Position numbers and translations under genes: made by a program. A stretch of 46,627 nucleotides of DNA, from the NCBI GenBank assembly GCA_024275955.1, contig JAJRYD010000050.1, positions 1-46,627 on the forward strand, written 5' to 3'. Below the pieces are notes generated by a model that was not told the DNA's origin, made no database searches, and saw only the letters and a program-made list of their open reading frames with translations. Source of the DNA: Nitrospirota bacterium. Its GTDB lineage: Bacteria; Nitrospinota_A; UBA7883; JACRGQ01. Below, in pieces: positions 1-46,627 of this stretch (positions are counted from its first letter, which is position 1; each line of letters starts with the position of its first letter).

Positions 1-1657
1 CTGTCACCATAATGAAGGTTATCTCCTCATCGGCAGGGATTTCGCCGCGTCGTTTGCGTTCTTCAAACATTTCGGCAACGCCGGAGAGGGTGGCGGCTCC
101 GTTTTGGAAGAGGTTGTGTATATAGGTAATGTTAAACGCAGTATTTGGGTAGCCGGTTGTAACAACCATTCCGCATCCTGTATGCCACAACATAACGACA
201 TGACCCTCGATACCTTTAAGGAATGTGCCGATATTCGGAAAAATCCCACATCCCGGGCAGGCGCCATGTCCGGGGGATATCCTTTGGGGCATTTTTGTAA
301 GATCTTTTTGCTTTACACCTTTTACCTTAAGCTTGCCGGTCTCTTCATTTTTGCTAACGCTAATTATGCCGGGGGAGCTTGCTTCTTTAGATATTGCCTC
401 GTTTTTCGTCCGTATGGAGTAGTTAGGGTCTCCTGGTTCTGCGCCTATATAATCGTATGGCACATCCACTTTGCCTTTTTCACCGGCTTCTAGAGCAAGG
501 TTGAACATCTCTCTTGCGTCATGGTCGAAATAATCTTTACCGCCAAGCCCGTAAATTCGGCTAATTACCAATGTTCTGTTATCTGGGTCGTCTTTAAGGG
601 ATGCTTTTGCGTCAAGCGAAAGCGCTCCGCCATTCGCGCCGAAAACATCTGCACGATCTGCTACTAGAAGAGCTTTCACATTTTTGCATGCTTCTCTTAG
701 CTCATCGGCAGGGAAGGGACGAAGGACAGTAGGGTAGATAACGCCGACTTTTTTGCCTTCTTTGCGCATCGCGTCGCATATCTCCATCGCCGTGTCGGCG
801 GCGGAGTTTAGGATAAGGATTGCCGCTTCCGCGTCGTCCATTTGGTAAGTTTCCAGCATATTGTACTGTCTGCCGGAGAGTTCCGCCCATTCGGCAAAAA
901 CCTCTTTAATGACGCTTTTAGATGCTTCCATAGCGAGAGACATCTGTTTTTTATTGTTTATCAGGTCGGGGTCGTTCATGTAAGGGCCAAAGGTGACAGG
1001 GTTTGCAGGATCTACCGAGCTGTGTTCCGCTACGAAAGGGCCTACAAAGTTTTCTAAAACTTTGCCGTCTTTCATTATCTTCACTTTTCTTTTTTGGTGG
1101 CTCGTAAAGAAACCGTCGTTTGCCGTAATCGCCGGAAGACGGACATCTTTATGTTCTCCAACTTTTGCCGCAATAGGTATCATGTCGTAGGACGATTGCG
1201 GATCTTTGGCGCAGAAGATAATCCATCCGAGATTTAAGGTGGAATAAAGATCGCTATGGTCGCCGCGGATGTCGAGCGGGCCAGAAACGGTGCGGCAAAC
1301 GAGGTTCAGCACCATCGGCATTCTTGTGCCGGACTGCACCGGCAACTGCTCTAAAGCGTAAAGAAGGCCGTTTGCGGATGTAGCGTTGAAAACCCTGCCG
1401 CCAGCCGTAGCGGCACCGTAGCATATCCCGGCCGCGCCATGCTCTCCATCGCCGGGAATCATATTTACATCATGTTTGCCGTTTGCCTTCATCTCATCAA
1501 GCTGTTCCGCCACATCTGTGGAAGGGGTGATGGGATAATAGCCCATGATATGAAAATTGACATGAGATACCGATATCGCGGTCATTTCGTTGCCGCTGAG
1601 GAAATCTACAACCTGCTCGGCTGTTCCTTTTTCTGTAGTTTTGCTTTCCTGGCTCAT
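1..1657 (-). CDS. 2-oxoacid (pyruvate):ferredoxin oxidoreductase, fused alpha-beta subunits (partial)
   Basis: The reading frame opens at the ATG complementary to 1655-1657 and stays open to the left edge (about 552 codons), so the 3' end is missing. The first ~400 residues match the alpha (PorA) subunit: a PITPST motif near the N-terminus and long alpha-type domains. Then, with no stop, comes the beta (PorB) signature: a CPGCG cysteine motif near residue 465, followed by a TGCG motif of the thiamine-diphosphate domain. The enzyme interconverts a 2-oxoacid plus CoA with acyl-CoA, CO2 and reduced ferredoxin in the cytoplasm. The start overlaps the stop of the upstream gamma-delta gene (ATGA), so the two are translationally coupled. 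Pyruvate is the likeliest substrate, but 2-oxoglutarate cannot be excluded. The alpha-beta fusion is unusual: these are usually separate genes, or all four domains form one chain as in NifJ. Confidence 0.85.
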   Translation of the reverse strand, partial: MSQESKTTEKGTAEQVVDFLSGNEMTAISVSHVNFHIMGYYPITPSTDVAEQLDEMKANGKHDVNMIPGDGEHGAAGICYGAATAGGRVFNATSANGLLYALEQLPVQSGTRMPMVLNLVCRTVSGPLDIRGDHSDLYSTLNLGWIIFCAKDPQSSYDMIPIAAKVGEHKDVRLPAITANDGFFTSHQKRKVKIMKDGKVLENFVGPFVAEHSSVDPANPVTFGPYMNDPDLINNKKQMSLAMEASKSVIKEVFAEWAELSGRQYNMLETYQMDDAEAAILILNSAADTAMEICDAMRKEGKKVGVIYPTVLRPFPADELREACKNVKALLVADRADVFGANGGALSLDAKASLKDDPDNRTLVISRIYGLGGKDYFDHDAREMFNLALEAGEKGKVDVPYDYIGAEPGDPNYSIRTKNEAISKEASSPGIISVSKNEETGKLKVKGVKQKDLTKMPQRISPGHGACPGCGIFPNIGTFLKGIEGHVVMLWHTGCGMVVTTGYPNTAFNITYIHNLFQNGAATLSGVAEMFEERKRRGEIPADEEITFIMVT

Positions 1658-2661
1658 TCTATCTCCTTTAAATCTTCAACGTAACCTTTGTCGATTACAG
1701 AATGTTTTACTTCGGATTCAACATGCTCGGTGAGTGCGTCGAACTTGCAGATGCGAACGCACCTAAGACAGCCTTTGCAGTACTGGTACTCTATTTTTAC
1801 TAGTTTTTGACCAACTTTTCCCTTTTTGTTTTCGCCTTCTTCCCATACAAAGCAGTAGTCTGGGCAGGTTATGTCGCACTCTCCGCAGTCGGTGCATTTT
1901 GTCGTGTTTAAAACAGGTATAAACCCTGAACGGCTCGATGTCAGATCTTTGTACATCATGGTGCCTGCCGCCGGAATTACGCCGCCAATAGGCTGGTTAA
2001 GGTAGCCAAGCTTTTGTCCGTGAGGGGTAAACGGCTGGAGAGGGTACTTGCCGTCGTTCTCGAACTTCTTTGAGGTGAACTCTTTTACACCTCTGTCAAA
2101 AGTTTTTAGGTTTGGCTCTATGAGGAACGAGTACTTTTTGCCCAGAGCATGCTTGATAGCTTCCTTAATGGCATCTTCTTTAATGAAACCAGAAGTTGTC
2201 GCCACTGTACCGAGGAGCGCCGTGTTGACACGGGTCTTTTCCTCAAGGGCGATTTTCATCGCGTCAATCACTACCAGCGTGCCGCACGGAAGGCCTATGT
2301 GGTCTCTCGCCGTCTCTATATCCATGCTCGTGTTCAAAATAACAGTGGTGTTTTCGTTGACTCCGGTAAGCATTCCCTCTGTTTTGGATATTGCGTCGAT
2401 AAATATGACCAGCATATGAGGTTCTACTACAGGTGCGTTGACCCTTACATTTATATCCGGGGCGCAAAACCTAACAAAAGCGGCAACAGGCGAGCCTTTT
2501 TTTTCTGAACCGTAGCTCGAAAAGTTGGAGCCGTTAAGCCCCATATGCAGTATCCCTGCTTCGGCAAGTATTTTGCCGGCCAAGTTTGCGCCGAACCCGC
2601 CAACGCTGGCCATTTTTATCTCGTAAAAACCTAAGTTGTTAGTTATCGGGAGCTCTTGCAT
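1654..2661 (-). CDS. 2-oxoacid:ferredoxin oxidoreductase, fused gamma-delta subunits
   Basis: This 335-residue protein has an N-terminal gamma domain (residues ~15-195, with a GGFGANLAG loop) and a C-terminal delta domain. The delta part carries two CX2CX2CX3C clusters (CTDCGEC... and CKGCLRC...), each expected to bind a 4Fe-4S cluster that passes electrons to ferredoxin. It is immediately upstream of, and overlaps by 4 bp, the alpha-beta fusion, so together they make a complete two-polypeptide oxidoreductase. Start chosen at the ATG at 2661, preceded by a GGAG-type ribosome site. Confidence 0.88.
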   Translation of the reverse strand: MQELPITNNLGFYEIKMASVGGFGANLAGKILAEAGILHMGLNGSNFSSYGSEKKGSPVAAFVRFCAPDINVRVNAPVVEPHMLVIFIDAISKTEGMLTGVNENTTVILNTSMDIETARDHIGLPCGTLVVIDAMKIALEEKTRVNTALLGTVATTSGFIKEDAIKEAIKHALGKKYSFLIEPNLKTFDRGVKEFTSKKFENDGKYPLQPFTPHGQKLGYLNQPIGGVIPAAGTMMYKDLTSSRSGFIPVLNTTKCTDCGECDITCPDYCFVWEEGENKKGKVGQKLVKIEYQYCKGCLRCVRICKFDALTEHVESEVKHSVIDKGYVEDLKEIE

Positions 2662-2838
2662 TCCATCTCCTTTTTGTATTTTTGAACTATTTGCTAAACG
2701 TGCAGAGCTATAGCAACCACCCCCGCACAGCTAAAACCAAATTGAACGGATAGTCTACTTCTTACTGGCCCGAGTCTCAAACCTTTTTCGCAGGCATAAT
2801 CTGCTTTTTAAATTAGGCAGGTTAATTGGCTGATATAA

Positions 2839-3435
2839 TTAGATATCCTGCCTGCCTTCTAAAGACTTCATTAAGGTGATTTCATCTACAAATTCGAGGT
2901 CGCTACCTACAGGCACTCCTCTCGCTATTCTGGTTGTTCTTACGCCGAACTCTTTAATCTGTTTTGATATGTAAAGAGAGGTTGCTTCTCCGTCCATCGT
3001 CGGGTTGGTGGCAAGTATAACTTCCTTTACTTTGCCATCTTTTACCCGTTCTACCAGCTCATCAATTCTCAACGATTCCGGCCCGACCCCTTCCAGCGGA
3101 GAGAGGGTACCCATCAGCACATGATATAGCCCTTGAAACCTGTTTGTCCTTTCAAAAATAGCTATATCTAGTGGTTGTTCTACTACGCATATCATTGATT
3201 TGTCTCGCGCGCTGGAGCTACATATTGCGCATGGGTTAGCTTCTGTTATGCCGCCGCAGATTTTGCACAGGATAACTTTTTCGGCAAGCTCGTTAAGGCG
3301 CAGTGCAAGGCTTTGAGCCTCCTTTTTGCCAGCTTTTAGGAGAAAATAGACAAGCCGTTCGGCTGTTTTTTTACCGATGCCGGGAAGTTTTTGCAACTCC
3401 TCGGTCAGCTTTAGTAATGTTTGAGATGATTCCAT
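2839..3435 (-). CDS. recR: Recombination mediator RecR
   Basis: The protein has 198 residues, the normal RecR length. It shows an N-terminal helix-hairpin-helix (LQKLPGIGKKTAERL), a four-cysteine zinc finger (CKIC...CAIC, residues ~57-72) and a Toprim domain beginning ICVVEQPLDI. RecR works with RecO/RecF to load RecA on gapped DNA. It is the last gene of the classic dnaX-ebfC-recR cluster, 3 bp from ebfC, and is probably co-transcribed with it. Confidence 0.95.
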   Translation of the reverse strand: MESSQTLLKLTEELQKLPGIGKKTAERLVYFLLKAGKKEAQSLALRLNELAEKVILCKICGGITEANPCAICSSSARDKSMICVVEQPLDIAIFERTNRFQGLYHVLMGTLSPLEGVGPESLRIDELVERVKDGKVKEVILATNPTMDGEATSLYISKQIKEFGVRTTRIARGVPVGSDLEFVDEITLMKSLEGRQDI

Positions 3436-3438
3436 GCA

Positions 3439-3762
3439 CTAGAAAATTCCGGGAATATTCAGCCCCATTTCCCCAAGAACCTTTTTGGCGGCATCTTTTT
3501 GGATTACGCCAGCTTTAGAGAGTGCGTCGTTAGATGCTGTAAATATTAAATCTTTTAAACTTTCGATATCTTCAGGGTTTTCGAGTAGCTCTTTGTTTAG
3601 TTTTATCGAGATTATCTGTTTATCGCCGTTAGCGACCACCTTAACAGCTCCGTTGCCTGCGGATGATTCTACCGTCATAGCTTTTAGCTCGGCCTTTACC
3701 TTTTTAGCTTTTTCTTTTAGTCCCTGCGCTTTTTGAAGGAGGCCCCCAAGCAGTCTCGACAT
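3439..3762 (-). CDS. ebfC: Nucleoid-associated protein, YbaB/EbfC family
   Basis: A 107-residue YbaB/EbfC family protein: a long N-terminal helix rich in lysine and glutamate, then the conserved core (VKVVANGDKQIISIKL) and a short C-terminal helix. Family members are dimers that bind DNA and help organise the nucleoid. The position between dnaX and recR is conserved across bacteria and supports the call. Confidence 0.92.
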   Translation of the reverse strand: MSRLLGGLLQKAQGLKEKAKKVKAELKAMTVESSAGNGAVKVVANGDKQIISIKLNKELLENPEDIESLKDLIFTASNDALSKAGVIQKDAAKKVLGEMGLNIPGIF

Positions 3763-3792
3763 ATTTATTAAGCCCTCACCATGTTTAAAATT

Positions 3793-5436
3793 TTAGCTCT
3801 CAAATTCCGGATAGCCTTCAAACATTTCTATAGCTTTCTCTATCAGCGGGTCTTTGAGCAGTTTTTCTTTCATAGCTAGGTTATTGGCAGTTTTTTTTTC
3901 AGAGGTTATTTGGTGTGGCTCTGCGCTTTCTCTCAAATCTAGTTTTAGTTTTCTGCCGGTCTCTTCCTTCACCACTTTTTCAAGAAGGGCGAAATGCTGT
4001 TCGCAAAGCTCTTTTAGGCTGTTAGTGGGGAAGTAGAGTATGGCATCGCTGTCGTTGGTTGTCATTTCAATGACATCGTCTAGCAAAGCTCCCACTCGCG
4101 GGTTTTCGTTTAGGATTTTTTCTCTTATAGACGCGAGACAGCTTACCGGTGCGTGGCCGGTGGTTCCGGAGGCAGTAGCGGCTTGTTGCAGGGGAGGAGC
4201 TTGCGGCGGCTGAGCGGTATTCAAAGAGGCTGTGTGAGGAGGCCTGTACGAGGGCTGTTGCGGCGGTCTGCCGGCAACTGCTCCAAGCGATTTCATTTTT
4301 CTTATTATCTCATCGACAGGCACTACGTCGTCGAGGTGCATCATCTTTATAAGGCCCATTTCCAATATCGAAATAGCGTTGCCGGCAGATTTGCTTTGCA
4401 TTATAGTTTTTACCAGTATGTCGTAGAACTGGTGAAGCCTGCCGGCAGAGACATCTTTTACCATCTTTTTTACACGCTTTATAGCTGTGTCGGAGCCTTC
4501 GAGCAGTTTTTCCGGCGCTTTCATTACTTTGGCTACCGACAGCTCGCGCACCGCTTCAAAAAGCTCGCGTATAAGGGCGGTAACATCGTAGCCAGAATAA
4601 TAAAGCTCATTAAGTTCCGTCAGGGCGGTATCGACATCTCTTTTGATTACGGCATCAAGCAGGCTCCATATCTTATCGCGGGAGACAAGCCCCAGCACAA
4701 GCCCTACCGTATCTTCGTCAATCTCCTCGCTAGAGTACGCGCTTATCTGGTCGAGAAGCGACTGTGCGTCACGCATGCTTCCATCGGCGCGTCTTGTTAT
4801 CATCCTTAACGCTGTTTCGGTGATTTTAATGTTTTCGCTTTTAGCGATAGTTACCAGCTTTTCGGTTATCTGGTCTTCGGAAATCGCGCGAAACTCGAAA
4901 CATTGGCATCTGCTTAAAACGGTTTCCGGTATTTTGCCAAGCTCTGTGGTGGCGAATATGAAAAGGGTGTGCGGCGGAGGCTCTTCCAGAGTTTTGAGGA
5001 ACGCGTTAAACGCCGCTTTCGAGAGCATATGCACCTCGTCCACTATATAAATCTTCTTTCTGCTCTTTACCGGCGCGTACTGTAGGTGTCCACGCATCTC
5101 CCGCACCTCGTCCACACCGTTGTTAGATGCGCCGTCTATCTCTATTACGTCGAGCGAGGAGCCTTTGATAATTTCCAAGCAGTTGCTACACTCGCCGCAT
5201 GGTTCGCATGTCGGCCCTTTTTCGCAGTTTACCGAGCGGGCCATTATTCTGGCGAGCGAGGTTTTGCCCACGCCCCGTATGCCGGAGAATATGTAGGCAC
5301 TTGGCAAACGGTTTAGCTTTATCGCGTTTTGGAGCGCCTGCACTATATGCTTTTGGCCGGTAACATCGGCAAAAGTGGTCGGGCGCCACTTACGGGCTAT
5401 TACAAGGTATTCGCCGGAAGATTCGCTGTTTTCCAT
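3793..5436 (-). CDS. dnaX: DNA polymerase III subunit gamma/tau
   Basis: The 547-residue protein carries the clamp-loader AAA+ core: Walker A GIRGVGKT at 52-59, a zinc module with four cysteines at about 71-86, Walker B VDEVHML, and an SRC arginine-finger motif. A proline/alanine/glutamine-rich linker (around residues 395-425) leads to a C-terminal tau-like domain. DnaX builds the clamp loader that puts the beta clamp on DNA and couples the polymerases. It is followed by ebfC and recR, and the SRP RNA gene lies just upstream. No obvious frameshift signal for a short gamma form was checked in detail. Confidence 0.95.
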   Translation of the reverse strand: MENSESSGEYLVIARKWRPTTFADVTGQKHIVQALQNAIKLNRLPSAYIFSGIRGVGKTSLARIMARSVNCEKGPTCEPCGECSNCLEIIKGSSLDVIEIDGASNNGVDEVREMRGHLQYAPVKSRKKIYIVDEVHMLSKAAFNAFLKTLEEPPPHTLFIFATTELGKIPETVLSRCQCFEFRAISEDQITEKLVTIAKSENIKITETALRMITRRADGSMRDAQSLLDQISAYSSEEIDEDTVGLVLGLVSRDKIWSLLDAVIKRDVDTALTELNELYYSGYDVTALIRELFEAVRELSVAKVMKAPEKLLEGSDTAIKRVKKMVKDVSAGRLHQFYDILVKTIMQSKSAGNAISILEMGLIKMMHLDDVVPVDEIIRKMKSLGAVAGRPPQQPSYRPPHTASLNTAQPPQAPPLQQAATASGTTGHAPVSCLASIREKILNENPRVGALLDDVIEMTTNDSDAILYFPTNSLKELCEQHFALLEKVVKEETGRKLKLDLRESAEPHQITSEKKTANNLAMKEKLLKDPLIEKAIEMFEGYPEFES

Positions 5437-5503
5437 ATTGGTAGTGCGTTTAAGTTCAAGCCGTTAGGAGGTTTTTATCCCTTTTTACATTACCTCCAAG
5501 GTT

Positions 5504-5512
5504 AAAAAAAAT
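5504..5512 (-). terminator. ffs: T-run terminator of the SRP RNA
   Basis: Eight consecutive T residues on the minus strand follow immediately after the closing stem of the SRP RNA hairpin. The RNA's own GC-rich base stem can serve as the terminator stem. Confidence 0.6.
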
Positions 5513-5606
5513 GCCGGGCACCCTTACAGCGCCCCCGACACATTGCGTACCGCTGCTTCCTTCCGGACCTGACGGGTTAACAGGGTCGGGTCGCGTAAGA
5601 CCCGGC
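5513..5606 (-). ncRNA. ffs: Signal recognition particle RNA (4.5S/small bacterial type)
   Basis: On the minus strand the sequence contains the diagnostic SRP core GTCAGGTCCGGAAGGAAGC, which forms the Ffh-binding domain IV loop. The ends pair (GCCGGG at the 5' end with CCCGGC at the 3' end) to close one long ~94-nt hairpin. A run of eight T residues (minus strand) follows directly, as for an intrinsic terminator. The RNA binds Ffh to target membrane and secreted proteins. Its position upstream of dnaX is also seen in other bacteria. Confidence 0.93.
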
Positions 5607-5737
5607 GAGAAGATTGTAGCATAAGCGGTGAAAGATGCAATTTCTGATTTTGCCCGTTGCGCAGGAGGCGGTAGTAGCGCAGAGGTTCTTGTCTGCGGCT
5701 CAGGACAGGAATGCCTGAGTATACTGGGAAGAGATTT

Positions 5738-5765
5738 ACCGCAGAGGGGGCAGAGAACGCAGAGG
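5738..5765 (+). repeat. ACCGCAGAG repeat, copy 1
   Basis: A TTTACCGCAGAG... motif followed by further GCAGAG units. A second copy lies in the opposite orientation at 6473-6500 and a third begins at 46617. Copies 1 and 2 flank the broken gene at 5820-6424 as inverted repeats. Short ACCGCAGAG-type repeats are, from memory, dispersed in many bacterial genomes. I cannot show that they are mobile. Confidence 0.55.
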
Positions 5766-5819
5766 GGAGGGCAATGTCTAATATATAGGTCTGCCCCGAT
5801 TTTGCTCAAAGATTTATAT

Positions 5820-6424
5820 TTACCTTATTTCAATTTCAGATTGCTTTGCCACGCCATCTAAAGAATTATAAGTATAAAAGGTTCCTATAATTTGACCAAT
5901 TTTATATTCCAATGAATCTTTTTCCCAGAAAAAGACGATCTCCTTTTTTTCGTTAACCTCTCTATCAGGCAAAGGGACGAATATTCTTCCGCCATCTAGA
6001 GATATAACAATTCCTTAATACGGTTTCCGTTAATAGATAAATATACATCACTCCTATAAGAGCCATTCGAATCTGGATATCTTTTAGTCCAAGGTTCAGA
6101 AAAATCGCTATCACTTCTAGCAATTTCAACCTGAAATTGATTATCCTCTTGGCAAATCCAAATTTCTTTATCTCCAATAAACTCCTTTACCCATTTTTTA
6201 GTTTCAAGAAATTCTTTAAAGGTGTTTATATTTGCTGGAGAGTTTGTGTGGTTATGATTCGTAATAGGGTTTCCTACAATAATATCTCCTTCTGCTGAAA
6301 TGCCATGACCTGCACTGATAAAAGGAGAAGAGTGTTTTTCTTCTTTACCATTAAAGAAATGGTGTTGTACTAGATAACCTAGACCAGTATTAATGGCACA
6401 GGCATTGGTCTCAGGTTTCAACAT
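5820..6424 (-). pseudogene. Unrecognised ~200-residue protein, frame-disrupted
   Basis: The first part reads openly from the ATG at 6424 for 142 codons (MLKPETNACAINTG...), ending GNRIKELLYL and a stop at 5996. One frame over, the sequence continues sensibly from GIVISLDGGRIFVPLPD to a stop at 5820-5822. Adding one G to the GG at about 6014-6015 joins the two halves, giving ...GNRIKGIVISLDGG... and a protein of about 200 residues. I do not recognise the family. There is no signal peptide or membrane segment. The gene is AT-richer than its neighbours, lies alone between inverted ACCGCAGAG repeats, and looks like an acquired gene in decay. A single-base assembly error is the alternative. Confidence 0.55.
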
Positions 6425-6472
6425 TAGGCAAAATCTCCCCGAATTAGTAAGCGCATCTACAGCAATGAGAAT

Positions 6473-6500
6473 CTCTGCGTCCTCTGCGTCTCTGCGGTGA
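6473..6500 (-). repeat. ACCGCAGAG repeat, copy 2 (inverted)
   Basis: The minus strand reads TTTCACCGCAGAGACGCAGAG followed by another GACGCAGAG unit. It is the inverted partner of the copy at 5738, bracketing the broken gene between them. Confidence 0.55.
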
Positions 6501-6514
6501 AATGTTTAGGTAAG

Positions 6515-6604
6515 ACTGCCCCCTAGGCAACTCACAGGCAAGAGTGCCTGTGCCACCAACGAATTTGTTTACCGCGTGCGACTACTGCCCCCACAGGCAA
6601 GGTG
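6515..6604. repeat. Repeat patch with perfect hairpin (CACAGGCA/TGCCTGTG)
   Basis: CACAGGCA at 6533-6540 and TGCCTGTG at 6545-6552 form a perfect 8-bp stem with an AGAG loop. An ACTGCCCCC...AGGCAA unit occurs at about 6515-6530 and again at 6584-6600, and a further CACAGGCA half-site starts at 6592. A degenerate relative (CTCAGG...CCTGAG) sits at about 5698-5718. These look like REP-type palindromic repeats. The last ~10 codons of the adjacent tRNA nucleotidyltransferase gene fall inside this patch. Confidence 0.5.
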
Positions 6605-9244
6605 GAAATTCTCTTTTAATACCTTGTAAAATCTTTTGGCGAATGCTGTTTCGTCCTTCTTTGTCGGGAGTGCGTGTTTAAGGTTTTCCCTTATCAGCAC
6701 GTCGATTATCTTTCCCAACAGAGGGCCTTCATTTATTCCAGCCTTCATCAGTTCTTTGCCTGTCACTTTTGGTTTTACGAACCGCATCCGTGTCATATAG
6801 TCGGCTATTACTCGTTTCCCATAACTGTTTTTTAGCGCCGCCATTATGGTTAGCAGAGTTTCCGGCTCTAAGCCTTTTAGAGCTTCATATACTTCTACAG
6901 TGCTTTTCGGCAGGTGGTTGTCGAAGCGGACGGCAATATGTTTTACCGTTCCCCTTGCTTTTATAAACTTTTCTGTAGGCGCGTCGTTGAAATCGAGGCG
7001 CAAGAACATCTCTCTCGCCTCTTCCATCGAAAGCTCGCGCGAAAGGCAAAAAAGGTACACAAGCCACCGTCTTATCTTTTCATCGTCAAACGTGAGGCGA
7101 TGCCACTGTATAGCTCCTTTCGCGTTTTCTATAAGTGAATGAGTTTTCTCGGTATATTTCAGGTTTTCATGTATGCTTTGCCACAAACCAAAATGGGCGA
7201 TTCTCTTCGTTGCTCTATCAAGATGTTCTTCCATAAAAATCTGTTGCAGTTCGTTAAAGAGCCGTGCACCGGAGACCTTTCCTATTAGCTCTTTTTTTAC
7301 TGCCAGCTTTAGTAGATTTTCGGTTTGTGAGCCTAGACAAAAGTGAAACCGTTCTTCAAAGCGTATTGCCCTAAAAATTCTAGTAGGGTCTTCCACGAAG
7401 CTTAAGTTATGAAGAACTCTTACGGTTCCTTCCTTTAAATCCTGCTGACCGCCGAAGAAGTCTATCAGCATATTTTTCGCCTTGCCGTTAAGCTTTATTG
7501 CTAGGGCGTTGATAGTAAAGTCGCGTCTGTAAAGGTCGTTCTTTATGGAACTCATCTCCACTACCGGCAGTGCCGCCGGTTCTGCGTAGTATTCGGTTCT
7601 TGCCGTGGCGACATCAATTTTCCATCCGCCATGCAAAAGCATGATAGCGGTTTTGAACTTTTTATGGGCTTTCACTCTGCCGCCATGTTTTTTTACGAAC
7701 CGCTTGGCAAATTCTATCCCATCGCCTTCTATCACAATATCAATGTCCAGATTCTTTTGCCTCATAAGCAGGTCGCGCACGAAACCGCCGACGGCGTAGG
7801 CGGTCTGTCCCATATCTTTAGCGCATTCTTCTATCTTTTTCAGCAGTTCATGCACCTTTGAAGGAAGCCGTTCTCTTATCACGCCGGTAAGATTTTTAGA
7901 CGCGGCTCTCGATATTTTTCTGTGCGGGTGCAACATACTTGAAGGTGTTTTAAGAAAATCTGAATAGATGGTGTTTATAATATCCATTCTTCCTATTATT
8001 CCGGCTACCTTTCCATCGCTTTCAATGACCGGCAGGAGCTTCTGTTTTTTATTGATGATTATCTGTTTCACTATGTCGTAACCGCTGTCTCTAGCTACCT
8101 GTATGATTTCCCTTTGCATGTAGTCAAACAGCTTTGCCTTTCCTAAACCGTGGTGGATAGCTTTTTCTATCACCTGTCTTGTTATAAGGCCGACGACCTT
8201 TTCTTTTTCTATAACAGGCAGAGCATTAAAGCTGAACTGCGTGAGAACTCTCTCAGCTTCTTCTATCGTTTTATCTGTTTTTACCGAGACTATAGGAGAT
8301 ACCATAAGTTGCTCTGCGGTAGGTGCCGGGGGTATCGCTTTTTGGAGCATCGCGAGTAAGGTTGTTTTTGCACGGTTTATCAGCCTGTTTTGGATAGTGG
8401 CAGATGCCGCTGTCGAATGCCCGCCGCCGCCGAACTCTGCCGCAACCAGCGAGGCATCTACCGCGCTTACACGGCTTCTTGCGATAAAGTGAACCTTTCC
8501 TTCCATCTCCATAAATACAAAAAGAACGGATAGGTTTTCCATATCTTTAAGCGTATGAACCACCTCGGCGATGTCGCCTATATATCTCTCTGCTTTTGCG
8601 TAGGCTATCGCTATCTCTACGCCGTTTATCGTGCGGAACTCAAGGTTGCCCAGAAGTTCGTGCAAGACGGCTACCTGCTCGGCATTAAGGTTTCGCAGTA
8701 GAAAGTCGGAAACTATGTTTAGGCTCGCGCCGCTTTTAAGGAGATATTCGGCGGCGCGGAAATCCTCCGCGCAGGTAGACGAAAAAGTTAGAGAACCTGT
8801 GTCTTCGTAAATGCCGAGCATAAGCAGGGTAGCTTCTTCGGGCGAGAGCGCTATTTCTCTCTCTCTTAGTATTTCTACCATTAATGTAGAGGTTGCCCCG
8901 CGCGGCTCTACTCTGCTGTAGGTTGGCGTTATATCGCTTTTTTCCGCTGGGTGGTGGTCATAAAGCTCGATTTCGACACCGCTTTTACCGCAGAGGGAAG
9001 ATAGGACTCCTATCCGTTTTTTAGACGGGGTATCGACAACTACAAGCTTTTTTATTTTCGATAGGTCGAAATTTTTCAGCCGTCTCACGGGGAGCGGGAA
9101 CCCTGTTTTTTCTAAAAAGTTCCTTACATTTTTTTCCTGCGAACCGGGGAACAGTATCACTGCGTCTGGGTAGATTTTGTGAGCCGCCATCATCGACGCT
9201 AGGCAGTCGAAATCGGCGTTCATATGGGTCGTTATCACTATCAT
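6569..9244 (-). CDS. DHH-CBS-poly(A) polymerase fusion: tRNA nucleotidyltransferase-type enzyme
   Basis: An 891-residue three-part protein. Residues ~1-300 are a DHH phosphoesterase (NADFDCLAS near the start and the DHH motif in DHHPAEKSD). Residues ~305-430 hold two CBS domains, likely nucleotide sensing. Residues ~455-880 are a class II poly(A) polymerase/CCA-adding domain with GGFVRD, the catalytic DIDIV acidic pair and RRDFTINALA. The expected role is adding CCA (or only A, or only CC) to tRNA 3' ends, with the DHH part possibly acting as an RNA exonuclease. This architecture is known in Deltaproteobacteria, Aquificota and relatives. The C-terminal tail (ACGGSSRTR) is encoded by the adjoining repeat patch and is probably not native. 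Confidence 0.85.
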   Translation of the reverse strand: MIVITTHMNADFDCLASMMAAHKIYPDAVILFPGSQEKNVRNFLEKTGFPLPVRRLKNFDLSKIKKLVVVDTPSKKRIGVLSSLCGKSGVEIELYDHHPAEKSDITPTYSRVEPRGATSTLMVEILREREIALSPEEATLLMLGIYEDTGSLTFSSTCAEDFRAAEYLLKSGASLNIVSDFLLRNLNAEQVAVLHELLGNLEFRTINGVEIAIAYAKAERYIGDIAEVVHTLKDMENLSVLFVFMEMEGKVHFIARSRVSAVDASLVAAEFGGGGHSTAASATIQNRLINRAKTTLLAMLQKAIPPAPTAEQLMVSPIVSVKTDKTIEEAERVLTQFSFNALPVIEKEKVVGLITRQVIEKAIHHGLGKAKLFDYMQREIIQVARDSGYDIVKQIIINKKQKLLPVIESDGKVAGIIGRMDIINTIYSDFLKTPSSMLHPHRKISRAASKNLTGVIRERLPSKVHELLKKIEECAKDMGQTAYAVGGFVRDLLMRQKNLDIDIVIEGDGIEFAKRFVKKHGGRVKAHKKFKTAIMLLHGGWKIDVATARTEYYAEPAALPVVEMSSIKNDLYRRDFTINALAIKLNGKAKNMLIDFFGGQQDLKEGTVRVLHNLSFVEDPTRIFRAIRFEERFHFCLGSQTENLLKLAVKKELIGKVSGARLFNELQQIFMEEHLDRATKRIAHFGLWQSIHENLKYTEKTHSLIENAKGAIQWHRLTFDDEKIRRWLVYLFCLSRELSMEEAREMFLRLDFNDAPTEKFIKARGTVKHIAVRFDNHLPKSTVEVYEALKGLEPETLLTIMAALKNSYGKRVIADYMTRMRFVKPKVTGKELMKAGINEGPLLGKIIDVLIRENLKHALPTKKDETAFAKRFYKVLKENFHLACGGSSRTR

Positions 9245-9466
9245 CTTGGCTAAATTTTACAGTTTCGGCACAAGGGAGGCAATGGCAATGGCTATTTAAG
9301 CGGTATTGATAGGAGCCGAGCCATGCGTGGAACGGCCAGACTGAAGTTTATAAGGAAATACCATCTTTTTCGGCCTATCCGATTCTGCTATCATTCAGGC
9401 TGATTTATTTTTTTAATAATTTAATAAGGTGCTATATACGCCTACTTGAAGGGTTTATTGTTAATT

Positions 9467-10045
9467 ATGAAGTTTAGAAATTATCCGATACTCCATCCGT
9501 GGCACTCGCTTAACCCCGGCGTCAATATTCCTGAGGTTATTAACTCTGTCATCGAAATACCAAAAGGCTCTAAGGTGAAGTACGAGCTGGATAAGAGAAG
9601 CGGGCTTATTAAGGTAGACCGCATCCTTTACGGCGCTGTTTATTATCCGGCCAATTACGGCTTTATTCCGCAGACCTACTGCGAGGATAACGACCCTCTC
9701 GATATACTGGTGCTTTGCCAAGAGGCTGTTGTTCCACGCTCTATAATGGAAGCGAGGGTTATAGGCTCTATGGCTATGACCGATGACGGCGATGCCGACG
9801 ATAAGATAATAGCTGTACATACCACAGACCCTGCTTTTATGGACTATTCTGACATTGACCAACTGCCGTCGTTTATGCTTAATGAGCTGAAAGATTTCTT
9901 TGAAGATTATAAAAAGCTGGAAAAAAATAAGGAGACAGTAGTCGATGAGTTTGTCGGCCGTTTAGACGCGTTTAAGATAGTAGAGAAGGCTCTCCAATCG
10001 TATAAAGATAACGCTGAGAGATTGCAGGAGAAGGATTCCAGCTAG
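9467..10045 (+). CDS. ppa: Inorganic pyrophosphatase, family I
   Basis: Hydrolyses pyrophosphate to phosphate in the cytoplasm. The family I signature is clear: PANYGFIPQTYCEDNDPLD, with the metal-binding aspartates, then the DGDADDKIIAV region. Length is 192 residues from the ATG at 9467. Upstream in-frame TTG codons (9446, 9458) are possible starts, and a GAAGGG at 9448-9453 would suit a TTG start slightly better, so the N-terminus is uncertain by about 7 residues. mqnE begins at the base after the stop codon, implying an operon. Confidence 0.92.
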   Translation: MKFRNYPILHPWHSLNPGVNIPEVINSVIEIPKGSKVKYELDKRSGLIKVDRILYGAVYYPANYGFIPQTYCEDNDPLDILVLCQEAVVPRSIMEARVIGSMAMTDDGDADDKIIAVHTTDPAFMDYSDIDQLPSFMLNELKDFFEDYKKLEKNKETVVDEFVGRLDAFKIVEKALQSYKDNAERLQEKDSS

Positions 10046-11128
10046 ATGAAGCTCGAAGATATAGAGCGCAAGGTGAGGGAAGGGGAGCGTCTTTCGTTTG
10101 ACGAAGGGCTTTTTTTGATGAACTCTCCCGACCTTTTGGCAGTAGGCAGGATGGCAGACATCGTCCGTGATAGGAAGAACGGCAAAAAAACCTTTTACAT
10201 AATCAACCGGCATATAAACCATACCAATATCTGCGTGAACGAGTGCAGGTTTTGCGCGTTTCAGCGTCAATCCGGCGAAGATGGCGCTTACTCTATGCCT
10301 TTGGAAGAAATTTTAAAAAGTGCCGAAGATAATTATTCCGATGAAATTTCCGAGTTCCATGTCGTCGGAGGTCTTAACGATGAACTGCCATACTCCTACT
10401 ATAGAGATGTAATAGCAAAACTGCATGAAAAATATCCAAGCGTTCACCTGCAGGCATATACGGCGGTGGAGATAGAATATTTTTCCCGCATTTCCGGCAT
10501 GAGTATAGAGAAGGTTTTGCGTAATCTTAAAAGTGCCGGTCTTGGCTCTTTGCCGGGCGGTGGTGCCGAAATTTTTGATAATACGGTTCGTAGTAAAATA
10601 TGCCCCAACAAAATTTCCGGCGACGAATGGTTAAGCGTGATGGAGACTGCGCACGCTGTAGGGCTTCGTTCTAACGCGACGATGCTTTATGGGCATATAG
10701 AAAGACCTGAAGATAGAATAGACCACCTTGTAAGACTGCGTGAACTGCAGGATAAGACAAGCGGGTTTATGGCGTTTATTCCTCTTGCTTTTCATCCTAA
10801 AAATACGGAGATAGACCACCAGCATTTCACTACCGGCCAGCTTGATATAAGAATGCTAGCGGTATCAAGGCTTATGCTCGATAACTTTGACCATATAAAA
10901 GCGTTCTGGATAATGATATCGCCACAGCTTTCCCAGCTTTCCCTTTTCTTTGGTGTTGACGATATAGACGGCACTGTTATAGAAGAAAGAATTACACATT
11001 CGGCAGGAGCCGAGACAAGCCAGTCGCTTACCGTAAGCGAGCTTGAAGAGATGATAAGAGAAGCTGGGAGGGAGCCTGTAAGACGGGATACTCTTTACAA
11101 CCAGCTTTCTTCGGCGGTGACAGGCTAA
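10046..11128 (+). CDS. mqnE: Aminofutalosine synthase (radical SAM), futalosine menaquinone pathway
   Basis: The 360-residue protein has the radical-SAM CX3CX2C motif (CVNECRFC, preceded by INRHINHTNI, residues ~51-71), which binds 4Fe-4S and S-adenosylmethionine. The pattern fits MqnE, which joins the enolpyruvyl product of MqnA to SAM to form aminofutalosine. The paralog MqnC is the alternative. It directly follows ppa and is followed by mqnA, which supports the menaquinone assignment. Confidence 0.85.
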   Translation: MKLEDIERKVREGERLSFDEGLFLMNSPDLLAVGRMADIVRDRKNGKKTFYIINRHINHTNICVNECRFCAFQRQSGEDGAYSMPLEEILKSAEDNYSDEISEFHVVGGLNDELPYSYYRDVIAKLHEKYPSVHLQAYTAVEIEYFSRISGMSIEKVLRNLKSAGLGSLPGGGAEIFDNTVRSKICPNKISGDEWLSVMETAHAVGLRSNATMLYGHIERPEDRIDHLVRLRELQDKTSGFMAFIPLAFHPKNTEIDHQHFTTGQLDIRMLAVSRLMLDNFDHIKAFWIMISPQLSQLSLFFGVDDIDGTVIEERITHSAGAETSQSLTVSELEEMIREAGREPVRRDTLYNQLSSAVTG

Positions 11129-11320
11129 GAGCTTTGATAAACTATGCGGTGGGTTTGTAGATTGAATATAGGGTCTGCTTTTTTAGGCATCCTTCCCTTT
11201 TTAAGAAGGAAAGGTAGCGAGAATCGCCGGAACGGTTACCCGAATGGGAAACTCTCCAAGCCCCTCCTTCCGCTTCGCAAAGAGGGGATATTAGCATGAA
11301 CAATCCGGCTTGGCGAACCA

Positions 11321-12136
11321 ATGCCTGACAATCGTCTAAAGTTCGGGTGCCACGATTTCCTGAACTCAAAGCCGATTACCTACTCTCTTATGCGTGAAGA
11401 GTTTGAATCGTGCGTCGATCTTACCCTCGCGCCTCCCGCCATCCTTGCCGAGTCGCTTTCTAAAGGCGAGCTAGATATGGCATTCATACCGGCTATTGAA
11501 TACGCGAGAACGCAGGGGGTTAAAATCGTGCGTGGTTTTTCTATCGCCGCTATGGGCGAGGTGAAAACTGTTCTTATGTTTTCGGATGAGAGCGTATGGA
11601 ATATAAAGAAAGTGGCGGCAGACCATCGTAGCCGTACCTCTATAGCGTTATTGAAAATTCTTTTTAAAGAATATTACAAAACAGATGTAAGCGTAATCCC
11701 AAGAAAAAGCCACGACCCGCAGAAACTTTTAACAATGGCCGATGCCGGAATGGTTATAGGCGACGAAGCGTTCAAGGTTAATAGAGACGAGCATAAAGTG
11801 ACCGACCTCTCGCAGGCATGGCATGCTTTTACCGGCAAGTCGTTTACGTTTGCGGTTATCTGCGTTAGGGACGGGGTAGACCCAATGCTCGTGCGGGAGG
11901 CTATTGCCGTTCTTGCCGAATCGAAAAAGGCGGGGCTTGAAAATATTGCGGAGATTGCCGCAAGGGAATCGCAAAAACTTGGGATAGACGAGGAAACCTG
12001 CCGAGAGTATCTTTTGAAAAATATAAGATACAACCTTGACAGGGACGACCAAGAAGGGCTTACTGACTTTCTCTCGCTTGCCGCCGAGCATGGAATCATA
12101 GAAGAAAATAAGGAACTGGAATTTTTCTCTACCTGA
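11321..12136 (+). CDS. mqnA: Chorismate dehydratase, futalosine menaquinone pathway
   Basis: A 271-residue MqnA/MqnD-type periplasmic-binding-protein fold without a signal peptide. It contains the HDFLNSKPITYSL motif near the N-terminus and the GDEAF segment typical of MqnA. It removes water from chorismate to give 3-enolpyruvyl benzoate, the first step of the futalosine route. It lies 192 bp after mqnE on the same strand. The ribosome site before the ATG is poor, so the start is provisional. Confidence 0.88.
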   Translation: MPDNRLKFGCHDFLNSKPITYSLMREEFESCVDLTLAPPAILAESLSKGELDMAFIPAIEYARTQGVKIVRGFSIAAMGEVKTVLMFSDESVWNIKKVAADHRSRTSIALLKILFKEYYKTDVSVIPRKSHDPQKLLTMADAGMVIGDEAFKVNRDEHKVTDLSQAWHAFTGKSFTFAVICVRDGVDPMLVREAIAVLAESKKAGLENIAEIAARESQKLGIDEETCREYLLKNIRYNLDRDDQEGLTDFLSLAAEHGIIEENKELEFFST

Positions 12137-12182
12137 GATGGGGAAATGTCTGAAGTCTGACTGAAGTTTTTAAATAATCAAA

Positions 12183-13323
12183 TTAATTTACAGTCTTATT
12201 TAACCTCGACTCTATTTTAACGACCTTCCAATTCACATATTTAGACCCATTATCCAGTAAGCAGTTTGCTTTTTTATCTTCATCTAAGCTTGTACCTAGT
12301 GCCATTCGCTCGACCAGTTTGCTTTGTGTGTTTTTGTTTAGCCCTTCCCACCACTCCGGTTTCATGTATGTGTTTTCACAAAACTCGAAGAAAAATCTAA
12401 CTAGTGAATCGGGAATTTCTTCTTCTTGAAGTCTAAGTAGGCTACTGATAAATCTTTGACAAACGATATCCGAACGCTCAAGCCAAGAAAATACTATGGC
12501 CCACCATTGGAAGTTGCAAATGATGCCAATGTAAGGTGGCTTAGAGTGTTTTGAATATCCATCAGATCTTGCAATTTGTTTCCATGGAAATCGTACTCTG
12601 GGTAAATAGCGCCGGTACTCATCACATCGGGAGGTTCACTCAAATGAATAACGACATGTCGAGTTTTCCTAAAATCCTTGGTCAACAAAATATCGTCATA
12701 CTCTCCTTTAAGTATCTTTAAATCTCTAAGCCCTGCCTTAACTCCAGCAGAGAATTCAAGCATCCTTTCTTGAATCATATACTGATCATCTTGATTTCTC
12801 CCACGGTCGAGGCTCTTATTGAAATCTGATAGATTCGAGGAGGCTTTCTTTTTGGAGAATTCCATTGCAGTTGCCCTGTAACCGAGTAGGAAGCATTGCT
12901 CGGAAGAGGCTTCGAACTCCTTACCCTCAAGAGGTAAAAAAATTGAGGTTATCATGGCGTTCACAAAAACCTGTAAAAGTTGATGCCTTATTAACCCCTA
13001 TCAAAGTTGGCCACACTGCACCATGATGCTTTTGAATGTTTTCCAGTGATAAATGAAATCCATAAACATGCCCACTTAGAGCGATTTTGTATAAACTCCC
13101 TTTTTTAGGAATTGTATGCGCTTTGACAATTTTATTTTTGCACTCACCTTTCAGTAAACTAGGGGACAAGACAGTCTTTGGCTTGAAAAGCTTTCTTGAA
13201 TACTTGTTCAGCCTCCCAAGGCTTTATTTCCTCTTGATTTTCTCTGTCTTTATGGCACGCTTTGTATTTTTTGCCAGAACCACACCAGCAGGGAGCATTT
13301 CTAGAATATTTTCTCTTAACCAT
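12183..13323 (-). pseudogene. SEC-C motif protein broken by three frameshifts
   Basis: The ATG at 13323 starts a SEC-C zinc motif (RNAPCWCGSGKKYKACH) and the frame stops at about 13177. The adjacent frame continues (KIVKAHTIPKKGSLYKIA...FCERHDN) to a stop at 12927, a third carries LPLEGKEFEASSEQCFLL... to 12494, and the last runs AIVFSWLERSD...KPEWWEG to 12183. The pieces join into one ~380-residue protein by removing one base from CCCC (~13167), removing one T from a run of seven (~12937-12943), and adding one G to GGG (~12501-12503). All three events are in homopolymers. The joined order matches a SEC-C family protein of unknown function with KAHTI, FC-HD, EQCFLLxYRA and VFSW blocks. It starts 1 bp after the methyltransferase stop, as if the end of that operon. 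It is AT-rich and probably a decaying acquired gene. Read errors are the alternative. Confidence 0.75.
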
Positions 13324-13324
13324 G

Positions 13325-13900
13325 TTAGATGGTTGCTATAAGAAACGAGTGATAGGGGAGGCCGGTAAACTTTTCTATATCCGTAAAGCCGGCACTGCTT
13401 AGGTCGTTTTCTATATCACTTTCCGTTACGCGCGATTCATAAGGCGGCCCTTCTGCCATCTTTCCCTTTTTCCAGTCGATTATCGCAAGCTTGCCGTTCG
13501 GCTTTAACAGCCGTTTGCATTCCTTTAACGAATTTTGCGGGTGCTTTAGCTCGTGATGAAGGTTTTGCATTAGTATCCCGTCAGCAAGCGAATCTGGCAG
13601 GGGGACATCGACCTCCGCCATCAGTAACGGTTTTACGTTGGTAACTCCGGCTTTTTTTATTTCGTTTTTAAGCTCTGCCAGCATGTCGACGCTTATATCG
13701 CATACCCACACCGTACCCCTCGGCATCTTTTTTGCGAATGGGATTGCGCAAAAGCCTATGCCTCCGCCTATGTCGATTAGACAGGTAGGGTTATCAAGCG
13801 AAAAGTTTTTCCATATTGTTTCGGGGTTTTCCCTTATCAGCCTTTTTGGGTCTTTTAGCTTATAAAGTTTTTTTGGATCGAACTTATGGTGATGTCCCAA
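13325..13900 (-). CDS. Class I SAM-dependent methyltransferase
   Basis: A 191-residue protein with a Rossmann-fold SAM-binding loop (LIDIGGGIGF, residues ~41-50), an acidic WVCDIS motif after strand 2, and a post-motif LLMAEVDVPLP. The substrate is unknown. The histidine-rich start (MGHHHKFDP) resembles small methyltransferases of the UbiE-like group. It lies 3 bp after the SprT-like gene and just before the SEC-C pseudogene on the same strand. Confidence 0.75.
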   Translation of the reverse strand: MGHHHKFDPKKLYKLKDPKRLIRENPETIWKNFSLDNPTCLIDIGGGIGFCAIPFAKKMPRGTVWVCDISVDMLAELKNEIKKAGVTNVKPLLMAEVDVPLPDSLADGILMQNLHHELKHPQNSLKECKRLLKPNGKLAIIDWKKGKMAEGPPYESRVTESDIENDLSSAGFTDIEKFTGLPYHSFLIATI

Positions 13901-13903
13901 CGC

Positions 13904-14608
13904 TTATCCCTTTTTCTTAGCTGTTTTTGGCGGTTGATAGTTCATCAGTTTTGCTAGCTGGCTTTTCTCCCACGCAAGTGCCAGCTGATGGTGTTTGAAC
14001 TTTGCTTCCAGCTTTTTAAAACGAGGCGGGTGCAGGCCTTCATTGCTAGGTTCGTTTTCTATCGTATGCAGGTACCGATGCACCATCTCGTGATGAACTA
14101 CACTTTCGAGGTAAAAAAGCGGTACAAGCTCTGTATCAAGCACAGGGTGTATCCGTATGATATTTTCGTTTGGATAATACGAACCAAAGACGATAGAACT
14201 TTTATTCTTTCCAAAAGCTTTTCGTCCCCAGCCTATCGAGCCTTTAAGTTTGCCGTTAAAGTAGAGGCGATTCAGTTTTCTCTGTATCTTTGCGAGGTTA
14301 AAGTTTTCTCCTCTATGATTTTGTTTTGGTGTTTCTAATTTTTGGTTTTTTCTTTCTTCTGTAATTTGCTCTACAAATTTTGTAATTCCTTTTGGCACTT
14401 TCGAGTGCGGGTGGGTAAGGTAATGAAACAGGTCTTTTTTTAGCGGTTCGTCCGCCGTTCCAAAAGATTCGTGCAGGCGGAGTACCGGCACTCCTTTTCG
14501 CTCGTAAAAAGATATCATCGTTCTGCGGTTCTGTGTCCATACAAGCTTTAGCTTTTCCCCGAGCAGTTCCCGCAGATGTTTCTCTAAAGCCTTTTTCCAC
14601 AAAAGCAT
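13904..14608 (-). CDS. SprT-like zinc metallopeptidase domain protein
   Basis: This 234-residue protein has the HEXXH zinc-metallopeptidase motif HEMVH (context VVHHEMVHRYLH, residues ~170-181), with a SprT-like surround including an upstream region of conserved basic and aromatic residues. SprT-like proteins include the DNA-protein crosslink protease family, but the role of bacterial versions is poorly known. The lysine-rich tail (PPKTAKKKG) could bind nucleic acid. The start overlaps the stop of mltG by 1 bp. Confidence 0.75.
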   Translation of the reverse strand: MLLWKKALEKHLRELLGEKLKLVWTQNRRTMISFYERKGVPVLRLHESFGTADEPLKKDLFHYLTHPHSKVPKGITKFVEQITEERKNQKLETPKQNHRGENFNLAKIQRKLNRLYFNGKLKGSIGWGRKAFGKNKSSIVFGSYYPNENIIRIHPVLDTELVPLFYLESVVHHEMVHRYLHTIENEPSNEGLHPPRFKKLEAKFKHHQLALAWEKSQLAKLMNYQPPKTAKKKG

Positions 14609-15624
14609 TATCTTTTTTTCCTTCTTAGCTGGTACTTTCTTACAGCTTTTTGGTGTTCTTTGTAAGTTTTGGAGAAGTAATGCTTGCCTCCGGCCTCGGT
14701 AGCGACAAAATAAAGGTAATCGACCTTAGCAGGAATATATGCCGCCTCTATAGCTTCAAGGCCGGGGTTTGCTATCGGTCCGGGAGGAAGGCCGGCATAC
14801 ATGTAAGTATTGTACGGCGAGTCGTACCTCAAATCTTTTCGCCTTATGTTGCCGTCGAAATTGGGAAGAGCGTAGATTACCGTCGGGTCGGCCTGAAGCC
14901 TCATTCCCTTTTTTATTCTGTTGTTGTAGACAGCTGATACTAGGCGGTACTCGCTTTTGTCTCCTGTTTCCTTTTCTATTATAGAGGCGAGGGTAACAAT
15001 CTCGCTAAAGGTGAGTGGCGATGCCGGCTGATATTTTGCTTTTATTTTTGCTACCTTTTCATTAAAAGTTAAAATCATTTTCGCGACTATTTCTCCTGCG
15101 GTAACATCTTTTTCAAAATGATATGTTTCTGGAAATAGGTATCCTTCGGCACTTTTTGCAGTTATGCCGAACCTATCTAGTATGGCAGGGTCTTTAGCGG
15201 CGGAAATTATAGACTCACTATCGCCAAAACCTGCTTTCATAATATTTGCGGCGGTTTCTTTTATGGTTAGACCTTCAGCGACAGTTACCTGCCTTAGCTT
15301 TACTTTTCCTTTGAGAATATCTTTTAGTATCTCTGCCGGTGTTCTTGACAGGTCCAGCTCGTATTCGCCGGCTTTTAGTTCCTTCGATATTCCTCTTGCT
15401 CTGGCGATAACGGCAAAACCTTTTGCAGATTTTATGATGCCTGAATTTTCGAGCATTGATGCTATCTGGTTTGTTCCCATTCCGGGTTTTATCTCTATTA
15501 TCTTTTTTTGCGGTTTGTCGGCTACAGGCGTGAAGATAGCTTCGTAAAGGTAGGCTGGCAGGGCGAGCATGAGAAGCAGTGCCACCAAAAGCAGTATGAG
15601 AGATTTTCTCGACTTAATTAGCAT
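14608..15624 (-). CDS. mltG: Endolytic murein transglycosylase MltG
   Basis: A 338-residue YceG/MltG protein: one N-terminal membrane anchor (residues ~9-28), a LysM-like region (KIIEIKPGMGTNQIASML), and the catalytic block with the conserved glutamate in IIEKETG followed by VYNNRIKKGMRLQADPTV. It cuts nascent glycan strands at the inner membrane to end peptidoglycan polymerisation. It heads the minus-strand run mltG-SprT-like-methyltransferase-SEC-C. Confidence 0.93.
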   Translation of the reverse strand: MLIKSRKSLILLLVALLLMLALPAYLYEAIFTPVADKPQKKIIEIKPGMGTNQIASMLENSGIIKSAKGFAVIARARGISKELKAGEYELDLSRTPAEILKDILKGKVKLRQVTVAEGLTIKETAANIMKAGFGDSESIISAAKDPAILDRFGITAKSAEGYLFPETYHFEKDVTAGEIVAKMILTFNEKVAKIKAKYQPASPLTFSEIVTLASIIEKETGDKSEYRLVSAVYNNRIKKGMRLQADPTVIYALPNFDGNIRRKDLRYDSPYNTYMYAGLPPGPIANPGLEAIEAAYIPAKVDYLYFVATEAGGKHYFSKTYKEHQKAVRKYQLRRKKR

Positions 15625-15755
15625 CTGTCCTCACTTAAAAAATATATTGTGTAAAAATTTACCTACGCAGACGATTTTAAACTAAATATAAATTGTGGTG
15701 AAGTTGTAATTGGAATAAAATCTAGCCGATATGTTATTTGAGGAGTTTTTATAAA

Positions 15756-16514
15756 ATGGGCTGGATGTTTGGGGCAGGGCTTGGCTTTCTTTTTGGCGGG
15801 CCGCTTGGCGCTATCGTTGGCGGAGCTATGCAACATGCCGTGACAAAAGATGAGCGCAGGCATTTTGAAAAGAGCGGTCCGGCAAACAGTGAGGCGGCGT
15901 TTGTCTCGTTTCTTGTGGCCATTATGACAAAAGTAGCTATGGCTGACGGCAGAGTTTCAAAAGACGAGGTTGCCGCTATACATCGGTTTTTCGCGCATGA
16001 ACTTGGGTATGGCGGGATGGAGCTTCGCTATATAGATGGAATTGTTGGACAGACAGTACAGCAAAACCCTGATATCGGTGAAATTGCAAGAAGTTTTAGA
16101 GCATCGAACGACCATGAACGCTCGCTTTTGCTTATTGATCTTTGCTATCAGGTTGCCGTGGCCGATGGAACAATTTGCCTTCAAGAGCAAAATGCGCTTG
16201 GCGTTCTTGCAGACTGCCTTAGGTTAAGCGCGGATGAACACCAGAGAATTAGATACAAGTACAGTGGTTATCAGAGCGGTGCGCACCGTTCCACAGGTGA
16301 GAAGGTGCATCCGCATAAAGATGACTATGCCGTTCTTGGTATAGGGCCGGAGGCGACAGACGGGGAGGTGAAGAAAGCATATAGGCAGATGGCGGCGCAG
16401 TATCACCCCGATAAGGTCTCCCATTTAGGCCCTGAGCTTGTAGAATTCGCAAATAAAAAGTTTGCAGAAATAACCAAAGCGAATAACAGTATTCGCAAAT
16501 CCCGTAACATTTAG
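15756..16514 (+). CDS. TerB-like/DnaJ-domain protein (DjlA type)
   Basis: From the ATG at 15756 (GAGGAG ribosome site at 15740-15745) the protein has 252 residues. A glycine-rich hydrophobic start (GWMFGAGLGFLFGGPLGAIVGG) looks like a membrane-associating hairpin. The middle is TerB-like (MTKVAMADGRVSKDE and VAVADGTICLQE repeats, acidic metal-binding type). The C-terminus is a J domain with the HPD motif (YHPDK). This architecture is that of DjlA, a membrane-bound co-chaperone that stimulates DnaK. A longer in-frame start at 15738 exists but lacks the ribosome site. Confidence 0.8.
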   Translation: MGWMFGAGLGFLFGGPLGAIVGGAMQHAVTKDERRHFEKSGPANSEAAFVSFLVAIMTKVAMADGRVSKDEVAAIHRFFAHELGYGGMELRYIDGIVGQTVQQNPDIGEIARSFRASNDHERSLLLIDLCYQVAVADGTICLQEQNALGVLADCLRLSADEHQRIRYKYSGYQSGAHRSTGEKVHPHKDDYAVLGIGPEATDGEVKKAYRQMAAQYHPDKVSHLGPELVEFANKKFAEITKANNSIRKSRNI

Positions 16515-16622
16515 TTTCGTTCTTTAATTTCAATTAGTTATCACAATAGTAAGATTTCTTTCTCTTAAATCAACATATTTCAGAATAAGTTAAATAAAAG
16601 AGAATTATTGTAAGCTTTTTAC

Positions 16623-16651
16623 TTGACATATATGTTAGTTTTTATTAAATT
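16623..16651 (+). promoter_or_regulatory. Putative sigma-70 promoter of the porin-cytochrome gene
   Basis: A perfect -35 box TTGACA (16623-16628) is followed, after 17 bp, by TAAATT (16646-16651), a 4/6 match to TATAAT. The surroundings are very AT-rich. The expected transcript would start near 16658, leaving a leader of about 120 nt. Confidence 0.5.
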
Positions 16652-16657
16652 ACAGTC

Positions 16658-16781
16658 ACGGAGAAGCATCAGGTTGGCACCTTGGCATCATTCAAGTCTC
16701 CTTTAGGTCTTTGGAGGAATACTTGACAATAGGTGCCGGCTATTGTCGCAAACAGCACTTTTGATATTTATGAGGATTATT
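16658..16781 (+). promoter_or_regulatory. Structured mRNA leader with pseudoknot-capable hairpin
   Basis: The leader contains a perfect 8-bp hairpin, GACAATAG (16725-16732) with CTATTGTC (16740-16747), loop GTGCCGG. Bases AGGTGCC (16731-16737) at the end of the stem and in this loop are exactly complementary to GGCACCT upstream at 16676-16682, so the loop can pair back to form a pseudoknot. A second small stem (CTCC...GGAG) lies between them. This looks like a regulatory leader. I could not match it to c-di-GMP or other known riboswitch consensus sequences. Confidence 0.4.
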
Positions 16782-18170
16782 TTGAGCAAAAATTATTCAG
16801 CGCCTGTTTTGGCTGTAGTTATTCTTTTGGGCATAGGCTACTTTCAGCCAGCAGAGGCTGTTACAGCTTTTGCCAAGAAATACTCGGCTCCATGCACACT
16901 GTGCCATTCGTCGTGGCCCAGGCTCAATAAGGTCGGTTTTCAGTTTAAGGTGAACGGCTTTCAACTGCCGGGAGGGATGGACGGAAGTAAGGCTGGAAAG
17001 GTCTCCCCCGAATGGAACCTCCATCTCGATAGTGGCAGTGCCAACCCTCCACTCGGTTTGAGAGTGAGGGGCGGGTTGGTAGTTACTCAACCGGCCGATG
17101 ATAGCTACAGCGATCAGGAGAAAAACTATCTTTGCTGTACCGAAACAAACCGTCTGTCTCTCAATTCTGCCGGTACAGTCAAGAAGAATATCGGATATAT
17201 GCTCAATTACGAGCTGAACCCAAACGGCAACGGCATAGATCAGGGCTACTTGCGTTTTGTGAACATGTTCGGGCAGGGCTACTTAGGGATTGATCTTGGC
17301 GCGTTCTATACCGACGACTTTTCGCTGGTTCCTAAAAATAGAAACTGGTTTGGTGAAACAGATGCCGCCTACTATGGAAACTTGGGCTTAAGGGGGAGGA
17401 GCCAGGGAATGGCTTCCGGCTACGCTGATACCGGCTTTAGGGTTTACGGAAACCCTAATTACGGTATTTTTTCCTACGACCTTGTATATGTAACCGGCGG
17501 ACAGGCTGTCAATGGCCGTTATCGAGGGAGAGGCAAGGGAACATCTGTTATGGGTCGGGTCGAAGGTGAAAAATTCGGTGTTTCAGCCAGATTTTGGAGC
17601 AATAAAAGTTCTTCGCTTGTCTTTCGCAAGCTCACCGGCAGTAACAGAGTTGTCTACTACACCTCAGCCTTAGATGATGGTACAACCGTCGAATTTCTGC
17701 CGCTAAACAACAACCCTGACGAAGATACATCAGAAATTATTTTGAACATGAAATACGAGGTTCCAAAGTGGCAAGTTGAAGGTGTTTATGTACAAAACAA
17801 CTTCAAAGTAGGGAGCCGGACATCTGGCGCGAACAGTTTTTCCAGAAGCAACATTACCAGATCTGGCATAAGCATCGGCGGTATATACCGTTTTAGCAAC
17901 CTTCTTACTGGTGGGATGAGGTATAGCAGGTCGTCGATGAGTAGTTTTAGTGAGGTTTATAACGGCACTGCTACCAACATTTCGGCTTCAACGGTTAGTA
18001 GGCTGGATTTTCAGCTAGAGCTTGCGCCTGTACAGAACGCAAGGCTGATGTTTGGCGTAAATTTCGATGGTTCCGATATCGGATCGAGGGAGAAGGTCGA
18101 TTCGAATGGAAATATCGTTGAATATCAACAACAAACTAAGTTTGTCCTCTTATGGGATTGGGCTATCTAA
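16782..18170 (+). CDS. Outer-membrane porin-cytochrome c fusion, Cyc2-like
   Basis: Start taken as the TTG at 16782, which has GAGG 6 nt upstream and gives a clean signal peptide ending AEA. An ATG at 16770 is also possible. The mature protein (~437 residues) opens with FAKKYSAPCTLCHSSWP, a single CXXCH heme site followed by RLNKVG and a FQxxGFQLPG-type block. The remainder is rich in alternating polar and aromatic residues typical of outer-membrane beta-strands, and it ends in an aromatic strand (WDWAI). One heme fused at the N-terminus of a beta-barrel is the Cyc2 architecture, used for electron transfer across the outer membrane, for example in iron oxidation. The acceptor or donor here is unknown. 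No periplasmic cytochrome partner gene is adjacent. A terminator follows at 18208. Confidence 0.7.
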   Translation: MSKNYSAPVLAVVILLGIGYFQPAEAVTAFAKKYSAPCTLCHSSWPRLNKVGFQFKVNGFQLPGGMDGSKAGKVSPEWNLHLDSGSANPPLGLRVRGGLVVTQPADDSYSDQEKNYLCCTETNRLSLNSAGTVKKNIGYMLNYELNPNGNGIDQGYLRFVNMFGQGYLGIDLGAFYTDDFSLVPKNRNWFGETDAAYYGNLGLRGRSQGMASGYADTGFRVYGNPNYGIFSYDLVYVTGGQAVNGRYRGRGKGTSVMGRVEGEKFGVSARFWSNKSSSLVFRKLTGSNRVVYYTSALDDGTTVEFLPLNNNPDEDTSEIILNMKYEVPKWQVEGVYVQNNFKVGSRTSGANSFSRSNITRSGISIGGIYRFSNLLTGGMRYSRSSMSSFSEVYNGTATNISASTVSRLDFQLELAPVQNARLMFGVNFDGSDIGSREKVDSNGNIVEYQQQTKFVLLWDWAI

Positions 18171-18207
18171 CTCCTCCTCCTCTCTAATACCCAATTCCAT
18201 TATGGGT

Positions 18208-18242
18208 CCTGGAGTTGACGCACTCCAGGGCCTTCCTTTTTT
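18208..18242 (+). terminator. Intrinsic terminator after the porin-cytochrome gene
   Basis: CCTGGAGT (18208-18215) and ACTCCAGG (18222-18229) form a perfect 8-bp stem with a 6-nt loop, followed by a T-rich tract ending in six T residues. It lies 38 bp beyond the stop. The rest of the gap to 18607 holds no gene I can support, only AT-rich sequence with a possible TATAAT -10 box at about 18546-18551. Confidence 0.75.
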
Positions 18243-18607
18243 GGGTTTAAAATCAAATAGTTGGAAGAGCCTTTTAATCATTTTGCCCACTCTCTGCCCT
18301 CTTCTAGAACCGGCAAAGGGAGAGCTTTTTTAGTTTTGCACCCCCAGCTTTCCTAAAACATAGCTTTTCAGTTATATCTCTTTTTAGGGTACTTTGTTTT
18401 TCAGTAAACAAAGAGTACAACCGTCAGATGCTTTAACTTTGATATGCCCAGCATTATGAGAGGGTTTACGAGCTTTCTACCTTCCACTCTTTTGGTTCCC
18501 AAGTTTAACATTTTTCGATAGGCAAAAAATAGTCTAGCTTTAATGTATAATTTACCGGCGAAGTAGCCTTAGGAGCAGTTAAGAAACGGCATATATTAAG
18601 GGGTATT

Positions 18608-20056
18608 ATGGCTGAGAGTTTCAAAGAGAGAGTCCTTGTTGTCGAATCGAACACGATAGTCCGAAAAATCATAAAAAGTGAGCTTGCCGAGCTTGATGTT
18701 GAAATCCTCACAGCGGCCAGTGGTCTGGAGGCGATTTCCATCGCAGAAAAAGTAAAGCCGAATGTCATCATCATGGAGGTAGATCTGCCCGAACTAACAG
18801 GGCTGGAGGCCTGCAATAGCCTGAAAAACAATGCTAAGACGAGAGATATTCCAGTTGTATTTGTAACGCAGGTAGCTTCGGAAGAGGAACGGCAGAAGGC
18901 GTACGAAGTCGGCGGTATATATTATTTTCCTACGCCTTTTGAAAAGAGAGAACTTGCCGATAAGGTGAAAGGCCTTTTGGAGAAAGGCGAAAGTACAAAG
19001 CCTCAGACAGTTTTAGTGGTTGAGGACAGCTACACCATAAGAGCGATAATTGTCAGTATCCTAAAAAAGCAGAACCACAATGTTATCGAGGCAGAGGACG
19101 GCCTAGCGGCATGGGAGATGCTCCAAAAAGGCGATATCAAGTTCGACCTGATATTAAGTGATATAAATATGCCGCGTATGAACGGTTTTCAGCTTGTTCG
19201 GCTTATAAGGGGAAGTAGTGAATGGGCATTTGTACCTATAGTTATCGCTTCCACTCTGGCAGACAAGGAAGATATAGCGATGCTTTTAAATTCTGGCGCT
19301 GACGACTATATCATTAAGCCTTTTTCGACAGAAGAGTTTTTGGCGCGTATAAAGGCCCACATAAGGGTGCATCAGCTCTATTCAGAACTGCAGAGTAGCA
19401 ATGATCAGCTGACAAATTTTAAAGCGTCTCTAGAAAAAATGGTTACGTTTAGAACGGCAGAGCTTCTTGAAGCTAATATGGCTTCGATAATGATGCTGGC
19501 GGTCGCATCTGAGTACCGTGATACAGATACAGGCAACCATGTCCGCAGGATTAGCGATTATTCTAAAGCGGTAGCTTTGCAAATGGGCTATTCGCAGACC
19601 AAAGCCGAGGAGATAAGCTATTCATCCATTCTTCACGATGTCGGTAAAATAGGTGTTCCAGACAGCATCTTAAAAAAGCCTGGAAAGCTGACAGTAGAGG
19701 AGTTCGAGGTGATGAAAAGCCACACTCTTCATGGCGAATCAATTTTGGCCTCAAGCCCGTTTTTTGAAATGGCAAGACTGGTTGCAAGGCACCACCACGA
19801 AAAGTTCAATGGGAAAGGCTACCCAGACGGGCTTTCAGAGTACAAAATACCTCTGGTGGCCAGAATAACATCGGTGGTAGATGTTTTTGACGCATTGACC
19901 ACAGAGCGTGTTTACAAAAAGGCATGGCCTATGGAAAAAGCTTTGAACCTTATAAAAGAAGGCTCTGGTGAGGATTTTGATCCTATGGTGGTAGATGCGT
20001 TCGCTAACATGTACGATGACGGCACTGTTCAGGCGATAAAGAAGCTATACGCCTGA
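18608..20056 (+). CDS. Tandem receiver HD-GYP response regulator
   Basis: A 482-residue protein with two receiver domains and a c-di-GMP phosphodiesterase domain. REC1 (residues ~7-125) has Glu57 at the phospho-acceptor position (EVDLP instead of D...P) and lacks the conserved lysine (PTPF instead of KPF), so it is probably not phosphorylated normally. REC2 (~134-255) keeps Asp185 and Lys237. A coiled segment (~255-290) leads to HD-GYP with His343-Asp344 and Gly404-Tyr405-Pro406, expected to hydrolyse cyclic di-GMP in the cytoplasm. AAGGGG precedes the ATG. No histidine kinase is adjacent. It sits just upstream of the flagellar cap operon, which fits control of motility. Confidence 0.88.
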   Translation: MAESFKERVLVVESNTIVRKIIKSELAELDVEILTAASGLEAISIAEKVKPNVIIMEVDLPELTGLEACNSLKNNAKTRDIPVVFVTQVASEEERQKAYEVGGIYYFPTPFEKRELADKVKGLLEKGESTKPQTVLVVEDSYTIRAIIVSILKKQNHNVIEAEDGLAAWEMLQKGDIKFDLILSDINMPRMNGFQLVRLIRGSSEWAFVPIVIASTLADKEDIAMLLNSGADDYIIKPFSTEEFLARIKAHIRVHQLYSELQSSNDQLTNFKASLEKMVTFRTAELLEANMASIMMLAVASEYRDTDTGNHVRRISDYSKAVALQMGYSQTKAEEISYSSILHDVGKIGVPDSILKKPGKLTVEEFEVMKSHTLHGESILASSPFFEMARLVARHHHEKFNGKGYPDGLSEYKIPLVARITSVVDVFDALTTERVYKKAWPMEKALNLIKEGSGEDFDPMVVDAFANMYDDGTVQAIKKLYA

Positions 20057-20114
20057 TAGATGATAATCATCTTGCATCTTGGACGAATAGATTAAAAAAC
20101 TTTGCTGATAGGGG

Positions 20115-20141
20115 TCAAGTTTTAGACTTTTCATCCGATAA
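20115..20141 (+). promoter_or_regulatory. Sigma-28 (FliA)-like flagellar promoter
   Basis: TCAAGTTT (20115-20122), 11 bp, then TCCGATAA (20134-20141). This matches the flagellar sigma-28 consensus TAAAGTTT-N11-GCCGATAA with one mismatch in each half. It points toward the flagellar cap gene ~225 bp downstream. Confidence 0.5.
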
Positions 20142-20222
20142 GCAGACGTGAGTGCTGTAGAAAGCTATTGGGGGCTTTTTCGGGCTTTTCATCACTCTGT
20201 TTTAGCGAACCGAGCTGGTAAC

Positions 20223-20358
20223 GGTATCGGCATGGAAAAGTAAAACTTTAGACGTGGTGCGTTATGTTAACTAGGTGGAGCGCGAAATTTTCTCTTTGGG
20301 CTTTTTATACCCAAAATCTACCCATTTATGGTATCGGCACGATAAAATTTAACTTTAG
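20223..20358 (+). repeat. Two 29-bp direct repeats upstream of the flagellar cap operon
   Basis: Units at 20223-20251 and 20330-20358 each start GGTATCGGCA and end ACTTTAG. They have the same length, match at about 23 of 29 bases, and are spaced 107 bp apart. The second overlaps the ribosome-binding region of the gene at 20366. They may be regulator sites or duplicated promoter elements. Nothing else is seen in the 20057-20365 gap besides these and the sigma-28-like promoter. Confidence 0.5.
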
Positions 20359-20365
20359 GAATTAA

Positions 20366-22156
20366 ATGAAATTATATTTTGGAGATCCGCGCTTTTACAG
20401 TACCGGCTACAGGGGGCGGTTTGGGTCTCGGGCATATCCTTCTCTGGAGCAGGTGAGAAAGTCAGGTACCGGCATCTCCATTTCCGGCAGACAAAAAGCT
20501 TTTGCCTCAAATTTTAGGATTCAAAGCAGTAACCGTCCAAATGTTGCTCCTAGACAGTTGGGCATATTGAATATCAACCAGATACAGGAAACAGCTTCTG
20601 ATTTAAAGAAAGCGAGACATATAACTACGATGGAAAGGAAAGTTACCTACGGGGAGAGGTTTCTTCAGGAGCGGTACGACAGGTTTTCAGAAGTCGAGCG
20701 GCTCCTTGAGCGGCTAAGGCAAGCTTCCGGCGAAATGATACAGCCAGGTTCATTAAACACCAAAACTGTTTCGAGCAGTGACAAGTCTGTAATTAAGGCG
20801 GTATCAGCCAAGAGCGATGCGCTGGAAGAAAAGTTTAAGATTACCGTTCATAGCCTCGCCGAAAACCAGCAGGTAGCATCTGGTGACGACTTTGACCCGA
20901 GTGAGGCACTAAATCTTAGTGGAACCGTAAAAATAAACGGATATGAAACTATCATCGAAGTGTCAGACTCTCTTGCTTCAATCGCGGCCAAAATAAACTA
21001 TGGAGAAGATACGAATATAAATGGCAGTCTCGACAAGTATGAGGATATCAACGGAAACGGCTCACTCGATACCATTGATATTCCTGCTGTTTATACCGGA
21101 GAGGGGTATACAAAGCCTGTCTACTACAAAGAGGATAGAGATGGCGACAGTATCATTGATACGGCGGAAGACAGCAATGGAAACGAAGCGATAGATGGAG
21201 GCAGTTCGCAAACCAAAGTCCGCGCGTTAATAATAGGCGCTCAGCTGGTGTTGGTTAGCGAAAACCGGAGTGATATAGAAATAAGTATTCAAGACCCGAA
21301 TAATATCCTTGAGAGAATAGGGGTATTATTCAGAAATCCGGCTTCTGGAGTTAGTGCCGTTGACGAATTCAATAAGTATAGCCGGCAGGCGGCTGAAGCG
21401 CTTGTTAGTATCAACGGTAAAGAGTTTAGCTTTCCAGAAAACCTTACTGCAGATATGATTGCCGGAGTTACTCTTGAACTCAAGAAAATCGGAACCGAAA
21501 CAGTTACAATAACTAGCGACCCGGATAGAGCTTTGCCGTCATTGCTTTATTTCGCGGCGACCTACAACGATTCAATAAGTTTTTTGAACCTTGTCATTTC
21601 CGGCAATGGGGCGGTTAGTAAAAACATTCGGCTCCAGTCGCTTTATGGCGATACGGTTCGCTCTCTCCTACAGGCGCCGCCAGAGAAGATCGGACCTTTT
21701 ACCTCGATCGCCGATATAGGCATAAGTCTTAGTAAGAAAGGGCCGACCGCCATTAGGCAAACAACATTTGAAAACCTTCTTGCCATGCAAAAAGGGGATA
21801 GCCTAGCTCTTCCCGGCGCTGGCCCTGCTTCGCTTACGAATGTTTTGAACCGGATGGGGCTAAACGATTCGGATAACTTTAATATAAAAGTCGATAAGAA
21901 AAAGTTTGGCAAAAACCTTCTGAAAAACAGCGATGCTACGACTCGGTTTATAAATTATTCCGTAGGAAATCTTAACGAAAAGCTTAATCTCCACCTAAAT
22001 AAAGAATATGGGACGATCCGTTTTCAGCAGTATGCGATTGATGCGTACAAAAGCAGTAGCGGCAAAGGCGTTGCTGGGTTTGAATCGGAACTCTCTAGCG
22101 GTGATAAAAATTTTGAGCTGGAACAGCGCAAAGAGTTTTTTAGTCTTTTTGGGTGA
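20366..22156 (+). CDS. fliD: Flagellar hook-associated protein 2-like (filament cap) with EF-hand loops
   Basis: This 596-residue protein resembles FliD. After a ~90-residue N-terminal tail comes a coiled region and the FliD_N pattern (LNTKTVSSSDKSVIKAVSA..., KITVHSLAENQQVAS, residues ~130-210). FliD_C-type sequence follows (LVLVSENRSDIEISIQD; INGKEFSFPENLTADMIAGV; TITSDPDRA), and a C-terminal helical part. FliD caps the growing filament and folds flagellin. An insert between the halves (residues ~215-277) holds four consecutive calcium-loop motifs: at 215-226, 227-238, 257-268 and from 269, patterned DxNxNGxxDxxE or DxDxDSxxDxxE. This is not a usual FliD feature. The gene starts a three-gene operon. 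Confidence 0.72.
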   Translation: MKLYFGDPRFYSTGYRGRFGSRAYPSLEQVRKSGTGISISGRQKAFASNFRIQSSNRPNVAPRQLGILNINQIQETASDLKKARHITTMERKVTYGERFLQERYDRFSEVERLLERLRQASGEMIQPGSLNTKTVSSSDKSVIKAVSAKSDALEEKFKITVHSLAENQQVASGDDFDPSEALNLSGTVKINGYETIIEVSDSLASIAAKINYGEDTNINGSLDKYEDINGNGSLDTIDIPAVYTGEGYTKPVYYKEDRDGDSIIDTAEDSNGNEAIDGGSSQTKVRALIIGAQLVLVSENRSDIEISIQDPNNILERIGVLFRNPASGVSAVDEFNKYSRQAAEALVSINGKEFSFPENLTADMIAGVTLELKKIGTETVTITSDPDRALPSLLYFAATYNDSISFLNLVISGNGAVSKNIRLQSLYGDTVRSLLQAPPEKIGPFTSIADIGISLSKKGPTAIRQTTFENLLAMQKGDSLALPGAGPASLTNVLNRMGLNDSDNFNIKVDKKKFGKNLLKNSDATTRFINYSVGNLNEKLNLHLNKEYGTIRFQQYAIDAYKSSSGKGVAGFESELSSGDKNFELEQRKEFFSLFG

Positions 22157-22162
22157 TTCAAA

Positions 22163-22573
22163 ATGGAAAATATCAAAAAAATTGTAGAAAAGCAGGTAGA
22201 AAACTACCGCGCACTGCGTAGCCTGTCTATAGAACTGCTCGAAGCTATCAAGAAGGGGGATTCATCTACCGGCACTTCCGCGGTGATGGAAAAACGCCAG
22301 AAAAATATCGAACTGATTGCCGAAATAGACCCGGAAATAAATAAAAACATCGAAAAACTTGGTAAAGACGATGATGGAATAAAAGAACTGCGCCGCCTTC
22401 TGGAAGAGATTATTGAGATAGACAGGCAGAGCGGTGAAATTATTCAAAGCGGCAAGCTGGATGTCGGCAGAGAGATGAGGAAGCTTGGGCAGATGAATAT
22501 CGCCGCGAAAGGCTACTTGGGCTATACCGAAACTGGAAGCGGAAAGAGCAAGTTTATCAATATAAAGAATTAA
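22163..22573 (+). CDS. Small helical protein, possible flagellar chaperone (FlgN/FliT-like)
   Basis: A 136-residue, almost wholly helical, highly charged protein lying 6 bp after the fliD-like gene. Long amphipathic helices with a central acidic section and its location fit a flagellar export chaperone such as FliT or FlgN, but I see no decisive motif. It lacks membrane segments and a signal peptide. Function is inferred from context only. Confidence 0.5.
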   Translation: MENIKKIVEKQVENYRALRSLSIELLEAIKKGDSSTGTSAVMEKRQKNIELIAEIDPEINKNIEKLGKDDDGIKELRRLLEEIIEIDRQSGEIIQSGKLDVGREMRKLGQMNIAAKGYLGYTETGSGKSKFINIKN

Positions 22574-22574
22574 G

Positions 22575-22841
22575 ATGATATACGGCATTCAAAGAGAGCA
22601 GGCAGTATCTTTGTACGGCCTGCAGGATAGATACGGCGAGAGAGTGAAAGCGTTTACTCAAAGCAACAGGCCTGTAGTCCAGCGTCAGCGCGATGAGGTC
22701 TCTATCAGCAGTAACGGTAGAAAAATGCTTGAAGCATATAGAAAAACAAAAGAGGAACAGCCATTCGCCGCTTACGGCAACCCACGGGTGGACAACCCCG
22801 GTATAGGGCCGACATTCATTGTCGCTCTTGCCGCAAGTTAG
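22575..22841 (+). CDS. Small flagellar-operon protein with FlgM-like motif
   Basis: An 88-residue protein starting 1 bp after the preceding stop. The core RQRDEVSISSNGRKMLEAYRK resembles the DxVxISxxAxxL segment at the start of anti-sigma-28 factor FlgM, but the C-terminal sigma-binding helices typical of FlgM are not obvious. It could be a divergent FlgM or another small flagellar protein. Confidence 0.45.
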   Translation: MIYGIQREQAVSLYGLQDRYGERVKAFTQSNRPVVQRQRDEVSISSNGRKMLEAYRKTKEEQPFAAYGNPRVDNPGIGPTFIVALAAS

Positions 22842-22843
22842 TG

Positions 22844-22887
22844 AGAGCCTGTAAACGAGCAGTTACACAGAATCATTTACAGGCTCT
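22844..22887. terminator. Hairpin between convergent flagellar and proS operons
   Basis: AGAGCCTGTAAA (22844-22855) and TTTACAGGCTCT (22876-22887) form a perfect 12-bp inverted repeat with a 20-nt loop in the convergent gap. A T-rich run on the plus strand follows only at 22910-22915. It probably acts in both directions. Confidence 0.5.
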
Positions 22888-22913
22888 GGCATACCTACAG
22901 GTAACTTGCTTTT

Positions 22914-24638
22914 TTAGCTTTCTAAAAGCTTAACGGAAATTTTTTGCACCTCGTCCGTAAGCTCTTCTATCTTAATGTTGCGCCTTTCGCCTGTGGCTCT
23001 TACTTTTATTTCCACTTCGCCGTTTGAAATTCCTCTAGGCCCTATTATCACCTGTATCGGTATCCCTATAAGGTCGGCATCGGCAAACTTTACGCCGGCC
23101 CTCTCGTTCCTGTCGTCATGCAGAACTTCAAATCCGGCCTCCCTCAGTTTTTCTTCAATACCGTTGGCGCTATTTACAAGCTCGCTATTTTTGATATTGA
23201 GAGGAATTATCACAACCTGAAACGGAGCTATCGAATATGGCCAGATAATACCGTTTTCATCGTTGCACTGCTCAATAGCGGCGGCCGCGATTCGGGCTAT
23301 GCCGATTCCGTATGTTCCCATTACGATAGTTTTTTTCTTGCCGTTGGTATCTAGGTAGGTAGCTTTCATAGCTTCTGAATATTTTGTGCCGAGCCGGAAT
23401 ATATGGCCGACCTCGATTCCACGATGGAATTCGATTGTATCTCTGCATTTAGGGCATGGGTCGCCAAGTGAAATTAGTCTTACATCTCCGACAATATCCG
23501 GCGTAAAGTCGCGGCCTATATTGATGTTTATAAGATGATAGTCATCCCTGTTTGCCCCGGAAACAGCATTAACCATGTTTTCTATCGAGTTGTCAGCTAC
23601 TATCCGGCATTCAAGCTTGTGCGGGCCGGCAAAGCCTGTGGATGCGTTTGTAATATCTTTTACTGTTTCAGGGGAGGCGAGTTCAATCTCATCGGCGCCA
23701 AGCAGGTTTTTTAGCTTCGGTTCGTTTATTTCGAAATCTCCACGCACCAATACAGCTATATGTTCCTTCCCCGAGTCGATAGTGTAAATAAGAGTTTTGA
23801 TAAATTCCCATTCTTCCTTTCCAAGAAAGCCGGAAACCTCTCCTATCGTTTTTTTATCTGGGGTTTCTATCTCTTCAATCGGCAACTGCGGAACCTGTTC
23901 GTTCGGATTAATGACAGCGGGCGAGACCTCTGCTTTTTCTACGTTGGACGCAAAGCCGCACTTGGAGCAGGATACGACAACATCCTCTCCGGTTTCCGCA
24001 AAAACCATAAATTCGTGAGAAGCAGATCCGCCTATCTGGCCGGTATCGGCTTCAACCGCCCCGAACCGAAGACCAGACCTTCTAAACACGGCGGAATAGG
24101 CATCGTGCATTTTCTGATAGCTTATAGCGGCGGCCTCTTCGTCGCAGTCGAAGCTGTAGCCGTCCTTCATTGTAAATTCGCGGGAACGCATAACACCGAA
24201 GCGTGGGCGTATTTCGTCGCGGAATTTGGTTTGTATCTGATAAAGGTTGAGCGGAAGCTGTTTGTAAGATTTTACCTCGTTCCTCACAAGGTTTGTCATC
24301 ACCTCTTCATGGGTAGGACCGTAGCAGAACTGATTCTGGTGGCGGTCTGTTATTCTCAAAAGCTCCTTGCCGTAAAAATCCCAACGGCCTGTCTCTTTCC
24401 ATAGCTCAGATGGAACGATAGATGGAAGCAATGTTTCTATCGCGCCTGCCTTGTTCATCTCTTCTCTAACTATATTTTCCACCTTTCGTATTACCCGAAG
24501 GCCAAGAGGAAGCAGGCTGTATATCCCAGCGGCTACCTTTCGTATCATGCCGGCCCGTATCATAAGCCGATGGCTCGGTATCTCGGCATCGGATGGAATT
24601 TCTCTAACCGTAGGCAGAAAATAGTTGCTTAGCTTCAC
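22914..24638 (-). CDS. proS: Prolyl-tRNA synthetase, bacterial type
   Basis: A 574-residue class II synthetase: motif 1 region (GLRVIRKVENIVREEM), motif 2 (FRDEIRPRFGVMRSREFTMKDGYSF), an inserted editing domain (residues ~230-390) that clears mischarged alanine, motif 3 (GTYGIGIARI) and a C-terminal anticodon-binding domain (VVIIPLN...LHDDRNERAGVKFADADLIGIP). It charges tRNA-Pro in the cytoplasm. The start overlaps the ispG stop by 4 bp. Confidence 0.96.
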   Translation of the reverse strand: MKLSNYFLPTVREIPSDAEIPSHRLMIRAGMIRKVAAGIYSLLPLGLRVIRKVENIVREEMNKAGAIETLLPSIVPSELWKETGRWDFYGKELLRITDRHQNQFCYGPTHEEVMTNLVRNEVKSYKQLPLNLYQIQTKFRDEIRPRFGVMRSREFTMKDGYSFDCDEEAAAISYQKMHDAYSAVFRRSGLRFGAVEADTGQIGGSASHEFMVFAETGEDVVVSCSKCGFASNVEKAEVSPAVINPNEQVPQLPIEEIETPDKKTIGEVSGFLGKEEWEFIKTLIYTIDSGKEHIAVLVRGDFEINEPKLKNLLGADEIELASPETVKDITNASTGFAGPHKLECRIVADNSIENMVNAVSGANRDDYHLININIGRDFTPDIVGDVRLISLGDPCPKCRDTIEFHRGIEVGHIFRLGTKYSEAMKATYLDTNGKKKTIVMGTYGIGIARIAAAAIEQCNDENGIIWPYSIAPFQVVIIPLNIKNSELVNSANGIEEKLREAGFEVLHDDRNERAGVKFADADLIGIPIQVIIGPRGISNGEVEIKVRATGERRNIKIEELTDEVQKISVKLLES

Positions 24639-25678
24639 AGTTTTTCAATCTCCTCCATTAAAGCTCTGTACAGGTTTTCTTCAGTTTCCTTTCGTATGAT
24701 TTTCCCGCTTCTAAAAATCACGCCGTATCCATCACCGCCCGCTATCCCTATGTCGGCTTCTCTCGCTTCTCCGGGACCGTTTACAACACAGCCCATAATA
24801 GCAATCTTTATCGGCTTTTTTAGTTTTGCCATCTCTTTCTCAGCTTTTTCCGCGATTGTAATAAGGTCTATCTCGCACCTGCCGCAGGTGGGACAGGAGA
24901 TAATTTCCGGAGAAATTCTTCGTAAGTCTAAAGCTTTAAGAATTTCATAGGCAGTTTTAACTTCAAGAAGAGGGTCTGCCGTAAGAGATACCCGAATAGT
25001 ATCGCCAATCCCCTGGGAGAGTAGCATACCTATGCCTATTGCCGATTTAATAGTTCCAGAAAAAGCGGTTCCAGCTTCGGATATTCCTACATGCAGTGGG
25101 TAATCTACTTTTTGAGACAGCTTTTTGTATGCCGCCACTGTTTTTGCGATATCCGAGGCTTTTATCGAAATTTTTATAAGGTCGAAATTCAGCCGCTCAA
25201 GTATGGAAACATGTTCAAGCGCGCTCTCTATCATCGCGTCAACAGTAGGCCCGCCGAACTTATTTAGCTTCTCTTTTGATATAGACCCTGCGTTTACGCC
25301 TATCCTTATCGGAATTTCCTTTTCCATCGCCGCTTTTACGACCTCTTCCACCTTCTTTCGTGATCCGATATTACCGGGATTAAGGCGCAGGCCATCTGCC
25401 CCCGCTTTGATAGCCGCCAGTGCCAGCTCGTACTTAAAATGAATGTCGGCAATTAGGGGAACGGAACTTTTTTTCTTTACCTTTTCAAAAACATCAGCCG
25501 CTTTCTCATCTGGAACCGCCAGCCGCACTATTTCACAGTTCGCTTCCTTCAACGCTGTTATCTGGGCGAGGATAGCTTTTTCGTCGTGCGGGGAGCAGTT
25601 AAGCATCGACTGCACAGAAATAGGCGAACCGCCCCCTATAGGAATATTACCGACAAAAATGCGTTTTGTTTTTTTCAT
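24635..25678 (-). CDS. ispG: 4-hydroxy-3-methylbut-2-enyl diphosphate synthase
   Basis: A 347-residue IspG (GcpE). The N-terminal TIM-barrel portion includes VQSMLN and LIADIHF, and a C-terminal iron-sulfur domain has cysteines in SCPTCGRCEIDL and CVVNGPGEA. It carries out the penultimate step of the MEP isoprenoid pathway, reducing MEcPP to HMBPP with a 4Fe-4S cluster. It lies in a minus-strand run after queD (43-bp gap) and overlaps proS. Confidence 0.96.
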   Translation of the reverse strand: MKKTKRIFVGNIPIGGGSPISVQSMLNCSPHDEKAILAQITALKEANCEIVRLAVPDEKAADVFEKVKKKSSVPLIADIHFKYELALAAIKAGADGLRLNPGNIGSRKKVEEVVKAAMEKEIPIRIGVNAGSISKEKLNKFGGPTVDAMIESALEHVSILERLNFDLIKISIKASDIAKTVAAYKKLSQKVDYPLHVGISEAGTAFSGTIKSAIGIGMLLSQGIGDTIRVSLTADPLLEVKTAYEILKALDLRRISPEIISCPTCGRCEIDLITIAEKAEKEMAKLKKPIKIAIMGCVVNGPGEAREADIGIAGGDGYGVIFRSGKIIRKETEENLYRALMEEIEKL

Positions 25679-25721
25679 TTAAAAGATATTCTACTTTAAA
25701 ATCTGTCTACTGTCGCCGCGT

Positions 25722-26081
25722 TTACTCAATATAGGAAGCGCTGGACGATGAAGTTTCGTAGACCGTGACGCGGGTAGGGGATACAGGCAGGCTTTTTTTT
25801 AGCTTTTCGAAAAACCATTTAGCCAGATGCTCGGCGGTTGGGTTTAGTTTGGTAAACGGTTCAACATCGTTTATCAGTTTATGGTCCAGCATTAATTTTG
25901 CTTCTTCAAGCTCGGCGTTGACATCGGCAAAGTCGATAACCATTCCGATATTATCCAATTTTTTGCTGGCGAAAGTAGCCTCTACTACCCAGTTGTGTCC
26001 ATGAATTTCGGCGCAAGGGCCTTTATGCCCCACCAGTTTATGGGCGGCGGAGAATTCTGTTTTTACGGCAACTTCAAACAT
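25722..26081 (-). CDS. queD: 6-carboxytetrahydropterin synthase (QueD/PTPS family)
   Basis: A 119-residue PTPS-fold protein. It shows the zinc-binding histidines (HKLVGH and HGHN), the catalytic cysteine in GPCAEIHGHN, a LDHKLIND segment, and VYETS near the end. This matches QueD, which makes 6-carboxytetrahydropterin for queuosine tRNA modification. A pyruvoyl-tetrahydropterin role is less likely in bacteria. Its start overlaps the Hsp70-like stop by 1 bp. Confidence 0.9.
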   Translation of the reverse strand: MFEVAVKTEFSAAHKLVGHKGPCAEIHGHNWVVEATFASKKLDNIGMVIDFADVNAELEEAKLMLDHKLINDVEPFTKLNPTAEHLAKWFFEKLKKSLPVSPTRVTVYETSSSSASYIE

Positions 26082-27559
26082 CAGACGGTAGCCCCGTTTT
26101 CATCACTTTTTGCAATTTCCCTGTCGATACGGATAGAACGGCCCGCGCCGGTAGCCTTATCGACAGCAGAGACAGAGAGAATGCCGTTAACGTCTATATC
26201 AAATGAAACTTCTATTTTAGGCTCGCCTTTGCCGGCGATTTCGATACCGCCGAGAATGAAACGGCCTATCTCTAAATTCTCGGTAGCCCTGTTGGAGTTT
26301 CCCTGCAGTACCCGTAGCTCGACTTCCTCTTGGTTGTCTACCACAGTGGAGAATATTCTTTTGCAGGTTGCCGGTATAGGCCTGTTCTTTTCGATTAGCG
26401 GTTCCGAATCGCCGCCGTCTATTTCTACGCCTAAGGTAAGCGGTATCACATCTACCAGAACCATGTTTTCAATCTCGCCGCTTATTATCGCTCCTTGAAT
26501 AGACGCGCCCAGCGCGACGCATTCCACAGGGTTTATTCCGGCAAGAAGTTTTTTGCCGAACTCTTTTTCGATGGCGTTTCTAACAGAAGGGATTCTTGTC
26601 GAACCTCCAACCAGCATTATTTTGTCTATGTCGGCTTTTTTCATATCGGCGTTCTGGAGTGTTTCACCTGCAAGCGTTATTATTTTTTTAAGCATTCGGT
26701 AGATCATCTTGTCGAGATCTTCCACTGTGTACTCTTTTTCAAGGTGCATCGGGCCATTCTCGTCGGCAGTAATAAACGGGATGCTAAGTTTGGAGCTTGG
26801 AGAATCGGAAAGTCTTATTTTAAGTTTTTCCGTTTCGTCCTTTAGTTTTTGCATTGCCATTTTGTCATTAGAGAGGTCTACCCCTCGTGCGGCTTTAAAG
26901 TCTTTCAAAATATCGTTAAGCAACAGGCTGTCTATGTCGTCGCCTCCCAGATGATTATCGCCGCCGGTAGCTATTACCTCAAAAACTCCGCTCGAAATAG
27001 TAAGGACGGATACATCAAAGGTTCCTCCGCCGAAATCGAATACAAGCAGGTTTTGTTCTTTCTCCTGATCTATTCCGTATGCCATCGCGGCCGCCGTCGG
27101 TTCGTTGATGATACGAAGCACGTTCAGGCCGGCTTCCCTGCCTATTTTTTGGACAGCTTTTCTTTGGAGGTCGTTAAAGTACGCAGGTACCGTTATCACC
27201 GCGTTGGTCACAAGGCAACCAAGAGCCTTTCCAGCTTCGCTGACCATTTTTTTTATAATGACAGATGCCATCCGCTCGAACGACCATGCTTTGCCGTCGA
27301 TAGTTACAGAGCTACCGTTGCCGATCGTTCTTTTTATAGAGCTAAAGGTTCTCTCAGGGTTTAGTACCGCCTGTTTTTTCGCGTAGATTCCGGTAATCGT
27401 TTCACCTTTTCGTGAAAAGGCAAGGATGGTCGGCGTAATGACATTTCCGTTATCTATCTGGAGAAGCACCGGAAGACCGTCTCTGACAAACCCAATGGCC
27501 GAAGTGGTAGTCCCAAAGTCTATACCGACTACAGTCTCTTTTCTCTCTGAATTTCCCAT
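26081..27559 (-). CDS. Hsp70-family chaperone lacking the C-terminal lid
   Basis: The 492-residue protein has a complete Hsp70 ATPase domain (GIDFGTTTSAIGFV, phosphate loop DFGGGTFDVS, adenosine motif GGSTRIP) and a beta-sandwich substrate-binding domain (residues ~380-480, EVELRVLQG, FDIDVNGILSV). It ends there. DnaK and HscA are normally 610-640 residues with an alpha-helical lid, which is missing here. The stop is natural, with queD overlapping. It probably binds peptides with fast exchange or serves a specialised role. It is not the housekeeping DnaK. No dnaJ or grpE is adjacent. Confidence 0.85.
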   Translation of the reverse strand: MGNSERKETVVGIDFGTTTSAIGFVRDGLPVLLQIDNGNVITPTILAFSRKGETITGIYAKKQAVLNPERTFSSIKRTIGNGSSVTIDGKAWSFERMASVIIKKMVSEAGKALGCLVTNAVITVPAYFNDLQRKAVQKIGREAGLNVLRIINEPTAAAMAYGIDQEKEQNLLVFDFGGGTFDVSVLTISSGVFEVIATGGDNHLGGDDIDSLLLNDILKDFKAARGVDLSNDKMAMQKLKDETEKLKIRLSDSPSSKLSIPFITADENGPMHLEKEYTVEDLDKMIYRMLKKIITLAGETLQNADMKKADIDKIMLVGGSTRIPSVRNAIEKEFGKKLLAGINPVECVALGASIQGAIISGEIENMVLVDVIPLTLGVEIDGGDSEPLIEKNRPIPATCKRIFSTVVDNQEEVELRVLQGNSNRATENLEIGRFILGGIEIAGKGEPKIEVSFDIDVNGILSVSAVDKATGAGRSIRIDREIAKSDENGATV

Positions 27560-27634
27560 GGTGGGTGTCAGTCTACAGAACCAGCTTTAATTAGCCAAGA
27601 AGGAAGGGCGAAAAAAGAATGGTATTGAATCTCT

Positions 27635-27973
27635 CTATGAAAGATTCTTTACCGCTTCGTCTTCATCCGTAAAAACCTTGAAAAGACGGGTAAGGCCTAC
27701 AGTTTGGAGAACATTTTCAACCGCCGCGTTGGGGCTGATAAGCGCAAAGCTACCCTTTTTAGAGAGTATCGTTTTGTAGATAGATACAACAAAGCCGACA
27801 CCGGCGGAATCTATTATTCCGACTGTCGATAGGTCTATAAGAAATTTGCTTGTTTCAGCTTTTTCAAGGTCGGCCTTAATGGTTTCTCTTATTTCGGCAA
27901 GATTGTTAAAAACAATATCACCGTCAATTAAGAAAATAGTAACATCTTCAACAACTTTTGCTCCACACTTCAT
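27635..27973 (-). CDS. STAS-domain anti-sigma factor antagonist-like protein
   Basis: A 112-residue single STAS domain with the phosphorylatable serine in IIDSAGVGF (Ser56), as in SpoIIAA/RsbV-type anti-anti-sigma factors. Such proteins control an anti-sigma factor by reversible phosphorylation. No anti-sigma kinase or phosphatase is in the window, so the partner is unknown. It sits 75 bp upstream of the Hsp70-like gene on the same strand. Confidence 0.85.
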   Translation of the reverse strand: MKCGAKVVEDVTIFLIDGDIVFNNLAEIRETIKADLEKAETSKFLIDLSTVGIIDSAGVGFVVSIYKTILSKKGSFALISPNAAVENVLQTVGLTRLFKVFTDEDEAVKNLS

Positions 27974-28106
27974 AACCAGTAACTACCTCTCAAAATAAGC
28001 CGAAAATGTTCCGCAGGCTTAGTATAACCCTGTCGTTACAGCCGACCCTCATTCTACATAAAAATAGGGTATTAGCCAAGCCAAATTTATATTTTTTGCA
28101 TATCAC

Positions 28107-29285
28107 CTAAGCCGGAGGTCTGCCGCCAAGTTTTACAACGAAACGTTCTAACCTTTTAAGCCCTTTTTCTATCTTTTCTGGCGAAGTGGTGTAGCTAAAA
28201 CGTAAAAAACCTTCACCAGCTTTCCCAAAGTCGATACCTGGCGTAACCGCTACCTTCGCATCGTTCAGTATTTTAAATGCCAGGCGGTAAGAGTCGCTAT
28301 CTAAAAATCGGCATGAAGCAAAAACATAAAAAGCACCGGCAGGCTCGGATGGTATTTTGAACCCTATCTGCCTTAGTCCATCAAGCATCAGTTTTCTTCT
28401 TTCGGCATAGATGGCCCTCACTTTACCTAGCTCTTTTTCCGGTATCTTCAGCGCCGCTATAGCCGCCTGCTGGGCTATCGAATTGGGTGAAATCTGAAAG
28501 CTCTGCTGAATCTTTTGCATAGGCCTTATAAATTCTTTTGGCGCGATAACATATCCGATTCTCCATCCGGTCATTGCGTACAGCTTCGAGAAACCGCCAA
28601 GCACGAATCCTTTATTGGTGAATTCAAGGAGGGAGTACGACCTCTCTTTGCCGTAAGAAAGGCCGTGATATATTTCGTCAGAAATTATGACGGGGCCAAG
28701 CTTTGATATCTTTTTTATGCTGTCGGGCTTTAGTACCGTGCCGGTAGGGTTTGAAGGAGAGTTAATCAATATCGCTTTTGTTTTGGCGTTAATCTTCTTT
28801 TTTACATTTTCAGGTATAAGCTGGAAGCTCTCTTTCTCGTAAAGCTTTACCAATACCGGCTTGCCGTCTAAAAATGTTATGTAGTTCGGGTAGCAGGAGT
28901 AATGCGGCGTACCTAGTATCACTTGGTCGCCTCGGTTAAGGAGGGCGGCAAATGTTAAAAAAAGGGCGGCCGAAGAACCGTTCGATACGATAATCTGTTC
29001 CGGCTCTACTTTAACTCCATACCTCTTTTTATATTTTCGGCAAATTTCCTTTCTTAACTCAAGAACCCCCATCGAATGGGTGTATTTGGTAAAGCCGTTT
29101 TTAATCGCGTTTATACCGGCAGTGCTTGCCGCTAAAGGTGTTTTAAATTCCGGCTCTCCAACTTCAAAGTGGATAATCTCTTTCCCTTTTTCCTCCAGTG
29201 TTTTGGCATGTTCGAGAATGTCCATCACCTTAAAGGATGTTATTTGCGTAGATTTTTTTGAAGCGGTTAGAGGTTTTTTATTCAT
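28107..29285 (-). CDS. PLP-dependent aminotransferase, class I/II
   Basis: A 392-residue fold-type I aminotransferase. It has the SNGSSAALFL pyridoxal-phosphate loop, the INSPSNPTGTV signature, VIISDEIYHGL and the lysine region GFSKLYAMTGWRIGY, plus a C-terminal arginine segment LRFSYTT. The sequence is close to aspartate/aromatic aminotransferases. The exact amino acid cannot be told from sequence. It overlaps rsmE by 4 bp and is the last gene of the thiC-rsmE-aminotransferase operon. Confidence 0.88.
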   Translation of the reverse strand: MNKKPLTASKKSTQITSFKVMDILEHAKTLEEKGKEIIHFEVGEPEFKTPLAASTAGINAIKNGFTKYTHSMGVLELRKEICRKYKKRYGVKVEPEQIIVSNGSSAALFLTFAALLNRGDQVILGTPHYSCYPNYITFLDGKPVLVKLYEKESFQLIPENVKKKINAKTKAILINSPSNPTGTVLKPDSIKKISKLGPVIISDEIYHGLSYGKERSYSLLEFTNKGFVLGGFSKLYAMTGWRIGYVIAPKEFIRPMQKIQQSFQISPNSIAQQAAIAALKIPEKELGKVRAIYAERRKLMLDGLRQIGFKIPSEPAGAFYVFASCRFLDSDSYRLAFKILNDAKVAVTPGIDFGKAGEGFLRFSYTTSPEKIEKGLKRLERFVVKLGGRPPA

Positions 29286-30016
29286 CGCTCCAGTCTGCCG
29301 AAATGATAGCTAACGATAGAGAGTACCGCGACGCAGGCTGTTTCGGCACGCAGTATAAGAGGGCCGATTCCGGCGGTCTTGAAGAGAGACATTCTAAGCT
29401 CCTCAACTTCCCTAGCTTCCAGCCCTCCTTGCGGCCCAATCAGGACGATTACAGAAGAAGGGGAGTCTGCCGAAGAAAGGGCGCTGTTAAGCGAGAGATT
29501 TATTTCATCTTCCCATAGCACCACTTTCAGGTCGGCAGATGGTAGCTCTGATATCGGCATAGGGTCGCTAAGCTTCATCGGTACGCCTCTTCCAGACTGT
29601 TTGTAAGCTTCATGGATGATTTTGTTAAGTCTTTCCATCTTGTTGGGGGATATCGACCGCTCAAAAGACTTTTTTGTAATGACAGGGATAAGATTGTTGC
29701 ACCCTAGCTCAACAGCTTTTTGGGCAACCAGTTCCATTATTTGCGGTTTGCTGATTGAAAATGCCAGAGTGATATCCGGCTTTTTAAGCTTTGACGAAAA
29801 AGGGCCGCCGGTTATCCTCGCGGAGATAAAATCTTTTTCTACAGCTTCGATAGTAGCTTCGTAGATTAGAGCGTCCGGTGTCGACAACCGCAGTTTGTCG
29901 CCTTTTTTTTGGCGAAGCACCGTAGATATATGTCTCGCGTCGCTACCACTTATTGTAACTTTCCCGCCGACATTGGCGTCGGCCATTGCATCTTCTTCTA
30001 AAGGCCAGACTCTCAT
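29282..30016 (-). CDS. rsmE: 16S rRNA (uracil1498-N3)-methyltransferase
   Basis: A 244-residue SPOUT-class RsmE. It contains the RHISTVLRQKKGDKL N-terminal PUA-like domain, AFSISKPQIMELVAQKAVELG, and the knot motif VLIGPQGGLEAREVE plus LGxxILRAETA-like C-terminus (GPLILRAETACVAVLS). It methylates U1498 of 16S rRNA. It is tightly packed with thiC upstream (4-bp overlap) and the aminotransferase downstream. Confidence 0.94.
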   Translation of the reverse strand: MRVWPLEEDAMADANVGGKVTISGSDARHISTVLRQKKGDKLRLSTPDALIYEATIEAVEKDFISARITGGPFSSKLKKPDITLAFSISKPQIMELVAQKAVELGCNNLIPVITKKSFERSISPNKMERLNKIIHEAYKQSGRGVPMKLSDPMPISELPSADLKVVLWEDEINLSLNSALSSADSPSSVIVLIGPQGGLEAREVEELRMSLFKTAGIGPLILRAETACVAVLSIVSYHFGRLER

Positions 30017-31299
30017 TTGGCGGTTTCGCTTAAATCCCCATGTTTAATCGCACAAAGCGCGCTACACATAGTGCAGACAGATTCATCTTCGGGCGAGGAA
30101 CTTTCTCTATAGGCGGTAGCTTTTGTAGGGTCGATAGAGCGTTTAATCTGTCCGGCCCAATCTAGCTTTTTTCTTACTCGTGCCATCTGGTTGTCGGCAT
30201 CCATTGTTCCGTTGCCCAGCTTTCCTATATCGGCGGCATGAGCCGCTATCCTCGCGGCAATAACACCTTCCCGAATATCGTCGGCGTCTGGAAGCCTTAG
30301 ATGCTCGGCAGGTGTAACAACGCAGAGGAAATCTGCCCCAGCGCGCGCGGCTATGGCTCCGCCTATTGCCGCCGTTATATGGTCGTACCCGGGGGCTATG
30401 TCTGTTACCAACGGCCCTAAAACGTAGAAAGGGGCATTGTTGCAAAGCCTTTTCATAAGTATGATATTAGCTTCAATCTGGTCCATCGGCATATGGCCCG
30501 GCCCTTCTATCATCACCTGCACGCCAGCATCTTGCGCCCTTTGCGCAAGCTCTCCAAGGATAATCGTTTCTTGAACCTGCCCACGGTCTGTAGCATCGGC
30601 AAGACAGCCGGGCCTTAGCCCGTCACCGAGGGATAGGGTCATATCGTACGCTTTCGCAATTTCAGTAAGCTTGTCGTACTGCTCGTACAAAGGGTTTTCC
30701 TCGCCACTGTATTTTATCCACTTGGAGGTTATCGCCCCGCAGCGGCTTACTATATCCAGGATGCGGCCCTCTTTTTCAATCCGGCCTATAGATTCTTTCG
30801 TAACTCCGCAGTGGACGGTAATGTAGTCGACACCATCTTTTCCATGTTGCTCTATCACTTTAAAAAGAGTGTCGGCGGTAAGGTCTTCAAGCCGGTCGCC
30901 GCCTTCAACTACATCGCATACCGCTTGATAGATTGGAACCGTCCCAAGAGGTACGGTAGATTTTTCGATAATGCTCTTCCGTATCGCTCTAATATCACCG
31001 CCGGTAGAAAGATCCATTACCGTGGTAGCTCCGGCGTCTATCGCCGCCTTTAGCTTTAGCAACTCGTTGTCTATATCTCTGTCGTCTTGCGAGGTGCCGA
31101 GGTTGGCATTCGTCTTTGTTTTCATCATCCGGCCTATGCCGATAGCATCGAAGTTCCTGCCTTTGTTGTAAGGGATTACTGCCGAGCACTCCTCAACAAG
31201 CTGGCGGACTTTTTCAGGCACTAGATTCTCGTCTTTAGCAACCTGTTCCATTTGCTCGGTTATATTGCCGTTTTTTGCAGATTCTAGTTGAGTGGTCAT
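30013..31299 (-). CDS. thiC: Phosphomethylpyrimidine synthase ThiC (or ThiC-like)
   Basis: A 428-residue member of the short ThiC form without the extra N-terminal domain. It shows the conserved GIGRMMKTKTNANLGTS, AGATTVMDLSTGGDI, SLGDGLRPGCLADATD and IEGPGHMP motifs and a C-terminal radical-SAM cysteine cluster spaced CX2CX3C (CTMCSALC), rather than the CX2CX4C of long-form ThiC. ThiC converts aminoimidazole ribotide to the thiamine pyrimidine. The paralog BzaF, which makes 5-hydroxybenzimidazole for cobamides, is a real alternative. I see no thiamine-pyrophosphate riboswitch in the leader. A promoter, an operator-like palindrome and a leader hairpin lie at 31321-31432. Confidence 0.82.
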   Translation of the reverse strand: MTTQLESAKNGNITEQMEQVAKDENLVPEKVRQLVEECSAVIPYNKGRNFDAIGIGRMMKTKTNANLGTSQDDRDIDNELLKLKAAIDAGATTVMDLSTGGDIRAIRKSIIEKSTVPLGTVPIYQAVCDVVEGGDRLEDLTADTLFKVIEQHGKDGVDYITVHCGVTKESIGRIEKEGRILDIVSRCGAITSKWIKYSGEENPLYEQYDKLTEIAKAYDMTLSLGDGLRPGCLADATDRGQVQETIILGELAQRAQDAGVQVMIEGPGHMPMDQIEANIILMKRLCNNAPFYVLGPLVTDIAPGYDHITAAIGGAIAARAGADFLCVVTPAEHLRLPDADDIREGVIAARIAAHAADIGKLGNGTMDADNQMARVRKKLDWAGQIKRSIDPTKATAYRESSSPEDESVCTMCSALCAIKHGDLSETAK

Positions 31300-31320
31300 T
31301 TAGTCTCCTTTTTCTTCTCA

Positions 31321-31343
31321 ATCCGGCCGTCAATATGCCGGAT
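31321..31343 (-). promoter_or_regulatory. Hairpin in the thiC leader
   Basis: ATCCGGC (31321-31327) and GCCGGAT (31337-31343) form a perfect inverted repeat with 9-nt spacer, 12 bp upstream of the GGAG ribosome site (~31305-31308). It would fold in the thiC mRNA leader. Confidence 0.4.
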
Positions 31344-31376
31344 AAGTAAATCAATATACGAACTTTATAAAACTTG

Positions 31377-31435
31377 ATTCGATGAAATCGAATACCAACC
31401 GTATTATCACGTCAAAGGTATCTTTTCGTCAAAGG
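31377..31435 (-). promoter_or_regulatory. Promoter and operator-like palindrome of thiC
   Basis: On the minus strand TTGACG (complement of 31427-31432) is separated by 18 bp from GATAAT (complement of 31403-31408), a plausible sigma-70 promoter. Just downstream, at the expected start point, ATTCGAT-gaa-ATCGAAT (31377-31393) is a perfect palindrome suited to a repressor. CGTCAAAGG occurs twice, at 31410-31418 and 31427-31435. Confidence 0.45.
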
Positions 31436-31448
31436 AATAAAAGCTTTG

Positions 31449-31559
31449 CCGGCATGTTAAGCGGTAGACAGCTCTGACTAAAGGAGGCAAGGGAGCTGAT
31501 AAAAGGCATTTTTACTATCGCCTTTAACCTGTGGCTAACAGCATGCCGGAGCCGCTACC
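31449..31559. other. Structured intergenic element with nested stems
   Basis: CCGGCATG (31449-31456) pairs exactly with CATGCCGG (31542-31549), extendable by two pairs. Inside lie CAGCTC (31469-31474) with GAGCTG (31493-31498), and AAAGGC (31502-31507) with GCCTTT (31520-31525). AGCGG (31460-31464) can also pair with CCGCT (31552-31556) just outside the main stem, forming a pseudoknot. It does not look like a tRNA, attC site or known riboswitch. The sequence from 31560 to 32150 is very AT-rich and holds no gene I can support. Confidence 0.4.
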
Positions 31560-32151
31560 ATTAAAAAATTCTTAATGTTAAAAAAATATAGCTCTAGATT
31601 TCTTCGATGCCAATAGCAATCCTAAAAATAAAAGCTAAAATTTAAAATAAAATAAAATCAAGGAAAACAATGTGATTTAAGCCAAATATGACAATGTATT
31701 TCATGGCTAGATCATCTGGGCTTGCAATTTCCTTACAGTAAATGTATCATCCCCTCAAGATTCAATAATTTCACTACCTAAATATTTGAAATTAGTTAAA
31801 AAAAATTAGAACTATTAATTAAGCCTTGAAAATAAACAAGTTATAGTAGATTAGATTTTGGAAGTAGATAATAAGCGAGTATTAAAATTAATATTAAAGT
31901 ACTGGTAGTCTGTTTTGGTAATTGGTAGTATATTGATTTTATGCGTTTTATTTAATGCGCTTGCTTGGTTTAAATGCAGGGGTGTTAAGGGGGCATTGCT
32001 GGAGTAAAAAGATAAATAAAGGAGAAGACTTGAACAAAAAAAAGAACATTTGCGCTTGCGGTTTCCACATCTTGTTTGCTGTTTATCGGCAGGAGATAAC
32101 GAAGTCGTTCAAAAAATATGAGCTAAACACACTTTTTAGGAGGAAATAACT

Positions 32152-32898
32152 ATGAAAACAAAAATTGCCCTACTTGGAATAACCTTAATAGCCTTTTTTG
32201 CCATGATTGACACAGCCCACGCTACTCCATCGACGCAGATATGGATTCCTTCAACAGATATCCAAGGTTTTAAGTCTTTGCACTTAGGCGTAGATAATTA
32301 TAACACTGTGGGCAAGAAGTCGGCAGACGGTGGGCATGCATTCCCGACAAATTACGGGTTAACGGTCGGAGTAATTCCATCAGAGACTATCGGCGTTGAG
32401 GTTGGCATAGATATAAGAGAAGCATCGGATGACCCGAATTATTTTAATGCGAAAATAGGCATTGATGAAGGTAAATTATTTGATTCTTCTCCAGCATTAG
32501 CTTTTGGTGGCTATGAGTTTGGCACTAATAGTAATGCCAATGACTACAATATACTTTACGGCCTTGCCGCGAAGACATTTGAAGATTTCGGCAGGATCTC
32601 GTTTGGGTACTATTCCGGTAATGACAAACTGCTTTTGGATAAAAACGGCAAAAAAGACGCGTCGGGTCTATTAGCTTCTTGGGATCGCTCTCTTGGCGAT
32701 AAGTTCTGGGTAGCTATCGACTACATGGGCGGTAAAAACGCTTATGGGGCTACTAGTTTCGGCGTATCTTACGCGCTTTCGGATAAATCGAGCTTTATAG
32801 TCGGCTACGATATATTCACTGAAAAGGATTTGGATAACGACGGCGTTAATGACAACGCCGACACGATGACGTTCCAACTGGATGTCGATCTTTTTTAA
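32152..32898 (+). CDS. Putative outer-membrane beta-barrel protein next to glnB-amtB
   Basis: A 248-residue protein with a signal peptide (cleavage after AHA, residue ~24) and a strong AGGAGG ribosome site. The mature part is made of alternating, glycine- and aromatic-rich strands and ends FQLDVDLF, with the terminal phenylalanine typical of outer-membrane barrels. A DLDNDGVNDNAD loop (residues ~225-236) resembles a calcium-binding motif. It is likely a small porin, perhaps letting ammonium or nitrite reach the periplasm. I do not recognise the family. Confidence 0.65.
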   Translation: MKTKIALLGITLIAFFAMIDTAHATPSTQIWIPSTDIQGFKSLHLGVDNYNTVGKKSADGGHAFPTNYGLTVGVIPSETIGVEVGIDIREASDDPNYFNAKIGIDEGKLFDSSPALAFGGYEFGTNSNANDYNILYGLAAKTFEDFGRISFGYYSGNDKLLLDKNGKKDASGLLASWDRSLGDKFWVAIDYMGGKNAYGATSFGVSYALSDKSSFIVGYDIFTEKDLDNDGVNDNADTMTFQLDVDLF

Positions 32899-32921
32899 AC
32901 AATCATGAATAGTTTAGGTTA

Positions 32922-33056
32922 ATGACTAATCTTAAGAGGGTGCTTTCTGATTATTTTCAGACGAAGTTCGCGCATGATTATCATCGAAAGCTACAGGAAG
33001 TTTTCGAGGATAAAGATGGTAAAGCCAATAAAGAGGCTAATACAGATGGGCAGTAG
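32922..33056 (+). CDS. Possible 44-residue small protein
   Basis: A short open frame (MTNLKRVLSDYF...TDGQ), strongly charged and probably helical, lies between the outer-membrane protein and glnB. The ribosome site is weak (TTAGG with short spacing), so it may not be translated. Confidence 0.3.
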   Translation: MTNLKRVLSDYFQTKFAHDYHRKLQEVFEDKDGKANKEANTDGQ

Positions 33057-33076
33057 AACTCACTTACAGTTTCTAG

Positions 33077-33432
<356 letters not shown>

Positions 33433-33433
<1 letters not shown>

Positions 33434-34743
33434 TGACTAATATTTATAAGAAACTGCCTGTCGTTTTATCGGCAGTTATGTTTGGTCTGTTTTTTACTTC
33501 TGACATCTCGTTCGCCGAAGAGGCTGTTTCCAAAATAGATACCGGCGACACCGCGTGGATGCTTATATCTACCGCCCTTGTGATGATAATGATACCGGGG
33601 CTTGCTTTCTTTTACGGCGGTATGTCCCGCAGTAAGAATGTGCTTAACTCGATAATGATGAGCTTTATAGCTCTTGGAGTTATGAGTATCCAATGGGTCG
33701 TCATCGGCTACAGCCTTGCGTTTGGCACTGGTAACAGCTTTATCGGCGACTTTTCTTTTGCCTTTCTCAACGGGGTAGGGCTGGAGGCTGGTGGGTTCGA
33801 CGGCTCCACCATACCGCATCAGGCGTTCATGGTCTTTCAGATGATGTTTGCCATTATAACCCCGGCACTTATTACAGGAGCTTTTGCCGAAAGGTTTAAA
33901 TTCAGCACATACATCGTATTTATTCTTTTATGGGGAACATTCGTCTACGACCCTCTTTGCCACTGGGTATGGGGCGGAGGCTGGATAGGACAGATGGGAG
34001 CGCTCGATTTTGCCGGCGGTCTTGTTGTTCATATGAGTTCCGGTATTGCCGGCCTTGCCTGTGCGCTGGTTCTTGGCAAACGAAAAGGATACCCAAAGGA
34101 GCCGATGCTCCCGCATAATCTTCCGCTTGTCGTTCTTGGCGCGTCACTGCTATGGCTCGGCTGGTTTGGCTTTAACGCCGGAAGCGCGCTAGCTTCAGGT
34201 GCCGGCGCGACCGGTGCTTTTGTCACCACACAGATAGCGGCAGGTAGCGCGATAATCGGATGGATACTCGCTGAATGGATTCATGGCGGCAAACCGACAA
34301 TGCTCGGCGCCGCTTCTGGCGCGGTGGCGGGGCTGGTTGCCATTACACCTGCCGCAGGTTTTGTTGGGCCTATCGCATCAATCACCATTGGTGGTCTCGC
34401 TGGTGTTATCTGTTATATCGCTGTAGTAGCCAAAGGCAGGTTCGGTTATGACGATTCGCTAGATGCTTTTGGTATTCATGGCATCGGCGGTATGTGGGGC
34501 GCTATCGCCACAGGTATCTTCGCCGTATCGGCGGTTGGCGGGGCAAATGGCCTCTTGGCTGGAAACGCCGGCCAGCTTGTTACGCAGTTGATAAGCATTG
34601 CCGGTACCGCGGCTTATGTTTTCATCGTAACTTTTATAATCCTCAAAGTACTTGACGCTGTTATGGGGCTAAGGGTTACGGAAGAAGAAGAGATGCAAGG
34701 ACTCGATATAGCTCTGCATGGTGAAAGTGGATATACCACTTAA
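33433..34743 (+). CDS. amtB: Ammonium transporter AmtB (first copy)
   Basis: A 436-residue Amt/MEP/Rh channel with signal peptide and about 11 membrane segments. Signature motifs are WMLISTALVMIMIPGLAFFYGG, DFAGGLVVHMSSG, HNLPLVVLGASLLWLGWFGFNAGS (twin-histidine channel first His in VVHM) and FGIHGIGGMWG (second His). It conducts ammonium into the cytoplasm and is a partner of the overlapping P-II gene. Confidence 0.95.
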
Positions 34744-34781
34744 CCGTGTAAGAGGTAACGCTGGACTTTAAGTTTGTTTTA

Positions 34782-34878
34782 ACGACAAGCCCTAACCTTT
34801 TGGTCGTGGGGGGCGAAAGCCCTCTCGGCCATATAAAAACTGAAAAAATAACAGGCTAAAAAAAGATTTCAACCTGTT
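34782..34878 (+). promoter_or_regulatory. Hairpins between the two amtB genes
   Basis: A GAAA-capped stem, GGGGGGC with GCCCTCT (34808-34825, two G-U pairs), is preceded by ACGAC/GTCGT. A second stem, AACAGG (34850-34855) with CCTGTT (34873-34878), lies just ahead of the second amtB ribosome site. No U-run follows, so this is a possible mRNA structure or processing site rather than a classical terminator. Confidence 0.35.
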
Positions 34879-34894
34879 TTAACGGGAGTAATGT

Positions 34895-36202
34895 ATGAAG
34901 AAAGAGTTTCTTTTTTCTCTGTTGGCACTTTTTGCTATAGCTGGACCAGCTTTCTCGGAAGAGATTCCAAGCGCCCCTGACGTACAGATGAATCTTAATT
35001 TTGTCTGGACATTGCTGGCGGCGTTTCTTGTATTTTTTATGCATGCCGGTTTCGCGATGGTGGAGGTAGGTTTTACGCAGGCCAAAAACGCTTCCAATAT
35101 ACTAATGAAGAATTTTATGAACTTTTGCATCGGTTCGCTTTCCTACTGGGCAATCGGCTTTGGAATAATGTTTGGAACGAGCAGTACCGGCTTTTTCGGC
35201 ACGGACGGTTTTTTTCTGAGCGATTTTATTAAAGATGGCGATCCGTGGCTCTATGCTTTCTGGATGTTTCAGGTTGTTTTCGCGGCAACCAGCGCCACGA
35301 TTGTTTCAGGCGCGATGGCGGAGCGGACAAAATTTTTAGGTTATCTTATCTACGCCGCTGTTCTTTGCGCCGTTGTCTATCCGATTTTCGGAAGCTGGGC
35401 ATGGGGAAGCCTTTACCACGGTAATGGCTGGCTAGAAAGCTTCGGGTTTATCGACTTTGCCGGTTCAACGGTTGTCCATAGTGTTGGCGGTTGGGCCGCG
35501 CTTGCAGGCGCGATAGTAGTCGGTGCCCGCCGCGGCAGATATTTGAAAAATGGAAATATAAGGCCTATCCCCGGCCACAACCTTCCTATGGCGGCCTTGG
35601 GGGTTCTCATCCTTTGGTTTGGCTGGTACGGGTTTAACGCCGGCAGTACAACTACCGGCAATTCCGATATAGCTTTGATAGCTGTCAACACGACGCTTGC
35701 CGCCGCCGCTGGCGGTGTTTTTGCACTAATGACTATGTGGGTTCGTACCGGCGTTCCCGATGTCGGCATAAGCCTCAACGGAGCGCTTGCGGGGCTGGTT
35801 GGCATTACCGCAGGTTGCGCTAACCTCACTCCGGTGTTTGCGGTAATTTCCGGTGCTATCGCCGGCGTGCTGGTTGTTTTGTCGGTTTCCTTTTTTGACA
35901 AACTCAAAATAGACGACCCTGTAGGAGCGATTTCTGTCCACGGTGTTTGCGGAGCGTGGGGAACATTGGCGGCAGGCATCTTTAACAGCGCGGAAATGTT
36001 TTCGCTAAAGATTATCGGCGTTCAGCTTCTTGGGATATTTTCATGTTTTATTTTTGTGTTTCCGGTTATGTACCTCGTTTTTAAGGTGATTGATAAGCTC
36101 GTAGGCTTAAGAGTAAGCGAGGAAGATGAATACAACGGGCTTGATTTTAGTGAGCATGGCGCAAACGCATATCCTGATTTCCCGATTTCAACTATTCGTT
36201 AA
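34895..36202 (+). CDS. amtB: Ammonium transporter AmtB (second copy)
   Basis: A 435-residue Amt channel clearly distinct from the first. It has a signal peptide (cleavage near AFSEE), FVWTLLAAFLVFFMHAGFAMVEVG, DFAGSTVVHSVGG, HNLPMAALGVLILWFGWYGFNAGS and ISVHGVCGAWGTLAAG. The channel histidines are kept. Together with copy one it gives a tandem pair. The NrfH-like gene follows 9 bp later, so it appears to belong to the same transcript. Confidence 0.94.
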   Translation: MKKEFLFSLLALFAIAGPAFSEEIPSAPDVQMNLNFVWTLLAAFLVFFMHAGFAMVEVGFTQAKNASNILMKNFMNFCIGSLSYWAIGFGIMFGTSSTGFFGTDGFFLSDFIKDGDPWLYAFWMFQVVFAATSATIVSGAMAERTKFLGYLIYAAVLCAVVYPIFGSWAWGSLYHGNGWLESFGFIDFAGSTVVHSVGGWAALAGAIVVGARRGRYLKNGNIRPIPGHNLPMAALGVLILWFGWYGFNAGSTTTGNSDIALIAVNTTLAAAAGGVFALMTMWVRTGVPDVGISLNGALAGLVGITAGCANLTPVFAVISGAIAGVLVVLSVSFFDKLKIDDPVGAISVHGVCGAWGTLAAGIFNSAEMFSLKIIGVQLLGIFSCFIFVFPVMYLVFKVIDKLVGLRVSEEDEYNGLDFSEHGANAYPDFPISTIR

Positions 36203-36211
36203 GGTTTTAAA

Positions 36212-36751
36212 ATGAAAAAAGGATTTGGCGAAAAGGTATTAAAAAGAGCCGACCGTAAGGTCGTCTTCGTTACTACCTTTGTTACGACAGTGGCGATGAG
36301 CATCATGTATATTTTCGTTACATGGTCGGTAGGTTTTACGTCGTCGGTCGACTTTTGTACGGTGAACTGCCACGAAATGACACCGCAGTATAGGGAGTGG
36401 CAGACTTCATCCCATTACAATAACGACACCGGAGTTGTGGCCGAATGCGCGGACTGCCACCTTCCGCCGTCGTTCATTCCTAAAATGATGGCAAAGACCT
36501 ACTACGGAGTTAGGGACACTCTTGTTCATTATTTTGGCGATCCTGAGAACCTTGACAGAAAAAAAATGGGCGAGTCTGCCGCGGCGAGCATCGTAAACGC
36601 CTCGTGCCAAACCTGCCATAAGAATCTTTTCCCTTCCGGGTTACCCAGAGGAGGCTTTTTGGCGCACCGCAGAATGGAAGGGGAAAAGCAAAAGTGCGTA
36701 TCGTGTCATCGTCACATGGCTCACCAAAACAGAATTTATTTTGATTCTTAA
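36212..36751 (+). CDS. NapC/NrfH-family tetraheme cytochrome c (membrane quinol dehydrogenase)
   Basis: A 179-residue protein with one N-terminal membrane anchor (residues ~17-38) and a periplasmic heme domain. Four heme sites: CTVNCH at 49-54, which is CX3CH and followed by EM as in NrfH heme 1, then CADCH, CQTCH and CVSCH. NapC/NrfH proteins pass electrons from membrane quinol to a periplasmic reductase. It lies 27 bp before an octaheme cytochrome, the same pairing as NrfH-NrfA or NrfH/CycX-HAO, and it is the likely electron donor or acceptor for it. Confidence 0.85.
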   Translation: MKKGFGEKVLKRADRKVVFVTTFVTTVAMSIMYIFVTWSVGFTSSVDFCTVNCHEMTPQYREWQTSSHYNNDTGVVAECADCHLPPSFIPKMMAKTYYGVRDTLVHYFGDPENLDRKKMGESAAASIVNASCQTCHKNLFPSGLPRGGFLAHRRMEGEKQKCVSCHRHMAHQNRIYFDS

Positions 36752-36777
36752 ATATTGAGAGGAAAAGAGAGTTTGAT

Positions 36778-38007
36778 ATGTTTTTAAAGAAACTGACTAT
36801 TATCTTAACCGTTTTTATGGTTTTTCTGGGGTCGGCGGCGGAAGCGAAAGCCGGCTCCGTTCGCTCTAAAGAGCTTAAAATTGCCGAAAAGTGCGTCTCG
36901 TGCCATGAAAAAGAATCTCCCGGTATTGTGAACGACTGGAAGTCGAGCCAGCATGCCCGCGGAAGAGTTACCTGTTACGATTGCCACAAGGCGGAAAAGA
37001 CCGACATAGACGTGCAACAGCACGAAGGGGCGTTGATTTCGGTTATTGTCAGTCCTAGAGACTGCTCCAGATGCCACTCCAAAGAGGTGAGGGAGTTTAA
37101 TGAGAGCCATCATTCAAAGGCAACAACCTTTTTAAGCGGCAAAACACCTGAAGGCAGGATTATGGACAACGTCCTCGGTTATGAAGTGCAAGGCAAAGAG
37201 TCCGCTATAGTTGGGTGTGAAAAGTGTCATGGGTCCAAGATTGAGCTTGGGAAAAACGGAACCTTGACAGCGGAAACATGGCCCAACCAGGGAATTGGCC
37301 GAATAAACCCCGATGGAAGCGCTGGTTCCTGCACCGCTTGTCATTCTCGGCACAAATTTTCTATTGCCGAGGCGCGTAAACCGGAAACCTGCGGTACATG
37401 CCATATAGGGCCGGACCATCCGCACATCGAAATTTATATGGAATCGAAACATGGGGTTATCTATGCTAACGAGAAAGAGACATGGAACTGGGATATAGCT
37501 GGTAGCAACTGGGATACTCAATACTACCGCGCCCCCACATGCGCCACCTGCCATATGTCCGGTATAGGCAATGTGGAGTCTACCCACAATGTAAGCTCGA
37601 GGCTTTCATGGAAACTGGCATCGCCAAGAAGCGAACCGAGGAAGAACTGGAGAGAGAAAAGGGAGACTATGCAAAAGGTCTGTAGAAACTGTCACTCTAC
37701 AAACTGGGTAAAAGGTTTTTATCAGCAGGGAGACAATGCTATAAAACTTTATAACGAGAAATTCTATGACCCGATTAAAGCTTTGATGGACGGTTTGTAC
37801 CTTGACGGCCTGCTTACGGAAAAGAAGTTTGACGAGGAGCTTGAGTTTAAGTTTTTTGAATATTGGCATCACGAAGGCCGCAGAGCGAGAGCCGGAGTTT
37901 TTATGATGGGAGCAGACTACGCCCAGTGGCACGGGTTCTATGAGCTTGCCCGCAATAAGCTTGAAATAGAGAGGCTTATCAAGGAGAAGAGGGAAGGAAA
38001 GCATTAA
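36778..38007 (+). CDS. hao: Octaheme cytochrome c, hydroxylamine oxidoreductase (HAO) family
   Basis: A 409-residue protein with a signal peptide (cleavage after AKA, residue ~25). I count eight CXXCH sites: CVSCH (39), CYDCH, CSRCH, CEKCH, CTACH, CGTCH, CATCH and CRNCH. HAO-family marks are ESKHGVIY, the C-terminal WHHEGRRARAGVFMMGADYAQWHGFYE, and the long helical end. The family includes HAO, hydrazine dehydrogenase and the reductive epsilon-proteobacterial HAO that makes hydroxylamine or ammonium from nitrite. Whether the cross-linking tyrosine is kept (Tyr381 in DYAQWHG is one candidate) I cannot decide without alignment. No cytochrome c554 or ammonia monooxygenase gene is near, and pairing with a NrfH-like donor favours a reductive role. 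Confidence 0.85.
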   Translation: MFLKKLTIILTVFMVFLGSAAEAKAGSVRSKELKIAEKCVSCHEKESPGIVNDWKSSQHARGRVTCYDCHKAEKTDIDVQQHEGALISVIVSPRDCSRCHSKEVREFNESHHSKATTFLSGKTPEGRIMDNVLGYEVQGKESAIVGCEKCHGSKIELGKNGTLTAETWPNQGIGRINPDGSAGSCTACHSRHKFSIAEARKPETCGTCHIGPDHPHIEIYMESKHGVIYANEKETWNWDIAGSNWDTQYYRAPTCATCHMSGIGNVESTHNVSSRLSWKLASPRSEPRKNWREKRETMQKVCRNCHSTNWVKGFYQQGDNAIKLYNEKFYDPIKALMDGLYLDGLLTEKKFDEELEFKFFEYWHHEGRRARAGVFMMGADYAQWHGFYELARNKLEIERLIKEKREGKH

Positions 38008-38196
38008 AGCCTGTTATTGAATAAGGAGGCTGACTGCTGGGAAAAAAGTTAGGGATTATAACCGAGCTATTGTGGTAAACTTTGCACGGAATTTAAGGGG
38101 GGTAATCTCAGGTTTAACCGGCGGCGATTTTATCATTCGCGGTTGATTTGGGGATTAGCGTATCGCTTTTCGATTTTTTTTGGAGGACTTTGGTAA

Positions 38197-39615
38197 ATGA
38201 GTATGACCGCGAAAGATGTAGTTAAGTTTATAAAAGACAACGACGTGAAATCTGTTGATTTCAAGTTCATGGACTTTCCCGGGCTGTGGCAACATACCAC
38301 TTTTCCGTCGCGCGAAATTGACGAAGCTGTATTCGAGGAAGGGCAGGGCTTTGACGGTTCTTCCATAAGAGGATGGCAACCTATACATGCCTCCGATATG
38401 CTTCTTATCCCCGATTCTTCGACGATGGTTATCGACCCGTTTTACGACAGGAAAACAATTAGCCTTGTGTGCAACATAGTTGACCCGATTACCCGCGAAG
38501 GCTATAGCCGCGACCCACGCTACATCGCCCAGAAAGCGGAAGCATACCTTAAATCGACAGGTATCGGCGACACTATATACTTCGGTCCTGAGGCGGAGTT
38601 TTTTATTTTTGACGATGTGCGCTACAGCACGAAGCCAGGACATTCGTTCTTCCATGTTGATTCGGTAGAAGCGCAGTGGAACACAGGCCGTGAAGAAAAC
38701 CCTAACCTCGGCTACAAACCTAGATACAAGGAAGGCTACTTTCCCGTTCCGCCGACCGATTCCTACGCCAACCTTAGAAACGAAATGGTAGGTGTGATGG
38801 AAGATTGCGGGCTTCATGTCGAATGCCAGCACCACGAGGTAGCTACTGCAGGACAGGCCGAAATTGATATGCGGTTCGGCTCCCTTGTGAAGATGGCGGA
38901 CGACCTGAACCTCTTTAAATATATAATCAAGAACGTAGCCCGCAGAAACGGCAAAACAGCTACCTTTATGCCAAAACCTGTTTTGGACGATAACGGTTCC
39001 GGCATGCACTGCCACCAATCTATATGGAAAGACGGCAAACCGCTTTTTGCCGGAAGCGGATACGGCGGCATGAGCGAGACAGCTCTCCACTATATAGGAG
39101 GTCTGCTTAAGCACGCGCGCGCTATTGCGGCACTTGTCGCTCCAACGACGAACTCTTACAAGAGGCTGGTGCCAGGCTTTGAGGCTCCTGTTAACTTGGC
39201 ATACTCCAGCAGAAACAGGTCTGCCGCTATCCGTCTGCCGATGTACTCCGCAAGCCCAAAAGCAAAGAGGATAGAGCTAAGGTTCCCAGATCCTTCATGC
39301 AATCCTTACATAGCATTTGCCGCAATGGCGATGGCCGGTATGGATGGAATCCAGAACAAGATTGACCCCGGTGAGCCGCTCGATAAGGATATTTACGGCC
39401 TTTCGCCGGAGGAGCTTAGCGAGATACCGTCTCTTCCAAGCTCACTTGACGAAGCTCTTGCCGCTCTTGAAGAAGATCACGAGTTTCTCCTCAAAGGTGA
39501 TGTATTTACCGAAGATGTTATCGAGACATGGATCGAGTACAAGCGGGAAAACGAAATTGACAAGGTAAACAAAGCTCCACACCCTGTCGAGTTTGAACTT
39601 TACTACGATATCTAG
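38197..39615 (+). CDS. glnA: Glutamine synthetase type I
   Basis: A 472-residue GSI-beta type enzyme. Motifs: [18 protein letters not shown]-like block ([20 protein letters not shown]), an ATP-binding [13 protein letters not shown], and the adenylylation tyrosine in DKDIYGL (about residue 400). It makes glutamine from glutamate, ammonia and ATP, and is probably shut by adenylylation of that tyrosine through GlnE and P-II. A good GGAGGA ribosome site precedes the ATG. It is 189 bp past the octaheme cytochrome. I did not find a sigma-54 promoter with correct spacing in that gap. Confidence 0.96.
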
Positions 39616-39959
39616 TTTTTTTTGTTCCCCGGGTTTAAATATCCGGGGAGCAGATATCTATTCTGGGCGGTCTGTCGGTTTGAATTGCCGGTCTGCTCTA
39701 GTGTCGTCACGAGAAGCAAGCGCGGTTGACGGCGTATTCTTTGGTTTTGCCGATTGCCAGAGTGCGCTTACGCCACTTCGCGAAGCGGAAGGGGCTGTTT
39801 ACCGCTAAGTGCGGGACGGAGCGGTTATCCCTAGGGACACCACTCCTTCAGTCCCCTCCTTTGAGAAAGTAGGGAAAGCCGCTGGAATACAAACTGACAC
39901 ACTACGCTATTCTTACAGCCGTTCATTGCTTGTCTGATATTTGATATAGTGAGAGGATA
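39616..39959. other. Gene-free region with hairpin and degenerate repeats
   Basis: CCCCGG (39627-39632) with CCGGGG (39643-39648) form a stem whose T-run lies on its upstream side, so it is not a standard terminator for glnA. Further on, CTTCGCGAAG-type and CCCTCCTTTGAG-type segments resemble those near 11240-11300 and may be dispersed repeats. No coding sequence is supported. Confidence 0.35.
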
Positions 39960-40706
39960 ATGACGCAAAAAATAAAACTGCTAAAACTGATTTTCCTCCT
40001 GCCGATGTTCATAATTGCATGCTCCGGTAATGTTTCTCAAAATCAGAATATCGACAAGATTCTTGAGGATAACCCCGAAATTGTTATCGAAGCGTTGAGG
40101 AAGAATAAAGGAGAGTTGCTCAAAATAATCGAGGAGGCGATAAAAGCAAAAGAGATGGCGGCATTCCTTGATAATCCTATGGTTCCTGTCTTGGAGAAAG
40201 GACGACCGGTTCGCGGTAATATAGATGCCGAGGTAACGATTGTCGATTACTCCGACTTTGAATGCCCGTTTTGCTCTAAAGTAGCCAAAACACTTGATGC
40301 CGTTATGGATAAGTATGGCGATAAGGTGCGAATTTTTTACAAGCATAACCCTCTTAGTTTTCACAAGAATGCTATGCCGGCGGCAATCTACTTTGAAGCT
40401 ATAGCAAAACAGAGTACTGAAAAGGGGTGGAAATTTCACGATATTATATTCGAAAACCAGGGAATGCTGAATGGCGGAAAGACGGCGTTGAAAGAAGCGG
40501 CTTCAAACCTTGGTATTGATATGGCGAGGCTTGAAGTAGATATTGAAAGTGCCGAAATAAGAGAAAGAATATCGAGAGATATGGAAGAGGCAAAGAGGTT
40601 TGGGTTTACCGGCACTCCTTCCTTTTTGATAAATGGCATTCCGCTTAAAGGTGCATATCCTAAAGAAAAGTTTTTTGAAATTATAGATACAATTTTATCT
40701 ATGTAG
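39960..40706 (+). CDS. DsbA-like thioredoxin-fold lipoprotein
   Basis: A 248-residue protein with an N-terminal hydrophobic stretch and a lipobox ending IIAC (Cys21), so it is probably a lipoprotein. The thioredoxin fold has a CPFC active site (after YSDFE) and the cis-proline GTPSF. Family members make or shuffle disulfides in the periplasm. Here it may serve maturation of the many cytochromes nearby. The N-terminal ~60 residues form an acidic helical extension. Confidence 0.87.
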   Translation: MTQKIKLLKLIFLLPMFIIACSGNVSQNQNIDKILEDNPEIVIEALRKNKGELLKIIEEAIKAKEMAAFLDNPMVPVLEKGRPVRGNIDAEVTIVDYSDFECPFCSKVAKTLDAVMDKYGDKVRIFYKHNPLSFHKNAMPAAIYFEAIAKQSTEKGWKFHDIIFENQGMLNGGKTALKEAASNLGIDMARLEVDIESAEIRERISRDMEEAKRFGFTGTPSFLINGIPLKGAYPKEKFFEIIDTILSM

Positions 40707-40733
40707 TTGCTTTGCATGGTATAAGAATTTTCT

Positions 40734-40761
40734 TTGACTCGTTCTTTTATAATGCTAGAAT
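40734..40761 (+). promoter_or_regulatory. Putative promoter ahead of the CI-type regulator
   Basis: TTGACT (40734-40739), 16 bp, TAGAAT (40756-40761). A perfect GCACTAT/ATAGTGC hairpin (40786-40801) and a longer imperfect stem (TCAAG...CTTGA, ~40831-40856) follow. The rest of the 40707-41067 gap is AT-rich with no gene seen. Confidence 0.4.
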
Positions 40762-41067
40762 GTAGTTGGTAAGAAAGATACGACCGCACTATGGATAGTG
40801 CCTAGCTATTATTGCTTAATCTTTGCTCATCAAGTGGTTTTACAGATTGCTTGAGGTGATGCCTGCTTCTTCCGCGGTCTATCAGTTTTTTACCGCTAGA
40901 GGTATTGCAAGAGCAAAATATTTATTCTAAATAATATACGCATACCTCCTATTGAATTTTGGTGCGTACTACAGTAGATTACTCCAGCAGTGGGGTTACT
41001 TTGTAGGTACTAGTACTTACAGTATTTTTATATTGGTATTTATAATATCTTTATCTAGGAGAGAAAG

Positions 41068-41448
41068 ATGGCGCAGACGTTCAAAGACAGGCTCAAGATC
41101 CTTATGCACACCGATCGGCCTTATACATGGTCCAAAAAAGTTGGAATAGAAAAAGGGCTGTTTCAGTATTATTGGCAGAAAGGCAAAATTCCTACATACG
41201 AAAACCTGATGAAGATACAGAGGTATAGCGGGTGTTCCCTAGATTGGCTTCTTACAGGAAAAAGTGTCGCTTTTGATAAAATCGAGAAGCTTCCGATGGT
41301 AAGCGAAAGAAACCCAAAGTATGGGGCCAGAAACCTCCGCCTTGCTACCGCCATTGCTAAGCTAAAGGATGCTTACTCCAAAAAAGGCGACAAGGATATA
41401 GAGGTGTTTGAATATATGCTTGACGCGATTCTTGCCAAAAAGGGCTGA
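41068..41448 (+). CDS. Phage CI-type helix-turn-helix protein
   Basis: A 126-residue protein whose N-terminal ~65 residues (MAQTFKDRLKILMHT...YSGCSLDWLLTGKS) match the CI-repressor helix-turn-helix domain, known from phage and bacterial regulators. The C-terminal part is short and helical, without a LexA-like protease domain, so it is not a full CI repressor. AGGAG precedes the ATG. Target unknown. No other phage gene is adjacent. Confidence 0.72.
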   Translation: MAQTFKDRLKILMHTDRPYTWSKKVGIEKGLFQYYWQKGKIPTYENLMKIQRYSGCSLDWLLTGKSVAFDKIEKLPMVSERNPKYGARNLRLATAIAKLKDAYSKKGDKDIEVFEYMLDAILAKKG

Positions 41449-41637
41449 CTGTATTTGATTATTCAGTCAAAAGTTTCAGACAGCCGTAGTATCTTCGCTC
41501 TATGAGTGTGGCGATAGCATACTGTTTTATATGCTTTTAGAGCATTTTATACCTCGTTTCGCAACGTGTTGTTTTTGTTTCTCTTATCAGATTGGTGTAG
41601 TAAATCAATCCGATATGTTGTAGTATAGGTCGGATAA

Positions 41638-42177
41638 ATGGTTGCCAAGAAGATTGTAAAAATTGAACTTTCGAACCCGAGATTTGTGCGTTCAGAAATG
41701 CGTGATCATGCTTCGGAGTTTATTCATTACGCGAAGTATGCCGGATACACCCTTGATGGGTTTAATAAGCATATAGTGAGTGCTAAGCTGTTTCCTCTCA
41801 AGCCTGAAATAGCGGAAAGAAACCACCGGCTTGTTGTTGAAACGACCCTAGCAAATGCAAGAGTTATTTTTCAGATAACCCAAATCTACCCCTCTTTTAA
41901 AAATTGGACTATCAAGTCTCTGACACCGGGTGTTGAGGTAACACTGCCGCAGAGAAAAACTCCGGCCGTCGCGAAACCGTCGAGTACCAAGACAGGCAAG
42001 GCAAAGAAATCTGCGGCTAAGGCGGTTACAAAGAAAAAGACCAAAGCAAAAAGAACTGCAACTAAGGCAGTTGCAAATAAAAAAATCAAAGCGAAAAAAA
42101 CTGCAACAAAGACAGTTGCTAAAAAGAAGACTAAAGCAGTGGCAAAGAAAAAGGCTAAAGCGAAGAAAAAATCTTAA
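41638..42177 (+). CDS. Protein with histone H1-like lysine/alanine-rich tail
   Basis: A 179-residue protein in two parts. Residues 1-~100 form an unrecognised mixed domain beginning MVAKKIVKIELSNPRFV. Residues ~115-179 are a tail of Lys, Ala and Thr with about three near-repeats of 15 residues (KAVTKKKTKAKRTAT-like, period 45 bp). Such tails resemble eukaryotic H1 and bacterial HctB-type histone-like proteins and would bind DNA or RNA non-specifically. Its stop overlaps the stop of the convergent DHH gene. Confidence 0.7.
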   Translation: MVAKKIVKIELSNPRFVRSEMRDHASEFIHYAKYAGYTLDGFNKHIVSAKLFPLKPEIAERNHRLVVETTLANARVIFQITQIYPSFKNWTIKSLTPGVEVTLPQRKTPAVAKPSSTKTGKAKKSAAKAVTKKKTKAKRTATKAVANKKIKAKKTATKTVAKKKTKAVAKKKAKAKKKS

Positions 42178-43175
42178 GAGCTAGTATTTCCGCTTATAGC
42201 CTCTATAGCTTCTGCCAAGAGCTTCTCTTTTACCTCTGAAAAGCTCCCCTCTAGCGTAGCGCCGCTCGCCTTTGCGTGTCCACCACCTCCGAATTTTGAC
42301 GCGATACGGTTTACATCAATTTTTCCAAGCGATCTTAGGCTTACCCGCCATTTTCCTTTTTCTAGTTCCTTAAAAAGAAACGCGACTTCTATCCCGACTA
42401 TCGAAAGAATATAGTTAACAAAGCCGTCGGTATCTATTTTTTGTCCGATATCTGATGAAAACAGACCGTAGCCGAGGTGGGAAATCCCTACAGTTCCGCT
42501 GTTATAAACCTCTATATTTACGAGCATTGTGCCTAGCCCGAATAATGTCTCTTTGTCGGTGGAGTAGTAGAGTTTTCTGGCTATAAGCTCTGGGTTGGCC
42601 CCTGCCGCCACAAGGCTAGCGGCCGCCCTTAGTGTCTCCGGCTTGGTATTATCGAACCTAAAGTGGCCGGTATCGGCAGAAATTCCGGTATAAAGGGCAG
42701 AGGCAGATTCTCGGTCAGGAATGATATTCATTATGGCTAGCATATCAGTCACCAGATGCGCCGCCGCCGCGTAGTCTGGAAGCACTAGATTGCATGTTCC
42801 GTACATCTCGTTGCTTATATGGTGATCTATATTCAGGATTCCACTATTTTTGGAGAGCAGTTTGGATACAGGGCCTATGCGTTCCAAGTGTGGAACGTCT
42901 ACTATTATGGCACTGTCAAAAGAGCTGTCGCTCATATTTTCATCGTAAGTTTTGAATTTGCGAATAGCATTTATAAAAGAAAGTTTTTCCTCGATAGGAT
43001 CCGGAACAACTATTTCGAAACTTTTGCCCAGTTTTTTTAAAAGCCCAGCTATGCCTACAATAGCTCCAACACCGTCGCCATCGGAGCCGATATGAGTTGT
43101 TAAGAGGAAACGGTCATTCGTCTGTATAAACTTGATAGCGGCATCAAACTCTGTACGAAATCGATTTTCCTGCAT
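42174..43175 (-). CDS. DHH-family phosphoesterase, NrnA-like
   Basis: A 333-residue protein with DHH motif (NIDHHISNEMYG) and a C-terminal DHHA1 domain ending FGGGGHAKASGATL. It resembles NrnA-type oligoribonucleases/pAp phosphatases, which degrade short RNA and pAp. Start TTHIGSDGDGVGA contains the metal-binding aspartates. It also recalls the DHH domain of the fusion at 6569, but as a free-standing enzyme. Confidence 0.88.
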   Translation of the reverse strand: MQENRFRTEFDAAIKFIQTNDRFLLTTHIGSDGDGVGAIVGIAGLLKKLGKSFEIVVPDPIEEKLSFINAIRKFKTYDENMSDSSFDSAIIVDVPHLERIGPVSKLLSKNSGILNIDHHISNEMYGTCNLVLPDYAAAAHLVTDMLAIMNIIPDRESASALYTGISADTGHFRFDNTKPETLRAAASLVAAGANPELIARKLYYSTDKETLFGLGTMLVNIEVYNSGTVGISHLGYGLFSSDIGQKIDTDGFVNYILSIVGIEVAFLFKELEKGKWRVSLRSLGKIDVNRIASKFGGGGHAKASGATLEGSFSEVKEKLLAEAIEAISGNTSS

Positions 43176-43226
43176 AATTATTTTGTTCCTTGCTCTGAAA
43201 TTTAGAGGAGAAGAACCTCGCCTATA

Positions 43227-43391
43227 TTATTCCGCAACCTTTGAGAAATCGCTTTTGGTAACTCCACATGCAGGGCAGGCCCAGTCGTCGGGGATATCCT
43301 TAAAAGCTGTGCCTGGCTTAATACCGCTGTCAGGGTCGCCTTTTGCTTCATCGTAAACCCACCCACAAACATTGCAAATCCACCGCTCCAT
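43227..43391 (-). CDS. Rubredoxin
   Basis: A 54-residue protein, too short for ordinary gene calling, with the two rubredoxin iron knuckles: CNVCGWVY near the N-terminus and CPACGVTK near the C-terminus. Start at 43391 follows a GGAGG site with a 5-nt gap. A second ATG lies one codon upstream. It carries electrons in anaerobic metabolism and oxygen or superoxide defence. Confidence 0.93.
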
Positions 43392-43509
43392 CATAACCTC
43401 CTGATTTTTTAGGGATATCTAGAATATTTTGTACCAAAAGCAGACACCCAATTATACGCTTTGAATTTAAATTAGCAAATTAAATGGCAGCCCATACTTG
43501 GAGCTATCG

Positions 43510-44895
43510 CTAATCTTTTTTCTGGAAAGCGGATACATCTATCGCGTAGTTTTTTATCTTCTCCTGAAGGTTTTTCCGCGCTAGGTTTATCGTATCGGCT
43601 GTCCGCGTAATGTTCCCTTTGTTTATTTCCAAAGCTCTTTCAAGATACTCTTTCTCGAATGCCTGTTTAGCCTCTTTCAATGGCGGGAGAGTTTCTCCGC
43701 TAAATGGAAAACTTTTCCCGCTTAAGGTTTCCCTAAAGTTGTCGGAGAGGTCATTTATATCTATTATCTTTTCTTTGGCTAAAACTACGGCGCGCTCTAT
43801 AACATTTTGCAGTTCCCGTATATTGCCCGGCCAATGGAATTTCTTAAGCGCGTCGAGTGCTCTTTCCGTAAACCCATCCATATCCCGATTAACTTCCATT
43901 TTGTATTTTTCCAGAAAATGGTGAGCAAGGAGAGGGATGTCGTCCAGCCGTTCCCGTAGCGGCGGCACGCTGATTGTTATCACATTAAGCCTGTAGTAGA
44001 GATCTTCCCTAAAGCGGCCTTCTTGTACCTCTTTTGCAAGATCTCGGTTAGTCGCGGTGATTATCCGTACATCTGTTTTTATAGTTTTGGTACCGCCGAC
44101 ACGCTCAAACTGACGTTCCTGCAAAAAGCGGAGTAGCTTTACCTGAACAGTTTGCGATATCTCTCCTATTTCATCGAGAAACAAAGTTCCGCCGTTTGCC
44201 GCTTCAAATCTTCCTTTTTTCTGGGAAACAGCGCCGGTAAAAGAGCCTTTTTCGTGACCGAACAGCTCGCTCTCCAGAAGGTTTTCCGAGAGCGCGGCAC
44301 AAGCAAGCTTGATAAAGGGGCCGTTGCTCCTTTTGCTTTGATCGTGTATCGCGTTTGCCACCAGTTCTTTTCCGGTACCGCTCTCTCCAAGAATTGAAAC
44401 GGTAGTATTGGCATTTGCCACGGTGCCTATAAGCTCTAGAATAGACTTTAGCTCAGCCGTATTGCCGATTATCGGGCCGGTTTTTCTGGTTTGCGCCAGA
44501 GCAATCTTGAGGCTTCTGTTTTCCTCCCTCATTTTTTGGAGATCTTGGACTTTTTGAACCTCGTTTAAGAGATCATCAGGTTCGAAAGGTTTAAGGATGT
44601 AGCTATACGCCCCTTTTTTAATAGCTTCTACCGCCGATTTGATGCTTCCGTGGGCGGTAACGATTATCATTTCGGTATTGGGCCACGACTTTTTAATTTT
44701 TTCAAGAAGCTCCATTCCGTCCATATGGGGCATCATAAGATCGCTGAGGACTATTGGGTAAAAATCTCTTTCCATCATTTTAATAGCCTCTAAGCCTGAA
44801 AACGCAGAAGCAGATTCAATAGACCCAGACTCCAGCATATGCGAGATGAGGTCTACATTATCGGGATTGTCATCAACTATCAATATTTTATCCAT
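43510..44895 (-). CDS. NtrC-family sigma-54-dependent response regulator
   Basis: A 461-residue regulator: receiver domain ([10 protein letters not shown], phospho-Asp in SDL, and KPFEPDD), a sigma-54 AAA+ core with Walker A GESGTGKE, the GSFTGA loop that contacts sigma-54, [22 protein letters not shown], and a C-terminal Fis-type helix-turn-helix ([20 protein letters not shown]). It switches on sigma-54 promoters after phosphorylation. No histidine kinase is next to it. Targets are unknown. Confidence 0.93.
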
Positions 44896-45061
44896 AACCT
44901 ACTAATGCTAATATAAACAGCCTGTGCTGTAAACATATCTAATTTTTAATTTGCCACATGGTGTAAATCTGCTGATAATTGACAGGCAGGCAAAAGAGGG
45001 GAGTTTCTCACCTATCAAGCGACCGATAGCTTAAGAGCCTGCGCACGATTAAGGAGAACTG

Positions 45062-46465
45062 ATGCTTCCAGACCGACTGCCGCTAAAAGCTAAAATCGTA
45101 CTGATGGTTAACAGCTCTGGGGCGGTGAAGAAAAATGACCGCCTCTCAGTTGCTGTTTCAGGCGGGCCGGACTCTACGGCGCTTTTGTTCCTTTTGGAAA
45201 GTGTTAAGGACGAGCTAGGTATAAAGCTTGTCGCCTGCCACCTTAATCATCAGTTAAGAGGGGAGGAATCCGATAAGGATGAGCAGTTTGTCAAAGAACT
45301 CGCGGAGAGCCTTTCAATCCCTTTTAGGGCGGCCAGTGCAAATCTGCCAGAGTACCGTGCTCAAAATGGAGGCTCGACGCAGTCTGCCGCCAGAGAGCTA
45401 AGGTACCAGTTTTTCGATAGCCTTATTAAAAGCAGGTTTGCCGATAAAATTGCGATAGGCCATACAAAGGATGACAGTGCCGAAACACTTTTGATAAATT
45501 TTTTGCGGGGGACAGGTCTCTCAGGACTTACAGGTATTCCATCTATCCGAGAAGAAAAAATAATCCGGCCGCTTATCGAGGTGTCGAAAAAGGAAATTCT
45601 GGCATATCTAAATGAAAATAAGATTGTGTTTAGGACAGACTCCTCAAATTCTTCCGATAAATATCTTAGAAATCAGATAAGGAATAATCTTCTTCCGCTT
45701 TTGGAGAGAGAGTACAATCCGGCCCTTAAAGACTCACTGTGCCGCACGTCGGTAGTCCTTAGCGATATAGATGACTTTATTTCCGGGCTTGGCGATGAGG
45801 CTCTCGCAGAGGTTCTAGTCTCTGCAAAAAAGGAGGAAGTGGTTGTAGATTCGGCAAAACTTAAAAGTTATCCAAAAGCTCTGCAAAGAGAGGTTTTGCG
45901 CAAAATTGTCGCAAAGGTAAGAGGCTCTTTTGCGGCTCGGATATCTTTTGACAGGACAGAAGATTTGGGACAGCTTTTGCGAGGAGAGAGAAGCGGAGAG
46001 CTGGATCTGCCCGGCATAAAGGCGGTGCTCTCTGGCGAGAGGCTTGCCGTTAGAACTTCAGAATTTCCAAAGGCACAACCGTTTTCATATAAATTTGATG
46101 AAGACAGCCTTATTTTTCTTGAAGAGATATCTGCCTCCATAGAGGTGCGTCCGGCAGGCGGGGATGATGTAGATTTTGATAAATCGTGCAGGAAGGTGTT
46201 TCTCAATGGAGAGGCGATACCTTCTGACGCGGTGATAAGGAGCCGGCGGGAGGGCGATAGATTTTATCCGCTTGGTGCCGATGGGTCGCAAAAGCTTAAA
46301 AAGTTTTTTATAGACCAAAAACTGTCCAAATGGGAACGGGATTCGATACCGCTTCTGGCATCTGGCTCCGATATTTTATGGATTCCTGGGTACAGAATAT
46401 CCCAAACCGTTCGTCTGCCTGAACAGCGGGGGAAAATACTAAAATTGGAGTACAGGGAACGGTAG
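45062..46465 (+). CDS. tilS: tRNA(Ile)-lysidine synthase
   Basis: A 467-residue TilS: the PP-loop SVAVSGGPDSTALL near residue 28, the KLVACHLNHQLRGEESD block, IAIGHTKDDSAETLLINFLRGTG, and a C-terminal tRNA-binding part (GDRFYPLG...KLKKFFIDQK). It modifies the wobble cytidine of AUA-reading tRNA-Ile to lysidine. AAGGAG lies just before the ATG. The neighbouring ftsH often seen next to tilS is not in the remaining bases. Confidence 0.95.
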   Translation: MLPDRLPLKAKIVLMVNSSGAVKKNDRLSVAVSGGPDSTALLFLLESVKDELGIKLVACHLNHQLRGEESDKDEQFVKELAESLSIPFRAASANLPEYRAQNGGSTQSAARELRYQFFDSLIKSRFADKIAIGHTKDDSAETLLINFLRGTGLSGLTGIPSIREEKIIRPLIEVSKKEILAYLNENKIVFRTDSSNSSDKYLRNQIRNNLLPLLEREYNPALKDSLCRTSVVLSDIDDFISGLGDEALAEVLVSAKKEEVVVDSAKLKSYPKALQREVLRKIVAKVRGSFAARISFDRTEDLGQLLRGERSGELDLPGIKAVLSGERLAVRTSEFPKAQPFSYKFDEDSLIFLEEISASIEVRPAGGDDVDFDKSCRKVFLNGEAIPSDAVIRSRREGDRFYPLGADGSQKLKKFFIDQKLSKWERDSIPLLASGSDILWIPGYRISQTVRLPEQRGKILKLEYRER

Positions 46466-46616
46466 CTAGTCGCCCTTGATAAAGCAGGTTTTTAGTGTGG
46501 CAAGGTTTTGTAACTGACCTTCCTGTTTAGTTTTCTGCCGATAAATCTTCGTAAAACCGCCAGCCAAAAAGAAAGAATAAGAAAGCCCATAGTAGCTTTC
46601 TCATATTATGCCCAGC

Positions 46617-46627
46617 ACCGCAGAGAA
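46617..46627 (+). repeat. ACCGCAGAG repeat, copy 3 (cut by the window end)
   Basis: ACCGCAGAGAA matches the start of the repeats at 5738 and 6500. Its extent beyond the window is not visible. Confidence 0.35.

Follow-up and report, generated by a model that had tools for sequence, protein, structure and literature searches.

A Cyc2-like monohaem cytochrome-porin fusion in Nitrospinota class UBA7883

The haem-porin locus

The window, the whole stretch of 46,627 nucleotides analysed here, comes from a genome (2.45 Mb, 98.4% complete) of Nitrospinota class UBA7883. Its forward strand carries an open frame at 16743–18170, with candidate starts at TTG 16743, ATG 16770 and TTG 16782 and a stop at 18170; ATG 16770 and TTG 16782 are the plausible starts. 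An earlier note on this DNA placed the ORF at 16782–18170, where the frame is indeed open, and because a GAGG lies at 16772–16775, about 7 nt 5' of TTG 16782, that start is possible. The product is 465 aa long, counted from the residue after ATG 16770. It begins with a hydrophobic leader ending in QPAEA, in keeping with the signal peptide proposed earlier, although here judged by eye, and continues with VTAFAKKYSAPCTLCHSSWPRLNKVGFQFKVNGFQLPGGMDG. The upstream promoter-like element is considered weak because matches in the region are not above shuffle expectation. Downstream of the stop, a strong hairpin is followed by a T-rich tail, which suggests that the gene may be transcribed as a single-gene unit in the window (Table 1).

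Table 1. Features of the haem-porin locus, in window coordinates
Feature	Position	Strand	Support
Sigma-70-like promoter, TTGACA-N17-TAAATT, 5' of the haem-porin gene	16623..16651	+	Consensus match 10/12; weak
Monohaem cytochrome-porin fusion (FAKKY-type, Cyc2-like)	16770..18170; alternative start TTG 16782	+	ORF; orthologue in 20/23 class genomes
Signal-peptide-like N-terminus ending ..QPAE	16770..16856	+	Sequence by eye; helix 11–23 in AlphaFold2 model
N-terminal monohaem domain, residues 29–93: AVTAFAKKYSAPCTLCHSSWPRLNKVGFQFKVNGF; CXXCH C41-C44-H45, PRL at +4	16857..17051	+	Invariant CXXCH; pLDDT 69–89 over residues 31–70
Predicted 16-stranded porin barrel, residues 94–464	17052..18164	+	AlphaFold2 and Foldseek
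Codons of vicinal cysteines C121-C122, predicted extracellular loop L1 / top of strand 2	17133..17138	+	18/18 clade members
Intrinsic terminator-like hairpin, then TTCCTTTTTTG	18204..18233	+	34 nt past stop; 12 bp stem, 7 GC pairs

A single CXXCH (C41, C44, H45) stands between AVTAFAKKY and SSWPRLNKVG, as the earlier note had it when it described one haem in a FAKKY-type start with RLNKVG. The motif appears in 0.013% of shuffles of the same residues and is kept in all 16 aligned orthologues. No second invariant His or Met that could act as distal haem ligand was found in the haem domain of the aligned members of the orthologue group, hereafter the FAKKY clade; Lys59 is nearly invariant over a 40-sequence set. 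Pfam and PDB sequence searches with the query and its profile returned no meaningful match and NCBIfam only chance-level ones, and NCBIfam and PDB searches with relatives gave no useful match. Such genes can easily stay annotated as hypothetical proteins, since none of the cytochrome-porin fusions tried was recognised by a Pfam or NCBIfam model.

The C-terminal part is predicted to form a barrel. AlphaFold2 with 40 relatives (pLDDT 79.7, pTM 0.82) gave 16 long strands and ordered residues 31–70, with helices at 32–37 and 53–60; with 16 relatives it also gave a 16-strand barrel, the haem domain falling below pLDDT 50. In Foldseek the 40-relative model matched 16-strand porins, with Vibrio cholerae OmpT best (2.7e-14), chitoporin, Omp32 and OprO (1e-11), and OprP was among the matches of the 16-relative model. 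In the strand boundaries of the 16-relative model, long connections of 20, 6, 38, 13, 38, 14, 16 and 22 residues alternate with short ones of 2, 8, 6, 3, 3, 4 and 2. This alternation would have the haem domain at the N-terminus face the periplasm, as in porins with a periplasmic N-terminus, and the third long loop, of 38 residues, is positioned in the model like a constriction loop. The last strand, TKFVLLWDWAI, has a terminal I with W two residues earlier, so that the protein ends in ..VLLWDWAI. The roughly 400 residues of beta-strand pattern with an aromatic end that had been read from the sequence are thus recovered as a barrel in both models, with a near-terminal aromatic. The architecture of a one-haem cytochrome fused to a 16-strand porin is supported.

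Within this barrel, the adjacent cysteines C121 and C122 are invariant in the FAKKY clade and missing from the other homologue groups in the alignment. Besides the two haem cysteines, 16 of the 18 clade members have exactly two more, and these are adjacent; of the remaining two members, one has two extra cysteines and the other one. This vicinal pair is new anatomy, and we propose that it binds metal or takes part in redox chemistry at the outer mouth of the pore.

Homology and distribution

Keffer et al. recognise Cyc2 by its length, one CXXCH, the motifs AXPXFAR[QK][TY] and PXL, and a 16-strand porin modelled on OprP/OprO (PMC8406198). The Cyc2 pipeline requires a haem-binding site and a minimum length of 365 aa, and AXPXFAR[Q/K][T/Y] ahead of the haem motif is stated to be unique to Cyc2 (PMC8406198). 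Biochemical evidence for Fe(II) oxidation exists for Cyc2 proteins from three clusters, and the characterised homologues are oxidases with potentials of +208 mV and +560 mV (PMC8406198). The window protein has the length, the single CXXCH, the PXL at +4 and an OprP/OprO-related 16-strand barrel, but not the FAR motif: its AVTAFAKKY matches five of the seven fixed positions, with T for P. The motif is complete in 0/18 FAKKY clade members, which match a mean of 5.4 of the 7 fixed positions, and K replaces the R of FAR in 16 of them. PXL lies four residues after CXXCH (P49-R-L51 in the window copy), likewise in 16/18.

Profile comparison by hhalign nevertheless gave full-length homology, at 4.1e-39 over 394 columns, between the FAKKY clade and a set of gammaproteobacterial/Ca. 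Tenderia and other fusions (L047–L052 plus L053, L054, L089 and L090), in which the Cyc2 motif is complete in the gammaproteobacterial members. Full-length homology also extended, at 1.4e-13, to the FARQ-type paralogues described below. Taken with the incomplete FAR motif, this leads us to call the protein Cyc2-like, a member of the same superfamily and not Cyc2 sensu stricto. This homology and the predicted barrel bear out the fused monohaem porin claimed earlier.

Compared with Cyc2/Cyt572 of Acidithiobacillus, Mariprofundus PV-1 and Leptospirillum, the protein shares a signal-like N-terminus, an N-terminal CXXCH, an FA-x-K-Y start, PXL at +4, a 16-strand porin and a length above 365 aa, whereas the R-to-K and P-to-T changes in and near FAR, the L1 Cys pair and the lack of a cytochrome neighbour set it and its clade apart. 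The FARKY fusions of Gammaproteobacteria and Ca. Tenderia (L047–L052) resemble it in the FARKYxxxC and NGYQMP..DG motifs, but their barrel is longer, with additional loops, their AXPXFARKY is complete and they lack the Cys-Cys pair. MtrAB/MtoAB likewise place a haem cytochrome in an outer-membrane barrel for electron movement, but they combine a separate decahaem cytochrome with a 26-strand barrel, in contrast to one haem and 16 strands in one chain, and their layout of a multihaem cytochrome beside a porin was not found, as no multihaem gene is adjacent at the locus.

A family profile search gave strong orthologue matches (E < 1e-100) in 20 of 23 class UBA7883 genomes and no strong match in one genome from another Nitrospinota class. 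Scanning of GTDB-220 contigs with the single query sequence returned nothing, whereas the family alignment retrieved 15 FAKKY clade loci and nine distant homologues from other groups. All 15 clade loci lie in class UBA7883 genomes or in MAGs named Nitrospinota, Nitrospinales or Nitrospinaceae, and no orthologue of the clade was found outside class UBA7883 in these contigs or in the one other-class genome. The MAGs with relatives are Nitrospinota from groundwater and the deep sea. In one relative (L008/L035, G010:C312) the FAKKY gene is broken by an in-frame TAA, for which a sequencing error or a decaying copy is possible.

The FAKKY orthologues form one clade in the tree (17/17 rows, support 100/99), and its subclades, which separate the window's family from the rest, indicate mainly vertical descent. 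The earlier note had called for a tree with Cyc2 clusters and other haem-porin fusions. The latter part was realised, with the FAKKY clade separate (100/99) from FARQ types; the tree stands without any functionally tested Cyc2 sequence and without reference sequences of the three published Cyc2 clusters.

The window's genome also encodes a FARQ-type paralogue of 405 aa (L002, G000:C29:103853–105067; AIPSFARQVGVGCDACHFQHLPKLNAFGREFK), and FARQ types occur in 15/23 class UBA7883 genomes. They group in the tree with the FARQT proteins of Methylocystis and Caballeronia plasmids. L002 resembles the window protein in its monohaem N-terminal domain and barrel but is only about 15–19% identical, has no L1 Cys-Cys, carries PXL at +5 and falls in a separate clade (100/99).

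Genomic surroundings and host respiration

The neighbours of the haem-porin gene in the window are MltG (YceG), a TerB-DnaJ protein and a response-regulator HD domain protein. MltG is kept near the gene in part of the window's family, and DnaJ-TerB is too in one relative. Given these neighbours and the gene's own terminator-like hairpin, a redox operon in the window's family was rejected. Loci from the class's other families show two closely spaced same-strand genes behind the haem-porin gene, first one for a HAD phosphatase and then one for a small CxxCxxCC protein (8/9 loci that are long enough); in L037 the HAD gene alone follows. The Pfam CxxCxxCC match, annotated as putative zinc/iron-chelating, reaches 21.0 bits, just under the cut-off of 23. 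This arrangement is not kept in the window's own family, and such operon partners in the sister families do not suggest respiration.

The absence of an adjacent partner cytochrome, noted earlier, was confirmed: the nearest other haem genes in the window lie at 36.2–38.0 kb. Across 16 clade loci, no further same-strand haem gene was found within 4 kb, some contigs ending within that distance; in L041 a three-CXXCH gene lies nearby on the opposite strand. Four proteobacterial plasmid homologues (Ideonella, Methylocystis, Caballeronia and Polymorphobacter) each adjoin a c-type cytochrome gene, as does one Ca. Tenderia copy. The search for periplasmic partners elsewhere in the genome, which the note had recommended, yielded several Cytochrom_C proteins of 116–128 aa as candidate soluble partners.

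Further along the window, one run (33095–39615) holds a GlnK-like gene, two ammonium transporter-like proteins, an NrfH/NapC-type cytochrome (36212–36751), an octahaem-type cytochrome of the Multi-haem_cyto/HAO-like group (36778–38007, eight CXXCH; partial NCBIfam match to hydrazine dehydrogenase) and glutamine synthetase. It is possibly a nitrite-to-ammonium system tied to nitrogen assimilation.

PMC10839748 places nNGHbin12 in class UBA7883, and describes the class as uncultured and mostly from groundwater and the phylum as fixing CO2 by the rTCA cycle. It names sulfide, H2 and formate as electron donors in non-Nitrospinia classes, and caa3, cbb3 and bd-like oxidases in those classes, class UBA7883 included (PMC10839748). 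In the window's genome, CcoN scores above its curated cut-off, a two-haem CcoP-like gene lies at C16:74637–75146, and many soluble c-type cytochromes are present. Of the "menaquinone anaerobe" proposed in the earlier note, the first word agrees with MqnE inside the window, above its curated cut-off, and a VitK2_biosynth (MqnA/D-type) match; the second is not supported, given the cbb3 oxidase and its accompanying cytochromes.

Other haem-protein runs were seen in the same genome, two of them (L130 and L129) annotated mostly by eye. L130 (G000:C25) resembles alternative complex III, with a five-haem protein and a molybdopterin-like subunit that matches QrcB below cut-off, and L129 (G000:C40) has a CydA-like gene beside several cytochromes c. 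At L134:8662–10278 (G000:C34), a cytochrome c plus propeller protein resembles cd1 nitrite reductase and has putative haem-d1-type genes as neighbours.

Possible function

The ORF, haem motif, barrel, topology, homology and conservation are backed by computation; the outer-membrane location, substrate, direction of flow and partner are inferred. We give a probability of about 0.5 to the reading that the protein is an outer-membrane cytochrome-porin of the Cyc2 superfamily that takes electrons from a small dissolved donor and passes them to soluble cytochrome c and an oxidase. After export, one haem c would be covalently attached and the C-terminal 370 residues would insert as a 16-stranded porin, and the haem domain would plug its periplasmic mouth. 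The reductant, small and in solution, would come in through the pore from outside and reduce the haem; Fe(II) or some other one-electron donor, metallic or organic, is the most likely candidate. The L1 vicinal cysteines may serve at the outer mouth in metal binding or redox chemistry. The electron would then move to a soluble monohaem cytochrome c and on to a cbb3 or bd-like oxidase. Fe(II) is a plausible leading candidate by homology only. Electron entry is favoured by the Cyc2 homology and by the soluble cytochromes c and cbb3 oxidase of the genome, and disfavoured by the lack of a same-strand cytochrome partner, the incomplete FAR motif and the more canonical paralogue. That paralogue, L002, could be the iron oxidase of the same genome, which counts against an iron role for the FAKKY protein.

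The lack of a cytochrome partner would also fit a metal-handling or redox-gated porin of the outer membrane with a housekeeping role, for instance in metal reduction for uptake, or in the detection or detoxification of soft metals by way of the vicinal cysteines. Near-universal and mainly vertical conservation (20/23 genomes, with subclades following family groups), the invariant vicinal cysteines at the predicted outer face and the tight operon with the HAD phosphatase and CxxCxxCC protein in sister families all point the same way. We nevertheless consider a housekeeping role somewhat unlikely, as the homology to Cyc2-type proteins spans the full length, a covalently bound haem is a high price for a pore that merely serves uptake, and the operon is missing in the window's family, with a CxxCxxCC match just under the Pfam cut-off. 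Sequence alone does not give the direction of electron flow, and porin-cytochrome conduits such as MtrA, which can run in both directions (PMC10734462), offer a precedent for export, in which periplasmic cytochromes would be the source and dissolved compounds, for example Fe(III) chelates, humics or other metals in oxidised form, the acceptors. Such export appears improbable here, since the homologue potentials of +208 mV and +560 mV (PMC8406198) are high for Fe(III) reduction at neutral pH and the organism has oxygen reductases. Least probable, and by our estimate very much so, is an outer-membrane haem protein with no part in electron transfer, its five-coordinate haem serving small-ligand binding or enzymology: the missing invariant second His or Met would suit it, but Lys59 is nearly invariant in the 40-sequence set and the lack of a distal ligand assignment applies equally to Cyc2 here.

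A more specific and doubtful idea is that the FAKKY clade is a branch of the Cyc2 superfamily with a function of its own, which class UBA7883 has kept from its beginnings. An extracellular vicinal-Cys site and the plug haem would then together bind some metal that is not ordinary Fe(II) and oxidise (or reduce) it, and in part of the class the HAD phosphatase and CxxCxxCC protein would assist as accessory factors.

Under the preferred reading of electron entry, a class-wide outer-membrane monohaem conduit, together with a FARQ paralogue in 15/23 genomes, would add dissolved metals to the possible donors of these rTCA autotrophs. The haem-porin may thus serve to supply groundwater and deep-sea bacteria with electrons from dissolved external donors, and the Cys-Cys site is a concrete target for mutagenesis. 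For the window gene, the earlier note had missed the FARQ paralogue, the conservation across the class, the invariance of the Cys-Cys pair and the sister-family operon.

Other monohaem porins

Several further observations concern related porins. L002 lies near CcmF/CcmE-like genes (L075:11411–13821), and CxxC-type cysteines occur in the FARQ barrel of several class relatives. At L089:7474–9739 (G020), the gene of a FARKY-type monohaem porin lies 56 nt from a same-strand gene for a two-haem cytochrome. In a class relative (L090:8798–11092, G011), a QWARKY-type monohaem porin is followed after 5 nt by a small cytochrome c and then by a three-haem protein, a run that makes a compact candidate electron conduit.
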